From the NCBI RefSeq assembly GCF_000735525.1, contig NZ_JMPR01000018.1, forward strand, positions 109,857 to 173,856: a stretch of 64,000 bases of DNA, read 5' to 3'. Positions 1 through 64,000 of this stretch are shown here, in pieces. The translations under genes and the position numbers were made by a program. The DNA comes from Tatumella ptyseos ATCC 33301. GTDB taxonomy: Bacteria; Pseudomonadota; Gammaproteobacteria; Enterobacterales; Enterobacteriaceae. A model generated the notes under the pieces. The model did not search any database. It was not told where the DNA came from and was given only the letters and a program-made list of their open reading frames with translations. Each line of letters opens with the position of its first letter. The stretch's first letter is position 1.

Positions 1-122
1 ATGTCATCAGGATGACTCCGGATAAATCACTTTCCGGAAAATCGCATAAGAAAGTATGATGTTTTAATACGGATGGCCGGGGTCAGAGGCTGTCGCCTGA
101 AGCAAAGCTAACGGGGATCATT

Positions 123-596
123 ATGGCAGCAAGACAGCATCATTACCGTGTGACAGTTCGCTGGACCGGGAATCGTGGCGAGGGGACATCATCTTATAAA
201 GCCTATGGACGTGACGGGGAGTTACAGGCTGAAGGGCGGGAGCCGATTGCGTTAAGTGCCGACCCTGCTTTCCGGGGGGATAATAGCCGCTGGAATCCCG
301 AACAACTTCTGCTGGCGTCGGTTTCTGCCTGCCATAAATTGTGGTATCTGCACTTATGTGCAGATGCCGGTATCGTCGTGGAAGAGTATCAGGATGAGGC
401 TGAAGGAACGATGGTGGAAGGGGTAAAAGGCCATTTTACCGGCATTATTCTGAAGCCGCGTATCCGCTTGCAGAATGATCAGGACAGGGATCGGGCGGCT
501 CAACTCCACCACGCCGCGCATGATGCCTGCTTTATCGCAAACTCGGTGAACTTTCCGGTCGGGTGTCAGCCGGAATTTGTGGCCAGCGGCAGGTAA
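123..596 (+). CDS. OsmC/Ohr-family peroxiredoxin-like protein
   Basis: A 157-residue protein of the OsmC/Ohr family, cytosolic thiol proteins that reduce organic hydroperoxides. The two family cysteines are visible: C70 in SVSACHKLW and C136 in HDACFIANS, with the expected helix context (NPEQLLLASVSACH before the first). The start at 123 follows a GGGGATC-like ribosome site. Length is normal for the family. It lies 38 bp upstream of a LysR regulator in the same direction, so the pair may be co-transcribed. Family membership is clear. Whether it is a true peroxidase, and its substrate, cannot be read from the sequence. Confidence 0.88.
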   Translation: MAARQHHYRVTVRWTGNRGEGTSSYKAYGRDGELQAEGREPIALSADPAFRGDNSRWNPEQLLLASVSACHKLWYLHLCADAGIVVEEYQDEAEGTMVEGVKGHFTGIILKPRIRLQNDQDRDRAAQLHHAAHDACFIANSVNFPVGCQPEFVASGR

Positions 597-634
597 TACC
601 CTATATCCCCGCACGACGGATAACAGGATAACGT

Positions 635-1531
635 ATGCAACAGGGTGAAAACCTGCAGGCGATGTATATTTTTGCCCGCGTAGTGGAACAACAAAGTTTC
701 AGTCTGGCGGCGGGGGTATTGGGCATATCAACAGCCACAGTCAGCCGCGAAATCGCCGCACTGGAAAACCGTCTGGCGATGAAATTATTACACCGCACCA
801 CCCGCAAGGTGAGCGTCACGGAATGCGGGCTGCTTTATTATCGCTATTGCGAAAGCCTTAGCAGGCAGGTATCAGCGGCAGATGATTTCATTCACCGCAT
901 GCACAGTCAGCCTGCGGGACAGGTCAGGCTGGTCGCGCCGGTGACTTACGGGTGTCAGTGTATCGTCCCGGTGCTGCAACCCTTTATGCAGCAAAATATC
1001 CATGTGCGTGTCGATCTTGATCTGAACGACAGGGAACCGGACATGATCCACGACGATATTGACGTCGCGATCGTGGTTCGCCAGCGCCCACCGGATCAGG
1101 GGTTGTCACAGCCGCTCTCGGTGATCCCCTGGGGATTGTATGCGACGGAGGCCTATCTGGACAGGCATCCCGTACTGACGTCACCGGAGCAGCTTAGCCG
1201 TCACCAGTTACTGACCTTTCACGGGCCGGCCCATCAGGCTGCCCTCAGTTTCCGGAAAGAGAAAAAACGGATAGAAGTGAATGCGGTTAGCCGGTTCCGG
1301 GCCAATAACAGTATGGCATTATTAACCGCGGCCTGCGCCGGAGCGGGCATTGCCTGTCTGCCCTCCTACATGGTGCATCAGGCCCTGGCAGAAGGCACAT
1401 TACGGCCGGTCCTGCCTGAATGGCAGTTGCCCGGGTACCATAGTTATCTGCTGCGAAAGGTCCAGGAGACGTTCTCTTCTCCGGTCACCCGGTTATGTGA
1501 TTTACTGACTGAAAAGCTCAGAGACGCCTGA
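635..1531 (+). CDS. LysR-family transcriptional regulator
   Basis: A 298-residue LysR-type regulator. The N-terminal winged helix-turn-helix (about residues 5-64) contains the typical SFSLAAGVLGISTATVSREIAALE pattern with LLHRTTRKVS following. The remaining ~210 residues form the effector-binding domain. An AGGATAAC ribosome site precedes ATG 635. It sits between an OsmC-like gene and an MFS efflux gene, all in one direction, so it may control one or both; this is inference from position. A long perfect palindrome overlaps its stop codon. The inducer is unknown. Confidence 0.9.
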   Translation: MQQGENLQAMYIFARVVEQQSFSLAAGVLGISTATVSREIAALENRLAMKLLHRTTRKVSVTECGLLYYRYCESLSRQVSAADDFIHRMHSQPAGQVRLVAPVTYGCQCIVPVLQPFMQQNIHVRVDLDLNDREPDMIHDDIDVAIVVRQRPPDQGLSQPLSVIPWGLYATEAYLDRHPVLTSPEQLSRHQLLTFHGPAHQAALSFRKEKKRIEVNAVSRFRANNSMALLTAACAGAGIACLPSYMVHQALAEGTLRPVLPEWQLPGYHSYLLRKVQETFSSPVTRLCDLLTEKLRDA

Positions 1532-1556
1532 TTATTGCAACAGTGCAATAATCAGG
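1527..1556. repeat. perfect inverted repeat at the lysR stop codon
   Basis: CCTGATTATTGC (1527-1538) is exactly complementary to GCAATAATCAGG (1545-1556) across a 6-base centre. The left arm overlaps the TGA of the LysR gene. No T-run follows, so it is not a standard intrinsic terminator. It lies 90-119 bp before the MFS gene start and could be an operator or an mRNA hairpin. Confidence 0.7.
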
Positions 1557-1645
1557 GGACAGCCGGTAAATATCTTCCGGCGGCTGTTCTTTCACTCTGC
1601 CTGACGTTACGCTTTCCTTTTCTATGAGCAAAGCAGGTTATTGAA

Positions 1646-2851
1646 ATGGCAGACTATTCCGGCAATCTTTCAGAGGCAGATCCTCACTGGCAGCGTAATC
1701 TCTGGGTTTGTACCCTGGGATCTTTCAGCACACTGATTGCCATGACATTGCTGCTGCCTTTTCTTCCGCTGTATCTGCAGTCCTTAGGTGTTAAAGGTAC
1801 GAGCAGTATCGCCCACTGGTCTGCGGTGGCCTATGGGGCAACCTTTCTCACGGCGGCATTGACGGCACCCTTATGGGGACGGCTGGCAGATAAATATGGC
1901 CGTAAACTGATGCTGATCAGGGCCAGCCTGGGGATGGCTGTTGCTATGTCACTGATGGGTATGGCAACAGCGCCCTGGCAACTGGTGGCTTTACGTTTAC
2001 TGGCGGGTTTATTGGGGGGCTATGCTTCCGGTTCGATGATTCTGGTCGCAGCACAAACCCCGAAAGAGAAAACAGGTTATGCGATTGGCATCCTTTCCGG
2101 CGGGATCATGGCCGGAAATATCGTCGGTCCGCTGGCCGGAGGCATGCTTCCCGCCATTATCGGGATACGCGAAACCTTCCTGCTGACCGGGGGGATTATT
2201 TTTCTGGCCTTTCTGGGTACGCTGCTCTTGCTTAAAGAGGAACGCCAGCCGGCCAGGCATTCCCCGTCCCAGTCTGCGGTGCAGCAACCGGTACCTGTCA
2301 CGGTGAAGGTAATGTGGGTGTCTGCGATGTTACTGATTTTCGCCACGATGTCTGTGGAACCGATCATTACCCTGTATGTTGCCAGCCTGATCTCTGATCT
2401 GACGCAGGCGACGTTGTTTACCGGGGTTATCATGGCGTCCACGGCCTTAGGCAGCATCATAGCGGCTCCGCGTATCGGCGCATTGGCTGACCGGACAGGG
2501 CACTGGCGTGTACTTTCCTGCGGTTTACTGATTTGCGGTGTTTTGCTGATCCCCCAGGCCTTTGTGACTGCGGTATGGCAACTGCTGGTGTTGCGTTTTC
2601 TGATGGGCCTGGCATTAGGGGGAATGCTGCCCTGTATCACTGCAATTATCCGCCATCATGCACCGGCCGGACAAACCGGTCGCTTACTCGGGTATTCCAC
2701 GTCGGCACAATATATCGGTCAGGTCTGCGGGCCATTGTTTGGCGGTGTGGTCGCAGGTCAGGCAGGTATGCCGGCCGTTTTTTTGGGGACGGCGGTGATT
2801 ATGCTGATAGCCTCAGGCATTAACACGGTCTGGTGTAAGAGAAGGGTATAA
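1646..2851 (+). CDS. MFS drug efflux transporter, MdtG-like
   Basis: A 401-residue, 12-helix major facilitator superfamily transporter. The MFS motif A is present as GRLADKYGRKLML (about residues 81-93), and TM5 carries a glycine-rich antiporter-like stretch (GGIMAGNIVGPLAGGML). Overall layout and N-terminal pattern (LPFLPLYLQSLGVKG) resemble E. coli MdtG, a proton-driven multidrug exporter. It follows the LysR gene by 114 bp and ends in a strong shared terminator. The substrate is not determinable. MdtG orthology is a reasonable guess, so no symbol is assigned. Confidence 0.85.
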   Translation: MADYSGNLSEADPHWQRNLWVCTLGSFSTLIAMTLLLPFLPLYLQSLGVKGTSSIAHWSAVAYGATFLTAALTAPLWGRLADKYGRKLMLIRASLGMAVAMSLMGMATAPWQLVALRLLAGLLGGYASGSMILVAAQTPKEKTGYAIGILSGGIMAGNIVGPLAGGMLPAIIGIRETFLLTGGIIFLAFLGTLLLLKEERQPARHSPSQSAVQQPVPVTVKVMWVSAMLLIFATMSVEPIITLYVASLISDLTQATLFTGVIMASTALGSIIAAPRIGALADRTGHWRVLSCGLLICGVLLIPQAFVTAVWQLLVLRFLMGLALGGMLPCITAIIRHHAPAGQTGRLLGYSTSAQYIGQVCGPLFGGVVAGQAGMPAVFLGTAVIMLIASGINTVWCKRRV

Positions 2852-2855
2852 AAGA

Positions 2856-2879
2856 CGACCCCGGCATTTGCCGGGGTCG
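2856..2879. terminator. bidirectional hairpin between MFS and POT genes
   Basis: A 10-bp GC-rich stem (CGACCCCGGC with GCCGGGGTCG) around a 4-base loop lies between two convergent genes, 5 bp after the MFS stop and 7 bp before the POT stop. It has only a short A-tract on the left side, so terminator strength is inferred mostly from the stem and the location. Confidence 0.65.
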
Positions 2880-2886
2880 GTCACAC

Positions 2887-4356
2887 TCAGGCCTCTGTGC
2901 GGACCTGCGGGTTGATCATACGACGTAATAACGGGATAAGTACGGCGATCACCACGGCGGTGATCACTGAACCCCAGCCCAGCAGGTTAAAGACATGGCT
3001 GTAGCCCGGGTTGGTTGCCACAGGCGTGGTATTACTGTTATCCGGCATCATGCCGGAGAAATAGTCTGCCAGTACCGATGCCACACCGGTCACCATCATC
3101 CAGCTACCCATCATCAGCCCCTGATGCTGTTTCGGTGCCAGTTTTCCGATCATGGCATAGCCAATCGGGGAGATCAGCAGTTCGCCGATACTCTGCAGAA
3201 TATAACTGATCACTATCCATTTGAACGCCATCAGACCATTACCGCCCGCCAGGGAGATCCCCACCGGTAAGACCAGCATACCCAGGCCGATAAACACCAG
3301 CGAAGAGGCAAACTGCAGTGGTATGTCAATCCGGTAACCTTTTTTACGCAGGCGGTTAAAGTACATCGCCATTAACGGACCACCGATCACAATAACGATG
3401 GTATTAATGTTCTGGATCCACTGCGGAGCGACTATCCAGCCATAGACATTCAGGTCAATATTATGTTCGGAGAACAGCATCAGTCCCATCGGCGCCAGCT
3501 GATACAGTGACCAGAAGACCAGAGAACCGAGCATCAGAATAAGGTAAGCCCCCATACGTGAACGCTCATCGGCCACCGGGTGTTTCAGTGTCATCAGGCA
3601 CAGCAGGATAAAGATCAGACATCCGATAGCGATAACAAAATAGCTGCTGATAGCGGCATAGGTCAGCATCACACGAATAATCGGTAGCAGAACGACCAGG
3701 ATAGCCACCCCGGCCAGCAGACGCTTCCGGTAGGTCGACGGGCTGACCTGCGTCAGCGGGGTGTTTTTGTCTTTCAGGTGAGGCCAGAACACCAGCGCTG
3801 CGATGATGGCGATAATGTTACCCAGCGAAGCAAACAGGAACAACGCTTTGTAATTTTCGCCCAGCTGATAATACCCTGCGACAGTAAACCCGATAAAAAA
3901 GCCCAGGTTCATCCCTGCATAGTTCCACAGGAAAGCGCTTTCCCGACGGTCATCTTCCGGCGCAAAACGCTGTGTCAGCATCATATTGAGGCAGGTCACA
4001 TTCAGCCCGCTTCCGGTCAGGAACATGGCCAGTCCCCAATAAAGCCCGGTGACGCCGGCGCTGGCAATCAGATAACAGCCGATAACCTGCAACACCATCC
4101 CGAGGACAAACAGGTTACGGTTACTCAGATAGCGTCCCCCCAGGTATCCGCCAAACAGGTGAAGACCATAGTTAAACGCACCGAAAACGCCCATGATGGC
4201 ATTCGCTGAGTCTTCGCTGAAGCCCAGTTTCTTTGTTGCGTACAGAACCAGTGTGGAATAGAGCACGGCAAAGCCGAGCGTAGAAAAAGTCTGGATGAAA
4301 AACAGAATGGCGGAACCGCTGATTTTCTCCGGTGTGGTTTTGACTGAAGCGTTCAA
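2887..4356 (-). CDS. atypical POT/PTR-family peptide transporter
   Basis: A predicted ~489-residue integral membrane protein of the proton-dependent oligopeptide transporter family. The C-terminal half carries a typical POT block (SYILQSIGELLISPIGYAMIGKLAP-like, ending in a motif similar to DtpA/DtpB), and a GGYLGGRYL loop follows helix 2. The start is placed at TTG 4356, preceded by AAGGGG, because the longer frame from 4452 adds a cysteine-rich leader (CCCSARQRF) unlike any family N-terminus. The protein lacks the ExxERFxYYG motif of helix 1: the aligned positions read Q, S, T. The substrate is therefore uncertain. It is transcribed convergently with the MFS gene and away from the EAL gene. 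Confidence 0.82.
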   Translation of the reverse strand: MNASVKTTPEKISGSAILFFIQTFSTLGFAVLYSTLVLYATKKLGFSEDSANAIMGVFGAFNYGLHLFGGYLGGRYLSNRNLFVLGMVLQVIGCYLIASAGVTGLYWGLAMFLTGSGLNVTCLNMMLTQRFAPEDDRRESAFLWNYAGMNLGFFIGFTVAGYYQLGENYKALFLFASLGNIIAIIAALVFWPHLKDKNTPLTQVSPSTYRKRLLAGVAILVVLLPIIRVMLTYAAISSYFVIAIGCLIFILLCLMTLKHPVADERSRMGAYLILMLGSLVFWSLYQLAPMGLMLFSEHNIDLNVYGWIVAPQWIQNINTIVIVIGGPLMAMYFNRLRKKGYRIDIPLQFASSLVFIGLGMLVLPVGISLAGGNGLMAFKWIVISYILQSIGELLISPIGYAMIGKLAPKQHQGLMMGSWMMVTGVASVLADYFSGMMPDNSNTTPVATNPGYSHVFNLLGWGSVITAVVIAVLIPLLRRMINPQVRTEA

Positions 4357-4846
4357 CGCTTTCCCCTTATGATACAGATGTTGTGTAAATCTCTGGCGCG
4401 CACTGCAACAGCAGTGCACCGGACTTTTGTCAGGATTGTCAAAAAATGCCATCTTTCTGTAAAACTAACAACTATTAAATCTGATTATTTATGCATTAAA
4501 TCCGGCACAATGCCCATAATCCCCTTAGCAAAGACGACTATTGGTGAATAAGCAGAATAAAATTCCGCCGACTTTTTGTTCGTTTATTTGTACGATGAAG
4601 TACGTTGAGGTGCTACTGTCCGGAACCCTGGTGACGAAAAATCCCGGGCTGAGCGTAAGGAAAAATTCATTGGTTTTAACTATCTGAATCAACGTTTTAA
4701 TCGTTAACTTTTTTAATAAAAGGCCGGAATTCAGGGGGTTCAGCGTTATACTTTCCAGAGTAAACAAAGCGCTGAGTCTTTCATCTATGCCTTGCATGTC
4801 GTGCTGGAGATTCTGACCACTAAGCCATTTTCATCCCAGGTGAGTT
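4357..4846. other. gene-free region between divergent POT and EAL genes
   Basis: No convincing gene lies in these ~490 bases; the open frames have no recognisable product. The stretch must contain the divergent promoters of the POT transporter (minus) and the EAL gene (plus), but no promoter stood out. Confidence 0.5.
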
Positions 4847-5545
4847 ATGTCCCCTTTACAGCTTGCTAATTTTTCAATCAATTTTGTTTTCCAGCCGATG
4901 TTTGGTAAAACCGGAGAGTTGTTAGCGGTTGAATGTTTATCGAGGATCACCGCCAACCACCAGGGGACAACAATCTCTCCGGAATTTTTTTTCCAAAGCG
5001 TCACTCCTGCCATGAGTATTGAGATCCTTAAGGCACAGATTGCTTTAATCGGGTCTTACCGTGACTGGTTTATTCGTCACAATGTGATTGTGACGGTGAA
5101 TATCGATGATAAGTCACTGGACTTTGTGAACGAGCATTACCTGTCTGAAGGCAATGCGTTTGCGGGTTTTATCCATTTTGAAGTGAATGAATCTTCAGAC
5201 AGTCTGGTACCTGAGTCTAACCAGGCCCCGGTATTCCATAAGCAGCGGACATTCTGGCTGGATGACTTTGGTTCCGGCCTTTCCGGATTCTCAGCTGTTT
5301 TCGATAATCAATTTCGTTATATTAAAATAGACCGATTTTTGTTCTGGAACTTTATGAGTAAGCCTGGCGGAAGCCAGCTGATGGGAGCGTTACTGAACTT
5401 CTTTTCATTAAATAATTGTAATGTGGTTGTCGAAGGTATTGAAACCGATCAGCATGAAAAATGGCTGTCTGAAATGCCGTACTATGCGTTACAAGGGAAG
5501 CTCTGGAAGGAGCTGACCATTGAAGAGTTGTGCTGCGCTGCCTGA
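4847..5545 (+). CDS. stand-alone EAL-domain c-di-GMP phosphodiesterase
   Basis: A 232-residue protein made of a single EAL domain with no sensor or membrane segment. The residues needed for catalysis appear in order: E29 (in VECLSR, the EAL position, with R33), N85 (VNID), E112, D139-D140 (LDDFGSG), K160 (IKID), E196 (VEGIET) and Q216 (LQGKLW). An active enzyme hydrolysing cyclic di-GMP is therefore likely, unlike the degenerate YdiV. AGGTGAG precedes ATG 4847. It is followed by a PilZ receptor gene and a convergent fimbrial operon. This resembles Klebsiella MrkJ, a small EAL protein that restrains type 3 fimbriae. Orthology is not proven. Confidence 0.85.
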   Translation: MSPLQLANFSINFVFQPMFGKTGELLAVECLSRITANHQGTTISPEFFFQSVTPAMSIEILKAQIALIGSYRDWFIRHNVIVTVNIDDKSLDFVNEHYLSEGNAFAGFIHFEVNESSDSLVPESNQAPVFHKQRTFWLDDFGSGLSGFSAVFDNQFRYIKIDRFLFWNFMSKPGGSQLMGALLNFFSLNNCNVVVEGIETDQHEKWLSEMPYYALQGKLWKELTIEELCCAA

Positions 5546-5686
5546 CAGAACCGCGGTATGACGTCTGTGGTGTCACAGGCGTGTGGCCTCTGTCTGCTAT
5601 CTCATAAAGAGAGCAAGCCTTGTGAATACCTTCCTATTTTTATATGTTATTTTAAAGTTTCTCTTAAGTAAGAAGGCTTATCTCCT

Positions 5687-6394
5687 ATGGCTGGTGTTAA
5701 TACTGATCCGCAGACGCTCAGAAATGATCGTTTTGAACTGGTCGCAATCCTGCGTACCCTGCTGAAAGAAAAACATCGTTTTAGCCTCAGTTCTGAAGAG
5801 GGGCACGATTTCGAATTGCTACGTGTTGAATCCAGCCGTGTTTATCTGAGCCTCCCGCAAGCAGATTTTACCTTACCCGCAACTCTTGAACTCAGCGCAG
5901 AAGGGAGTGAAGCAAAAATTATTTTTACTCTGAATGCTGTCCGTCAGGAAGAAACCGCCGGGGGGACTGTACTGACCGGCGAGATCGGTAATGAGTTTAA
6001 TTACTTTCAACGACGTATTAACCTGCGCGTTCCGCTGCCTTTATGGAAAAACTTTACCCTGACGTTGCCGCTTTCAGGGCTTAGTGCACCCCGACCCTTT
6101 ATCATCTATGACTTTTCGGTCGGCGGATTAGGCGTTTACACACCGAAGCCGTTGTCAGAAAAAGCCAAAGTCGGCGCGGTATTTAAGAAAGCATTATTGT
6201 CTTTAGGAGAATACGGTGAGTTTAAAGCCAATATTGAGATTATTGCGCTCAGTGAACTTGAAGAAGAACTGCCGGAATACCCTGGCTATCAGCAACGGAT
6301 GTCAGTCAGGTTTACGAATCTGTCACTGATAAATCAGCGTAATTTCCAGAAAATTGCCTATGCGTTCGAAGTCAATTTTAAGCGTAAGCGATAA
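5687..6394 (+). CDS. PilZ-domain c-di-GMP receptor, YcgR/MrkH-like
   Basis: A 235-residue protein with an N-terminal YcgR-like region (1-105) and a C-terminal PilZ domain. Both c-di-GMP binding motifs are visible: RxxxR as R110-INL-R114 in FQRRINLRV, and D/NxSxxG as D142-FSVG-G147. The length matches MrkH (about 234) and YcgR (about 244). In E. coli YcgR brakes flagella, whereas Klebsiella MrkH is a c-di-GMP-dependent DNA-binding activator of fimbrial genes. Here no flagellar gene is near, and a fimbrial operon lies 132 bp away, convergent. An MrkH-like role is favoured by context only. An AAGAAGG site lies rather far (about 10 bases) from the ATG. Confidence 0.82.
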   Translation: MAGVNTDPQTLRNDRFELVAILRTLLKEKHRFSLSSEEGHDFELLRVESSRVYLSLPQADFTLPATLELSAEGSEAKIIFTLNAVRQEETAGGTVLTGEIGNEFNYFQRRINLRVPLPLWKNFTLTLPLSGLSAPRPFIIYDFSVGGLGVYTPKPLSEKAKVGAVFKKALLSLGEYGEFKANIEIIALSELEEELPEYPGYQQRMSVRFTNLSLINQRNFQKIAYAFEVNFKRKR

Positions 6395-6499
6395 CCTGTC
6401 TCTGCCTCTTCCCTCCGATAACCGGAGAAGATTTCGGTTCCCCTCACACGACTGATAAACGACATACTCCGTTGCTTCTGCGACAGATAAGGCCTGGAT

Positions 6500-6516
6500 G
6501 GCCCCGTGACGGGGCC
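6500..6516. terminator. hairpin between PilZ gene and fimbrial operon
   Basis: A 7-bp stem (GGCCCCG / CGGGGCC) with a TGA loop lies between convergent genes, 10 bp beyond the adhesin stop. No clear T-tract follows on either strand, so function as a terminator is tentative. Confidence 0.45.
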
Positions 6517-6526
6517 GGAGTCAGGA

Positions 6527-7588
6527 TTATTTAAACGTTATATTGACGGTGGCAGTGGTATTGAAAGTCCCTACTGTCGGGGAATTGGTGAGCCATTTCA
6601 GATAAGCAATATACCCGACCGGGATGGTTGTCGTAGAGCTGCTGGTGATCGCAGTTGTGGTGAAGGGGTAGACCTGACCAAAGACAAGCGGTGTCCCGGT
6701 ATTACTTTGGCTCGTCAGATAAACGCCGATCCCGGGTTTCGTGGACGGAATGAGCAGAGTGGGGTCGCTGGTGCTGACATCGTTACTACTAAAACTGGCG
6801 ACCAGTTGCTGACCCACGCAGCCCCCCCCGGACACATTTGCGGTGACCGTAAACGGTATGGTTTTCGCTATTTTGCCGACCGCGGAGGTTTCACGCATGA
6901 CATTACCGAAATTGATATTTGACGGTGAAATAGTCACTGTCGGAGTACACTGTATCACACTGATATTATTGAAGTTAGTCAGGTTGGCGACATAGTTACT
7001 GTTTGGGGTGCTGTTAATGCCCAATACACCATCCACCTGAAATACGCCCGCGGTACCAATGTCTGTAAAGGTTGTTTGTGGTGCGACCCCGGTGGCTTTC
7101 AGGTAAATCGAAAAAGTAAAACTGATGGTCAGTGGTCTGGCCTGGCCGTACTTCGCATAATACGCGGAATCAAAAATCGTACCGCGCCCGACATCAATGG
7201 CTTTGGTCGCGACAGCGGTGTTAATAGAATCATAGTCTTTACCGTTGATCGTCACACCGACGCTCAGCGAAGGGTCTATTTTACTCAGACCACCCTGCGG
7301 GTTCCAATAGAGCCAGGCATCCTCTCCCCCCGGATAGCCTTGCATATCCCAGCAGGTAAAGGTGGCAGTATAGGTAGACGAACGCCATAAGACGTTACCG
7401 GCGGTAAAGTCTGATTTAGCAAAGGACACCGATCCAATCGGAAAACTTTGAGAAATAGAGCCTGTCGGTGACGGTGTGTCGGCGTAACTGCCCTGGCGGC
7501 AGGAGAGGGCGAAACTTTGCTGGCTGGCGAAAATCGCGCAGAGAACCAGCAAAGAGCCTAATAATTTTCGTAGGGTGTGCAGTGTCAT
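6527..7588 (-). CDS. fimbrial tip adhesin (two-domain, FimH/MrkD-like layout)
   Basis: A 353-residue secreted fimbrial subunit. A signal peptide (about 1-27, ending SFALS) precedes an N-terminal receptor-binding region with cysteines in ALSCRQGS and TFTCWDMQG. A C-terminal pilin domain begins near CTPTVTISPSNINFGNV, with a disulfide partner in GGGCVGQQ, and ends in the donor-strand-type NITFK tail. As the last gene after the usher, and twice the size of the pilin, it is the expected tip adhesin. GAGGAG lies 7 bases before ATG 7588. The N-terminal domain matches no adhesin I can name, so the receptor is unknown. Confidence 0.82.
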   Translation of the reverse strand: MTLHTLRKLLGSLLVLCAIFASQQSFALSCRQGSYADTPSPTGSISQSFPIGSVSFAKSDFTAGNVLWRSSTYTATFTCWDMQGYPGGEDAWLYWNPQGGLSKIDPSLSVGVTINGKDYDSINTAVATKAIDVGRGTIFDSAYYAKYGQARPLTISFTFSIYLKATGVAPQTTFTDIGTAGVFQVDGVLGINSTPNSNYVANLTNFNNISVIQCTPTVTISPSNINFGNVMRETSAVGKIAKTIPFTVTANVSGGGCVGQQLVASFSSNDVSTSDPTLLIPSTKPGIGVYLTSQSNTGTPLVFGQVYPFTTTAITSSSTTTIPVGYIAYLKWLTNSPTVGTFNTTATVNITFK

Positions 7589-7599
7589 TGCCTGGCTCC

Positions 7600-10158
7600 T
7601 CAGGGGCGTTGGCAGGTCAGTGTAATTTCCTGATATCCACTGGTTTTTGTCTGATCGGCCAGCTTATCGGGGATGAGTAAGAAACATTTATCGTTCGGGC
7701 CTTCACCCCATTTCACTGTCAGTTTTTCGCCGGCCGCAATGCCGGAGACAAACAGATCGCCTTTCATTCCCACGGTACCGCTATTACGTCCCCGGGCATT
7801 AAATACCCCCGCACCAATCTGCGGATAACTGTGATCCGGCAGGGAGGAATGAATGAGCAGGCTGTGGCCATAAAAGGTATTGAAAGTGACGCGGACAATG
7901 GCTTTCTGCATCGGGACGACCTGGATAACTGATTGCGGAATATCCAGCCCCGGACGCATCTCTTCGGTATTCAGTGCGATGGTATTGTACCGGTACGCCG
8001 TCAGGTTATTGACAATAGCGTACCCAAAGCGGTCCACTTTAACGCCTGGTGAGTTAAGGATCCCCACACCTTCGGCATTTTTCGCTTTGATGATAGCAAA
8101 GGTATCGCCCAGCGGTTGCGAAAGCGTGACTCCACCGGAGTGGACAACCAGGCCGCCACTGGCACCCAATGCCGTCTGAGTATAGTTGTTGCTGTAACTG
8201 TAACTACCGTTCAGATTACCCATACTGCCCTGATACCCCAGGTTTGCGCCGCTGTTTTGTCCGCCGGTCTGAGTATGGCCGGTCGTCACTCCGTAGCTCA
8301 GACGGTTATCATCAAGCAGGGTGCCTGAAACGCCGGTGTTATAGCTGTCGCCCGACTGCTGGTCATGTGCCAGCTGGGTGGTGGAGACAATCGCGTTATT
8401 ATTATTGTTCCAGACCAGCGGGATAGAAAGTGTCATGTTAATGCTGTTATCGGCATAACCATACTGGGAACGGGTCGACTGCCAGTAGACACCGTAGCTC
8501 ACATTTTTCCAGGCATTGGAATATCCCAGTTGCACGGTACGGGTTTTCTGACTGGTTCCCCAGTAACGTTGCTGGTTAGCATTAACATAGATACTGCCAT
8601 AACCTTTCAGGTTCTGGTTAATCGAAACTTCCATACGTTCACGCTTATTGGCATAAACGTTTGAGTAATAAGTCGCGTTATTGGTCTGCGCCCAGGCGGG
8701 TGTCCCGTCTGCAGTGTCATTCGGGTCGATATAGTCGCTTTCGTATTGACCATCTTTCCAGTCACGCCTTTCCTGCACGGCATCACTGAAATCATAATAT
8801 CCGGAGGTCGAATAACGGTACCCTGCCAGCCGGAAATCGGTACCGAAATCACTTAATGACTTCGCATATAAAAGACGATAGCTCTGACCTTCTTTGGTAT
8901 CACCGGAAGCCAGATTAGTTTTGGCGTAACTGCCATCCAGGGAAACCGCACCCAGATCACCCAGACCGGTCCCCATACCCAGCACGGCCGACTGATAGTT
9001 GTCGGCGACAATCACACCGCCGTACGGCGTCAGATTATGGCTGATCCCGCGGGCCACGGTACCCTGAATAAACTGCGGCTGATAACCGCTGATACCATCA
9101 TGGTAACGACCGGCGGTGACCTCATAGTTCCACAATCCGTTACGCAACATACTGGTGACAGATGAATAGGCAACGGTAAAGGTTTTCCTGGAACCATCGG
9201 CTTCCGTCACGGTGACATACAGCGTACCGCTGCTATTGGGATAGAGATCACTGATAGCAAACGGACCCGGCGGCACTGTCGTGCTGTAGACCAGGTAACC
9301 GTTCTGGCGGATAGTGACCCGGGCGTTGGAGGTCGCTACCCCCCGGACGACCGGTGCATAACTCCGCATACTTTCCGGCAGCATGTCATCGACACTACTG
9401 AGTTTGACTCCGCGAAACTGGATGCTGTCAAAGACACTGTTGCTGGTAGAGGACTGGCCCACCAGAAAACGGCTGCGCATAGCAATAATATCGGTTTCTG
9501 CCCAACTGGAAATATTATTCCAATGAGAGCCGGTAATATTATCATGGGTATAGTTGCCGTTTTGACGTAAACGCCAGCGGCCAAGGTTCAGGCCATTATT
9601 TAGCGACAAATACGTATATTCGTTATTATCGGCGACGGATGAACCGCGATAATTGTTTTTGTCGTAGTTGAGCGTGTAATTAACAAATCCGGCATTCACC
9701 CCCTGGTCCCAGATACGGGTAGGGATGTATCCCTGAGGAAGCGTTTTCAGGTGGGTTTGCGGGACTGCCAGATCGATACGTTGCTGAGTAATATCTGCGG
9801 CGACTTTGGCATCCGGGATATATTTACTGATATCAATACATTGCTTACCGGCCAGAGGGGCGGGAAGAATAATACCATATCCGTACAATTGCTCAGTACT
9901 AAAACAAGGACGAACACCTTCCGGCGTTCGGATAAATGTCACCGGCAGGCTATCGACTTTTTGGGAGTTCAGATAAATATCGAACGGGTAAGTGCCTGGC
10001 TGAATACTGTCACCGACCGACACCTGACGTGCTGCATTGAGATTGCCTGCACCATGAACGAATTGCATATTAAACTCTTCCGCACTCGCTCCTGACATTG
10101 CCAGCAGACCGGGGAGCGCAATAACCAGCGACAAAGAGTAACGTGTTTTTATTTTCAT
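7600..10158 (-). CDS. fimbrial outer-membrane usher
   Basis: An 852-residue usher of the chaperone-usher pathway, which catalyses subunit ordering and secretes the pilus through the outer membrane. A signal peptide (1-26, ASA/EEF) leads to the periplasmic N-domain (FNMQFVHG). The 24-strand barrel region is interrupted by the plug, which includes RSYAPVVRGVATSNARVTIRQNG and the VPPGPFAISDLYPN motif. C-terminal domains follow, ending in a cysteine pair (CFLL and TCQRP). All are typical, and the length is normal. It sits 11 bp before the adhesin gene and 23 bp after the chaperone. It is clearly an FimD/MrkC/PapC-type usher; the exact clade is not assigned. Confidence 0.95.
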   Translation of the reverse strand: MKIKTRYSLSLVIALPGLLAMSGASAEEFNMQFVHGAGNLNAARQVSVGDSIQPGTYPFDIYLNSQKVDSLPVTFIRTPEGVRPCFSTEQLYGYGIILPAPLAGKQCIDISKYIPDAKVAADITQQRIDLAVPQTHLKTLPQGYIPTRIWDQGVNAGFVNYTLNYDKNNYRGSSVADNNEYTYLSLNNGLNLGRWRLRQNGNYTHDNITGSHWNNISSWAETDIIAMRSRFLVGQSSTSNSVFDSIQFRGVKLSSVDDMLPESMRSYAPVVRGVATSNARVTIRQNGYLVYSTTVPPGPFAISDLYPNSSGTLYVTVTEADGSRKTFTVAYSSVTSMLRNGLWNYEVTAGRYHDGISGYQPQFIQGTVARGISHNLTPYGGVIVADNYQSAVLGMGTGLGDLGAVSLDGSYAKTNLASGDTKEGQSYRLLYAKSLSDFGTDFRLAGYRYSTSGYYDFSDAVQERRDWKDGQYESDYIDPNDTADGTPAWAQTNNATYYSNVYANKRERMEVSINQNLKGYGSIYVNANQQRYWGTSQKTRTVQLGYSNAWKNVSYGVYWQSTRSQYGYADNSINMTLSIPLVWNNNNNAIVSTTQLAHDQQSGDSYNTGVSGTLLDDNRLSYGVTTGHTQTGGQNSGANLGYQGSMGNLNGSYSYSNNYTQTALGASGGLVVHSGGVTLSQPLGDTFAIIKAKNAEGVGILNSPGVKVDRFGYAIVNNLTAYRYNTIALNTEEMRPGLDIPQSVIQVVPMQKAIVRVTFNTFYGHSLLIHSSLPDHSYPQIGAGVFNARGRNSGTVGMKGDLFVSGIAAGEKLTVKWGEGPNDKCFLLIPDKLADQTKTSGYQEITLTCQRP

Positions 10159-10181
10159 GGTGGCCAGCTTCTGAAGTCTGT

Positions 10182-10865
10182 TTATTTAACCGGAAAGTTG
10201 TTTACTTCGGTGGTCCCACCATAATCATTAACATAGCTGAATGAGACGGTAGACCCGAGCTGAGTATTTGCCGGAAGAGTAAACGCTCTGGTAGAAAAAG
10301 GTGAGACCATATCCAGATAAATATCCTGAGCACTTTCCTTATTCAGGTGCAGACGGTTCAGCGAGATATACATCGGGCCATTATTGGTCACGGTTAACTT
10401 ATTGCCGTTTTGTGTCCATATCAGTTTCTGCACTTCTTTATCTAAGGTCGTATTCAGGCCCTGAGGACGATAAAAAAGCTTTAAGCGGCTATGAACGGCA
10501 ATTTGCAGAACATTAGGATCTTTTGCCTCCGGAGGAATTTCCTGAAGATTAATCCAGAATAATGACTCACGGTTAGTCGGTAATCCATGACCGGCGTAAA
10601 TAAAACGCAGTGTGGCCTCTTTACCCGCATCGATTCGCATAATGGGCGGGATCACCTGCATCGGGATCGGCGCATTACTGCTGCGATCTTCGTTTTCCAG
10701 CCAGCTTTGTAACATGTAGTTCTGGTTACTCTCATTTTTTAATGAGAGTGACGCAGAACTGCTGCCTGAATTATAAATGACTCTGGTGGCCTCCAGTTGT
10801 ATTGCTGCAAACGATGAGACTGAAAACAGCTGGAGCAGTACAAAAAAGATAAACTTCTTCATCAT
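10182..10865 (-). CDS. periplasmic fimbrial chaperone (PapD/FimC family)
   Basis: A 227-residue periplasmic chaperone with two immunoglobulin-like domains. A signal peptide (SSFAA / IQLEATRVIY) is followed by the conserved arginine of the TRVIY strand. HSRLKLFYRPQGL is the family signature with the subunit-anchoring lysine, and NNGPMYISL begins domain 2. It donates a strand to fold pilins and delivers them to the usher. The start is placed at ATG 10865, where AGGA precedes, rather than at the upstream alternative 10883; ATG 10862 is also possible. It is the second gene of the fimbrial operon, 32 bp after the pilin gene. Confidence 0.93.
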   Translation of the reverse strand: MMKKFIFFVLLQLFSVSSFAAIQLEATRVIYNSGSSSASLSLKNESNQNYMLQSWLENEDRSSNAPIPMQVIPPIMRIDAGKEATLRFIYAGHGLPTNRESLFWINLQEIPPEAKDPNVLQIAVHSRLKLFYRPQGLNTTLDKEVQKLIWTQNGNKLTVTNNGPMYISLNRLHLNKESAQDIYLDMVSPFSTRAFTLPANTQLGSTVSFSYVNDYGGTTEVNNFPVK

Positions 10866-10897
10866 TAGTTCCTGTTTTTCCACCAGAGTATTAGCTG

Positions 10898-11440
10898 TTA
10901 CTGATATTCGATAGAGAAATTAGTGGTGGCGTTAGCCTGTCCGCTCGGGGTGCCTTTTGCGAATGCATAGTATCTGGCAGCCAGTTTGATATTCAACGCG
11001 CCAGTAGAGTCTGTTGCCTGGAAAGGTACAGAACTGCTGGTATCACCGATAGTATAAACTCCCCCGCTCGCTAAATCCGTAATCTGAATACCGACACTTG
11101 TTGACGGATCAGTACCGGCTACACCGGTCGGAGTCAGTTTCAGTAAGGACGGGTATCCTGAAACTGCAGTACCATCAAAGCGAACTTTGATTGAACCGGT
11201 AGTACATTTGCTCAGGTCGATTTCAAAAGGACGCGGGCCGGCAGTCTGGGTCGGGGAAGACAGTGCTGAGCTTGAATAGTTACCCATCGCCACAGAGATA
11301 GTTTGGTTGGTGGCATTGGTCACTACGCAACCTGACTGCGTGATGCTACCGGTAAAGGAAACGGTTCCATCCGAAGCAAATGTCTGCACTGATGCCAGAG
11401 TTAAGGTTAATGCTGCTATTGGTAACAGAACTTTTTTCAT
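10898..11440 (-). CDS. major fimbrial pilin subunit, FimA-like
   Basis: A 180-residue pilin with a signal peptide (MKKVLLPIAA to QTFAS). Two cysteines (GCVVTNATN and DLSKCTTGS) form the usual disulfide, and the C-terminus NFSIEYQ matches the beta-zipper motif with penultimate tyrosine bound by chaperones. The start is ATG 11440 with GGGGTAG upstream; the longer frame to 11686 is non-coding leader. The sequence looks nearer to type 1 (FimA) than to Klebsiella MrkA pilins. As first gene of pilin-chaperone-usher-adhesin, it should be the most abundant product. Confidence 0.92.
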   Translation of the reverse strand: MKKVLLPIAALTLTLASVQTFASDGTVSFTGSITQSGCVVTNATNQTISVAMGNYSSSALSSPTQTAGPRPFEIDLSKCTTGSIKVRFDGTAVSGYPSLLKLTPTGVAGTDPSTSVGIQITDLASGGVYTIGDTSSSVPFQATDSTGALNIKLAARYYAFAKGTPSGQANATTNFSIEYQ

Positions 11441-11573
11441 TTTACTACCCCATGACTGATTAAAAATAATGATGAAATGTAAGGTTGAGTTCCTCTGGGA
11501 ACCTGTCGGGGCTCTGCCATTCTGATAACCAGCCTTAAGGGCAAACACATCAGGAAGCATCTCCGTGAACAAA

Positions 11574-11579
11574 AATATA
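11574..11579 (-). promoter_or_regulatory. candidate -10 of the pilin promoter
   Basis: TATATT on the minus strand lies about 135 bp upstream of the pilin ATG. At 17-bp spacing no good -35 hexamer exists; one of the TATCAA repeats overlaps that position instead, as would fit an activator-dependent promoter. Weak, pattern-only evidence. Confidence 0.3.
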
Positions 11580-11598
11580 TCACCTGAAATGCGTGGTA

Positions 11599-11748
11599 TT
11601 GATAGGAGCTGAAAATTGATAAGGCTTCTTTGATAGTTAAGTTCTGTTTTACTTTTTGACCAGCAAAGAGATCCATTCATTAACATAACTGTCGAAATAC
11701 TGTCATATTCCTGAATAGTGTTCTCTTTTGGTCAATATCTTATTGATA
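11599..11748 (-). promoter_or_regulatory. four TATCAA hexamers upstream of the pilin gene
   Basis: On the minus strand TATCAA occurs at 11599-11604, 11616-11621, 11630-11635 and 11743-11748. By chance a given hexamer is expected less than 0.1 time in this span. The fourth belongs to an inverted repeat (TCAATA/TATTGA, 11732-11746). From memory, the MrkH box of Klebsiella type 3 fimbrial promoters is built on TATCAA, and a MrkH-like PilZ gene lies beyond the operon. A c-di-GMP-responsive activator site is the inference. Confidence 0.5.
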
Positions 11749-11988
11749 TGGCGGATCTTCCCGTTTCAGGTTCGTTGGCAGTGGTCAGGGCATAACACAC
11801 CCCTTTTTTCAGACGAAAATAGGGTATTAACCCGCATGTTCGCAGGCAGAACGGAAAAAAAAATCCAATAACGGCGAAAATTCATCAAAACGCACGCAGG
11901 AGGCCGTGATAAACGGACAGAATGCCGGGGAAATGGTCGGGAAATGACTGTCAGAAACAGCACCCCCGGGAGGGGGCGCGGGGAAAGA

Positions 11989-12363
11989 TTACTTTACGGT
12001 AAAGATATAAGTCCCGGTGGTTTTATGCCCATCAACAGACAGCGCATGCCAGGCGACCTGATATTCACCCGCAGACAGAGGCGCATTCAGCGGGACCACC
12101 AGCGTATTTTTTTCCTGGTCGCTGAGTGAGGCTTTGCCGGTACTGACCGTTTTATCGCCCTGGTATGTCACCGTGGCATTACTGAATGACGGCTCCAGAT
12201 CTTCAGAAAAATGCAGTGTTAAGCGGGTGGGGCTGGTGGTGAGCTGGCTTTGCGGTGCCGGTTCGGCTGAGGTCAGATGTGCATGGGCCAGTACCGCCGT
12301 GCTGGTCAGCGCGGACACAAGCAGGGCGGTCGTGACGGCCAAAGATTTTACTGAAAAAGACAT
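11989..12363 (-). CDS. yobA: CopC-domain periplasmic copper-binding protein YobA
   Basis: A 124-residue secreted protein. The signal peptide ends at STAVLA, giving a mature N-terminus HAHLTSAEPA with the first histidine of the CopC copper(II) site. The second conserved histidine lies in HALSVDGHKTTGTYIFTVK at the C-terminus. Length and sequence match E. coli YobA. In E. coli it is followed by yebZ, a CopD-like membrane protein, and yebY. Here no such genes follow, so it stands alone. It probably binds or carries copper in the periplasm. The direct function of orphan CopC proteins is not settled. Confidence 0.85.
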   Translation of the reverse strand: MSFSVKSLAVTTALLVSALTSTAVLAHAHLTSAEPAPQSQLTTSPTRLTLHFSEDLEPSFSNATVTYQGDKTVSTGKASLSDQEKNTLVVPLNAPLSAGEYQVAWHALSVDGHKTTGTYIFTVK

Positions 12364-12851
12364 TGTTTATTTCCTTGTAATAACGTCAAAGTTTACCGGT
12401 AAAAAATACACCGGCAGGGATCGGTAAAGTCCGGCTGCTATATTTCGCATGCCTCCGCCTGCGAAGGCTGGCAGCAGGTGAGTTCGCTGAGACTGCAGAT
12501 GACGGGACAGGACGGGCGCAATAAACATCATCAGGATTGCCGGTAATGCAATCACTGCAGGATATTTAGCCGGTGACAAGCGGATACTACATGCCAAAGG
12601 AGTTACCCATCATTGATCTGTCGCGTTATTGTAATTATTTTTGCACAGAAATGTTAATGGTTAACCCTTTTATTTTACATGGTGATAGCACTGACACTGT
12701 ACGAAAGGTGAGTAAGGACAGTTATTACCGCGGATCCGGCCGGGGGATGCCGGGAAATCGTTTTCCGGGCATCGCTGCCGTCTTCGGTAAAACAGGATAA
12801 TGGTGGCTTTATCCGAAATCGTTGCCGGGAGTTCTCTCCCGGCAACGCGTA
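12364..12851. other. gene-free region upstream of yobA
   Basis: About 490 bases without a supportable gene. A 10-bp perfect hairpin (GTTGCCGGGA / TCCCGGCAAC, 12821-12846) lies just beyond the stop of the NCS2 permease and may end its transcript, although no T-tract follows. Nothing else was recognised. Confidence 0.5.
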
Positions 12852-14243
12852 TCAGACATGGGATCCTCCGGAATAGGTCGCACTTTTTTCCGCAGGCGCA
12901 GCGACAGGGGCAGTCCGGCGGGGCAGGATCAGATTAAGCAGAATAGCCAGGATGCCCCCGCTGGTGACAGCGCTCTGGAACATATTACGAATAATCGCAG
13001 GGAGTGCTTTGAGCACTTCCGGTTGTGATTCAATGCCCAGACCGACACCAAACGCAATGGCAATAATTAACATACCACGGCTATCAATCGGTTCGCGGGT
13101 CATGATCCTGATCCCCGCAGCCACGACATTACCGAACATGACCAGTGTGGCACCTCCGAGCACGGGTTTAGGCAACTGTTCGAGCACATGACTGAACATC
13201 GGGAAGAGCCCCAGCAGCACAAAAATACCGCCAATCCAGAAACCCGCATAGCGACTGGCGACCTGGGTCATCTGGATGACACCGTTGTTCTGAGCAAAGG
13301 TTGTATTCGGGAAGGATGAAAACGTCGCCGCCAGCAGACAGCTGACGCCATCACCGAGGATCCCGCCTTTAATCCGTTTTTCGAATTCCGGACCTTCTAC
13401 CGGTTGTTTTGACAACATACAGTTGGCCGTCAGGTCCCCGACGGCTTCGATAATAGAGATAAGAGAAACCAGAGCCACGGGAATAAATAGCGACGGTGTA
13501 AAATCCAGGCCGAACCGGAAAGGGATCGGCAGGGTAATCAGTGAACCCGGCGTGCTGAAGTGCGGGTGAAACGAGCCGGTAAGCCAGGCCGCAACACTGC
13601 CGGCCACAATACCGGTGACAATGCCCGAGAGCCTCAGCCAGGGCGAACGGCTACAATTCATCAGAACAATCACCAGCACCGTCAGGGCGCCGAGCCACAG
13701 GTTTGATGGTGCACCGAAGTCAGCTGCGCCGAAACCCCCGCCCCAGTCACTGATACTGACGTTAATCAGACTGATACCGATCAGGACAATGACACTGCCG
13801 GTCACCAGCGGGGTGAGTACACGTGAAAACGTATGAATAAACCGGCTGACAATCAGCGGAATAATGGCTGCCACCAGGTTACAGCCAAAGATCATCGCTA
13901 ACATCTGTTCAGGGCTGGCACCCTGGCTTTTAAGCATCAATCCGCCGGAGATAATGACCCCAAGAAAGGCAAAACTGGTGCCCTGCAGGCAGATCATTCC
14001 CGCGCCGATGGAGAAAAAACGGCCTGCCTGCAACAGGGTGCCCAGGCCGGAGGCAAACAGCGACATACTGATAAGCCAGGGAAGGTATGAGTTCAGCCCG
14101 AGTGTGGACCCGATAATTAATGGCGGAGTAATGACACCCACAATACTGGCCAGCATATGCTGGATGGCAGTAAACAGTGCAGGCACTGCCGGTATCTTCT
14201 CATTCAGGCCATACAATAGCTCGGTATCATGCTTATCATTCAT
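12852..14243 (-). CDS. NCS2 family nucleobase:cation symporter (XanP/XanQ/UacT type)
   Basis: A ~463-residue, multi-helix permease of the nucleobase-ascorbate (NCS2) family. The signature QNNGVIQMT (in TTFAQNNGVIQMTQVASRY) and the substrate-site helix IIEAVGDLTANCM, with the paired acidic residues E and D, match XanQ closely. Cation-coupled uptake of xanthine, uric acid or a related purine is expected. The start chosen is ATG 14243 with GGAG 8 bases upstream, rather than TTG 14267. The exact base transported cannot be decided. It is flanked by long non-coding stretches and appears to be a single-gene unit. Confidence 0.88.
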   Translation of the reverse strand: MNDKHDTELLYGLNEKIPAVPALFTAIQHMLASIVGVITPPLIIGSTLGLNSYLPWLISMSLFASGLGTLLQAGRFFSIGAGMICLQGTSFAFLGVIISGGLMLKSQGASPEQMLAMIFGCNLVAAIIPLIVSRFIHTFSRVLTPLVTGSVIVLIGISLINVSISDWGGGFGAADFGAPSNLWLGALTVLVIVLMNCSRSPWLRLSGIVTGIVAGSVAAWLTGSFHPHFSTPGSLITLPIPFRFGLDFTPSLFIPVALVSLISIIEAVGDLTANCMLSKQPVEGPEFEKRIKGGILGDGVSCLLAATFSSFPNTTFAQNNGVIQMTQVASRYAGFWIGGIFVLLGLFPMFSHVLEQLPKPVLGGATLVMFGNVVAAGIRIMTREPIDSRGMLIIAIAFGVGLGIESQPEVLKALPAIIRNMFQSAVTSGGILAILLNLILPRRTAPVAAPAEKSATYSGGSHV

Positions 14244-14592
14244 CGGGTGCACTCCGGGAAGAAACAAAAGTTTTATATCTCAAGCAATATTCAGGCCATA
14301 TCGGGGCAGAGTGAAGCTCACCGGTCAGGCATGTATGGCTAACATAATGCTATTAAAAGAAATTAACCGGGTTTGTCTGAACGAATACATTGCAGAATGA
14401 CGGGGGTGTTCTGGAACGATTGTCTCAGGATGGCTGGCCGGATGACCCTTTTTTGTGCAACTCCCGGGGTGACGACGACAGCGGTGCATTACGAACGGCG
14501 GGAATATCCGTGCTGGCGGACAGGGGAAAGCGGTCTGGCGGGGAAGAGCCTTTAGCAGGGGCGATGTTGTGCTGAACAGGACTTACAAAACA
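14244..14592. other. gene-free region between permease and frmA
   Basis: About 350 bases. It should hold the promoter of the minus-strand permease. Plus-strand frames here do not resemble any protein. No other signal seen. Confidence 0.45.
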
Positions 14593-14619
14593 ACAGCCCC
14601 CTCCATGAGAGGGGGCTGT
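14585..14619 (-). terminator. intrinsic terminator of frmRA
   Basis: An 11-bp perfect stem (ACAGCCCCCTC / GAGGGGGCTGT, 14593-14619) is followed on the minus strand by TTGTTTTGT, directly after the frmA stop codon. A good rho-independent terminator. Confidence 0.88.
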
Positions 14620-14623
14620 CCGG

Positions 14624-16041
<1,418 letters not shown>

Positions 16042-16075
16042 GTTGAACACTCTCACTGAGATGACCGGAACGAAT

Positions 16076-16097
16076 ATACTATATGGGAGTATAGTAT
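16076..16097. promoter_or_regulatory. FrmR operator palindrome
   Basis: ATACTATA (16076-16083) and TATAGTAT (16090-16097) form an 8-bp inverted repeat around TGGGAG. This AT-G-tract-AT arrangement is the type of site bound by CsoR/RcnR-family repressors, and it lies just upstream of frmR. Autorepression of frmRA relieved by formaldehyde is the expected control. Confidence 0.8.
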
Positions 16098-16299
16098 GTG
16101 AAGTGAGATCGGTAAATTTTCCTTTCGTTTTGGTCATCGGAAACGTACGTTATTGATAAGTCACGAATGAAAACGATCCGTGAAGAGCTGCTTATTTATT
16201 TTTATCATGAGCGACAGAGAAAAGGCTGTCCCGGAATAAGCAGCACGGTTATGCAGTAATGTCAGCAATAACACAGAGAAAATAACAAACGGGGAACTT

Positions 16300-16599
16300 A
16301 TGATCAGACTGACAGGCCGGCTGATAGCGAAAACAGCGGAAGATTCAGCGATTATTCGTCGCTATCTTCCGGAACACCAGCGTTTGTCACGCGCGGAAGA
16401 CGGGTGTCTGTTTTTTGAAGTGATTGAAAGTGACGATCCGCTGATCTGGCGGGTGGAAGAGCTTTATACGGATCAGCGAACATTTGACGCACATCAGACC
16501 AGAACCCGTAACTCTGAGTGGTGGAAACAAACATCCGCTATCTTAAGAGAATATCGTATTCATGAAGGATCGGATGTTCCGGCGGAGTCGCCGCGCTGA
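16300..16599 (+). CDS. antibiotic-biosynthesis-monooxygenase (ABM) domain protein
   Basis: A 99-residue protein with the ferredoxin-like ABM fold pattern. An N-terminal strand MIRLTGRLIAK is followed by a helix (SAIIRRYLPEHQRLSRAEDGCLFFEV), WRVEELYTDQRTFDAHQ, then a helix and strand. Members include YgiN (quinol monooxygenase) and small haem or aldehyde-related enzymes. Length fits a dimeric single-domain member. It is divergent from frmRA and 259 bp from frmR. A link to formaldehyde is not supported by sequence. Function unassigned beyond the fold. Confidence 0.75.
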   Translation: MIRLTGRLIAKTAEDSAIIRRYLPEHQRLSRAEDGCLFFEVIESDDPLIWRVEELYTDQRTFDAHQTRTRNSEWWKQTSAILREYRIHEGSDVPAESPR

Positions 16600-16762
16600 C
16601 CCCCCGGACTGACAACGTACTGAAACCCGTCTCGTTCCTGCTCTGCAAAACAGTGAATTGTGTAGCCTGTAGTAATGAGGCAGGGGGAAAATCCCGTGTC
16701 ACTGCATAAAGTTATCAGGCTACCTGAGTGGGTATTTGGCGGGAAAAAATCACAGGATAACG

Positions 16763-17290
16763 ATGAATATAAAAATCAGAAGTACAGAGGCAGGAGATGC
16801 GGCGCAGTACCTGACAATATCGTGCCAACAGACTGTTCAGGAAAATACATTGGGTATGCCCTGCCAGTCACTGAATGACTGGAATGAACGGTTGGCTTGC
16901 AACGGTCGTGACGGGATTTATCATTTTGCCGCCGACGCTGACGGGGAGTTAGCCGGAATCATTACTATCCGTAATCCTCAGCACCCCAGGCTCAGGCACA
17001 CCACCAATCTGGGCATGTTTGTTGATGAAAATCATACAGGCAAAGGCGTGGGTTCCGCATTAATCGAATTTGCTCTCAGATACTCTTTTCACTGGCTTGG
17101 TGCGGTCAAAGTTGAACTGGAAGTCTTTACCGATAATGTGGCAGCCATCGGGCTATATAAAAAGTTCGGGTTTCGGGAAGAAGGGATCAGAACGAAATCG
17201 GCGCTGAGAAACGGCCAATATGTCGATGTTCTGATGATGGGGCTTGAGGTGCAGGATACAGAGATGCTGTCAGGTCGCACTCACGAATAA
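16763..17290 (+). CDS. GNAT-family N-acetyltransferase, YhhY (AaaT)-like
   Basis: A 175-residue acetyltransferase of the GNAT fold. The acetyl-CoA loop is seen as GMFVDENHTGKGVGSALIEF (Q/RxxGxG/A type: TGKGVG), followed by VELEVFTDNVAAIGLYKKFGF, the typical motif B with the NxxAIxLYxKxGF signature. The C-terminus (KSALRNGQYVDVLMMG) resembles E. coli YhhY, which acetylates some amino acids. The start is ATG 16763 with AGGAT upstream; the frame can extend to 16736 without a ribosome site. It probably forms a single-gene unit. The substrate is unknown. Confidence 0.82.
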   Translation: MNIKIRSTEAGDAAQYLTISCQQTVQENTLGMPCQSLNDWNERLACNGRDGIYHFAADADGELAGIITIRNPQHPRLRHTTNLGMFVDENHTGKGVGSALIEFALRYSFHWLGAVKVELEVFTDNVAAIGLYKKFGFREEGIRTKSALRNGQYVDVLMMGLEVQDTEMLSGRTHE

Positions 17291-18022
17291 TCAGCTCTTC
17301 AGGAGTACGGCGATGCCCTGCAGGAAAGGGCAAGATCTCCGGGAAAAAGAAACGATATTTGCCGGTAAGACGGGCGAAATATTCTGCTTAAGTATCGTAG
17401 CGCGGGGATGTTGCTTAAAATAATCCGCTGACCTCTCTGTTTATCACTTTCCCCTGGTACGCACTTGTACAGATACTCCTGTGCAGGTTCCTGAAGTGGT
17501 TTTCTGTCGTGAGCCTGCGACAAAACGGCCGTCTTTTCCTTACAGTAAACGATCCCGGTATCGCGCGTGTCCACTCTGCGGGACAGGCGCGCACGACAGC
17601 AGAAAACGCCAATATCAGGGTGTCGTATAACAATGACGTCCCGGAGAACGCATACTTTAATTGCCCGGGCCCGGATGATTCAGGCCGGTAACCGCTATCA
17701 GGAGAGCACAAACTATTATCAATAATGATGACTGTTTTACCTGATGACACTGCTTCATTCTCTTTGTCGCCGGACAATATTTTCGAAGTTATATGTCAGA
17801 GTTGGGTAAATAACACTCGTATTGTAAGCGATTATTTGTGAATTACACCTACGGATATCACCAGTCCGGAGTTATCCTTATGTTTTTACTTTGGTTTATA
17901 GCCTGTCATTTCTTTTGGAACTTTCTGTCCTGAGCCGGTGTCGAATGTTGATTATAATAAATATATATTTTATACCGTAGGTATAAAAAATTACATAACG
18001 TATTAACAGGGATTTATTTTAA
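17291..18022. other. long gene-free region before the glycan genes
   Basis: About 730 bases with no supportable gene. The last ~80 bases are very AT-rich and probably carry the promoter of the ligase-like gene. A minus-strand frame (17415-17777) has no recognisable features. The stretch marks a shift to lower GC DNA. Confidence 0.5.
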
Positions 18023-19276
18023 ATGAGATATGGTTCAGCAGCGATAGCTAAAATGTCTTTAGGCGCTTTCCTGTTACTTTTATTAACAGCGGTCTCTTTT
18101 TTTACTGAGGATAAATTAAGCAGGTATTCTTTCTATTTTTGTGGCTATGCTTCCATTTTGGGTTTTATCTTATTGACTGTCGGTCAGGGAGTGAAAAAAA
18201 GTCTTCATAAACTTTCTTTTCCTTTTCTGATTATGGGGCTGTTATTTCTTCTCTGGTCATTATGGTGCACCTTTTCCGGTGAAGGCAAATATTTGCTTTA
18301 TACCTCTGCGAAAAGAATGATTATCGCGTTTTTTATTATAAACTTTATCTTAGCGACCTTCAAAAATTCATTTATATCAAAAGATAAACTGAAAAGTTAT
18401 GCCTTAGCCGTGCTATGGATAACCTTTATTGTCGCTTCACTTTCCGGTATTCACCAGGCGCTGAACTCAGGCGGCAGGATCCTGCTGGGATTTGATCGGC
18501 CTACGATGAGTGCCTATGCCTATTCCTTTGTTTCTCTGACATTAATGATGGCTCTGGCGTATGACAAGAACCGGCTGAGAAAGAATATTACTTTTTTCTG
18601 TATGATTGCTGTCTCTACCTACGTCATTTTCCATACACAGACTCGTGCGGCGATGGGGATCCATACTTTTCTGATCGTGGTGATCACTTTTTATCTGTTC
18701 CCGGTGAAGAAAGAACCTCTGTCCTGTCTCGTCGCGCTACTCCTTCTGGCCTTCTCTGTATTTTCTAACCACCATATTATCGATCATCGTACCGACCAGG
18801 CCCTTAGTGATGTTCAGTCCTATAGAAATGATAATGACCGTACATCACTCGGTGCCCGGTTCAGCATGTGGAAGGTCGGGCTAATCTCATTTGAGCATCA
18901 CCCGTTGGGTGAAACGCTTCATCAAAGAAATGATTTTATACGCGGCTACCTCCGGACGTCCGGAGAGGAAAATTCTGATGTGAACAGGTATCTGGATGTT
19001 CATCTGCATAACGAAGTGATTCAGTACCTTTCAGTATTCGGAATTTTCGGCTTGATTGTCCTGTTATATTTTTACTACTCTTTTATCCCGGGGTTAAGAA
19101 AAGAGTACGGTGTATTGAATTGTATTTCTGTCCCTATGGTCGCTACGATTTTTTACGGGATAACGGATGTTCTTTTTATTTCAGACGGCATGATATTGAT
19201 TTCTTCGGTGACGATAACACTGAGTGCAATCATTATGTCAGACAAAGAAGTGCATCAGATGAGGGGGAGATCATGA
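18023..19276 (+). CDS. O-antigen ligase/polymerase-like membrane protein (Wzy_C domain)
   Basis: A 417-residue polytopic membrane protein with about ten or more hydrophobic segments. The large periplasmic loop (about 265-335) lies between HTQTRAAMGIH, containing the key arginine of WaaL-type proteins, and HLHNEVIQYLSVFGIFG, containing the conserved histidine. This is the organisation of O-antigen ligases, which move polymer from undecaprenyl diphosphate to lipid A-core, and of related polymerases. It overlaps the next glycosyltransferase by 4 bp (ATGA). No waa cluster is adjacent, so the acceptor (LPS or another glycan) is uncertain. Confidence 0.8.
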   Translation: MRYGSAAIAKMSLGAFLLLLLTAVSFFTEDKLSRYSFYFCGYASILGFILLTVGQGVKKSLHKLSFPFLIMGLLFLLWSLWCTFSGEGKYLLYTSAKRMIIAFFIINFILATFKNSFISKDKLKSYALAVLWITFIVASLSGIHQALNSGGRILLGFDRPTMSAYAYSFVSLTLMMALAYDKNRLRKNITFFCMIAVSTYVIFHTQTRAAMGIHTFLIVVITFYLFPVKKEPLSCLVALLLLAFSVFSNHHIIDHRTDQALSDVQSYRNDNDRTSLGARFSMWKVGLISFEHHPLGETLHQRNDFIRGYLRTSGEENSDVNRYLDVHLHNEVIQYLSVFGIFGLIVLLYFYYSFIPGLRKEYGVLNCISVPMVATIFYGITDVLFISDGMILISSVTITLSAIIMSDKEVHQMRGRS

Positions 19277-20190
19277 ACCCTGTATTAAGTATTGTTGTTA
19301 CTGCGCACAATGCAGAAAGAACGTTAGGACGCACTCTGGACAGTATTCTTAATGCCATCTCGCAGGGAGAAGATGCCTGTGAAATTGTGATTGTTAATGA
19401 TGCCTCTGAAGATGGTACATCCCGTATTGTTAGTGAGTTTGCGGCTCAAAATTTTTTATTCACCCGATACTATAATGTGAGTTTCAGAAATATCGGTTTA
19501 GTCAGGAATTTTGCAGTTCAGCATTGTCTTGGGGACTATATTACCATGGTTGACTCGGATGATATCGTCTCCGGGCAGGCATTTTTCAACGCGCTGACTC
19601 TTTTAAAAAAAGAAGCGCCGGATGTTTTTCTGACCCGTCTGATTAAAGTCAATGAAGAGGATATGCCTTCCTCTGAGACTGTTATTTTTGAGCCGAAAAA
19701 GATCAGCCGGGAGAAACTGATCAGGAAATATCTGGCCCACAAAGAAGTCCAGTCCCACTTTATCGGTCAGTTTATCCGTCGGGAGTTGCTTTCAGGGATT
19801 TGTTTCCCTGATTTTACCTGTTATGAGGACTCATTTACCTTTCCGCAAGTTCTGGCGAATGCAGAAAAAATTCTGTATTCCCGGGTGGGTTTTTATCAGT
19901 ACCTGAAGAATAATAACAGTCTGTCTAATTCCATAGATGCTGAAAAGCTGGGTTGCCTGATTGAAGCGACACAAAAAGTCGATACGTTGTTCTATAATGC
20001 CTATAAAAACCTGGTGATATGTCGATGGATAGACATCCTTGTTAAATACGGTGACCGGATAAAGGACACTGAGACCATGATACTGCTCAGAAAACGTGTT
20101 GCGCGGGTGAGCTATTTTTCATTTATTACTGACCCCGGGATCAGGGTTAGCTATAAACGGAAATTACTGACACTTGCCAGGGCCAGATAG
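19273..20190 (+). CDS. family 2 glycosyltransferase
   Basis: A 305-residue GT-A fold enzyme. The N-terminus LSIVVTAHNAERTLGRTLDSIL is the classical GT2 start, VIVNDASEDGT binds the nucleotide sugar, and MVDSDD is the DxD metal motif. A conserved-looking CYEDSFTFP acts as the later acidic motif. ATG 19273 follows GGGGGAGATC and overlaps the upstream ligase-like gene by 4 bp, showing translational coupling. It probably adds a sugar to LPS core or a surface polysaccharide. The donor is unknown. Confidence 0.88.
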   Translation: MNPVLSIVVTAHNAERTLGRTLDSILNAISQGEDACEIVIVNDASEDGTSRIVSEFAAQNFLFTRYYNVSFRNIGLVRNFAVQHCLGDYITMVDSDDIVSGQAFFNALTLLKKEAPDVFLTRLIKVNEEDMPSSETVIFEPKKISREKLIRKYLAHKEVQSHFIGQFIRRELLSGICFPDFTCYEDSFTFPQVLANAEKILYSRVGFYQYLKNNNSLSNSIDAEKLGCLIEATQKVDTLFYNAYKNLVICRWIDILVKYGDRIKDTETMILLRKRVARVSYFSFITDPGIRVSYKRKLLTLARAR

Positions 20191-20604
20191 TGACGAATCA
20201 GTCATGGAAATTATTCTCAGCGGGCTCCACTGTATGTAACGGGCCGCGGACAGAATGCTATTGCTGCCGGGTCGGCAGATAATGATCCAGGCGTGACAGG
20301 ATATCTTAGGGGACATCCGCATCAGTGATAAAGTGATCCTGCTACGTTCGGACAAAAGGATGGCGGCATAGGCACGGAGGTCGGTGTACAAAAAATCGTT
20401 GTTTTCTGGCTGTCGCACCAGAAGAGTATTATTCCCCCTTACTTTATCAGTGGAATGCTATTCGTTCCATGATGATTTTTCAGGGAGAAAATAAGTAATT
20501 ATGATGTAAAGTCAGAGGCCAGTGTTAAGTATGGCTTTCAATTCTTCCTATGGTTATTTTTTTAAATTTCCTTTTTGTTGTTCTCCATAGGAATATCCTG
20601 ACCT
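20191..20604. other. gene-poor spacer with possible decayed coding remnant
   Basis: About 410 bases between GT2 (plus) and GT25 (minus) genes, which are convergent. On the minus strand, two frames together give peptide that looks like real coding sequence (DFLYTDLRAYAAILLSERS, then in another frame HFITDADVP and DILSRLDHYLP), broken by stops and a frameshift. It may be a relic of a regulator gene. No intact gene seen. Confidence 0.35.
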
Positions 20605-21306
20605 TTAATGATAATGGTCTTTCTTTTTTATTTTTCTTAATGTTATTGACCTGCTTTTTTCGAATCCCTTTCTTTTTTCAATTTGTTCCTGATCATACCA
20701 TATTGTAGAGTTTTCGCTGAGCGTTGATTGTAATCCGACCGGGGGGACGATAGCTTTAAGAGAAACGATAGAATATTCTCTGATGAAAGTCCACCTGTCA
20801 GCTTCAAGCCAGACAGGAGTAAGGAAATCCAGTAATTTAATCGCGGCCTTTTTATTTAACAAATAGCAATGTGTCAGAGCGGCTTCAGCAACATCGACCA
20901 GATGATAATCCTCATTGATTTTTTTTATTGGTTTTGTGAAGTATTTATTCACTTCACTGAGAAGGATTACCTCCTCCGATTTATTTTCAATGTTGTTATA
21001 CCACTCTACAATCTTTACAAGATCGACTTTCAGCAATGCATCATCTTCTAATATCAGTGCTTTTTCTATATTTTCATTAGCCATTTTTTTGTAAATTTTT
21101 AGATGGCTTAATGAACATCCGATTTCCGAAGGTGTGAGTCCGGCAACATAAGATGGATGAGTGATTTTTTCTAATTCATTATGACTTAAAGTGCGTCCAT
21201 CCACAGCAGGTATAATTTCTGCCTCTATATTCAGGTCCTTACATTGTTGCAAAATACTTAAACGTCTTTCGCTATCTTTCTCTAAGTTAATAATAAAAAC
21301 GCGCAT
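20605..21306 (-). CDS. family 25 glycosyltransferase (LPS-type)
   Basis: A 233-residue GT25 enzyme like LpsA/Lic2/LgtB of lipooligosaccharide biosynthesis. The N-terminus MRVFIINLEKDSERR, the GLTPSEIGCSLSHLKIYKKM block and the ALILEDDAL motif, with catalytic acidic residues, are diagnostic. The ATG at 21306 has no obvious ribosome site. Codons are markedly AT-rich and the protein lysine/asparagine-rich compared with neighbours, a sign of horizontal acquisition. It is convergent with the GT2 gene and probably modifies LPS outer core with galactose or a similar hexose; that sugar is a guess. Confidence 0.87.
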   Translation of the reverse strand: MRVFIINLEKDSERRLSILQQCKDLNIEAEIIPAVDGRTLSHNELEKITHPSYVAGLTPSEIGCSLSHLKIYKKMANENIEKALILEDDALLKVDLVKIVEWYNNIENKSEEVILLSEVNKYFTKPIKKINEDYHLVDVAEAALTHCYLLNKKAAIKLLDFLTPVWLEADRWTFIREYSIVSLKAIVPPVGLQSTLSENSTIWYDQEQIEKRKGFEKSRSITLRKIKKKDHYH

Positions 21307-22159
21307 TTTTTGTAATTTTATAGTAAAGGTATCGTTAACTTATGATACGGAATATTCCTAATAATACAAAATTAATTAATGTATTTTCTTGTTTATTAAA
21401 TAACCAAAATAAAATAAGTAATTGATTTTGTTTTATTTTTATTTTTGCATTATGAAATGCCAGTGCTTGATACGGAGGGTTAAATTCTCCATTTAATGTT
21501 GCTCTATAACGTTATAAGTTAAAATTTTTTATGCATTTTGATGGCCAGGGGGTGACTTGTAGCCCTGAACAGATCTTCGTGTTGAATCGCTTCCGGTTTA
21601 ACGTCAGGTATAGCTGTAGGTGCTTTTGAAAGGAGGGAACACTGTATTTTTTTATCCGACCCGGGCTTATCATCAATGATTACCGCTCCGGGTGTCGTTC
21701 TGACGGATAGTCAGTGAACAAAACCGTGATTGCCCTGAATAAGCAGAAAACCCTGGGCGGCAATATTGGTTCGGATAACGACGTTGTTCTGAAGGATTGG
21801 CCGCAGAACATCATTCATTATGAGGTAAGGCAGCCATAAGAGGTCATCAAGCCCCACAGATGTACCGTTGAAATGAAAGGGTACGCAGTGACGATGAGTC
21901 ACGTTCGCTTATGTCTCGCCATTTCACAGAATAATCACACCTGTTTGTGGGGGGATTACCGGGAGATATTAAATTCAATGAGAAAAGTACGGGTGAAGGA
22001 GGGAGCCCGGCAATGTAACCCCGGTCTGTCATCACCGGGTCCGTGAAGTGTCACCGGCAGCAGAGCCATCAGTGCGTTTGTCGGACAGAATGAACCGACG
22101 CATACTGGAGCGTCAGGCCTGTCCCTCTGATGGATTGCAGAAACAGCAGAAATGAAAAA
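21307..22159. other. gene-free island edge next to tRNA-Phe
   Basis: About 850 bases. The first ~230 bases are extremely AT-rich and contain the upstream region of the GT25 gene. A 41-codon plus-strand frame at 21714-21839 has a GTG start and reads like protein (ending PQNIIHYEVRQP) but resembles nothing known. No integrase or attachment repeat was found. Confidence 0.4.
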
Positions 22160-22179
22160 GCCCCGCATTTCTGCGAGGC
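22155..22179 (-). terminator. terminator of tRNA-Phe
   Basis: On the minus strand the stem GCCTCGCA / TGCGGGGC (one T-G wobble) with a GAAA loop is followed by TTTTT, 12 bases beyond the tRNA CCA end. A standard intrinsic terminator. Confidence 0.88.
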
Positions 22180-22190
22180 CTTAGAAAGAG

Positions 22191-22266
22191 TGGTGCCCGA
22201 ACTCGGAATCGAACCAAGGACACGGGGATTTTCAATCCCCTGCTCTACCGACTGAGCTATTCGGGC
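22191..22266 (-). tRNA. tRNA-Phe (anticodon GAA), CCA encoded
   Basis: The minus strand reads a complete 76-base cloverleaf beginning GCCCGAATAGCTCAG and ending TTCGGGCACCA. It differs from E. coli tRNA-Phe only by a compensated acceptor-stem pair. Anticodon GAA lies in GGGGATTGAAAATCCCC. At this position (upstream of yjdC-dsbD) E. coli has pheU, a common integration site for genomic islands. Confidence 0.97.
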
Positions 22267-22276
22267 AACGGGGCGC

Positions 22277-22305
22277 ATTAAACCGTAATGGCCCTGAGAC
22301 GTCAA
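22277..22305 (-). promoter_or_regulatory. sigma-70 promoter of tRNA-Phe
   Basis: TTGACG (22300-22305), a 17-bp spacer and TTTAAT (22277-22282) on the minus strand are followed by the GC-rich discriminator GCGCCCCG. Such discriminators give stringent control of stable RNA genes. The tRNA starts 11 bases downstream of the -10. Confidence 0.8.
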
Positions 22306-22577
22306 CTCTTTTTACCAGACAAAAGCAGAAAAAGGCACTGACTGTCTGCTTAATAGACAAAACTCACTGATTTGCTGTTTTTTCGTCAGGCTGTCTGTCC
22401 GGCCAAGGGGGACTCAGGCACCATTCTGTTTCCTGGTCGAGCCCCCGCAGAGCAGACCGCCGGTAGCATCATGCGGTGAGGCTGCGTAATACCGTCTTCA
22501 CCGGTGAACGGTTGAAAACGCTACGGCTGGCAGTGAATGTCCTGGCACTGACTGACCTCTGGACGCCAGACCCGCTG
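22306..22577. other. spacer between tRNA-Phe promoter and yjdC
   Basis: About 270 bases with no gene seen. It is the 3' side of yjdC on the minus strand. Confidence 0.4.
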
Positions 22578-23144
22578 TTAGCCCAGAGCACCATTTTTAC
22601 GGCACAGTGCGACCTGCAAAATATCCTCAGCCAGACGACGGGCGATAGCGATATCCTGCAGGTTGCGTTTGACCAGTAACTTACTCAGGCACCCTTCCAG
22701 TATCAGTTCCAACTGGTCGGTAACCATGGTCGGGTTATCGGTTTCCAGAGATAAAAGGTACTGATGGGTATACTGCCATGATGCCTGTTTTTGTTTTTCA
22801 GCTTCCTGATGGATGGGGTGATGTGGGGCAGGGAAAGCACTGCAGGCCGCGATAAACAGACATCCCGGAAAGCGACCGCGTTGAACGTGCTCTGATAACA
22901 GCTCATAGCGTTTCAGAATTTTTTGCTCAGTGGTCAGTGAACTGTCCTGGCGGATATCCTGACGCCACCCGGCAATCTGTTGCCCGTGGAACGCGAGAGC
23001 ATTACGCATTAGCTGCTCTTCATGGGTATCCTCACCGACCAGTATCCCCAGTTCACCCAATTGTTGCTTCAGCGTACCTGCGGCAGCGAATCCCTGCTGC
23101 TCAAGCAAATGTAATACCTGTTCTGATATTTTTTCCGGTGACAC
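22578..23144 (-). CDS. yjdC: TetR-family regulator YjdC
   Basis: A 188-residue TetR-like regulator. The C-terminal two thirds match E. coli YjdC strongly (RFPGCLFIAACSAFP, HPIHQEAEKQK, LELILEGCLSKLLVKR, ARRLAEDILQ). The N-terminal DNA-binding region is more divergent than expected. The start is GTG 23144 with GGAGG five bases before; this makes the N-terminus align with E. coli YjdC, whereas TTG 23156 does not. It lies just behind the dsbD terminator, in the same order as E. coli (cutA-dsbD-yjdC). Its targets are unknown to me. Confidence 0.88.
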   Translation of the reverse strand: MSPEKISEQVLHLLEQQGFAAAGTLKQQLGELGILVGEDTHEEQLMRNALAFHGQQIAGWRQDIRQDSSLTTEQKILKRYELLSEHVQRGRFPGCLFIAACSAFPAPHHPIHQEAEKQKQASWQYTHQYLLSLETDNPTMVTDQLELILEGCLSKLLVKRNLQDIAIARRLAEDILQVALCRKNGALG

Positions 23145-23154
23145 ACGAACCTCC

Positions 23155-23185
23155 AAAAAAGCGATACCGGCCTATGCCGGTATCG
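23155..23185 (-). terminator. dsbD terminator abutting the yjdC ribosome site
   Basis: On the minus strand the 10-bp stem CGATACCGGC / GCCGGTATCG is followed by TTTTTT (23160-23155) and then immediately GGAGG (23154-23150), the yjdC Shine-Dalgarno. Termination and yjdC translation signals are fused. Confidence 0.85.
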
Positions 23186-23194
23186 TCAGAGTAA

Positions 23195-24937
23195 TCAGGG
23201 TTGAAGTTTTTGTAAATGTGCCGCGAATTCACGACCATTCATATATCCGGTGACGCGTGAGCCCGGGATTTCATGGCCTTCGGCATCGAAAAAGAGCAAG
23301 GTGGGCAGCCCCAGCACCTTCAGATGGCTGAGCAGGGCATTATCCTGTGCGCTGTTAGCGGTCACATTGGCCCGCAGCAACTGATACTGTTTCAGGCGCT
23401 GCGCTACCTCCGGGGCCGTAAAGGTATATTTTGCAAACTCTTTACAGGCCACACACCAGTCAGCGTAGAGATCCACCAGGGTGATTTTCCCCTGAGAGTG
23501 TGCCAGGCGCTGATCAAGCAGGGCAATCGTGCTGACATCCTCGAAAGGCAGGCCGTGGGTTTCTGCGCTCAGAGTCGCCGGCGATGCAGACGGGAATGCC
23601 CAGTCCTGAAGCGGACGTGCAGCGATAATGGCCAGCAGTAACCAGACTATCTGCAGAATACGCATACCACCTTTGTGGCTCTTCAGGCTCAGGCTGAAGG
23701 CCCAGCCGCAGAATGCCACGCTTAACAGACTCCAGAGGCGCAGCCCCCATAAATCGCCTGCCACACGTTCTATCAGAAAGACCGGCAGCGCCAGGATGAC
23801 AAAACCGAACCCTTCTTTTACGGCTTGCATCCAGGGGCCACTTTTCGGCAGTAGCCGGTTGCCGAACAGTGTGACCAGAATAAGCGGCAGTCCCATTCCC
23901 AGGGCATACAGATAGAGCGTTCCGCCGCCGGCCAGCAGATTACCGCTTTGTGCAATATAGAGCAGGATGGCACTTAACGGGGCTGTGGTGCAGGGAGAGC
24001 AAATTAATCCTGCCACCGCCCCCATCAGCAAGACCCCGGCCAGCGAACCGCTTTTTTGCCGGTTGCTCCACAGAGTGAGTTGGGTTTGTAACGCGGAAGG
24101 TAATTGCAGTGTAAAAGCACCAAACATTGAGAGCGCCAGCAGAATAAAGACCCCGGCCAGCGTCAGCAGTACGGCAGGGCTTTGCAGGGCTGCCTGAAAA
24201 CGTAAACCGGCGGCCGCCACGACCATTCCCATTAGCGTATAGGTGAGAGCCATCCCCTGGACATAAACAAAGGCCAGCAGGAAGATACGTGAGGTGCGGA
24301 TAGTGCGTCTGTCACCGAGAATAATCGCCGAAATCAGCGGATACATAGGGAGGACACAGGGAGTAAATGCCACACCGATCCCAATCAGCAGCGCCCAAAG
24401 TGGGGAAAACGGTAAATGCGTTGCCGGCAGGGCAGGTTCGCTCCGGGCGCCGGCAGACGTGGCTTCCGCCGCCGCAGGGGAGACCGCAGTATCGGAAGGG
24501 CTGGCCTGAGAGAGCGGGACAACCCGGGTCTCCGGAGGATAACAGAATCCTGCGGCCGCACATCCCTGGTAACTGACGGTCAGGCTGGCTGAAGGCCTGA
24601 TATCGTGCAGTGAAACCGGCACCCGGAGATCGCTGGTAAATATCTGACTTTTCCCGAAAAATTCATCTTCGTGGGGCTGGCCGGCGGGCATTGCGATCTG
24701 CGCGATCTGCGCCTGGCTGGCGGTCAGGGTGATTTTTTGCTGATAAAGGTAGTAGCCTGGCCTGATATTCCACTTCAGCACTAACTGATTGCCGTTCTGA
24801 CTGAAATCGAACCCGAAGGCTTGATCTACCGTCACAAAATGTGGCGATGAGGCGGGCCCACTGAATAATGAGGCCTGTGTCTGCAGGCTGAATAATGTAA
24901 GTGCCAGGATAATCAGGCGAGCGATGCGTGCAACCAT
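23195..24937 (-). CDS. dsbD: thiol:disulfide interchange protein DsbD
   Basis: A 580-residue inner-membrane protein that carries electrons from cytosolic thioredoxin to periplasmic DsbC, DsbG and cytochrome maturation proteins. The signal peptide (1-22) is followed by the alpha domain with C126 and C132 (GCAAAGFC). An eight-helix core has the paired membrane cysteines ([10 protein letters not shown] and [11 protein letters not shown]). A C-terminal thioredoxin-like gamma domain carries WCVACKEF. All redox cysteines are kept. The gene overlaps the 3' end of cutA by 25 bp, as in E. coli. Confidence 0.97.
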
Positions 24938-25236
24938 GACAGGTATTCATTCTCTCCGTGTTGGACAGGGATCACCAGTAACTCAGGGACATCATAAGGA
25001 TGTGCCTGCTTGAGCAGTGACAGTAAGGCGTGTTGATGTTCAGTATTACTTTTCAGGATAAGCTGGCACTCTTCGGCACATTCGAGCTTATCCTGCCAGA
25101 GATAATAAGACGTCATTCCGGGAAGAATGTTCACGCAGGCCGCCAATTGGCTTCGGATAGCGCATTCAGCCAAAGCCGTTGCGGAAGCCTTATCGGGGGT
25201 AGTGCATAACACAATGACGGCGTCTGATGTTTTCAT
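24913..25236 (-). CDS. cutA: divalent cation tolerance protein CutA
   Basis: A 107-residue CutA1-family protein, a trimeric PII-like fold. The family patterns [35 protein letters not shown] and [16 protein letters not shown] are all present. Historically linked to copper tolerance, although that phenotype may reflect the downstream dsbD (known literature, not visible here). It is the first gene of the cutA-dsbD unit and overlaps dsbD by 25 bp. Confidence 0.95.
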
Positions 25237-25353
25237 GACTCACTCCTGAAACGGTCAGGCATGATAGCACTATTTTTCATCAGTACAGAATAACGCAGGC
25301 ACAGAATGGTTCAGGGCAGGGAGAGTACAGGGCCTGGTCAGGCCCTGATAAGG

Positions 25354-26787
25354 TTACTGGCTATCTTCGGTATAGCGTTTTGCTTTGTAAACCGGGTGCA
25401 TCAGGTTTTCAACCGAGAAAATATCATCCAACTGGGCTTCGCTGAGCAGTCCCCGTTCCAGGACCACTTCTCTGACACTTTTGCCGGTTTCGGCACAGAT
25501 TTTACCGACGATATCGCCATTATGGTGGCCGATATACGGATTCAGGTAGGTGACTATCCCGATAGAATTAAAGACATAGGACTCACAAATTTGCTGGTTC
25601 GCAGTGATCCCGCTGACACATTTTTCCAGCAGATTAAAGCAGGCATTACTGAGAATAGAGACCGATTCAAACAGTGCCTGTCCAATCACCGGCTCCATCA
25701 CGTTGAGCTGTAATTGTCCGGCTTCTGCCGCCATGGTGACGGTAATATCATTACCAATCACTTTAAAGCAGACCTGGTTGACCACTTCCGGGACGACCGG
25801 GTTCACCTTCGCCGGCATAATGGAAGAACCCGCCTGCAGCTGTGGCAGATTAATCTCGTTTAAACCCGCCCGGGGACCGGAAGACAGCAGGCGCAGATCA
25901 TTACAGATCTTCGACAGTTTCACCGCCAGCCGTTTAAGAGATGAATGTACCATCACGTAAGCGCCGCAGTCCGAGGTGGCTTCAATTAAATCTTCGGCGG
26001 CAACGACCGGCAGACGGCTGACCTCAGCCAGATATTTTACGGCCAGTGGCTGATAGCCGTCCGGCGTATTCAGCCGGGTTCCGATAGCGGTTGCTCCAAG
26101 GTTAACCTCAAGCAGCAGCTCAGCCGTACGCAAAATGCTGCGGGTTTCTTCTTTCAGCAGAATACTGAAGGCATTAAATTCCTGACCCAGAGTCATCGGA
26201 ACGGCATCCTGAAGCTGTGTGCGCCCCATTTTCAGGATGTTTTTAAATTCAATGGCTTTGCGTTGAAAACCTTCGGCCAGTGCGTTAATCGCATCGACCA
26301 GTTTCAGCAAAGAGTTGTAGACGGCAATACGAAATCCGGTCGGATAGGCATCGTTGGTTGACTGACACATATTCACATGGTCATTAGGGTTAAGGTACTG
26401 ATATTCCCCTTTATTATGACCCATCAGCTCAAGGCCGATATTCGCCAGCACCTCATTCGTATTCATATTTACCGAGGTTCCGGCCCCTCCCTGATAGACA
26501 TCAACAGGGAACTGATCCATGCAGGTTCCGTTATTCAGGACTTCATCACAGGCCTGGATAATGTGGTCTGCAATATGCCGTGGAATAGTCTGCAGCTCTT
26601 TGTTGGCCAGGGCTGCGGCTTTCTTCACCATCACCATTCCGCGAACAAACTCAGGAATATCACTGATTTTACTGCTGCTGATATAAAAATTTTCTATCGC
26701 CCGTAGCGTATGAATACCGTAATAAGCATCCGCAGGAACTTCACGCATGCCGAGCAGGTCTTCTTCGATACGAATGTTGTTAACCAT
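25354..26787 (-). CDS. aspA: aspartate ammonia-lyase (aspartase)
   Basis: A 477-residue fumarase/aspartase superfamily enzyme that converts L-aspartate to fumarate and ammonia. The signature [11 protein letters not shown] loop with the catalytic serine and the N-terminus [23 protein letters not shown] match E. coli AspA. The start is ATG 26787 with AGAAGG upstream; an open frame continues to 26895 but has no homology there. In E. coli the dicarboxylate antiporter gene dcuA lies directly downstream. Here cutA follows with no dcuA. Confidence 0.97.
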
Positions 26788-27151
26788 GGTAACCTTCTTA
26801 GAGTGACTGTCTTGCCGGAGGCCATGAACACAAGTTACGTGTTTGTTGTGCGTGCCTGGTTCCGGAATTTTATCCGGATATGCTCCGTGCTGCACGATGA
26901 TATCCGGTTTATGTTATAAATAAGCAACACAGGTCACTTATTTTTTACAGCGTGGTAAAAAAATGTGCTGCCTTAGACGGAAATCTTAACGTTAATGACG
27001 TTCCGTCAGGATCACGGGATAGTTATAACGAATTTCTGCCTGATGGTTGAAATCACTTTTTATTATACCCATCTTCATTATTCCATCTTTATGATGTTAT
27101 CTATTTTCGTCGCCCTGCCTGAGCAGGGGGGCTAACTGACAGGAGACCGCC
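26788..27151. other. divergent promoter region aspA / fxsA
   Basis: About 360 bases, no gene. On the minus strand TTATAAC around 26920 could serve as aspA -10, with a weak CRP-like GTGAC sequence upstream; neither is strong. The rest is AT-rich. Confidence 0.4.
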
Positions 27152-27616
27152 GTGCGCTGGTTACCGTTTATTGCTTTTTTCTTACTTGCCTGGATTGAAA
27201 TTTCACTGTTTATTCAGGTCGCTCACGTGGTGGGTGTATTAATGACCATGGTGCTGGTGATCTTTACTTCCGCTATCGGTATTTCGCTGGTTAAACATCA
27301 GGGGATTAAAAACTTCAGATTATTACAGGAAAAAATGTTGCGGCAGGAAAATCCAGCGGCTGAGATGACGAAAAGTGTTTCGCTGTTGATTGCCGGTTTC
27401 CTGTTAGTCCTGCCTGGCTTTTTTACTGATTTCCTCGGCCTGCTGTTGTTATTGCCCCCGGTACAAAAGCATCTGACCCTGAAGCTGATGCCCTATCTGA
27501 AGGTCAGACGTGGCGGAAACGCTGAACCGGACGGCTTTACCGTGGAAGGGGAATTTGAGCGTAAAGAGTACGATGTTATCGAGCATAAAGACGACTCTTC
27601 ATCTCATCCGCGCTAA
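27152..27616 (+). CDS. fxsA: inner-membrane protein FxsA
   Basis: A 154-residue FxsA-family membrane protein with four hydrophobic segments in the first ~110 residues and a charged cytoplasmic tail. Conserved FxsA features are the N-terminus RWLPFIAFFLLAWIEISLFIQVA and LLLLPPVQKHL. In E. coli, excess FxsA relieves exclusion of phage T7 by the F plasmid. The start is GTG 27152 with AGGAG seven bases before. It lies upstream of groES; E. coli yjeH, normally between, is missing. Confidence 0.93.
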   Translation: MRWLPFIAFFLLAWIEISLFIQVAHVVGVLMTMVLVIFTSAIGISLVKHQGIKNFRLLQEKMLRQENPAAEMTKSVSLLIAGFLLVLPGFFTDFLGLLLLLPPVQKHLTLKLMPYLKVRRGGNAEPDGFTVEGEFERKEYDVIEHKDDSSSHPR

Positions 27617-27624
27617 GTCATGCC

Positions 27625-27658
27625 AATAAGGGCTATGTGTCTGCATAGCCCCCTTATG
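27625..27658. terminator. fxsA terminator
   Basis: An imperfect inverted repeat around GGGCTATG / CATAGCCC, extended by ATAA / TTAT with two bulged C residues, follows the fxsA stop. T-rich sequence begins a few bases later. Moderate evidence. Confidence 0.5.
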
Positions 27659-27766
27659 CCTTCTTTCGTTCCCTGACCTTTCTTTGGTGTTTTATTTCAC
27701 GTAACCGACTGAAAATCCGCATATCCTGCTACTGTAAACCTGAAGTACGGTGACGGCCGGAAAAAT

Positions 27767-27816
27767 AAAAAAAATTTTTTTTTACCACTTGAAAGCGCTC
27801 CTCCAAGGCCTTATCT
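27767..27816 (+). promoter_or_regulatory. heat-shock (sigma-32) promoter of groESL with A/T tract
   Basis: CTTGAAA (27788-27794), 14 bases, then CCTTATCT (27809-27816) closely matches the sigma-32 consensus. Directly upstream is an uninterrupted A8T9 tract (27767-27783), which may act as an UP element or bend. It lies 84 bp before groES. Confidence 0.82.
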
Positions 27817-27899
27817 CTGAATGCACGAAGCCGATGCCATCGGGCCGGTATTCAACCCTAAACAACCTGTGACTGAGCATTTCGAAGGAGAGCTATCAA

Positions 27900-28193
27900 A
27901 TGACTATTCGTCCATTGCATGATCGCGTTATCGTCAAGCGTAAAGAAGTAGAAGCTAAATCTGCTGGCGGCATCGTTCTGACCGGTTCTGCTGCGGGTAA
28001 ATCTACGCGTGGTGAAGTTCTGGCCGTAGGCAATGGCCGCATCCTTGAAAGCGGTGAAGTAAAACCTTTGGATGTGAAAGTGGGTGATGTTGTCATTTTT
28101 AACGAAGGCTACGGCGCTAAAACTGAGAAGATTGACAATCAGGAAGTCCTGATTATTTCAGAAAACGATATCCTGGCCGTTGTTACTGAGTAA
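27900..28193 (+). CDS. groES: co-chaperonin GroES
   Basis: A 97-residue co-chaperonin forming the heptameric lid of GroEL. The N-terminus [18 protein letters not shown], the mobile loop [18 protein letters not shown] and the C-terminal strand are canonical, and the length equals E. coli GroES. GAAGGAG precedes the ATG. It is the first gene of the groESL operon, under a sigma-32 promoter. Confidence 0.99.
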
Positions 28194-28229
28194 CCGGACA
28201 ACCAATTCCACTAACTTAAATAAATTTAA

Positions 28230-29888
<1,659 letters not shown>

Positions 29889-29967
29889 TTCCCCCTGTAC
29901 TGACAGTGTCTTAGTCAGTACGCAGGACGGTATGATTAACGTCTGCCGTTCGCCTGTAGTCTGCAGA

Positions 29968-29996
29968 CCCGGCTCCGTAAGGAGCCGGGTTTTTTT
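29968..29996 (+). terminator. groESL terminator
   Basis: A 9-bp stem CCCGGCTCC / GGAGCCGGG with a GTAA loop is followed by seven T residues, 80 bp after the groEL stop. A textbook intrinsic terminator. Confidence 0.95.
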
Positions 29997-30192
29997 ACGC
30001 CTGACGACGGGAATACGGGTGTGAAGACCAGGGGCCGTAAACGCTTCCGGCTGAGCGCATCTGTCGACAGGTTTTTTAATTTAGCCAATGCTATGGTGTA
30101 ATATGTCATTGCAGATTATATTTCACTCTCTTCGGACAGATGGTTGCCACTTGAGCAGTGACTGGCATGATGAAAAATAATGAGGAAGAATA

Positions 30193-30546
30193 ATGCGTTT
30201 ACAAATCTCTGCTGCAGTCTTTTTTTCGGCTGCACTACTGACGGGATGCAGCACTGCCGGTAATCAATTAACCTCAGGCGGTCAGGATGTGCGTTTTGTT
30301 GATGAACAGCCCGCCGCGCAATGCAAGTTTCTGGGCACCCTGACCGGTGAGCAAAGTAACTGGTTATCGTCTCAGGGGACGGAAGGTGGCAGCTCCATGC
30401 GCGGTGCTGCGAACGATTTACGTAATAAAGCGGCGGCAATGGGAGGTAATGTTATCTATGGTGCCAGTACACCGGGCCTGTCCGTGATCTCCAATTTTGT
30501 GCCTCTGGCGACGAAAATGTCTGGTCAGATCTATAAATGTCCTTAA
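30193..30546 (+). CDS. yjeI: DUF4156 lipoprotein YjeI
   Basis: A 117-residue lipoprotein with lipobox LLTGC (C19), so lipid-anchored after cleavage, probably in the outer membrane (serine at +2). The rest (CKFLGTLTGEQSNW, RGAANDLRNKAAAMGGNVIY, ending QIYKC) matches E. coli YjeI in length and sequence. AGGAAG precedes the ATG. It is a single gene after groEL, as in E. coli. The function of the family is unknown. Confidence 0.92.
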   Translation: MRLQISAAVFFSAALLTGCSTAGNQLTSGGQDVRFVDEQPAAQCKFLGTLTGEQSNWLSSQGTEGGSSMRGAANDLRNKAAAMGGNVIYGASTPGLSVISNFVPLATKMSGQIYKCP

Positions 30547-30578
30547 TCCCTTCCTGAGGTTTCCGGACTGAAACGGAT

Positions 30579-30604
30579 CAGGCAGAGCGATCAGGCTCTG
30601 CCTG
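30579..30604. terminator. hairpin between convergent yjeI and yqjC-like genes
   Basis: A perfect 10-bp stem, CAGGCAGAGC / GCTCTGCCTG, with a 6-base loop sits between two convergent genes. It lacks a T-run on either side, so terminator function is inferred from place. Confidence 0.5.
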
Positions 30605-30615
30605 TGTAAGAAGAC

Positions 30616-31041
30616 TTATTTCAGTGCAGATAAATCAGAACGGCTTTGATCCAGCCGACGGGTAAGGGTACTGAGCTCCTGCTTCTTCTCCGCGACCTTA
30701 TCCTGATATTTTCTTATCTTATCTTTGTTACCCCGACGGATAGCCTGCTGCAGTTCCTCTTCTGCCGCTTTGACATCAGCCTGTTTTTCAGACTGCTTTT
30801 TCTGCAGTTTTTCGACCTGTGCATGGGCATCCTGGCGAACCGATTCCGGCGAGCAATGGGTATTCACCTGATCTAATGCCTTTTCTAACCCTGCCAGTTT
30901 GCCGGTATTATTGTGCTGACGCGCATATCCCATCTCTTTTTCAATGGCAATGCGTTTATCGGTACAGGTTTCGGCGGCTAATGCATTCATTGTCAGCAGT
31001 GAAAGCACTGACAGGCTCAGTACGGTCATGACTTTTTTCAT
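30616..31041 (-). CDS. DUF1090 periplasmic protein, YqjC-like
   Basis: A 141-residue secreted protein. The signal peptide (MKKVMTVLSLSVL...ALA/AETC) is followed by a long charged coiled-coil (about residues 70-135, rich in K, E, Q and A heptads). A conserved cysteine pair is visible in ETCTDKRIAIEKE and NTHCSPES. It matches the DUF1090/YqjC family of E. coli, slightly longer. ATG 31041 has AAGGAG upstream. E. coli has yjeJ here instead. Function unknown. Confidence 0.85.
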   Translation of the reverse strand: MKKVMTVLSLSVLSLLTMNALAAETCTDKRIAIEKEMGYARQHNNTGKLAGLEKALDQVNTHCSPESVRQDAHAQVEKLQKKQSEKQADVKAAEEELQQAIRRGNKDKIRKYQDKVAEKKQELSTLTRRLDQSRSDLSALK

Positions 31042-31232
31042 AAAAGCTCCTTTCAATTCGGGCCGTGCCCGGGTGACTTATGGAAAGCTACCTTGGATAC
31101 CTGGCGCGGATCCCGCGAGGCTGAACTGCCCGAACAGAGGGCAGTGCAAAGAATATTCCCGGGAGCGTACCAGGCAGTATCATAAATCCTTTTACTGTCA
31201 GCCATACTGAACCTGATCAGCTAAGTTCCGGG

Positions 31233-32261
31233 TCAGTCCTGCCGGAGCTGTAAATCGAGGGGAGTTTTACTCGGTTCACCGCCGATTTCTCGTGCCAGTT
31301 TGGGGACCAGATAGCCGGAGATCATCGCCAGCAGCTCGCGCATAATTTTGCGGGCTTCCTCATCGGACACGTAGAAATGAGCCGCTCCCTGAACTTTATC
31401 CAGCACATGCAAATAATAGGGCAGGATCCCGGCGTTAAATAGCGCGTTACTGAGGGCGGCAAGTGTGGCTGCGCTATCATTAATCCCTTTCAGCAGCACC
31501 CCCTGATTGAGTAGCAGAACCCCGGCACGTTTCAGCCTGGCCATCGCCTCCGTTAAGGCCGGGTCAATCTCATTAGCGTGGTTGATGTGGGTCACCATAA
31601 TGACCTGCAACCGTGTCTGAGATAACCGCTGGCATAACCCCGGGGTGATCCTGTCCGGGATCACCACCGGTAACCGGCTATGGATACGCAAGCGGAGAAT
31701 ATGGGGGATTGCCTCAAGCTCGCTGATAAGCCAGTCCAGCTCGTGGTCTTTCGCCATCAGGGGGTCCCCGCCGGAAAAGATAATTTCATCCAGCTCCGGG
31801 TGATGGCGAATATAGTCGAGGGCGGCCTGCCAGTTCCGCTTATTTCCCTGATTATCCTGGTAGGGAAAATGCCGGCGGAAGCAATAGCGACAGTTAACCG
31901 CACAGCCTCCTTTGACCAGCAATAACGCACGGTTACGGTACTTATGCAGCAGCCCCGGTACGGCATTTTGCTGCTCTTCCAGCGGGTCGATACTGTAGCC
32001 AGGCGTGGAAATAAATTCTTCCTGTTGGGTAATGACCTGCAGTAACAGAGGGTCCTGCGGATTGCCTTTTTCCATTTTACGGATAAACGCCCGCGGGACG
32101 CGCAGGGCAAATAACCGGCGTGCGCCGGTTCCGGCCTGTAGTGCCGGCAGATGCTCCAGATCTAAAAGCTTCAGTAATTCATCAGGTTCGGTGACAACTT
32201 CCGTAAGTTGTTGCAACCAATCTTCTCTGGAGGGGGTATTTAGGGTTACAATGTTTGCCAT
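31233..32261 (-). CDS. epmB: EF-P beta-lysylation protein EpmB (lysine 2,3-aminomutase)
   Basis: A 342-residue radical SAM enzyme with a PLP site. It converts (S)-alpha-lysine to (R)-beta-lysine for EF-P modification. The radical SAM cluster [15 protein letters not shown] is present, [10 protein letters not shown] follows, and the C-terminus matches E. coli EpmB almost exactly ([11 protein letters not shown]). The start is ATG 32261: [14 protein letters not shown] aligns with E. coli and the length is identical, while an open frame continues to 32579 only because it shadows efp on the other strand. It is divergent from efp with 42 bp between. Confidence 0.97.
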
Positions 32262-32303
32262 TTTTTTGGCTTTGTCCAGTATCCATATTTGTCGAGGGCC
32301 TTC

Positions 32304-32870
32304 ATGGCAACATATTCTAGCAACGATTTTCGTAACGGTCTTAAAATTATGATTGATGGCGAGCCTTACGCCATTGAAGCCAGTGAGTTCGTAAAACCAG
32401 GAAAAGGGCAGGCATTTGCACGCGTTAAAATGCGTCGCCTGCTGACCGGTAAGCTTATCGAGAAGACCTTTAAGTCTACCGACTCTGCTGAAGGTGCGGA
32501 TGTTGTTGATGTGACTCTGACTTACCTGTACAACGACGGTGAGTTCTGGCACTTCATGAATAACAATACCTTTGAACAACTGGCGGCTGACGCAAAAGCG
32601 GTCGGTGAGAACGGGAAATGGTTGCAGGACCAGGCGGAATGTATCGTTACTTTATGGAACGGTAACCCGATCACCATCACTCCTCCGAACTTCATTGAAG
32701 CTGAAATCACTGAAACTGACCCGGGTCTGAAAGGTGATACCGCCGGTACCGGTGGTAAGCCTGCAACCCTGAGCACGGGTGCTGTGGTTAAAGTTCCTCT
32801 GTTCGTTCAGATTGGCGAAGTGATCAGAGTGGATACCCGTTCCGGTGAATACGTTTCACGCGTGAAATAA
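32304..32870 (+). CDS. efp: translation elongation factor P
   Basis: A 188-residue factor that binds the ribosome between P and E sites and rescues stalls at polyproline. The modified lysine is K34 in VKPGKGQAF, target of EpmA and EpmB, both encoded nearby. Three beta-barrel domains in the expected order end with the conserved [12 protein letters not shown] 32304 was chosen over 32289 by alignment with E. coli (MATYYSNDFR). Confidence 0.98.
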
Positions 32871-32876
32871 GTCCTA

Positions 32877-32904
32877 CAGGCACCCCCTTCTCCGGGGGTG
32901 CCTG
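32877..32904 (+). terminator. hairpin between efp and ecnA
   Basis: A perfect 11-bp GC-rich stem (CAGGCACCCCC / GGGGGTGCCTG) with a 6-base loop follows efp by 6 bases. No T-run follows, and ecnA begins 11 bases later. It may act as a partial terminator or an RNA-stabilising hairpin. Confidence 0.6.
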
Positions 32905-32915
32905 ATGACAGGTGA

Positions 32916-33053
32916 ATGATGATGCAAAAACGTCTAATGCAGGTCCTCTTCCTCTGTGCGCTCACGTCATTTCTTAGCGGATGCAACACCTTTCGTGGTT
33001 TTGGTGAAGATGTCTCACACCTTGGTAATGCCATTTCCCGCGTGGCGAGCTGA
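32916..33053 (+). CDS. ecnA: entericidin A-type lipoprotein
   Basis: A small lipoprotein of 45 residues (43 if the third of three consecutive ATG codons is used). The lipobox FLSGC is followed by NTFRGFGEDVSHLGNAISRVAS, matching E. coli EcnA (CNTARGFGEDIKHLGN...). EcnA is described as the antidote to the bacteriolytic lipoprotein EcnB; the ecnB gene that follows in E. coli is missing here. AGGTGA precedes the ATGs. Same position as in E. coli, right after efp. Confidence 0.9.
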   Translation: MMMQKRLMQVLFLCALTSFLSGCNTFRGFGEDVSHLGNAISRVAS

Positions 33054-33346
33054 TCCGTTAACTTTGTGAACCTCCTCACTGTCCGGCCTTCTGCACTGTA
33101 AAAAAACGGCTATGCTTACTGTGTTGTTTCACTGTGCTGTGACTACGATGAGGATATTTTTGCTCCCAGCCCTCATGTCTGCTTCCTCGTTGAAAAACCA
33201 ACTCTTTTCTGCCTGCCGGCGTCACAGACCTTTGGAACGAAAATTACTCTCTGTCGTCACGGCGGTTTCGCCCATGCATGACGTCATTGTTTGTCGGTGA
33301 TGTTGCATGTAGACTGCACCACTTTTGTCATCCCGGGAGTACGACA

Positions 33347-34324
33347 ATGAACGAAACCACACACTGGCAGCCGAGTGCACCGATTGCCAATCTACTGAAA
33401 CGTGCGGCAATTGTAGCGGATATCCGGCGTTTTTTTGCAGATCGTGGTGTCCTTGAAGTAGAGACTCCGGCGATGAGCCAGGCAACCGTCACCGACATCC
33501 ACCTGGTGCCGTTCAAAACACGGTTTGTCGGGCCGGGCGCGTCTCAGGGACTGGATTTATGGTTAATGACCAGCCCCGAGTATCATATGAAGCGCCTGCT
33601 GGCCGCGGGTAGCGGTCCGATTTACCAGATGAATCGTAGCTTCCGTAATGAAGAAGCGGGACGGCACCATAATCCTGAATTCACCATGCTGGAATGGTAC
33701 CGGCCGCATTATGATATGTACCGGTTAATCAACGAAGTTGATGACCTGCTGCAACAGATCCTGGAATGTGGTGAGGCGGAGTCATTATCCTATCAGCAGG
33801 CGTTTCTGCGTTGCCTGAATATTGACCCCCTGACGGCAGAAAAAGAGGCTCTGGTTGCGGTTGCCGCGACACTGGGAGTGGGAGATTTAGCCGCTGCCGA
33901 AGATGACCGCGATACTCTGCTGCAACTGCTGTTTATGCTGGGGGTAGAGCCTAAGATTGGTCAGGAAAGGCCTGCGTTTGTCTATCACTTCCCGGCATCT
34001 CAGGCCTCGCTGGCAGAAATCAGTACTGAAGATCATCGGGTGGCAGAGCGTTTTGAGGTTTACTATCGCGGGATCGAGCTGGCTAATGGCTTCCGGGAAC
34101 TGACCGACGCCAGGGAACAACGTCTGCGGTTTGAACAGGATAATCGCCGTCGTGCAGAAAAAGGATTACCTGAGCAGCCGATTGATCAGTTACTGCTGGC
34201 GGCGTTAGAGCATGGTCTGCCTGATTGCTCCGGAGTGGCGTTAGGCGTTGATCGTCTTATTATGCTGGCGTTGAAAGCCGAATCTCTGAACGATGTGATC
34301 GCTTTCCCGGTCGATCGTTGCTGA
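33347..34324 (+). CDS. epmA: EF-P--(R)-beta-lysine ligase EpmA (GenX/PoxA)
   Basis: A 325-residue paralogue of class II lysyl-tRNA synthetase lacking the anticodon domain. It activates beta-lysine with ATP and attaches it to K34 of EF-P. Class II motifs are visible: [20 protein letters not shown] (motif 2) and [12 protein letters not shown] (motif 3). ATG 33347 follows GGGAG, and [12 protein letters not shown] aligns with E. coli EpmA of the same length. In E. coli the frdABCD operon lies between ecnA and epmA; here only 293 bp separate them. Confidence 0.97.
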
Positions 34325-34370
34325 TCTTATCCGGCCCTGTTCTCCCCGGGGCCGGAAAATACAGTCTTTC

Positions 34371-37300
34371 TTACAACCCTCCGGACTTATAAACTTTCGT
34401 TTGTGGCGTTCCCTGAGCACCCGGCAATGGCGTACTGACTTTCTCCATACGAACCTGGAAAGGCGGGAAGGGCATTTCGATGTGGTTGTCTTTGAAGCCT
34501 TTCAGTATCAACTGATGAAGCTCATGGCGCAGAGGCATCCTGTGGCCCATTTCTGCGGCGTAAATACGTAACTCAAACAGCTGAATACCTTGCTGAAGAT
34601 CCACCAGGAAAGCTTCAGGAAGCGGGGTTTTCAGCACGTAGCTACAACGCTCTGCCGCCTGCTTCAGTACCCCGGTGACCAGTTCACTGTTGATATGCGC
34701 CGGGGCCGGGATGGTCAGCACGACCCGAGTGACAGCATCAGAAAGTGACCAGTTAACAAACTGTTCGGTAATAAATGCCTTATTCGGCACAATAATTTCT
34801 TTACGATCCCAGTCAGTGATCGTGGTGGCGCGGGTATTTATTTTCGAAATGGTTCCTGTCAGCTCACGAATAGTTACGGTATCACCGATACGTATCGGTT
34901 TTTCAAACAGAATGATCAGGCCGGAAATAAAGTTTGCGAAGATCTCCTGTAACCCGAACCCTAATCCGACGCCCAGTGCCGCGACCAGCCATTGCAGCTT
35001 AGCCCAGTCAATGCCCAGCATCGAAAACGCTGTCATCACACCGATAATCATCAGCACATATTTGGTTAAGGTGGTAATCGCATACCCGGTCCCTGGTGTC
35101 AGACTCAGGTGCTGTAATAAGGCCAGCTCCAGCAAGGCGGGCATGTTTCTGACCAGTTGCAGGGTGATAATCAGTACCAGAATGGCTATCAACACTGCAC
35201 CCAGTGTCACCGGCTGGATATTTTCTCCGCCGGCCGGGGATGCATCCCATAACGGAATATTTTCCAGAAATGCGAAGGCAGAATGCAGTTCTGACCACAG
35301 TAAAATCAGTGAGACTAACGCCACCAGTGTCAGTAAGGAACGCACCAGGCGCAGCGACTGGGCACTGATGGTATCGAGGTCGATAACGGGTTCATCAACA
35401 TCATAAGAGTCGTTACTGAAGCCGTTATGCTCTTTTTCTTCTTCACCGTTACGGGCACGGCTGGCAAGCATATCTGCGCGTTTCTGTCGTGCACGATCGA
35501 ACTCAATTCTGCGTCGCTGGATAAGCATCCAGCGACGTATAACATGATAAATCACTAACAGTACAAACCAGATAGCCAGTGAGCTCTCCAGACGTGCCAG
35601 CAGTGCCTGTGCGGTTGCCAGGTACCCGATGCAGGACGCGAGCGCAGCAATCAGAGGAATAGCCATCATGACATCCCAGAGAATGGTATTGGTCATGTTG
35701 TCACTGTTGCCCTGGCGGTCAAAATACAACGGCAGGCCAGCCCGTTTCAGAGCGTTTGTCACGACAGTCAGAGAGATACAGATAAAAATGAAGCAAAGTC
35801 TGCCCAGAGAGGCAGAAAACTGGCGGTCTTCAAGATTATCGAAGGTAATCAGCACCATAATGAGCGGTACAATGACACCCACCGTCAGGGAGTAGTAGCG
35901 CATCGCTTTGGCGACACTGGCTTGTGGCCAGCGGAAGTGTGTAATAAACAATCCATGGGGTCTGGCAAAGGCCGCACTGATCATAAATGCCCATAATACC
36001 GGCAGAGTTGCGGTAACACCGTCGCCAATCGCCACGGCGATGGGATAAGGCCAGGCATGCTGAAGACCATACCCGAGCGCCGCCCATAATACCGGCAGGG
36101 GAAGCGCAACCAGAATTGACCAGAAGACGGTACGCACGGTAAGGCTGAATTTATCCAGGGTGACTTTTCCGACTTTACCGGCTGAGCGTTCGAGGAAAGC
36201 CTGGTAATGACGACGCGAACTGATACTGATGACCACCAGAAAGAATGCCCCCAGGATAGGGACAATGGTTTCTCTGCTGGTAAACATCATTATTGTGGCT
36301 TTACCCAGTTGCCCGAAAGTATCCAGAGAAAGAAGACGTGACAGATCCTGGACGACCTGCACCGGATAATGGAAGGTGACCGGGCCTACATCAGCCGTCC
36401 AGAACAGATAGCGGTGGGTGGCATCTTTCACATCATCCAATGCATCCTGCAATTGGGTATTGGCCACTTTAAGTTTGGTGATCTCCAGAATCAGAGAATC
36501 ACAACCGGAGATCAGCGAGCCGAGTAATTCGCGCTGGGTGCGTAGCTGGGCATCCAGAATACGTGTCTGGCTGGTGGTCAGGGGAGTACCATCTTCCTGG
36601 GTCAGTGAGTGCAAACTTCCTTGCCGGCTTAGCAGATCTTCATAATGCAGCCGTTGTACCCGCAACTCACCCATTTCACTGTCAATCTGTTGCTGTTTCG
36701 GGACTTCCGGCAGGCGGGCGACCTGAGCACGCAGGGCTTCTCCCAGCAGGTTAGATTCGCCAAGCCATTGAGATTGCTCCCGCAGTGTGCTGAGCGCCTG
36801 TCTGACCTGCAGAGTCTGGCTGGCGGCGAGTCTCTGCTGAGAGGCCACCAGATCCATCCGCTGAGCCTGTTGATTCAAATCGTTGGAAAGATCGCGGTTG
36901 ATACGGAATTGTTCACTGATACCGGGAGGAAGCTCACCGCTATTTTCAGCCAGTTGCTCGGTACGTTCCAGTGCCTGTTGTGCTTCCTGCTGGCGCAGGG
37001 TATTCAGCTGGTTTCTCAGTGCCTGCAGATAGTTATCCAGCTGCGTCATGGTCTTCTGATGCAGCTCAGCCCGTAATCGTGCCAGCTCCTGACGATTACT
37101 TGCAGACAACTGAGCCAGTTCCAGTTCGTTGACACGGGCTTTGCTTGCGGCATTCCCGGTTTCACGTGCCCAGGCCGTGGCTTGCCCGCGGGCAGTGGCA
37201 GAAACGGAAAGACTTTGCAGACGATGATCACTGTCAGTCAGCGCCCGCCTGGCTTCGGTTTGTTGCTGCGGCAATTGTGTGATGGAATCACTGATTTCCC

Positions 37301-37700
37301 GGACCCGATCCTGTTCCTGCTGGGCCTGACGGCCTTCTTCCAGTAACTGGCTGCTGACCCGTAAAATCTCCTGCTCCAGCTCATTACTGCTCAGTGACGG
37401 ACTGACCGTTTTCGGGGTATCTGTCACCGAGACAATTTGCTGCTGTATTTCCCGGGACAATTTAGGGAAATTATCGATAACAGACTGATACTGACGTGCC
37501 TGCTCGATCGATGCGGTACGCTGATCGATAAAATCCAGGGCAGTCTGTAACGTCTGAACCAGTTCTGCCTGCGCCGGGCTGGCTTTACTGTTTTTAGCTG
37601 TTTCCAGCGCCTGTTTTATCTGTGCGGCCTCGGGAAGCGGGGCCGCATACAGTGAAAAGCTGAGCCCGAGGCTCAGCAGTAAAGCCACAATCACGCGCAC
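34371..37700 (-). CDS. mscM: miniconductance mechanosensitive channel MscM
   Basis: A 1109-residue MscS-superfamily channel that opens on hypo-osmotic stress. A signal peptide (SLYA/APLPE) leads to a very long periplasmic coiled-coil region rich in Q, L and R (about 30-480) and about eleven membrane helices. The C-terminal MscS core includes the pore helix (LGVGLGFGLQEIFANFISGLIILFE-like) and beta domain (IRIGDTVTIRELTGTISKINTRATTI). Length matches E. coli MscM (YjeP). It lies 17 bp downstream of psd in one operon. Confidence 0.96.
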   Translation of the reverse strand: MRVIVALLLSLGLSFSLYAAPLPEAAQIKQALETAKNSKASPAQAELVQTLQTALDFIDQRTASIEQARQYQSVIDNFPKLSREIQQQIVSVTDTPKTVSPSLSSNELEQEILRVSSQLLEEGRQAQQEQDRVREISDSITQLPQQQTEARRALTDSDHRLQSLSVSATARGQATAWARETGNAASKARVNELELAQLSASNRQELARLRAELHQKTMTQLDNYLQALRNQLNTLRQQEAQQALERTEQLAENSGELPPGISEQFRINRDLSNDLNQQAQRMDLVASQQRLAASQTLQVRQALSTLREQSQWLGESNLLGEALRAQVARLPEVPKQQQIDSEMGELRVQRLHYEDLLSRQGSLHSLTQEDGTPLTTSQTRILDAQLRTQRELLGSLISGCDSLILEITKLKVANTQLQDALDDVKDATHRYLFWTADVGPVTFHYPVQVVQDLSRLLSLDTFGQLGKATIMMFTSRETIVPILGAFFLVVISISSRRHYQAFLERSAGKVGKVTLDKFSLTVRTVFWSILVALPLPVLWAALGYGLQHAWPYPIAVAIGDGVTATLPVLWAFMISAAFARPHGLFITHFRWPQASVAKAMRYYSLTVGVIVPLIMVLITFDNLEDRQFSASLGRLCFIFICISLTVVTNALKRAGLPLYFDRQGNSDNMTNTILWDVMMAIPLIAALASCIGYLATAQALLARLESSLAIWFVLLVIYHVIRRWMLIQRRRIEFDRARQKRADMLASRARNGEEEKEHNGFSNDSYDVDEPVIDLDTISAQSLRLVRSLLTLVALVSLILLWSELHSAFAFLENIPLWDASPAGGENIQPVTLGAVLIAILVLIITLQLVRNMPALLELALLQHLSLTPGTGYAITTLTKYVLMIIGVMTAFSMLGIDWAKLQWLVAALGVGLGFGLQEIFANFISGLIILFEKPIRIGDTVTIRELTGTISKINTRATTITDWDRKEIIVPNKAFITEQFVNWSLSDAVTRVVLTIPAPAHINSELVTGVLKQAAERCSYVLKTPLPEAFLVDLQQGIQLFELRIYAAEMGHRMPLRHELHQLILKGFKDNHIEMPFPPFQVRMEKVSTPLPGAQGTPQTKVYKSGGL

Positions 37701-37717
37701 GTCATCGTTCTCCGGGC

Positions 37718-38614
37718 TTACTCAGTGACAGGACTGTCAGAGGGAGTCTCAGAGAAAGTTCTGGCCAGAGGCTGTCCCAGTCGGGTTTTCGCTTCGGCTT
37801 CCAGAGACTCACTCAGCATGACTTTATTTTTCGCAAACAGATTAATGACTGTGGAACCGAGCTTAAAGCGGCCCATTTCATCACCTTTCAGTAGCACAAC
37901 TGCACCTTCTGTCTCTGCTGCAGGGTAGTGCCAGCGCTTAATCACCCCTTCACGTGGTGGCGTAATGGTTCCGGCCCAGACCGTTTCGATACTGCCGACA
38001 ATGGTGGCACCGACCAGTATCTGAACCATCGGGCCGAAGTCGGTATCAAAGTAGCAAATCACGCGCTCGTTACGGGCAAACAGGTTGGGAATATTGCGCG
38101 CAGTCAGCGGATTCACGGAGTACAGGTCTCCGGGCACATACACCATTTCGCGCAGGATACCATTGCAGGGCATATGGACACGGTGGTAATCACGCGGCGC
38201 GAGGTAAGTAGTTACAAACTGGCCGTTGTAAAAATCGGCGGCACGGCGCTCATCACCTGCGAGTAAGGCTTCCAGGGTGTACTGATGACCCTTTGCCTGG
38301 AAGATCTGATTTTCTTCGATACGTCCGGCCTGACTCACGGCACCATCTGCGGGCTGGACCAGCAGATTAGGGTCGTTATCAATCGGGCGGGCACCTTCTT
38401 TTAACGGACGGACGAAGAAGTCATTGAAGGTCGGGTAGGCCGACGTTTCTTTCTTCACCGCCTCAGACATGTCCACTTTATAGTACCAGACAAACAGGTC
38501 TATTACTGAACGGGTAAGCCATCCTCCGCGACGGCTGGCAGCCCAGCCAGCCAGTTCGGTTAGCGCTTTTTTAGGTAAAACAGCATTGATGCCAAGTTTA
38601 ATTTTTTCGAGCAT
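37718..38614 (-). CDS. psd: phosphatidylserine decarboxylase proenzyme
   Basis: A 298-residue inner-membrane enzyme making phosphatidylethanolamine. The self-cleavage motif LGST ([11 protein letters not shown], about residue 253) yields the pyruvoyl prosthetic group at the serine. Conserved [15 protein letters not shown] and [12 protein letters not shown] are present. The start is ATG 38614 with AGGAGG; the frame reaches 38635. Slightly shorter C-terminus than E. coli Psd (322). It lies between rsgA and mscM as in E. coli. Confidence 0.97.
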
Positions 38615-38703
38615 GTTGCCTCCTGGCATGATCACGATATGCAGATAAAAACGGGCGCAACTCAGGCGACCCTGGTAAATTGGCGATCCCGCCAGTATGT
38701 CAG

Positions 38704-39756
38704 TTAGTCCTCACTGACAGAAAAGTTTTTCCGGACTTTAACCTGTGCCATGCTTTCCAGAATACGGTGGTAACTTTCGAAGCGTACTTCGTCAATCTTG
38801 CCGTCTTCTACGGCCTGACGTATTGCACAACCCGGATCGTTATCATGTTTGCAGTCGCGGAATTTACAATGACCAAGATAGTCCGCAAATTCGACAAATC
38901 CCCGGGTAATTTGTTCCGGTTCCAGATGCCAGAGACCAAACTCCCTGACCCCCGGGGAGTCGATCACATCTCCGCCCTGCGGGAAGTGATACAGGCGGGC
39001 GGCGGTAGTGGTGTGCTGGCCCAGACCTGAATTATCTGACACATCATTGGTCAGGATCTCATCTTCACTGGCGGCATCCAGTCCTAACAGCCGGTTCAGC
39101 AGGCTGGATTTACCCACACCGGACTGGCCTGCAAAAATACTGATCCTGTCAGTCAGTGCCTGCTCCAGGGGTTCCAGCCCCTGACGTTCGTAGCTCGATA
39201 CCATCAATACCGGATACCCGATCCTGCGGTAAATATCCATTTGCTCGTTCACAAAGGCCCGTGCCGCCTCATCCAGCAGATCGGTTTTATTCAACACCAG
39301 CAGTGGCGCAACCCCCAGCGTTTCACAGGCCACCAGATAGCGGTCGATAATATTCAGCGATAATTCCGGTAAAATGGCCGACACAATGACAATCTGATCA
39401 ATATTGGCAGCGATCGGCTTCAGGCCGTCGTAATAATCCGGGCGGGTCAGCATCGAGGTTCTTTCATGAACGGCTTCGACAATCCCTTTCCCGGCACCAC
39501 TTTGTGGTGCGCGCCAGACCACACGGTCACCGGTGACCAGTGAACGGATAGTCCGGCGGATATTACACCGCAGAATATTCCCCGTGCTGTCTTCCACATC
39601 GGCATGCATACCAAAGCGGCTGATCACAATCCCTTCTTCCGGTTCGCTAAAGAGGCTGTCATCAGGCTCTGCTTTTTCCGGTCGTGTTTTCAGGCGTCGC
39701 TGATGGTTAGCATTAACACGACGCTGCTGACCTTTTGACAGTTTATTTTTGCTCAC
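38704..39756 (-). CDS. rsgA: ribosome small-subunit biogenesis GTPase RsgA
   Basis: A 350-residue circularly permuted GTPase acting in late 30S maturation. An OB-fold N-terminal domain precedes the G motifs in permuted order G4 (NKTDLL), G1 ([11 protein letters not shown]), G3 (DSPGVREFG). The C-terminal zinc knuckle is [14 protein letters not shown]. The start is GTG 39756 by alignment with E. coli ([21 protein letters not shown]), although ATG 39768 is possible. It is divergent from orn. Confidence 0.96.
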
Positions 39757-39857
39757 ACTTCCTCTCATGATTTGCCAGACTTCGCCCGGCGGGACAAAAC
39801 GTCTATGATACCATTATTAGTCATCAATAGACGATTTTAGCAACGGTGAGAGAGTGT

Positions 39858-40406
39858 ATGGCAACTGCAAGTGAAAACAATCTGATTTGGATTGACCTCG
39901 AAATGACCGGCCTGGACCCGGAACGGGATCGGATCATAGAAATCGCAACGCTGGTGACCGATGCGGACCTGAATATTCTTGCCGAAGGGCCAGTGATTGC
40001 GGTTCACCAGTCCGCCGAACAACTGTCTCTGATGGATGACTGGAATGTTCGTACCCATACCGGCAGCGGTCTGGTTGAACGGGTTAAGCAGAGTCAGTAC
40101 GATGACCGGGCGGCAGAGCTTGCCACGCTGGAATTTTTAAAACAGTGGGTCCCCGCGAATGCCTCCCCTATTTGCGGGAACAGTATCGGTCAGGATCGCC
40201 GTTTCCTCTACAAGTATATGCCTGAACTGGAAGCATGGTTCCATTACCGGGCACTGGATGTGAGTACGCTGAAAGAGCTGGCTCGTCGCTGGAAACCGGA
40301 AATCCTGCCGGGTTTCAGTAAAGCGGGGACGCATCAGGCACTGGATGATATTCGTGAGTCAGTGGCTGAATTGCGCTACTACCGGGATAATTTCCTCAGT
40401 CTTTAA
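39858..40406 (+). CDS. orn: oligoribonuclease
   Basis: A 182-residue DEDDh 3'-5' exonuclease that degrades 2-5-mer RNAs and pGpG, the product of EAL phosphodiesterases. DEDD residues occur in [21 protein letters not shown] and [13 protein letters not shown] 39858 aligns the N-terminus with E. coli Orn. It is divergent from rsgA by 101 bp. The tRNA-Gly pair follows. Confidence 0.97.
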
Positions 40407-40487
40407 GTAAAGTTGACTAATCTGACAACAACATGATGCATTAATCATCAGTCAGACGAAAAGCTGCAAAAATATTGGTAACGGGGC

Positions 40488-40515
40488 TTGCGTAGCGGAA
40501 TTATTCTCGTATAAT
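40488..40515 (+). promoter_or_regulatory. promoter of the tRNA-Gly pair
   Basis: TTGCGT (40488-40493), 16 bp, TATAAT (40510-40515), followed by a C-rich discriminator (TCGCACCCC), 40 bp before the first tRNA. A strong sigma-70 promoter with features of stringently controlled stable RNA genes. Confidence 0.78.
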
Positions 40516-40555
40516 TCGCACCCCGTAACGATGAAGAATTTATGTCGTTGCCGGC

Positions 40556-40631
<76 letters not shown>

Positions 40632-40666
40632 GAGTTAATAAACGTAGTTGCAGTTGTACCTCCGAT

Positions 40667-40742
<76 letters not shown>

Positions 40743-40788
40743 GATTTTCTTCGGTATTTTCTTCCGTTTGACACTTCTCTTTCTTATC

Positions 40789-40927
40789 CTGATTTGCTGA
40801 TTTGCTGATTTGCTGATTTGCTGATTTGCTGATTTGCTGATTTGCTGATTTGCTGATTTGCTGATTTGCTGATTTGCTGATTTGCTGATTTGCTGATTTG
40901 CTGATTTGCTGATTTGCTGATTTGCTG
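40789..40927. repeat. 8-bp tandem repeat, 17 perfect copies
   Basis: The unit CTGATTTG is repeated 17 times without any mismatch from 40789 to 40924, followed by a partial CTG. Because 8 is not a multiple of 3, frames through it encode an 8-residue peptide repeat (SANQQISK on the minus strand), but no gene is supported there. It lies between the second tRNA-Gly and the terminator of the aminotransferase gene. Confidence 0.98.
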
Positions 40928-40944
40928 TGCCGGGAATCGCGGGT

Positions 40945-40974
40945 AAAAAAAATCAGCGCACCAGGTACGCTGAT
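40945..40974 (-). terminator. terminator of the class IV aminotransferase gene
   Basis: On the minus strand the stem ATCAGCG / CGCTGAT (40952-40974) with a 9-base loop is followed by a run of T residues (from 40952 down). It lies 60 bp after the stop codon. Confidence 0.78.
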
Positions 40975-41033
40975 CGATATTGCCGGATGACAGGGGAAGG
41001 CGGACGCTATGCGTTACCTTATCCGCGGTGACT

Positions 41034-41891
41034 TCACCCCTGAACTTTTTCTGAGGCTTCGGTAAAGGCCTGATATAGCTCACGGGCACGGGCACTGACA
41101 GGGCCACGGGTCAGCTCTCTGTCTTCAATACGGTTACAGTGCAGAACCTTACCGTGGTTACCGGTACTGAAGATTTCGTCTGCATTCAGGACATCTTCCG
41201 GGGTTAACGTCACTTCTTCTACCGTAATACCGTCTTCACGTAACAGGGCAATCACCCGCTGACGGGTAATTCCGTTCAGGAAAGTCCCGTTAGGCACCGG
41301 GGTATAGGCCGTACCATTTTTGACGATCCACAGGTTAGCCGCTGCAAATTCTGCCACATTTCCTTCACCGTCCAGTACCACTGCGGTGTAAAAGTCACGC
41401 TGGCTGGCTTCCCGGATAATACGTTGTGTATTCGGATACAGGCAGGAAGCTTTGGCTTCCGTGGGAGCCATGGTCGCGTCGGGGCGACGGAACGGACTGA
41501 ACGTTGCGCTGAATCCGTTATCTTCCGGCAGGGCTGTTTCAAAAATATGTAATGCAAAAGTTGTGCTTTCAGGATCCGGCAGCAGGAACCCGCCAGGAGA
41601 GAAGAACAGAACTTTAATGTAGTAATCGGTATCGTGAGGAAGGCGGGCCAGCCCCTGGTGGACTAAACGAATAATTTCGTCTGCGGTAATTTTAGGTTCC
41701 ATTCCCATAGAAAGCGCGGAGCGAATAGCGCGCTGACAGTGGGCTTCCAGGTCCGGAAGATGGCCTTTGACAGCGCGCGCGCCGTCAAACACAGTAGAGG
41801 CCATCCATAATGCATGATCGGTGATACCAATCGCAGGTTTATCTGTCGTGCTCCATTCGCCGTTGTACCAGATGATTTCTTGGTTATTCAT
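41034..41891 (-). CDS. PLP class IV aminotransferase (branched-chain / D-amino-acid type)
   Basis: A 285-residue fold-type IV aminotransferase. The PLP lysine is most likely K147 in APTEAKASCLYPNTQ, followed by the glutamate of the EA/EG motif. GTFLNGITRQRVIALLRE is the second class IV signature and DEIFSTGNHGKV the third. It resembles branched-chain aminotransferases more than PabC, but substrate cannot be decided. It lies between tRNA-Gly and nnr, where E. coli has queG in the same orientation. It is a probable single-gene unit with its own terminator. Confidence 0.85.
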   Translation of the reverse strand: MNNQEIIWYNGEWSTTDKPAIGITDHALWMASTVFDGARAVKGHLPDLEAHCQRAIRSALSMGMEPKITADEIIRLVHQGLARLPHDTDYYIKVLFFSPGGFLLPDPESTTFALHIFETALPEDNGFSATFSPFRRPDATMAPTEAKASCLYPNTQRIIREASQRDFYTAVVLDGEGNVAEFAAANLWIVKNGTAYTPVPNGTFLNGITRQRVIALLREDGITVEEVTLTPEDVLNADEIFSTGNHGKVLHCNRIEDRELTRGPVSARARELYQAFTEASEKVQG

Positions 41892-42700
41892 TGTCTTCCT
41901 CAGTACCCATAATGTCCTGTCACCAGGCTGCCGTTATAATTGATGTTTTGTGAACTGTTATTGGCATGCCGGACGCTAATGCCAGCAGTTAACTTCAGCT
42001 TAGCAAGAAATCAGATATAGCTGAATAACTTCTCTTCGCCAGATCCGCCACTTTTTTACTTTTTGTCGTGCGATCGGCAAAGGATCGTTTGTCATACAGA
42101 GGATCTATCTACCCTGCTGATATTTATGATGTATTCCGGGAGGCTGATCCCCGGGGCTGCGTCAGCGTTTAGCGATTTGTATAAATAACCATCGATCAGT
42201 GCGCATCAGTGCGTTTGCTAGTTGCTATCACAGTGCGTTCTCTGCATAATACGCCTCCCCGAAATACTGTATCTCTGATGTGCTATTTCGTACCGCACAA
42301 AGGGAAGCCTTTATTTTTACAAAGGATTCATCCGTGAGTGCCCTATACAGGCATCTTTTTTGTAGTCTGTAAACAGAGTTATCCACAGTTTTAACCTTTT
42401 TTTACCTTCGCTCTCCTGTACAGAGTCATTGCCAGAGATAGTTAGCAACCGATTGATTTAAATAAAAATATTTTATTTTCACCGCAATGTGACTTTCGTC
42501 ATTTTCTCTCTGTATACCTTGAATAAAAAAGATATTTTTATTTTTATCCACAGACAAAAATCTCCTGCAAAAAGAAACCCTATAAAATAATTTAGCCAGG
42601 TATCTGTGTGGCGAATATGTGCCTGTCAGGGACCGGCTCCCTATTTTTGCCTGCTATGTTATCCTGTCGGCCTCTCTTTCCCGTGATTAAGAGGTCGCCA
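41892..42700. other. long gene-free region with datA-like signals
   Basis: About 800 bases between the aminotransferase gene and nnr, which are divergent. No gene is supported. It contains a cluster of six GATC sites (42042-42197), then an AT-rich part with two perfect DnaA boxes and an IHF consensus site. The E. coli queG gene that borders nnr is absent. Confidence 0.6.
42379..42552 (+). promoter_or_regulatory. datA: datA-like DnaA-box / IHF cluster
   Basis: Two perfect DnaA boxes TTATCCACA (42379-42387 and 42544-42552), in the same orientation, flank CAACCGATTGATT (42446-42458), a full match to the reverse IHF consensus YAANNNNYTGATW. In E. coli the DnaA-ATP-hydrolysing locus datA lies next to the glyVXY tRNA genes and needs DnaA boxes plus an IHF site. 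Location and composition fit; function is inferred. Confidence 0.62.
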
Positions 42701-44206
42701 ATGTCTGAGCATCATCAGGATCTTTCTTCATCGTCGGCTGTCTGGCCGGTTAACGCCTTCCCTGAACTCGAACGTGCTCTGTGTGAGAGCGGTGATATTA
42801 CCTGCTGGCAGCTGATGCAGCAGGCAGGTATGGCTGCGTTTACGTATCTGCGGCAGACCTGGCCGGCAGCACGGCATTTACGCATCTTATGCGGGGCCGG
42901 AAATAATGGCGGGGATGGTTATGTACTGGCGACCCTGGCAAGTATGGCGGGTTATACCGTCAGTGTGATGGCGTGTGATCATAAAGATCTTCCGCCGGAA
43001 GCCGCACAAGCCAGAGATCAATGGCTGGCCTGTGGCGGGGAATGTCAGCCTGCAGACGGGGAGTGGATCGGGCAGGAGGATCTGATCGTTGATGCTTTGC
43101 TGGGGATCGGTCTGAATCGCGCACCTGAAGATCCTTATCTGTCGTTGATCGAAAAAACCCGCCAACGGCAGGTGCCTATCCTGGCCCTGGACATCCCTTC
43201 CGGCGTCATGGCGGATAGCGGGGCAGTACCGGGGGCTGCTATCAAGGCCACCGTGACACTGAGTTTTATCGCGCTGAAAGCCGGACTGCTGACCGGTAAA
43301 GCGCGGGATTATTGCGGCAGGGTGACGCTGGATCCTCTCGGAACGCTACCTGACCCGGTACTGACTGCAGCGCCGATCTGGCGCAGAACCGCGCGGGATC
43401 TGTCGCGGTGGCTGCAGCCCCGTCAGGGGACGTCCCATAAAGGGAATAATGGGCGGTTAGTCTTCATCGGGGGCGCAGAAGGGACCGGGGGAGCAATACG
43501 CCTTGCCGCAGAGGCGGCATTACGCAGCGGAGCCGGCCTGGTCAGAGTATTGACTCACGCCAGCAATATCCCGGCCATTCTGAGCGCACGTCCGGAACTG
43601 ATGGTTGCCGAAGCCTCGGACGAAAAACTGCAGGAAGCTTTGGAATGGGCCGATATGCTGGTTATCGGTCCGGGACTGGGCCAGAGTCAGCGTGCCCGAC
43701 AGCTCCTGAACCAGGTAAAAAAAAGTAAAAAAGACACACTTTGGGATGCTGATGCCCTTAACCTTCTGGCAATCGACCCCGATACACGTCAAAATCGAAT
43801 TCTTACCCCTCACCCCGGTGAAGCCGCTCGATTACTTGGGTCGACGGTCAGTGCTGTCGAACGCGACCGGCTACAGGCCGCACGCGAACTGACACTGCGT
43901 TATGGCGGGGTTGTCGTACTGAAAGGGGCAGGCACGCTGATCACGTCTTTCAAAGACGAAATGACGATTGCCGATGCAGGGAATCCCGGGATGGCGACCG
44001 GGGGGATGGGTGACGTGCTGAGCGGTGTGATTGCCGCACTTGCCGGGCAGAAACTCTCTCTTTATGATGCGGCCTGCGCCGGTGTCGTCGCCCATAGTGC
44101 CGCGGCCGATGCTGTTGCCAGCGAATCAGGCATGCGTGGTATGTTAGCCAGTGATTTATTTATTCCGCTTAGGCGATTTGTTAATCCTGATATGAACGTA
44201 AAATAA
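42701..44206 (+). CDS. nnr: bifunctional NAD(P)H-hydrate repair enzyme Nnr
   Basis: A 501-residue fusion of NAD(P)HX epimerase (about 1-220, AGNNGGDGYVLA and VDALLGIGL) and ADP-dependent NAD(P)HX dehydratase (about 225-500, HKGNNGRLVFIGG, GLGQSQRARQ, GNPGMATGGMGDVLSG). It repairs hydrated NADH/NADPH. The start is ATG 42701 with AAGAGG upstream; the frame extends to 42608 without homology. It is followed by tsaE after 3 bp, starting a long co-directional cluster as in E. coli. Confidence 0.96.
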   Translation: MSEHHQDLSSSSAVWPVNAFPELERALCESGDITCWQLMQQAGMAAFTYLRQTWPAARHLRILCGAGNNGGDGYVLATLASMAGYTVSVMACDHKDLPPEAAQARDQWLACGGECQPADGEWIGQEDLIVDALLGIGLNRAPEDPYLSLIEKTRQRQVPILALDIPSGVMADSGAVPGAAIKATVTLSFIALKAGLLTGKARDYCGRVTLDPLGTLPDPVLTAAPIWRRTARDLSRWLQPRQGTSHKGNNGRLVFIGGAEGTGGAIRLAAEAALRSGAGLVRVLTHASNIPAILSARPELMVAEASDEKLQEALEWADMLVIGPGLGQSQRARQLLNQVKKSKKDTLWDADALNLLAIDPDTRQNRILTPHPGEAARLLGSTVSAVERDRLQAARELTLRYGGVVVLKGAGTLITSFKDEMTIADAGNPGMATGGMGDVLSGVIAALAGQKLSLYDAACAGVVAHSAAADAVASESGMRGMLASDLFIPLRRFVNPDMNVK

Positions 44207-44209
44207 AGA

Positions 44210-44686
44210 ATGAAAACCTCTGTTATCGCTTTACCTGATGAATCGGCCACTCTGGCTTTAGGCGCATCTCTTGCACAGGCCAGTCACCGTGCCACGGTTA
44301 TCTATCTGCACGGTGATTTGGGGGCCGGAAAAACCACCTTCAGTCGTGGTTTTATCCAGGCGCTCGGGCATCAGGGGAACGTGAAAAGCCCGACCTACAC
44401 CCTGGTGGAACCTTATACCCTTGGGCAGCGCACTGTTTACCATTTCGATCTGTATCGTCTGGCGGATCCTGAAGAACTGGAATTTATGGGGATCCGTGAT
44501 TATTTCGGCGCAGAGGCTATCTGCCTGGTCGAATGGCCACAGCAGGGAAAAGGCTTTTTACCTGAGCCGGATCTGACGATCACCATGAGTTACGTGGACG
44601 ACTGCCGGCAGGCAGAGATCGTTGCCCATACCCCTTATGGGGAAAATATTGTCGCGAAGTCGGTCACAGACAGGGATGGAGTATGA
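44210..44686 (+). CDS. tsaE: tRNA threonylcarbamoyladenosine synthesis ATPase TsaE
   Basis: A 158-residue P-loop ATPase, partner of TsaB-TsaD in making t6A at position 37 of ANN-reading tRNAs. The Walker A motif is [13 protein letters not shown], and [11 protein letters not shown] and FDLYRL are family hallmarks, with VEWPQQG near the C-terminus. Starts 3 bp after nnr and overlaps amiB by 4 bp (ATGA). Confidence 0.96.
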
Positions 44687-46287
44687 CCTTACGGCATTTG
44701 TCCCGGTATGGACTGTTATTGCTACTGACCCTCCTGTTGCCGGGGCTAAGTGTTGCAGCATCGTTATCCAATATCAGTGTCGATAATGGCGGTTCACTGG
44801 CCACGGTGACACTGCATTTTAACGGTAAACCCACCTACTCATGGTTTTCTCTCCATAAACCCGAACGGGTAGTGATGGATATCAATCAGTCGGGAGTGAT
44901 TAAAGGCCTGCCGCTGAATTTTAGTGGTGAGAATATCGTAAAGCGTATTCGTACCAGCAAACCGGTTAATGCGAACAGCTTTCGTCTGGTCTTTGAGCTG
45001 ACACAGTCGGCGAAAACCACGACCCGGATGAATGTGCAGGGGGATGAATATCAGGTTATTTTTTCTTTGCATGGAAAAAATGCCGTCACTTCGGCCGCGA
45101 AAGCGACGCCGGCCAGTGACCCTTTCAAAGGGCAGAATGGGGCGACGGTGACGAATACCAATACGACAACGTATCCCGGCGGTAAGATCCGTAATAACGA
45201 CCGGGTGATCATCGCTATTGATGCCGGGCATGGTGGCCAGGATCCCGGGGCAATAGGCCAGAACGGGCTTAAAGAGAAAAATGTCACCATCGCCATCGCC
45301 CGTAAACTGCAAAAACTGCTGAATGCAGACCCTATGTTTAAAGCCGTTATGACCCGAACCGGGGACTACTATGTCTCCGTGAAGGGGCGTTCTGAGGTTG
45401 CACGCAAAGAAAAGGCGAATCTGCTGCTCTCCATTCATGCGGATTCGGCCCCGAATCGTTCTGCCACGGGGGCTTCTGTCTGGGTGCTTTCCAACCGGCG
45501 GGCAAACTCAGAAATGGCAGGCTGGCTCGAAAAGAGAGAAAAACAGTCTGAATTACTGGGCGGTGCGGGTGATCTTCTGGCAAACAATCAGGCGGATCCG
45601 TATTTCAGTCAGGCGGTACTGGACTTGCAGTTTGGCCATTCACAGCGCGTAGGGTATGACGTTGCGGTCAAAGTGATCCAGCAGCTACGGGTTGTAACAG
45701 TGATGCATAAACGCTTGCCTGAACATGCGAGCCTTGGGGTATTGCGTTCGCCGGATATTCCCTCCTTACTGGTTGAAACCGGATTTATCAGTAACCGGAA
45801 GGAAGAACGTCTGCTGGGAACCAGCGCCTATCAGGATAAGATTGCCAGAGCGATTTACTCAGGGCTGCATAACTATTTTAAACTGCACCCTCAGCAAAAT
45901 GTGCCGGACAGAGAGAATAAAGCGCAACCTGCCATACCGGCCAGGCCTGTTTCATCAGCGATCCATGTTGTGCGGCAGGGTGAAACGCTGACAGGAATTG
46001 CACGGCGTTATGGTGTGACGAACCGTGTGCTGATTGATCTTAACCGTCTGAAGAACGAAAATGTGATGACAGGGCAGCGTCTGAAAATCCCCGCAACCGG
46101 GGGGAGCCCGCAAAATACGTTAGCGACCAAACCTCCGGCGATTGTCCGGCATAAAGTGGTCAGAGGAGATACACTCAGTAGTATTTCCGCTAAGTATGGT
46201 GTGAGCTCAACGCGTATAATGCAGCAAAATCATATGCGTTCTGAAAATGTCATGCTGGGCCAGACACTGACAATCTCTCCGCCATGA
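44683..46287 (+). CDS. amiB: N-acetylmuramoyl-L-alanine amidase AmiB with two LysM domains
   Basis: A 534-residue periplasmic cell-division amidase. The signal peptide (1-25) and AMIN domain (about 28-125) are followed by an Amidase_3 domain with zinc ligands in [11 protein letters not shown], an EK glutamate, and SIHADSAPN. The catalytic glutamate is in LLVETGFIS, and the regulatory EnvC-responsive helix segment lies around [13 protein letters not shown]. Two C-terminal LysM repeats (HVVRQGETL... and HKVVRGDTL...) bind peptidoglycan. E. coli AmiB has about 445 residues and one LysM, so this protein is longer. Overlaps tsaE by 4 bp. Confidence 0.95.
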
Positions 46288-46337
46288 TCCGCTGACAGAA
46301 GAGAACTTCTGGTCATCAACGTTCTGTGAGGAAGGGA

Positions 46338-48230
46338 ATGACAATAAAAATATTACCACCTCAACTGGCGAACCAAATCGCCGCCGGAGAAGTGGTTGAA
46401 AGACCGGCCTCGGTCGTTAAAGAGCTGACAGAAAACAGCCTGGATGCCGGGGCGACCCGCATTGAGATAGAAATTGATAAAGGTGGCGCCAGGCGGATAT
46501 CCATCCGTGATAATGGTTGCGGGATAGCGAAAGATGAACTCCCGATGGCATTAGCCCGTCATGCGACCAGTAAAATCGCCAGCCTGGATGATCTGGAAGC
46601 CATTATGAGCCTGGGGTTTCGCGGTGAAGCCCTGGCCAGTATCAGTTCGGTGTCACGACTGACACTGACCTCCCGTCCGGAAGCGCAGGAAGGGGCATGG
46701 CAGGCGTATGCTCAGGGGCGGGAAATGGACGTTTCTCTCAAACCGGCAGCGCATCCCTGCGGTACCACTCTGGAAGTCCTGGACCTGTTCTATAACACCC
46801 CGGCCCGGCGAAAGTTTCTGCGTACCGAAAAAACTGAATTTGCACATATTGATGAAGTGATCCGCCGCATTGCCTTAGTGCGTTTTGATGTGGAGTTTTC
46901 CCTCAGCCACAATGGTAAACGGGTTCGTCATTACCGCGCAGCCAGTGAACAGAAGCAGCAGGAGCGCCGGCTGGCCGCCATCTGCGGGTCCGCCTTCCTT
47001 GAACATGCTCTGCATCTCGAATGGCAGCATGATTCTCTGGGCCTGACCGGTTGGGTGGCAGACCCCCGTGCGGCAGGGCAGTTCTCAGACTTACAGTACT
47101 GCTATGTGAATGGCCGTATGATGCGCGATAAACTCATCAATCACGCTATCCGGCAGGCCTACCAGGATAAACTGGGAGCAGATCAGCAGCCCGCCTATGT
47201 CCTTTACCTGACCATCGACCCGCACCAGGTTGATGTGAATGTTCATCCGGCAAAACATGAAGTCCGTTTTCACCAATCGCGACTGGTCCATGACTTTATT
47301 TACCAGGGCGTACTGAGTGCGTTACAAAGTGCGACGGAAACACTGCCGGAGATGACGGAGACACCGGTGACCTCCGGGGCAACGAACAGAAGCGCCGCCG
47401 GGGAGAACCTGTATGCTTCACCAACGCGGCCAGCGACGGCCGACCGCGGTGCGGTGCCGGCCGATGACAGTGGCCGGAGGCGGGAGCAAACCGCCAGCCG
47501 CGGTGCCGGGGCTACGCCCCCGGTCTCCTATACCGCACCGCGTTATCAGACCCGGGAAGGGGAGCTGTACCAGCGGATGCTCTCTTCGGCTCAGCTACCG
47601 GCGTCAGCACAGGAGAAGGTTTCAGCCCCGGAGCGGAGTCAGTCAGCGGATCCCGGCGTGCCATTAGCCTCACACCCGCGAAGTTTTGGCCGGGTGCTGA
47701 CCGTTCTGCGTCAGGCCTATGCGCTGACCGAACATCAGGAGGGACTGCAACTTATTTCTCTGCCAGTGGCCTCGCGTTGGCTTATCCAGGCTCAGTTGCA
47801 GCCGGGGGAGGCCCCTCTGCGCTCTCAGCCCTTACTGATCCCTGTCCGGCTGAAAACAGAAAAATCAGAGCGTCAGGCACTGTCCATACACAGTGAATCG
47901 TTGCAGTCTATGGGGCTGGAGTTTGCGACGGATGCCCAGCATGTCACATTGCGTGGGGTGCCTTTACCATTGCGCACACAAAATTTACAAAACTTGATTC
48001 CGGAGCTGTTAGGCTATCTTGCCCGACAATCAGAGGTCAGTGCAGAGCAGCTTGCCCGATGGCTGGCAACCCGCTGTAACACCGGACACTCTGAATGGAA
48101 TCACTCACAGGCTATTGCTTTACTGGCAGACCTGGAGAGGCTGACACCGTCACTGGTGACCGCTCCTCCCGCCGGATTATTACAGGCAGTAGATTTAAAC
48201 AATGTATTTGAAGCGTTGAAAAATGAGTGA
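46338..48230 (+). CDS. mutL: DNA mismatch repair protein MutL
   Basis: A 630-residue GHKL ATPase that links MutS to MutH. The N-terminal ATP site with E29 and N33 ([11 protein letters not shown]), DNGCGI and [10 protein letters not shown] is intact. A variable linker (about 340-440, P/A/G-rich) joins the C-terminal dimerisation domain. No endonuclease motif DQHA(X)2E(X)4E is seen, as expected for an organism with MutH. ATG 46338 follows GAGGAAGG. Overlaps miaA by 8 bp. Confidence 0.97.
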
Positions 48231-49173
48231 AATAAATCAGTCCGGCCGGCCAAAGGCTATTTTCCTGATGGGGCCGACGGCTTCCGGTAAAACGGCCCAG
48301 GCCATAGCATTACGCCAGAAACTGCCGGTAGAAATTATCAGTGTCGACTCTGCATTAATTTATAAAGGTATGGATATCGGGACAGCCAAACCTTCCGCAG
48401 AAGAACTGGCACTGGCGCCGCATCGTCTGCTGGATATTCGTGACCCGGCACAGGCCTATTCGGCGGCAGAGTTTCGCCGTGATGCTCTGAAAGAAATGAA
48501 TGAAATTTCACAGAGCGGGCGTATTCCATTGCTGGTGGGCGGGACAATGCTCTATTACAAAGCATTACTGGAGGGGTTATCCCCGTTGCCTGCGGCTGAC
48601 CCGGAAATTCGCCGACAGATAGAAGCAAGAGCGGAAGCGGAAGGCTGGGAAGCGCTTCATCAGGATTTATGCCGTATTGATCCTGAAGCAGGGCATCGTA
48701 TTCATCCGAATGATCCCCAGAGACTGTCGAGGGCACTGGAAGTTTTCTATATTTCAGGTAAAACTTTAACAGGGCTGACAAAAACATCTGGCGAAGCGTT
48801 ACCTTATGATGTCATACAGTTTGCAATTGCTCCCTCCAGTCGCGAATTGTTGCACCAGCGCATCGCATTGCGTTTTCAGCAGATGCTGGCGTCGGGGTTT
48901 GAGACAGAAGTGCGAAAATTATTTATGCGGGGTGATTTGCATACAGATATGCCCTCTGTCCGCTGTGTAGGGTATCGCCAGATGTGGTCATGGTTATCGG
49001 GTGAAATCGATTACGATGAAATGGTTTTTCGCGGGATCTGCGCGACACGACAGCTGGCCAAGCGGCAGATCACCTGGTTACGGGGATGGGAAAATGTCCA
49101 CTGGCTTGACAGTGATCAACCTCTGTTAGCACAGGAAGCAATAATGAAGGTAGTTAGTGCTAACATTGGGTGA
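48223..49173 (+). CDS. miaA: tRNA dimethylallyltransferase MiaA
   Basis: A 316-residue enzyme adding the isopentenyl group to A37 of UNN-reading tRNAs. The P-loop [11 protein letters not shown], the [18 protein letters not shown] block, [16 protein letters not shown] and the R/Q-rich [14 protein letters not shown] motif are canonical. Starts inside the mutL 3' end and precedes hfq by 97 bp. Confidence 0.97.
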
Positions 49174-49270
49174 TTGTGTACAATTGACGGGTTACCGTGC
49201 GCAAAATTTTCGCAATTTTAAACTGTTGGTTCTGAAATAATAAACAACAAGCATATAAGGAAAAGATAGA

Positions 49271-49570
49271 ATGGCTAAAGGGCAATCATTACAAGACCCG
49301 TTTTTAAACGCATTGCGTCGCGAACGTGTACCGGTTTCGATTTATCTGGTTAATGGTATTAAATTGCAAGGTCAGATCGAATCCTTCGATCAATTCGTCA
49401 TTCTGTTAAAAAATACCGTCAGCCAGATGGTGTATAAGCACGCTATCTCTACGGTAGTACCGTCACGACCGGTATCTCACCACACTAATGCGCCGGCGGG
49501 TGGCAGTAACTATCATAATAATGGAACTGCATCTGCTCAGTCACAACAAGACGGTGATAGCGCAGAGTAA
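49271..49570 (+). CDS. hfq: RNA chaperone Hfq
   Basis: A 99-residue Sm-like hexamer that pairs small RNAs with mRNAs. The Sm1 and Sm2 motifs ([20 protein letters not shown] and [14 protein letters not shown]) are identical to E. coli. The tail is glycine/asparagine/glutamine-rich and ends in an acidic DGDSAE tip. AAGGA precedes the ATG. A hairpin with T-run separates it from hflX. Confidence 0.99.
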
Positions 49571-49585
49571 TTTGTCACTGTAATT

Positions 49586-49628
49586 CCAGGGTCGGTGTCT
49601 GTAACAAGGCCGCCGCCCTGGTTTTTTT
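49586..49628 (+). terminator. terminator between hfq and hflX
   Basis: CCAGGG (49586-49591) pairs with CCCTGG (49616-49621), with partial pairing inside, and seven T residues follow. It probably attenuates rather than blocks transcription, since hflX follows directly. Confidence 0.7.
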
Positions 49629-49646
49629 ATTAAGAGAGGTTTTCGC

Positions 49647-50927
49647 TTGTTTGAGCGTTATGAAGCTGGCGAGCAGGCTGTTCTGGTCCATATCTGGTTT
49701 ACCCAGGACCGGGATCAGGAAGATTTACAGGAATTTGAAACACTCGTATCTTCTGCGGGCGTAGAAGCCCTGCAGGTAGTGACCGGTAGCCGCAAGGCGC
49801 CCCACCCCAAATATTTTGTGGGCGAAGGAAAAGCACAGGAAATTGCTGATGCGGTCAAAGCGACCGGTGCCTCCGTCGTCCTGTTTGATCATGCATTATC
49901 CCCGGCCCAGGAACGTAACCTGGAAGCTATCTGTCAGTGCCGGGTCGTTGATCGTACCGGCTTGATCCTCGATATTTTTGCGCAGCGTGCTCGTACCCAT
50001 GAAGGTAAATTGCAGGTTGAACTGGCTCAGTTACGTCATCTGGCGACACGGCTGGTCAGAGGCTGGACTCACCTGGAACGTCAGAAAGGCGGGATAGGTT
50101 TGCGCGGGCCCGGCGAAACCCAGCTGGAAACGGACCGCCGTTTACTGCGTAATCGCATCAGTCTGATCCTCTCGCGCCTGAGTCGCGTGGAAAAGCAGCG
50201 TGAACAGGGGCGTCAGGCGCGGGCAAAAGCGGATATTCCTACTGTGTCGCTGGTGGGGTATACCAACGCCGGGAAATCCACCCTGTTTAACAAGGTGACG
50301 TCGGCTGACGTTTATGCCGCTGACCAGTTATTTGCCACGCTGGACCCTACGTTACGCCGTCTGCATATCGCGGATGTCGGGGATGTGGTTCTTGCCGATA
50401 CGGTGGGTTTCATTCGTCACCTGCCGCATGACCTGGTGGCTGCATTTAAAGCAACGTTACAGGAAACCCGTGAGGCATCGCTGCTGATGCATGTTGTCGA
50501 TGCGGCGGATGTGCGTCTGGATGAAAATATTGATGCCGTCGATGAAGTGCTGGCCGAAATTGAAGCCGATGAAATCCCGGCATTACTGGTGATGAATAAG
50601 ATAGACCGGCTGGAAGGTTTTGAGCCGCGAATCGATCGCAATGAAGAGAATATGCCGGTCCGTGTCTGGTTATCGGCACAAAGCGGTGCCGGCATTCCTT
50701 TGCTCTGGCAGGCGCTTTCTGAACGTCTGGCGGGGGAAATTGCTCAGTACGAATTACGTCTGCCGCCTCATGCCGGTAAGTTACGCAGCCGCTTTTACCA
50801 GTTACATGCGATCGAAAAAGAATGGAATGAAGATGATGGCAGCACAGGCCTGCACATCCGGATGCCCGTCGTTGACTGGCGCAGGATGTGTAAGCAGGAG
50901 CCATCTGTGATTGATTATATTGTCTGA
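49647..50927 (+). CDS. hflX: ribosome-splitting GTPase HflX
   Basis: A 426-residue GTPase that splits stalled 70S ribosomes after heat stress. The N-terminal HflX domain ([32 protein letters not shown]-like block, [18 protein letters not shown]) precedes the G domain: G1 [10 protein letters not shown]3 [11 protein letters not shown]4 NKID. The start is TTG 49647 with AGAGG seven bases upstream, which gives [10 protein letters not shown], aligned with E. coli. Confidence 0.96.
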
Positions 50928-51019
50928 TTTATTTTTTCAATACCAGAACGACGTATCTCAGTATCCGATACCACCGCACTTAAAATTTTCACCGCAATTA
51001 CTATAAATGGAGTGTAAGC

Positions 51020-52249
51020 ATGGCGTGGAATCAGCCCGGTAATAACGGACAGGACCGCGATCCTTGGGGGAGCCGCAATAAAAAAGGCGCTAACCCCGGG
51101 GATAATCGTGGCGGGCGTGATCAGGGACCCCCTGATTTAGACGATGTATTCCGTAAACTCAGCGAGAAGCTGGGTAAATTTGGCGGATCAAAATCAGGCG
51201 GTACCGGTCAGCCGGGCGGAAAAATCGCCGGCGTGGTGGTACTTATTGCGGTGGTGGTCTGGGCAGCCAGTGGTTTTTACACTATCGGTGAAGCAGAACG
51301 TGGGGTGGTTACCCGTTTTGGTAAGTTCAGCCATCTGGTTGAACCCGGCCTGAACTGGAAGCCGACCTTTATCGACCATGTGCGTGCCGTTAACGTTGAG
51401 GCCGTCAGAGAGCTCGCGACTTCCGGAGCGATGCTGACGTCTGATGAAAACGTGGTTCATGTTGAAATGAACGTCCAATATCAGGTCACCGATCCTGAAC
51501 AGTATCTTTATTCCGTCACCGATGCGGATGACAGCCTGCGCCAGGCGACAGACAGTGCCTTACGTGGTGTGATTGGTCGCTCGACGATGGATCGTGTACT
51601 GACGGAAGGCCGGACTGTGGTCCGCAGTGAAACCCAGCGTGAAATTGAAGAAACGATCCGTCCATACCATATGGGGATCAGCATACTGGATGTTAACTTC
51701 CAGGCAGCTCGTCCTCCGGAGCAGGTGAAAGCCGCATTTGATGATGCGATTGCTGCACGTGAAAACCGTGAGCAGTACGTGCGTGAAGCCGAGGCTTATG
51801 CTAACGAAGTTCAGCCGCGCGCCAATGGACAGGCTCAGCGTATTCTGGAAGAAGCCCGTGCGTACAAAGAACGGACGGTACTGGAAGCGCAGGGTGAGGT
51901 CGCTCGTTTCTCTGAAATCCTGCCGGAATATAAAGCGGCACCTCAGATAACCAAAGAGCGTCTGTATATCGATACCATGGAACGGGTATTATCCGAAACC
52001 CGCAAAGTGGTTGTCGGGGATAAAAGCAATAATCTGATGGTACTTCCCCTTGATCAATTAATGAATGGCGGATCAACTTCGCAAAGTCACGGGGCTCGTC
52101 AAACCGTCCCTCCGCTGAAAGCTCCATCAGCAGCCTCTTCTACCGTTAATACACGTCGTAATACGTCGTCATTATCGACGGAAAGCATTATGGATCAGCG
52201 CAGAGCGAATGCACTGCGTAATGATGGCTTGCGCGAAGGAGAGGAATAA
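51020..52249 (+). CDS. hflK: FtsH modulator HflK
   Basis: A 409-residue SPFH/band-7 membrane protein. A glycine/asparagine-rich cytoplasmic N-terminus (1-75) precedes one transmembrane helix (IAGVVVLIAVVVWAASGFYTI) and the periplasmic SPFH and coiled-coil domains. With HflC it forms the large cage around the FtsH protease. The stop overlaps the hflC ATG by one base, so translation is coupled. Confidence 0.97.
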   Translation: MAWNQPGNNGQDRDPWGSRNKKGANPGDNRGGRDQGPPDLDDVFRKLSEKLGKFGGSKSGGTGQPGGKIAGVVVLIAVVVWAASGFYTIGEAERGVVTRFGKFSHLVEPGLNWKPTFIDHVRAVNVEAVRELATSGAMLTSDENVVHVEMNVQYQVTDPEQYLYSVTDADDSLRQATDSALRGVIGRSTMDRVLTEGRTVVRSETQREIEETIRPYHMGISILDVNFQAARPPEQVKAAFDDAIAARENREQYVREAEAYANEVQPRANGQAQRILEEARAYKERTVLEAQGEVARFSEILPEYKAAPQITKERLYIDTMERVLSETRKVVVGDKSNNLMVLPLDQLMNGGSTSQSHGARQTVPPLKAPSAASSTVNTRRNTSSLSTESIMDQRRANALRNDGLREGEE

Positions 52250-53253
52250 TGCGTAAATCTGTAATAGTTGTCGCAGTGGTCGTGCTGGTACTGCTGTTCA
52301 CCTCAATGTTTATTGTGCCGGAAGGGCAGCGGGGCATCGTTGTTCGCTTTGGTAAAGTATTACGCGATAATGAAAACAAGCCACTGGTCTATTCGCCAGG
52401 CCTGCATTTCAAAATCCCGTTCTTTGAAACAGTGAAAACCCTGGATGCACGTATTCAAACGATGGATAACCAGGCGGATCGTTTTGTGACCAAAGAGAAG
52501 AAAGATCTGATTGTCGATTCCTATATCAAATGGCGTATCAGTGATTTCAGTCGCTATTACCTGGCGACCGGCGGGGGAGATATTTCTCAGGCAGAGCTGT
52601 TACTGAAACGCAAGTTCAGTGACCGTCTGCGTTCAGAAATGGGCCGGCTGGATGTGAAAGACATTGTGACTGATTCGCGGGGCCGTCTGACCACCGATGT
52701 GCGTGATGCACTGAATACCGGGAGTGCCGGGGTGGATGATGACGTCCGGACGCCGGCAGCAGACGATGCTATTGCCAGTGCGGCAGCCCGGGTAGAGAAA
52801 GAAACTCAGGGCAAAGTCGCGGCCGTGAATCCGAACAGTATGGCAGCACTGGGTATTGATGTTGTTGATGTCCGCATTAAACAAATCAACTTACCGGCGG
52901 AAGTCTCTGATGCGATTTATAACCGTATGCGTGCGGAACGTGAATCTGTTGCCCGTAGCCAGCGTTCTCAGGGCCAGGAAGAAGCTGAGAAAATACGCGC
53001 CCAGGCCGATTATCAGGTGACCAAAACACTGGCAGAAGCACAACGCCAGGCGCTGATCACCCGGGGTGAAGGGGATGCAGAAGCCACAAAATTATTTGCG
53101 GATGCCTTCAGTAAAGATCCGGACTTCTTTACCTTTGTCAGAAGCCTGCGCGCTTATGAAAATAGTTTTAAAGGTGATCGTGATGTGATCGTGATGAGCC
53201 CGGACAGTGATTTCTTAAGGTTTATGAAATCACCCGCTCAGACGACGCACTGA
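52249..53253 (+). CDS. hflC: FtsH modulator HflC
   Basis: A 334-residue partner of HflK. An N-terminal membrane anchor (SVIVVAVVVLVLLFTSMFIV) is followed by the SPFH domain and a coiled-coil rich in E, R, A and Q (about 225-285). Sequence follows E. coli HflC throughout, with AYENSFKGDRDVIVMSP near the end. Preceded by GGAG inside hflK; followed by a terminator. Confidence 0.97.
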   Translation: MRKSVIVVAVVVLVLLFTSMFIVPEGQRGIVVRFGKVLRDNENKPLVYSPGLHFKIPFFETVKTLDARIQTMDNQADRFVTKEKKDLIVDSYIKWRISDFSRYYLATGGGDISQAELLLKRKFSDRLRSEMGRLDVKDIVTDSRGRLTTDVRDALNTGSAGVDDDVRTPAADDAIASAAARVEKETQGKVAAVNPNSMAALGIDVVDVRIKQINLPAEVSDAIYNRMRAERESVARSQRSQGQEEAEKIRAQADYQVTKTLAEAQRQALITRGEGDAEATKLFADAFSKDPDFFTFVRSLRAYENSFKGDRDVIVMSPDSDFLRFMKSPAQTTH

Positions 53254-53272
53254 CAGGCGGTGTTAAATGTTC

Positions 53273-53299
53273 AGGCCGGCCCATCGCCGGCCTTTTTTA
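53273..53299 (+). terminator. hflC terminator
   Basis: An 8-bp perfect stem AGGCCGGC / GCCGGCCT with a 5-base loop is followed by T residues, just 14 bp upstream of yjeT. Strong intrinsic terminator of the nnr-to-hflC series. Confidence 0.88.
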
Positions 53300-53312
53300 T
53301 TGGATAAAGACT

Positions 53313-53501
53313 ATGAATTCAACAATATGGATGGCTCTGGCCCTGGTATTGGTTCTTGAAGGGTTGGGCCCGATGTTGTATCCGGGCGGCTGGCGGAAAT
53401 TCATTACGGCAATGACACGGCTACCGGACACCCTGCTGCGCCGTTTTGGCGGCGGGCTGGTGGTTGCCGGTATGGTTATCTTTTATATGGTGAGCCGCTG
53501 A
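53313..53501 (+). CDS. yjeT: DUF2065 inner-membrane protein YjeT
   Basis: A 62-residue membrane protein with two hydrophobic helices (IWMALALVLVLEGLGPMLYPG and VVAGMVIFYMV) around a basic RKFITAMTRLPDTLLRRFG segment. Matches E. coli YjeT in size, sequence and position. Function unknown. It lies between the hflC terminator and purA. Confidence 0.93.
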   Translation: MNSTIWMALALVLVLEGLGPMLYPGGWRKFITAMTRLPDTLLRRFGGGLVVAGMVIFYMVSR

Positions 53502-53626
53502 TGCCTGTAAAGACAGACGTCCGGCCTGTCATGGGATACCACGTATAGCAGCATGATGAGAATTACGTCAAAAAAAGTGCGCAATCGTATGCTAAAAATG
53601 CTGAAAGTGAATTTTTCAGATGGTAG

Positions 53627-54958
<1,332 letters not shown>

Positions 54959-54967
54959 TCATACTCT

Positions 54968-54992
54968 GGCCGGAATTTTTCCGGCCTTTGTC
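54968..54992 (+). terminator. purA terminator
   Basis: Stem GGCCGG / CCGGCC (54968-54986) with a T-rich loop, followed by TTTGT. Short but well placed right after the purA stop. Confidence 0.75.
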
Positions 54993-55157
54993 TCTCCTGC
55001 CATCAACTGCAATTTCCCTCTGTTTGCTGATCAAGTTCATCGGTTACTTAAATAATTCTCCGCAAATCCGGACTCTGGTTTATTATCAGTACACAGAGAT
55101 GCCTTTTGCTTACCTGCCGTTCATCAATGTTTGTTCGGTATACATTCCGGGGATACA

Positions 55158-55601
55158 GTGCAGCTAACCAGCTTTACAGATTACGCTCTTCGGGCATTAA
55201 TTTTTATGGCGACATTGCCGGAAGGCCAGATGACCAGTATCACTGAAGTGACTGATGTCTATGGAGTTTCACGGCATCACATGGTCAAAATTATTAATCA
55301 GCTGAGCCACGAAGGCTTTGTTCAGACCAGTCGTGGTAAAAATGGCGGGATCCGCCTCGGGATGCGCGCAGAGGCGATTAACCTGGGCTACGTCGTCCGG
55401 CGACTGGAGCCTTTGCAGTTAGTGAATTGTGATGAGTGTGCTATTACCCCGGCTTGCCGCCTGAAAGCAGCGTTATATAGTGCAATGGAACAATTTCTGA
55501 AAGAACTGGACACCTATACGCTTGCGGATATCGTTAGAGATAACAACAATTTATATAAAATTCTTATCACGGATGCCGCTGTGGTAAATACACATTCATG
55601 A
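55158..55601 (+). CDS. nsrR: nitric-oxide-sensing repressor NsrR (Rrf2 family)
   Basis: A 147-residue Rrf2-type repressor with winged helix and a [Fe-S] cluster destroyed by NO. The N-terminus [22 protein letters not shown] and the recognition helix [14 protein letters not shown] follow E. coli NsrR. Three cluster cysteines are in [13 protein letters not shown], giving spacing CX2CX5C, while E. coli has CX4CX5C. The start is GTG 55158 with GGGGA upstream, aligned with E. coli; the frame to 55131 lacks homology. Followed by rnr after 14 bp. Confidence 0.93.
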
Positions 55602-55615
55602 CATCGGAGGTACCT

Positions 55616-58108
55616 ATGTCACAAGACCCTTTTCAGCAACGGGAAGCGGAAAAATACGAAAACCCGATCCCCAGCAGGGAGTTTATCCTTGCTCATCTGG
55701 AAAAACGCGAGAAACCTGCACGCCGCGATGAGCTGGCACAGGAACTTAATATCACCAGCGAAGAACAAACCGAAGCACTGCGCCGTCGCCTCCGTGCGAT
55801 GGAAAGAGACGGTCAGCTGGTATTTACCCGCCGCCAGTGCTATGCCTTACCGGAGCGGCTGGATTTGCTGCGCGGAAAAGTTATCGGCCACCGTGATGGC
55901 TATGGCTTTCTGAGACTCGAAAACGCGAAGGATGATCTCTATTTATCTGCTGAGCAGATGAAGTTCTGTATGCATGGCGACATTATTCTGGCGCAGGCGG
56001 CAGGTGCAGACCGTCGTGGTCGCCGCGAAGCCCGGGTGGTCCGCGTTGTTGAACCCCGTAACAACCAGATCGTCGGGCGTTATTTTGTCGATGCCGGGGC
56101 GGGGTTTGTTGTCCCGGATGATAGCCGTCTGAGTTTTGATATTCTGATTGAGCCGGAACATACTCAGAATGCCCGCATGGGCGCTGTCGTGGTGGTGGAG
56201 CTGGAAAAACGCCCTACCCGCAGAGCAAAAGCGATTGGCCGGGTGATCGAAATTCTCGGGGATAATATGGGCACCGGGCTGGCTGTGGATATGGCCTTAC
56301 GGACCCATGAAATCCCGCATGACTGGCCGGAAGCTGTTGAACAGCAAATGGCGGCGCTCAGTGAACAGGTCCCGGAAAAGGCGAAAGCCGGACGGGTTGA
56401 CCTGCGTCAGTTACCCCTGGTCACCATTGATGGTGAAGATGCCCGTGACTTCGACGATGCCGTTTACTGCCAGAAAAAACGCGGTGGCGGCTGGCGTCTG
56501 TGGGTAGCTATCGCGGATGTCAGCTACTACGTCCGTCCGGGCACTGAGCTTGATAACGAAGCACAGGCGCGTGGTACATCGGTTTACTTCCCTTCACAGG
56601 TCGTGCCTATGTTGCCGGAGGTTCTGTCCAACGGGCTGTGCTCGCTGAATCCTCAGGTCGACCGCCTGTGTATGGTCTGTGAGATGACCATCTCGGCCAG
56701 CGGTAAACTCAGTGGCTATAAGCACTATGAAGCGATCATGAATTCGCATGCGCGCCTGACCTATACCAAAGTGTGGAATATCCTGCAGGGCAATGAAGAA
56801 CTGCGTGAACAGTATGCCCCGCTGGTCGGCGACCTGGAAGAATTGCACCGCATGTATCAGGTGCTGGAACAGGCCCGTGCTCAGCGTGGTGGTATTTCTT
56901 TCGAAACGGAAGAAGCGAAATTTATTTTTAACGCCGATCGTCGTATTGAGCGTGTCGAGCGAACCGCGCGTAATGATGCACATAAACTGATTGAAGAGTG
57001 CATGATCCTGGCAAATATTGCCTCGGCACGCTTTGTCGAAAAACATCAGGAACCGGCGCTGTTCCGTGACCATGACCGTCCTTCTGATGACAGCATCAAA
57101 AGCTTCCGTACCGTATTGAGTGAGCTGGGCCTGACTCTGTCTGGCGGAACGAAACCGGCACCTGTGGATTATTCAGAATTGCTGGAGAAGATCTCGGGGC
57201 GTCCGGATGCGGAAATGCTGCAAACCATGCTGCTGCGTTCAATGAAACAGGCAGTCTATGACCCGGAGAACCGCGGTCACTTTGGTCTGGCATTGACGTC
57301 CTATGCACACTTTACGTCGCCTATCCGTCGTTATCCTGATTTATTACTGCACCGGGCCATTAAATACCTGTTGGCTAAAGATGCTAATGAATTACAGGGG
57401 AACACGACACCGACCGGCGGCTATCACTATGATATGCAACAGATGTTGCAGCTCGGCCAGCACTGTTCTCTGACAGAGCGCCGTGCAGATGAGGCCACCC
57501 GTGATGTGGCGGACTGGCTGAAATGTGATTTCATGCAGGACCAGGTCGGAAACACCTTTAGTGGTGTTATCTCAAGTGTGACCGGGTTCGGCTTCTTTGT
57601 CCGTCTGAGCGACCTGTTTATTGATGGTCTGGTACACGTATCGAGCCTGGACAATGACTATTACCGGTTTGACCCGGTCGGTCAGCGACTGATCGGAGAG
57701 TCCGGTGCGCATACCTATCGGTTGGGGGATATTGTTGAAGTCCGTGTTGAAGCTGTCCATATGGACGAACGTAAAATCGATTTCGCCCTGATCTCCAGCA
57801 AACGTCAGCCGCGCGGTGCAGGAAAAACGGCGCGAGAAAAAGACGCTAAAGCGGGTACCGCGGCGGGCAAAAGCCGTAAAGGCGCGCGCTCCGGGGCTAA
57901 CTTCGAAGCGGATGAAACCTTCCGCAGTGAGAAGAAAAAATCCGGTAAAAAACGCGGGAAAAAGAAGCCTGCGGCGAAAGAGACTGTGACAGAAGCTCCG
58001 GTGAAGAAAGTTAAAAAAGTCTCGGAGAAAACACGTAAAATCGCCGCCGCGACCAAAGCGAAGCGGGCAGCAAAAAAAGATAAGTCTGTGACTAAAAAAG
58101 CAGACTGA
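55616..58108 (+). CDS. rnr: exoribonuclease R
   Basis: An 830-residue 3'-5' processive exonuclease able to unwind structured RNA. The order is an N-terminal helix-turn-helix, two cold-shock domains, the RNB catalytic domain ([13 protein letters not shown] with the metal aspartates), an S1 domain ([21 protein letters not shown]) and a lysine-rich tail (from about 730). ATG 55616 has GGAGG; the frame can begin at 55598. Closely follows E. coli RNase R. Confidence 0.97.
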
Positions 58109-58116
58109 TCTCAACA

Positions 58117-58143
58117 GCACAGGTTCCCTTCGGGAGCCTGTGC
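58117..58143. repeat. 12-bp hairpin between rnr and rlmB
   Basis: GCACAGGTTCCC pairs with GGGAGCCTGTGC (one T-G wobble) around a TTC loop. No T-run follows, so it may be an RNA-stability hairpin rather than a terminator; rlmB begins 34 bp later. Confidence 0.6.
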
Positions 58144-58176
58144 CTGATATTTAACGTCTAACCATTGAACTGAGTT

Positions 58177-58911
58177 ATGAGCGAAATAATTTTTGGCATT
58201 CATGCCGTTGAAGCCTTACTGGAGCGTGATCCTCAACGTTTTCAGGAAGTATATATTCTGAAAGGGCGCGATGATCGTCGCCTGCAACCGTTGGTATCCG
58301 CACTGGAAACTCAGGGGGTTGCGGTTCAGGTCACAACCCGCCAGTGGCTGGACAGCAAAGCCGAAGGTGCTGTGCATCAGGGGATTGTGGCGCTGGTGAA
58401 ACCCGGCCGCCAGTATCAGGAAGGTGACCTTCCGGATCTGCTGGAAAAAACCGAACAGCCGTTTCTGTTGATCCTCGACGGTGTGACCGACCCCCATAAC
58501 CTCGGCGCTTGTCTGCGTAGTGCAGATGCTGCCGGGGTACATGCCGTCATTGTGCCGAAAGATCGCTCAGCCTCGCTGAATGCGACCGCCAAAAAAGTGG
58601 CCTGCGGTGCGGCGGAGACAGTTCCGCTGATCCGTGTGACCAACCTGGCGCGCACGATGCGTTTGTTGCAGGAATACCATATCTGGATCGTCGGAACTGC
58701 AGGCGAAGCGGATCATACATTGTATCAGAGCAAAATGACCGGCCCGATGGCCCTGGTCATGGGAGCTGAGGGTGAAGGAATGCGCCGTCTGACCCGTGAA
58801 CATTGCGATGAACTGATCAGTATCCCGATGGCAGGCAGTGTGTCTTCACTGAATGTCTCTGTGGCGACAGGGATTTGTCTGTTTGAAGCCGTGCGTCAGC
58901 GTCAGAGCTGA
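58177..58911 (+). CDS. rlmB: 23S rRNA (guanosine-2'-O-)-methyltransferase RlmB
   Basis: A 244-residue SPOUT methyltransferase that modifies G2251 of 23S rRNA with SAM. SpoU motif 1 ([17 protein letters not shown]), motif 2 ([13 protein letters not shown]) and motif 3 ([23 protein letters not shown], the trefoil knot) are intact. The N-terminal L30e-like domain ([16 protein letters not shown]) binds RNA. Co-directional with rnr. Confidence 0.98.
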
Positions 58912-58938
58912 TTTGCAGGGCAGTGCTCTGCAGCCCGC

Positions 58939-59280
58939 TCAGGGCTGTGGAGCGCTTACCGCACAGGAACCGGCATAGGTTCCGTAAAAGATTGCCTCTG
59001 CGTACCACCTCCCCGGAATGACCGTTTCACTGACCATAATAATGCGATACCAGCGGACGCCCGTCCGGTTAGCTTTATCTGCGATAGCTCGTTGTGCATC
59101 GTCCGGTGAACCCCGGACAACCACATGCACCTCTCCGGTTTTACACAGGTCGTACGTCATGCTTCGGCTCAGTTCCTGAGCATAGGGCTGCAAAGGGGGG
59201 CGGGGAACCGGTGCAGGCGTCAGCAAGGCGCAGCCGCTAAGCCCGAAAAGAAGGGGGAGTACCAGAGTTAGCCGGTGCAT
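58939..59280 (-). CDS. bsmA: BsmA-like DUF1471 (YhcN-family) lipoprotein
   Basis: A 113-residue lipoprotein with lipobox LSGC (C17). The YhcN-type domain VVVRGSPDDAQRAIADKANRTG...YRIIMVSETVIPGRWYAEAIFYG matches E. coli BsmA (YjfO), described in biofilm peroxide/acid stress response. In E. coli bsmA also lies between rlmB and rpsF. Two extra cysteines (DLCKTG, GSCAVS) occur. Orthology is likely, the name moderately sure. Confidence 0.78.
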   Translation of the reverse strand: MHRLTLVLPLLFGLSGCALLTPAPVPRPPLQPYAQELSRSMTYDLCKTGEVHVVVRGSPDDAQRAIADKANRTGVRWYRIIMVSETVIPGRWYAEAIFYGTYAGSCAVSAPQP

Positions 59281-59325
59281 CTCAGATCTCCACAGGCCGG
59301 CAGGGACTTACGGTACATCGGTCAG

Positions 59326-59784
59326 TTATCTGCAATAATTAAATGCCTGCGGGTGGTTCTGCAGGCTGCCGCTAAGGGCGGCGTATAAAACGGTTTTACC
59401 GTCAATCGACAGGGCATCGCTGATATTCAGCCACTGTAACTGTTCACGATGTCGGGCTTCATCATTACGGGCATACAGGCCGCTCATCGTGTTTTCGGCG
59501 GGGGAGTAAATCAGCGCAAAATTCTCGCTGGCACAATCATGGGGCTTGCAGGTACTGTATACCTGATAAGTAATGCCCTTGAGCGTCACCTGCTGCATCG
59601 GGCTTTCAACCCCGCCTTTTTTTATCCAGTCCGGCAGGTGCTGATGGGCAATGAGTTGAGCAAAGGCGGTGCCCCCCTGCGGACTGGCCACCAGGCTGCT
59701 CAGTGTGGGCGTTTGGGCCAGGGCAGTAAAAGAAACCCCTGTGCAGCAAAGGGTAGTGAAAAGAGCCATTGTGCTTAATTTCAT
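59326..59784 (-). CDS. ivy: Ivy-type inhibitor of C-type lysozyme
   Basis: A 152-residue periplasmic protein. The signal peptide ends TALAQ. The inhibitory loop CKPHDC (residues 79-84), whose histidine plugs the lysozyme active site, is intact. The ending LSIDGKTVLYAALSGSLQNHPQAFNY nearly equals E. coli Ivy. A C-terminal CR extension is unusual. Ivy protects against host C-type lysozyme and perhaps controls autolysins. In E. coli ivy is elsewhere on the chromosome. It lies 45 bp upstream of bsmA and may be co-transcribed with it. Confidence 0.92.
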   Translation of the reverse strand: MKLSTMALFTTLCCTGVSFTALAQTPTLSSLVASPQGGTAFAQLIAHQHLPDWIKKGGVESPMQQVTLKGITYQVYSTCKPHDCASENFALIYSPAENTMSGLYARNDEARHREQLQWLNISDALSIDGKTVLYAALSGSLQNHPQAFNYCR

Positions 59785-60061
59785 AATATCCTCAGTCCGT
59801 CATGGTATTGGGTTAAGTATATCGTTAATTCTGAGGATCACCGGGTATCGGGGTATTCTGCTGCCCGTTTTACGGGGGAGCCTGCAGATATTGTGGCTGT
59901 TTTCCCCGGTCACGTGATTTAACGATTTATTTGCTTGAGTTTCGGGCACCGTATCAGTATTATTACGCGTCAATTTTTCAGCCGCATTTTAACACGTTCC
60001 TTGCTTCCATGGGCCGCGGCTGACCCTGACAGGAGGCTGAATAATCCGTAAGGAGCAACCG

Positions 60062-60457
60062 ATGCGTCATTACGAAATCGTATTTATGGTCCATCCTGAC
60101 CAGAGCGAGCAGGTTCCTGGCATGATCGAGCGTTACACTGGTGCTATCACTGGTGCTGAAGGCACGATCCATCGTCTGGAAGACTGGGGTCGCCGTCAGC
60201 TGGCTTACCCGATCAACAAACTGCACAAAGCACATTACGTTCTGCTGAACGTAGAAGCTCCGCAGAGCGTTATCGATGAGCTGGAAACTAACTTCCGCTT
60301 CAACGACGCCGTTATCCGTAGCATGGTTATGCGCGTTAAAAACGCGGTAACTGAAGCATCTCCGATGGTTAAAGCGAAAGAAGAACGTCGTGATCGTCGT
60401 GAAGACTTCGCTAACGAAACCTCTGATGACTCAAGTGCTGAGGATTCTGAAGAGTAA
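60062..60457 (+). CDS. rpsF: 30S ribosomal protein S6
   Basis: A 131-residue S6 protein. [25 protein letters not shown] and [23 protein letters not shown] are canonical, and the acidic C-terminal tail (SAEDSEE) is the target of RimK glutamylation in E. coli. AAGGAG precedes the ATG. First gene of rpsF-priB-rpsR-rplI. Confidence 0.99.
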
Positions 60458-60460
60458 TCC

Positions 60461-61013
<553 letters not shown>

Positions 61014-61052
61014 TCGGCCACTGTCCATTAACGACTTTGAGAGGATAAGGTA

Positions 61053-61502
61053 ATGCAAGTTATTCTGCTTGATAAAGTAACAAACCTGGGTAACCTGGGT
61101 GATCAGGTTAACGTTAAAGCGGGCTACGCTCGTAACTTCCTGGTACCAAAGGGCAAAGCTGTCCCTGCGACCAAAACTAACATCGAGTTTTTCGAAACTC
61201 GTCGTGCAGAGCTGGAAGCCAAACAGGCTGAAACTCAGGCTGCTGCCAATGCCCGTGCTGAGAAAATCAACGCACTGGGTACTGTAACCATTACTTCTAA
61301 AGCCGGTGACGGTGGCAGACTGTTTGGTTCTATCGGCGCACGTGACATTGCTGATGCAGTGTCTGCAGCAGGTGTTGAAGTTGCTAAAGGTGAAGTACGT
61401 TTACCGGAAGGCGTTCTGCGCACTACTGGTGAGTACGAAGTTAATTTCCAGGTTCATAGCGACGTTGTTGCTAAACTGGTTGTTAACGTTGTTGCTGCGT
61501 AA
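61053..61502 (+). CDS. rplI: 50S ribosomal protein L9
   Basis: A 149-residue two-domain L9. The N-terminal rRNA-binding domain ([36 protein letters not shown]) is joined by a long helix to the C-terminal domain. Length equals E. coli. AGAGGATAAGG precedes the start. Last gene of the operon. Confidence 0.99.
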
Positions 61503-61520
61503 TCGCAGACAACATACAAA

Positions 61521-61550
61521 CGCCGGCCTTGTGCCGGCGTTTTTGTTTTC
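61521..61550 (+). terminator. rpsF-priB-rpsR-rplI terminator
   Basis: Stem ACGCCGGC / GCCGGCGT (61521-61541) followed by TTTTTGTTTT, 19 bp after the rplI stop. Strong intrinsic terminator; also lies between convergent rplI and ytfB. Confidence 0.92.
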
Positions 61551-61576
61551 AGCGCTCTGCGTTTTTACGGTGGGTA

Positions 61577-62119
61577 TCAACGGGCCTGAAGAAAAGTGCC
61601 ATCCTGTTGACGTATAAAGAGTACCTGACCCTTTTTCGTCGCCAGAGTCAGCCCGGTCACTGTACCGCGGTCATTAATTCGTAATCTCACTTCCTGGCCG
61701 GTCTGTAAGTTACTGAGCGGTTTATCCTGGCCTTCCACATCGGCCATAGCAAACACATCCCCGACAGGTAAATTGTTGTCGCGGAATAACTGCGCCAGTG
61801 TTTGTCCGGCAGCAATAGGGTAGCTATGCCATTGTCCCTGTGGATCATCAGAAGATGGCGGCGGCGAGGCTACAGTATTGTCCTGAGGGTTATCCAGTTG
61901 TGCCTGCATGACCGTGGACGATGGCGGTGTAATGGCATGTTCCACCGGAAACTGTTGTGTCTCGCCCGGCAGCAGAAACCCCACGATCAGCAAGACCACT
62001 CCGGCAAAAATACCCCAGCGATGAAACAGCGAGAGTGGGTCCATCCAGTGCAGCTTCTCTGGCCAGTGCCCCATCGCGCTGACAAACGTTGTGCTACCGT
62101 TAATTCTCTGTTTACGCAT
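61577..62119 (-). CDS. ytfB: OapA-domain cell-division-associated protein YtfB
   Basis: A 180-residue single-pass membrane protein. A cytoplasmic N-terminus (1-30) precedes MDPLSLFHRWGIFAGVVLLIVGFLLPG (anchor), a proline/glutamine-rich linker, then the OapA/LysM-like domain WHSYPIAAGQTLAQLFRDNNLPVGDV...FIRQQDGTFLQAR. It matches E. coli YtfB, a glycan-binding protein linked to division and adhesion, but is ~30 residues shorter in the linker. ATG 62119 has AGGGAG upstream; the frame to 62233 is not conserved. Confidence 0.9.
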   Translation of the reverse strand: MRKQRINGSTTFVSAMGHWPEKLHWMDPLSLFHRWGIFAGVVLLIVGFLLPGETQQFPVEHAITPPSSTVMQAQLDNPQDNTVASPPPSSDDPQGQWHSYPIAAGQTLAQLFRDNNLPVGDVFAMADVEGQDKPLSNLQTGQEVRLRINDRGTVTGLTLATKKGQVLFIRQQDGTFLQAR

Positions 62120-62439
62120 AGCCGCTCCCTTGCCCGGGGATATCCCTTTCCTGACCAGGCCTTGATATGACTTCAGTGTTTCCGTGATTCGGTTACGGAT
62201 TCCGTTGTGTTGCCGACGGGCGAAATGGCCCATAGAGTTTCTCGCTTATAACACGGGTGATACCCGGGGATTGATATACCGTCATAGTGTTTATAGCAGA
62301 ACGACGGATATCTGCATTTTAAGTGTCATATTCTTCATCTTTCGTAAAAAAAAGTCATCAGTGACAGGTTCGGTTTTACCCGGGAAGCATGCGCTGTTAT
62401 GCTTTCGTTTCACATATAGTTGATAAATCAGGAACAGAA
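62120..62439. other. divergent promoter region ytfB / fklB
   Basis: About 320 bases without a gene. It must hold promoters for ytfB (minus) and fklB (plus). Nothing else recognised. Confidence 0.4.
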
Positions 62440-63060
62440 ATGACGACTCTTTCTTTTGATAGCGTTGAAGCGCAGGCAAGTTATGGTATTGGTCTGCAAG
62501 TAGGACAGCAACTGCTGGAATCAGGTTTACAGGGTTTACAGCCTGAAGCGTTACTGGCCGGCCTGCGTGATGCGCTGGAAGGAAACTCGCCCGCTGTGCC
62601 TGTAGATGTCGTTCATCGCGCACTGCGTGAAGTCCATGAGCGTGCTGACGCTGTTCGTCAGGAACGTACGCAGCAGATGGCAGCAGAAGGCCTGAAATAT
62701 CTGGAAGAGAACCGTCAGCGTGAAGGTGTTAACAGCACCGAGTCGGGCTTACAGTTCCGTGTGCTGAAGCAAGGTGAGGGGGCTATCCCTTCTCGTCAGG
62801 ATCGCGTGCGTGTGCATTACACCGGTAAACTTATCGACGGAACGGTCTTTGATAGTTCGGTTCAGCGTGGCGAGCCTGCGGAATTCCCGGTCAGCGGCGT
62901 GATTGCTGGCTGGATTGAAGCCCTGACGCTGATGCCGGTCGGTTCTAAATGGGAACTGGTTATTCCTCAGCAGCTGGCCTACGGTGAGCGTGGTGCCGGA
63001 GCATCTATCCCGCCACTGAGCACACTGGTATTTGAAGTTGAGCTGTTAGAAATCCTGTAA
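62440..63060 (+). CDS. fklB: FKBP-type peptidyl-prolyl isomerase FklB (FKBP22)
   Basis: A 206-residue dimeric isomerase. An N-terminal alpha-helical dimer domain ([15 protein letters not shown]...) and the FKBP domain ([63 protein letters not shown]) are complete; the length equals E. coli. ATG 62440 is chosen by that alignment. There is no signal peptide, so cytosolic. Confidence 0.97.
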
Positions 63061-63086
63061 TAAATTGTCGTTCAGGACAGTTATAA

Positions 63087-63112
63087 AGCCGGTCAGATGA
63101 CCGGCTTTTTTT
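63087..63112 (+). terminator. fklB terminator
   Basis: Stem AGCCGGTC / GACCGGCT with AGAT loop followed by seven T residues, 26 bp after the stop. Clear intrinsic terminator. Confidence 0.94.
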
Positions 63113-63238
63113 ATTCCCGGAATCCGGACTTATCACAATTCCCGGGGTCTGCGTTATAGAAAAAAATCGGTTACACTGACGGAACATGCTGAAGATAACG
63201 CACCTGTTCGCGGGGTGCCGAAAGTAATGAGGTGAATG

Positions 63239-63979
63239 ATGCTGGAACAAATCTGCCAGCTGGCACGGGATGCCGGACTGGAAATTATGGAGATTTATCA
63301 TGCCGCTCATCCTGCTGAAGTTTCGCATAAGGCTGATAATTCGCCGGTGACTGCCGCAGATATGGCTGCACACCATGTGATCCTTAACGGACTGACGCAG
63401 CTCACACCGGAGATCCCGGTGCTTTCTGAAGAGTCACCGACAGACTGGGAAGAACGCCGTCATTGGCAGCGTTACTGGCTGGTTGACCCCCTGGACGGCA
63501 CAAAAGAGTTTATTCAGCGTAATGGTGAGTTCACCGTAAATATCGCACTGATAGAGCAGGGCGTGCCGGTGACTGGCGTTGTTTACGCACCTGCCAGTGG
63601 TCTGATGTATCTGGCCGCCGACGGTAAAGCCTGGAAAGAAGAAAACGGGGTCCGGACGGAGATTCGGGTACAGGAAGCCCATCCTCCTTTGGTGGTAGTG
63701 AGCCGTTCACATGGTGATGCGGAGTTAGAGGAATACCTGCAACAGTTAGGTGAGCATCAAACCGTTGCCGTTGGGTCATCGCTGAAGTTTTGTCTGGTGG
63801 CTGAAGGGAAAGCGCAATTGTATCCGCGTTTCGGGCCGACCAATATCTGGGATACCGGGGCCGGACATGCTGTCGCCAGGGCTGCCGGCGCACATGTGAC
63901 TGACTGGACAGGTAAGACGCTTGATTATACGCCGCGGGAATCTTTTCTGAATCCGGGGTTTCGCGTGAGTCTGTTCTGA
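63239..63979 (+). CDS. cysQ: 3'(2'),5'-bisphosphate nucleotidase CysQ
   Basis: A 246-residue inositol-monophosphatase-fold enzyme that hydrolyses PAP (3'-phosphoadenosine 5'-phosphate) and limits PAPS in sulfate assimilation. The metal motif [13 protein letters not shown] and C-terminal [17 protein letters not shown] are present. ATG 63239 is preferred over the adjacent 63236 for better spacing to GAGG and alignment with E. coli CysQ of the same length. In E. coli cycA, ytfE-H and cpdB separate it from fklB; here it follows directly. Confidence 0.97.
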
Positions 63980-64000
63980 AAATAAGGCGAACGGAATATT

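Follow-up and report, generated by a model that had tools for sequence, protein, structure and literature searches.

The locus described here, in Tatumella ptyseos ATCC 33301, raises the question of whether a chaperone-usher fimbrial operon with a PilZ and an EAL gene beside it, and with a cluster of TATCAA words before its pilin gene, is governed by c-di-GMP in the manner of mrkH and mrkJ in Klebsiella. An earlier note on the stretch of DNA analysed (64,000 nucleotides, referred to below as the window) had proposed a switch of this kind, driving a pilus other than type 3. Our results uphold the EAL enzyme, two conserved promoter sites and the different pilus as parts of that proposal, and they speak rather against the PilZ protein as the MrkH of the circuit. 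Since this protein falls outside the MrkH clade and the MrkH box proves a poor guide to MrkH, the locus may function in the manner of mrkH/mrkJ and yet not be a copy of it. We tentatively favour this reading of a c-di-GMP-governed adhesin promoter, with a confidence that stays a little below an even chance.

The operon and its paired promoter sites

The operon is ordered pilin, chaperone, usher and adhesin, and the EAL and PilZ genes run toward its far end (Table 1). Its usher is 33% identical to MrkC of the Klebsiella-type locus L044 and 50-57% identical to the ushers of Trabulsiella and Serratia. Judged by the usher sequence, which is not of the MrkC type, the Tatumella pilus is not a type 3 fimbria, in agreement with what the earlier note had supposed. 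In L078 and L079, two Tatumella loci of 18.7 kb, a search for an MrkI-like gene (LuxR type) gave no match at E<=1e-5.

Table 1. Features of the locus and of related site pairs; positions refer to the window unless another locus is named
Feature	Position	Strand	Remarks
MrkJ-group stand-alone EAL protein, 232 aa, probable phosphodiesterase	4847..5545	+	Pfam EAL, tree
YcgR-like two-domain PilZ protein, 235 aa, RxxxR and DxSxxG	5687..6394	+	NCBIfam YcgR model, trees
Tip adhesin, Fimbrial domain at C end	6527..7588	-	
Outer membrane usher, FimD-like rather than MrkC-like	7600..10158	-	
Periplasmic chaperone, PapD type	10182..10883	-	
Major pilin, FimA/FimF-like	10898..11440	-	
Conserved leader segment, possible small hairpin CTGAT..ATCAG	11522..11553	-	alignment and folding
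Predicted -10 TATATT with upstream TGn	11574..11579	-	sequence, chosen by eye
Proximal site CTCCTATCAATA	11597..11608	-	9/12 to mrkA box
Middle TATCAA hexamer	11616..11621	-	window only; TATCCA or AATCCA in other species (aligned upstream regions)
Distal site TAACTATCAAAG	11628..11639	-	9/12 to mrkA box; 31 bp upstream of proximal site
Far TATCAA hexamer	11743..11748	-	window only (aligned upstream regions, 4 species)
Second site pair	L187 5322-5763 (G295), L188 5000-5422 (G283)		upstream of collagen-repeat autotransporter gene
One-mismatch site pair	L197 1500-1678 (own genome, C16:36706)		upstream of BapA_N giant adhesin gene

Four TATCAA hexamers lie on the minus (coding) strand (11599-11604, 11616-11621, 11630-11635 and 11743-11748), with the pilin ATG at 11440 downstream of them, and the earlier claim that three of them within 37 bp exceed chance was borne out. 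The hexamer itself is not rare, since the whole 64-kb window holds 37 matches against 30 expected. The clustering, in contrast, is genuine and well beyond what chance gives: any cluster of three in 37 bp appeared in 1 of 300 shuffles of the whole window and in none of 2000 shuffles of the 549 bp between the pilin start and the CopC gene, and four hexamers on the same strand were likewise reached in 0 of 2000 shuffles of those 549 bp. The pilin reading frame remains open as far as an ATG at 11686, so that the three clustered sites fall within an open frame; homologous pilins begin at 11440, not at 11686.

Six Tatumella genomes were compared (G000, which is the window's own, G098, G283, G295, G209 and G296), and the operon together with the EAL gene is found in four of them (G000, G098, G283 and G295). 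The conservation of the hexamers in sister genomes, which the earlier note had made a point of its proposal, held for the sites at 11630 and 11599 and failed for those at 11616 and 11743. The site at 11630 reads TATCAA in all four operon-bearing species, and AACTATCAA at the distal site is identical in the four; the site at 11599 reads TATCAA in two of them and TATCAC in the other two. In the alignment of the upstream regions CTATCA is kept in 4/4 at both the proximal and the distal position, within surroundings that are poorly conserved. In the window these two sites lie 56 and 25 bp upstream of the predicted TG-extended -10 element, and since the proximal one occupies the expected -35 position, the promoter looks activator-dependent. 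The aligned -10-like element, preceded by TGn, is TATATT in two species and TAATCT, a poor match, in G283 and G295. The strongly conserved leader segment (11522-11553) yields its putative hairpin in the folds of 4/4 Tatumella species, the folding energies being unremarkable (z -0.08 to -1.35); the hairpin was absent from the best fold of MAG L098; an Rfam scan of 10800-12000 returned one match, far under its threshold. We saw no MrkH-type box in front of the EAL gene or the PilZ gene.

The MrkH box has been placed at -84 to -73 of mrkA, with a length of 12 bp (PMC3828302, in part), in a promoter with the -10 TATATT and a poor -35, TTAATG (PMC3161979, in part). Counted from the published positions, it reads CATCTATCAATG on the Klebsiella-type locus L044; two other sources print the box as GATCTATCAATG (PMC5023117) and give a promoter containing CATCTATCAA (PMC5650617). 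Thirty-three promoters, one of them of 318 bp only, were scanned for this 12-mer with 200 shuffles. The proximal site of G098 is CATCTATCAATG, 12/12 to the mrkA box, and a Pseudocitrobacter promoter reaches 11/12, in both cases with 0/200 shuffles as good; the distal site of G283 matches at 10/12 (15/200 shuffles as good), and the 9/12 of each of the window's two sites was equalled by 81/200 shuffles. Within two mismatches, the mrkA box was not found in 12 of the 13 mrk promoters scanned, and the CTATCA site of Serratia matches it at only 7/12, so the box alone is no proof of MrkH, and it is a poor marker of this protein. No close box was found within 350 bp of the pilin gene in Trabulsiella, Yokenella and Buttiauxella, in which MrkH-clade genes are present. 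A survey of 23 promoters for CTATCA, within 350 bp of the pilin gene and without shuffles, found it in 7/12 EAL-linked against 2/11 unlinked cases; as a marker of EAL linkage it was dropped, because the seven EAL-linked cases come from few genera.

The exact pattern CTATCA-N25-CTATCA was searched in the six Tatumella genomes, with the reversed pattern as control. The window's genome has a single copy, the pilin promoter, G098 and G296 have one each, G283 and G295 two each and G209 none; the reversed control gave 0 copies in 6/6 genomes. Four of these seven copies stand before a pilin gene, two before an autotransporter gene and one, that of G296, within a 463-codon open frame. The second copies of G283 and G295 are intergenic, about 390-440 bp upstream of a gene coding for an ESPR signal and collagen repeats (Pfam ESPR, Collagen), and in G283 also for an autotransporter domain; no gene of this kind was found in the 1.5 kb at the corresponding place of the other four Tatumella genomes. 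With one mismatch allowed, the window's genome yields 14 copies of the pair against 11 in the reversed control, close enough to background for most of them to be noise, and the copy in the BapA promoter could be chance. The second site of that copy, CAGCTATCAATT, matches the mrkA box at 10/12, and the BapA_N gene (85.2 bits, cut-off 27) begins about 145 bp downstream of it; the gene runs off the end of its contig. Distances from TATCA to TATATT are 67 in mrkA, 58 in Serratia, 56 and 25 in the window and 36 in BapA, near one helix face, with other -10-like words existing in some of these promoters. No good -10 at a matching distance from the sites was found in G283, in G295 and in the autotransporter promoters.

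The EAL and PilZ proteins

The EAL protein scores 80.1 bits with Pfam EAL against a cut-off of 31.3, and residues E29, N85, E112, D139, D140, K160, E196 and Q216, which we take to be its catalytic residues, are invariant in an alignment of seven rows. By these features it is probably a phosphodiesterase. In a quick tree made without bootstrap, 31 fimbria-linked rows grouped together, apart from 47 PdeH-like rows (SH-aLRT 95), and the Tatumella protein adjoined that of Serratia (92). This tree left out L099, L101, L103 and L106, carried L078 and L079 as L031 and L032, and drew its 47 PdeH-like rows from the 50 numbered L108-L157, from which the longer frames had been removed. Identity is 41% to MrkJ of L044 and 51-54% to the nearest relatives, in Serratia. 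On this sequence evidence the EAL protein is a member of the MrkJ group and does not go with PdeH, and both its intact motif residues and its kinship with MrkJ had been correctly anticipated.

The PilZ protein carries both binding motifs, RxxxR and DxSxxG, as the earlier note had read them, and it scores 20.1 bits with Pfam PilZ, under the cut-off of 22.5. The NCBIfam YcgR model covers it nearly end to end (residues 7-232) at 72.2 bits, with a cut-off of 400; across the Tatumella PilZ proteins the scores are 65-72 bits against this equivalog cut-off. Searches of its own genome gave one match at E<=10 with the protein's own sequence and one with the YcgR model (71.9 bits), and no match with Pfam PilZ at E<=0.001; it is the only protein of its kind found in the genome. 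A comparison of the PilZ protein with plasmids gave no match.

The earlier note had called for a phylogeny of this protein with MrkH and YcgR, and would have counted a grouping with flagellar YcgR against its proposal. The groups recovered were the MrkH clade (16 rows, 100/100, without the window PilZ), YcgR (12 rows, 99/98), Serratia and near genera (7 rows, 87/85), and Tatumella with one row of the sister genus (7 rows, 100/100), so that the window PilZ stands outside the MrkH clade and outside the YcgR clade too. The first tree omitted the G017 fragment and had two long N-termini trimmed, and the second omitted seven near-duplicate rows. In topology tests the Tatumella PilZ could be joined to the MrkH clade (p-AU 0.20) or to YcgR (p-AU 0.30), neither arrangement being rejected; the best tree places it with the Serratia-type PilZ, weakly (72/67). 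MrkH is reported to contact DNA through R125, K127, K154, K163, K207 and R209 (PMC5055493); in a polarisation assay in the same paper, K154, K163 and K207 could each be changed singly with little consequence. The window PilZ keeps one of the six, K163. At position 125, K or R is present in 16/16 MrkH-clade rows, in 0/7 Tatumella and sister-genus rows and in 2/12 YcgR rows; several of the six residues are also missing in some MrkH-clade rows. Two Trabulsiella genomes hold a YcgR over the cut-off of its model and a separate MrkH-clade protein, so the two can coexist. The description of the PilZ protein as MrkH-like is not supported: it lies outside that clade, lacks 5/6 DNA-contact residues and is kept in two species without the operon and the EAL gene. 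That it acts as the MrkH of this circuit is possible, with its sequence speaking rather against it.

Distribution of the locus and exchange of pili

The PilZ gene is present in 6/6 Tatumella. Its neighbours in G209 and G296 are the gene of the PTR2 transporter on one side and that of CopC on the other, and no EAL gene or operon is found there. In an unrooted tree of two transporters G209 groups with G283 and G295, and from this placement we infer that the operon and the EAL gene were probably lost in G209 and PilZ retained. Pairwise dN/dS of the G209 PilZ is low, about 0.10-0.12 against the three species with unsaturated synonymous sites. In the sister genus, G154 and G371 bear an operon whose usher is 61-62% identical; no EAL or PilZ match was found in their 19.5-kb operon loci, and the PilZ gene of G154 is on a contig separate from the operon.

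Possible association of PilZ with flagella was considered as well. A PilZ gene following FliG, as seen in 5/6 Tatumella, was rejected as a rule, since G296 has PilZ but no FliG match. In that genome the PilZ gene (C39:82614-83291; L158 9591-10298) is kept without a FliG match, this fimbria or the EAL gene. The only FliG match of the window's genome (C18:61762-62085) is the 345-aa form, and G098 has both the 345-aa and a 331-aa form; the window's species may thus have lost a primary flagellum.

An usher of the group to which the window's belongs (E <= 1e-210) is present in 32 of 392 family genomes, and the usher neighbourhoods were drawn from 27 loci and five genomes (G000, G098, G283, G199 and G274). 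An EAL gene is adjacent in 19/32 of these operons. Among genomes that are not independent of one another, a PilZ gene is adjacent in 13/19 operons with an EAL neighbour and in 0/13 without one. Four named genera, Trabulsiella, Yokenella, Buttiauxella and Pseudocitrobacter, and also MAG L098 combine this type of pilus with MrkH-clade genes. G298 has an MrkH-like gene (40% to that of Erwinia) and an MrkI-like gene beside an operon with a 63% usher. Some neighbouring genes are common to L048, a Trabulsiella locus, and to L044, the mrk locus of Klebsiella type. In G298 the MrkJ-like gene next to the window-type operon (L161 6065-6758) is split by a frame change, and a transposase-like coding sequence was recognised by eye upstream of the pilin gene.

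An exchange of the operon is seen in Serratia. Between the loci L095 of S. marcescens MSU97 and L107 of S. nevei, the left and the right flank each show about 96% identity, and the intervening 5.2-kb operon (L095 3407-8577) shows one 288-bp match to L107, at 67%. From 74 bp before the pilin start of L095 the two are alike again, through the promoter and the EAL gene. The usher of L095 is MrkC-like (43%) and that of L107 window-like (56%). The pairs L081/L085 (about 95%) and L080/L082 (about 85%) show a like operon exchange, and CTATCA is kept in 10/10 aligned Serratia pilin promoters, from closely related loci. In Serratia, then, the promoter and the EAL gene stay and the fimbrial operon under them is exchanged, and a control region, to judge from these relatives, can persist as the entire pilus behind it is exchanged. 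The pairing of c-di-GMP control of the mrkH/mrkJ kind with another pilus is a general pattern; the earlier suggestion of a control module joined to a different pilus gains from the four genera with MrkH-clade genes and this pilus, and from the Serratia exchange. In Serratia symbiotica (L106) the fimbrial locus is decayed, with usher and adhesin in many fragments and EAL in two.

A literature search, with subscription papers mostly outside its scope, found no paper on the Tatumella locus or on the Serratia exchange. In the Serratia swaps a different pilus stands under a promoter and EAL segment of about 85-96% identity, which lets regulation and adhesin be separated. Tatumella, with a box-like site pair, an MrkJ-group enzyme and no MrkH-clade protein seen, offers a natural test of what reads the box.

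Proposed control and comparison with known systems

We propose that at high c-di-GMP an activator would bind both sites, three helical turns apart, and would recruit RNA polymerase to the pilin promoter and to other adhesin promoters, and that the EAL enzyme, by degrading c-di-GMP, would shut adhesin activation off. The activator may be the adjacent PilZ protein, a core receptor beside the EAL gene and the operon; this is the least certain step. A broader reading, which we regard as unlikely, is that of an adhesin-wide c-di-GMP regulon (fimbria, collagen-like autotransporter and BapA-type adhesin), with an MrkH-type two-site operator read without an MrkH-clade protein, and with control regions that stay while pilus operons are exchanged in Enterobacterales. 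The reader of the operator would then be either an independently recruited YcgR-like PilZ or an older third factor on which the MrkH of Klebsiella leans.

The part given to PilZ may be mistaken. This protein could be a core YcgR-like receptor acting on a protein, in the flagellar motor or elsewhere, and not on DNA, with the fimbrial operon and the EAL gene merely flanking it; the operator would be real and would be read by another activator, whose c-di-GMP the EAL enzyme tunes. We consider this almost as likely as the reading that we favour. It would agree with a PilZ gene found in all six Tatumella and in G154 of the sister genus, with its stay between the transporter and CopC genes in G209 and G296 without fimbria or EAL, and with the absence of most MrkH DNA-contact residues. 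The nearest relatives in the best tree (72/67, weak) come from Serratia and near genera, each with a single PilZ protein, and in the 19.5-kb loci of these Serratia-type proteins neither the fimbrial proteins nor the EAL protein of the window were found. For Klebsiella, too, a 'protein X' has been proposed as a reader of the MrkH box (PMC5055493). It fits less well that no second PilZ protein was found in the genome and that the Tatumella proteins score 65-72 bits with the YcgR model, far from its cut-off; and since PilZ is kept in G296 without a FliG match, a flagellar brake alone is no explanation there.

Other readings concern the sites themselves. The IHF consensus starts WATCAA, and fimbrial promoters are often targets of IHF or H-NS, so that the TATCAA words could be parts of IHF sites or of AT-rich DNA bound by nucleoid proteins, with no dedicated c-di-GMP control. 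H-NS does act at mrk promoters (PMC5344390, in part). However, the TTR half of the IHF consensus is missing at each conserved site of the pilin promoter and at the autotransporter and BapA sites; the paired sites keep their 31-bp spacing, which is seen again at a second promoter, and we hold this reading to be quite improbable. For an OxyR-like activator as owner of the sites the chance appears slight indeed. An OxyR study in S. marcescens reportedly concerned attachment, and ATAG-N7-CTAT was seen by eye in 10/10 aligned Serratia promoters; yet, compared by eye with the OxyR consensus, the CTAT of Tatumella stands in a direct repeat without an ATAG partner, and Serratia is without a second dyad. 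The study on S. marcescens OxyR and attachment is cited in PMC3726613 (in part).

The c-di-GMP-governed adhesin promoter that we favour is best seen against the systems already described. Klebsiella mrkABCDF/mrkHI/mrkJ shares with Tatumella the PilZ and stand-alone EAL genes beside a chaperone-usher operon, the EAL being of the same group, and a CTATCAA-containing box upstream of a weak promoter. It differs in its usher group, in MrkI, which was not found in Tatumella, and in gene order, which is EAL-PilZ in Tatumella; the Tatumella PilZ is of another lineage, with most MrkH DNA-contact residues missing, and Klebsiella has one box, at -78.5, whereas Tatumella has a pair of sites spaced by 31 bp. 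Trabulsiella, Yokenella, Buttiauxella and Pseudocitrobacter (L087-L091), as well as G298 and G064, have the usher group of Tatumella and an adjacent MrkJ-group or MrkJ-like EAL gene. Unlike Tatumella, the genera of L087-L091 and G064 have a PilZ that is a member of the MrkH clade, and several of these loci have an MrkI-like gene; the PilZ of G298, again unlike that of Tatumella, is MrkH-like, by similarity only.

The Serratia loci (L080-L086, L095, L104 and L107) resemble Tatumella in having CTATCA at the pilin promoter, but a single one, and in coding for the nearest relatives of its EAL protein; in contrast, their EAL gene is divergent from the pilin gene, there is no PilZ gene, and two usher groups occur at one place. 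In the type 1-like fimbriae of Klebsiella, FimK and Fim2K likewise tie an EAL gene to an operon of the FimA type (PMC3419637, in part), although located at the end of the operon, unlike the Tatumella gene. According to that source, FimK has an N-terminal HTH domain and Fim2K is without it, and it is by this description that we set them apart from the Tatumella EAL protein. Finally, the YcgR flagellar brake has the two-domain architecture that matches the Tatumella PilZ nearly end to end, but the Tatumella protein reaches about 72 bits against the cut-off of 400, forms a separate clade and is kept in G296 without a FliG match.
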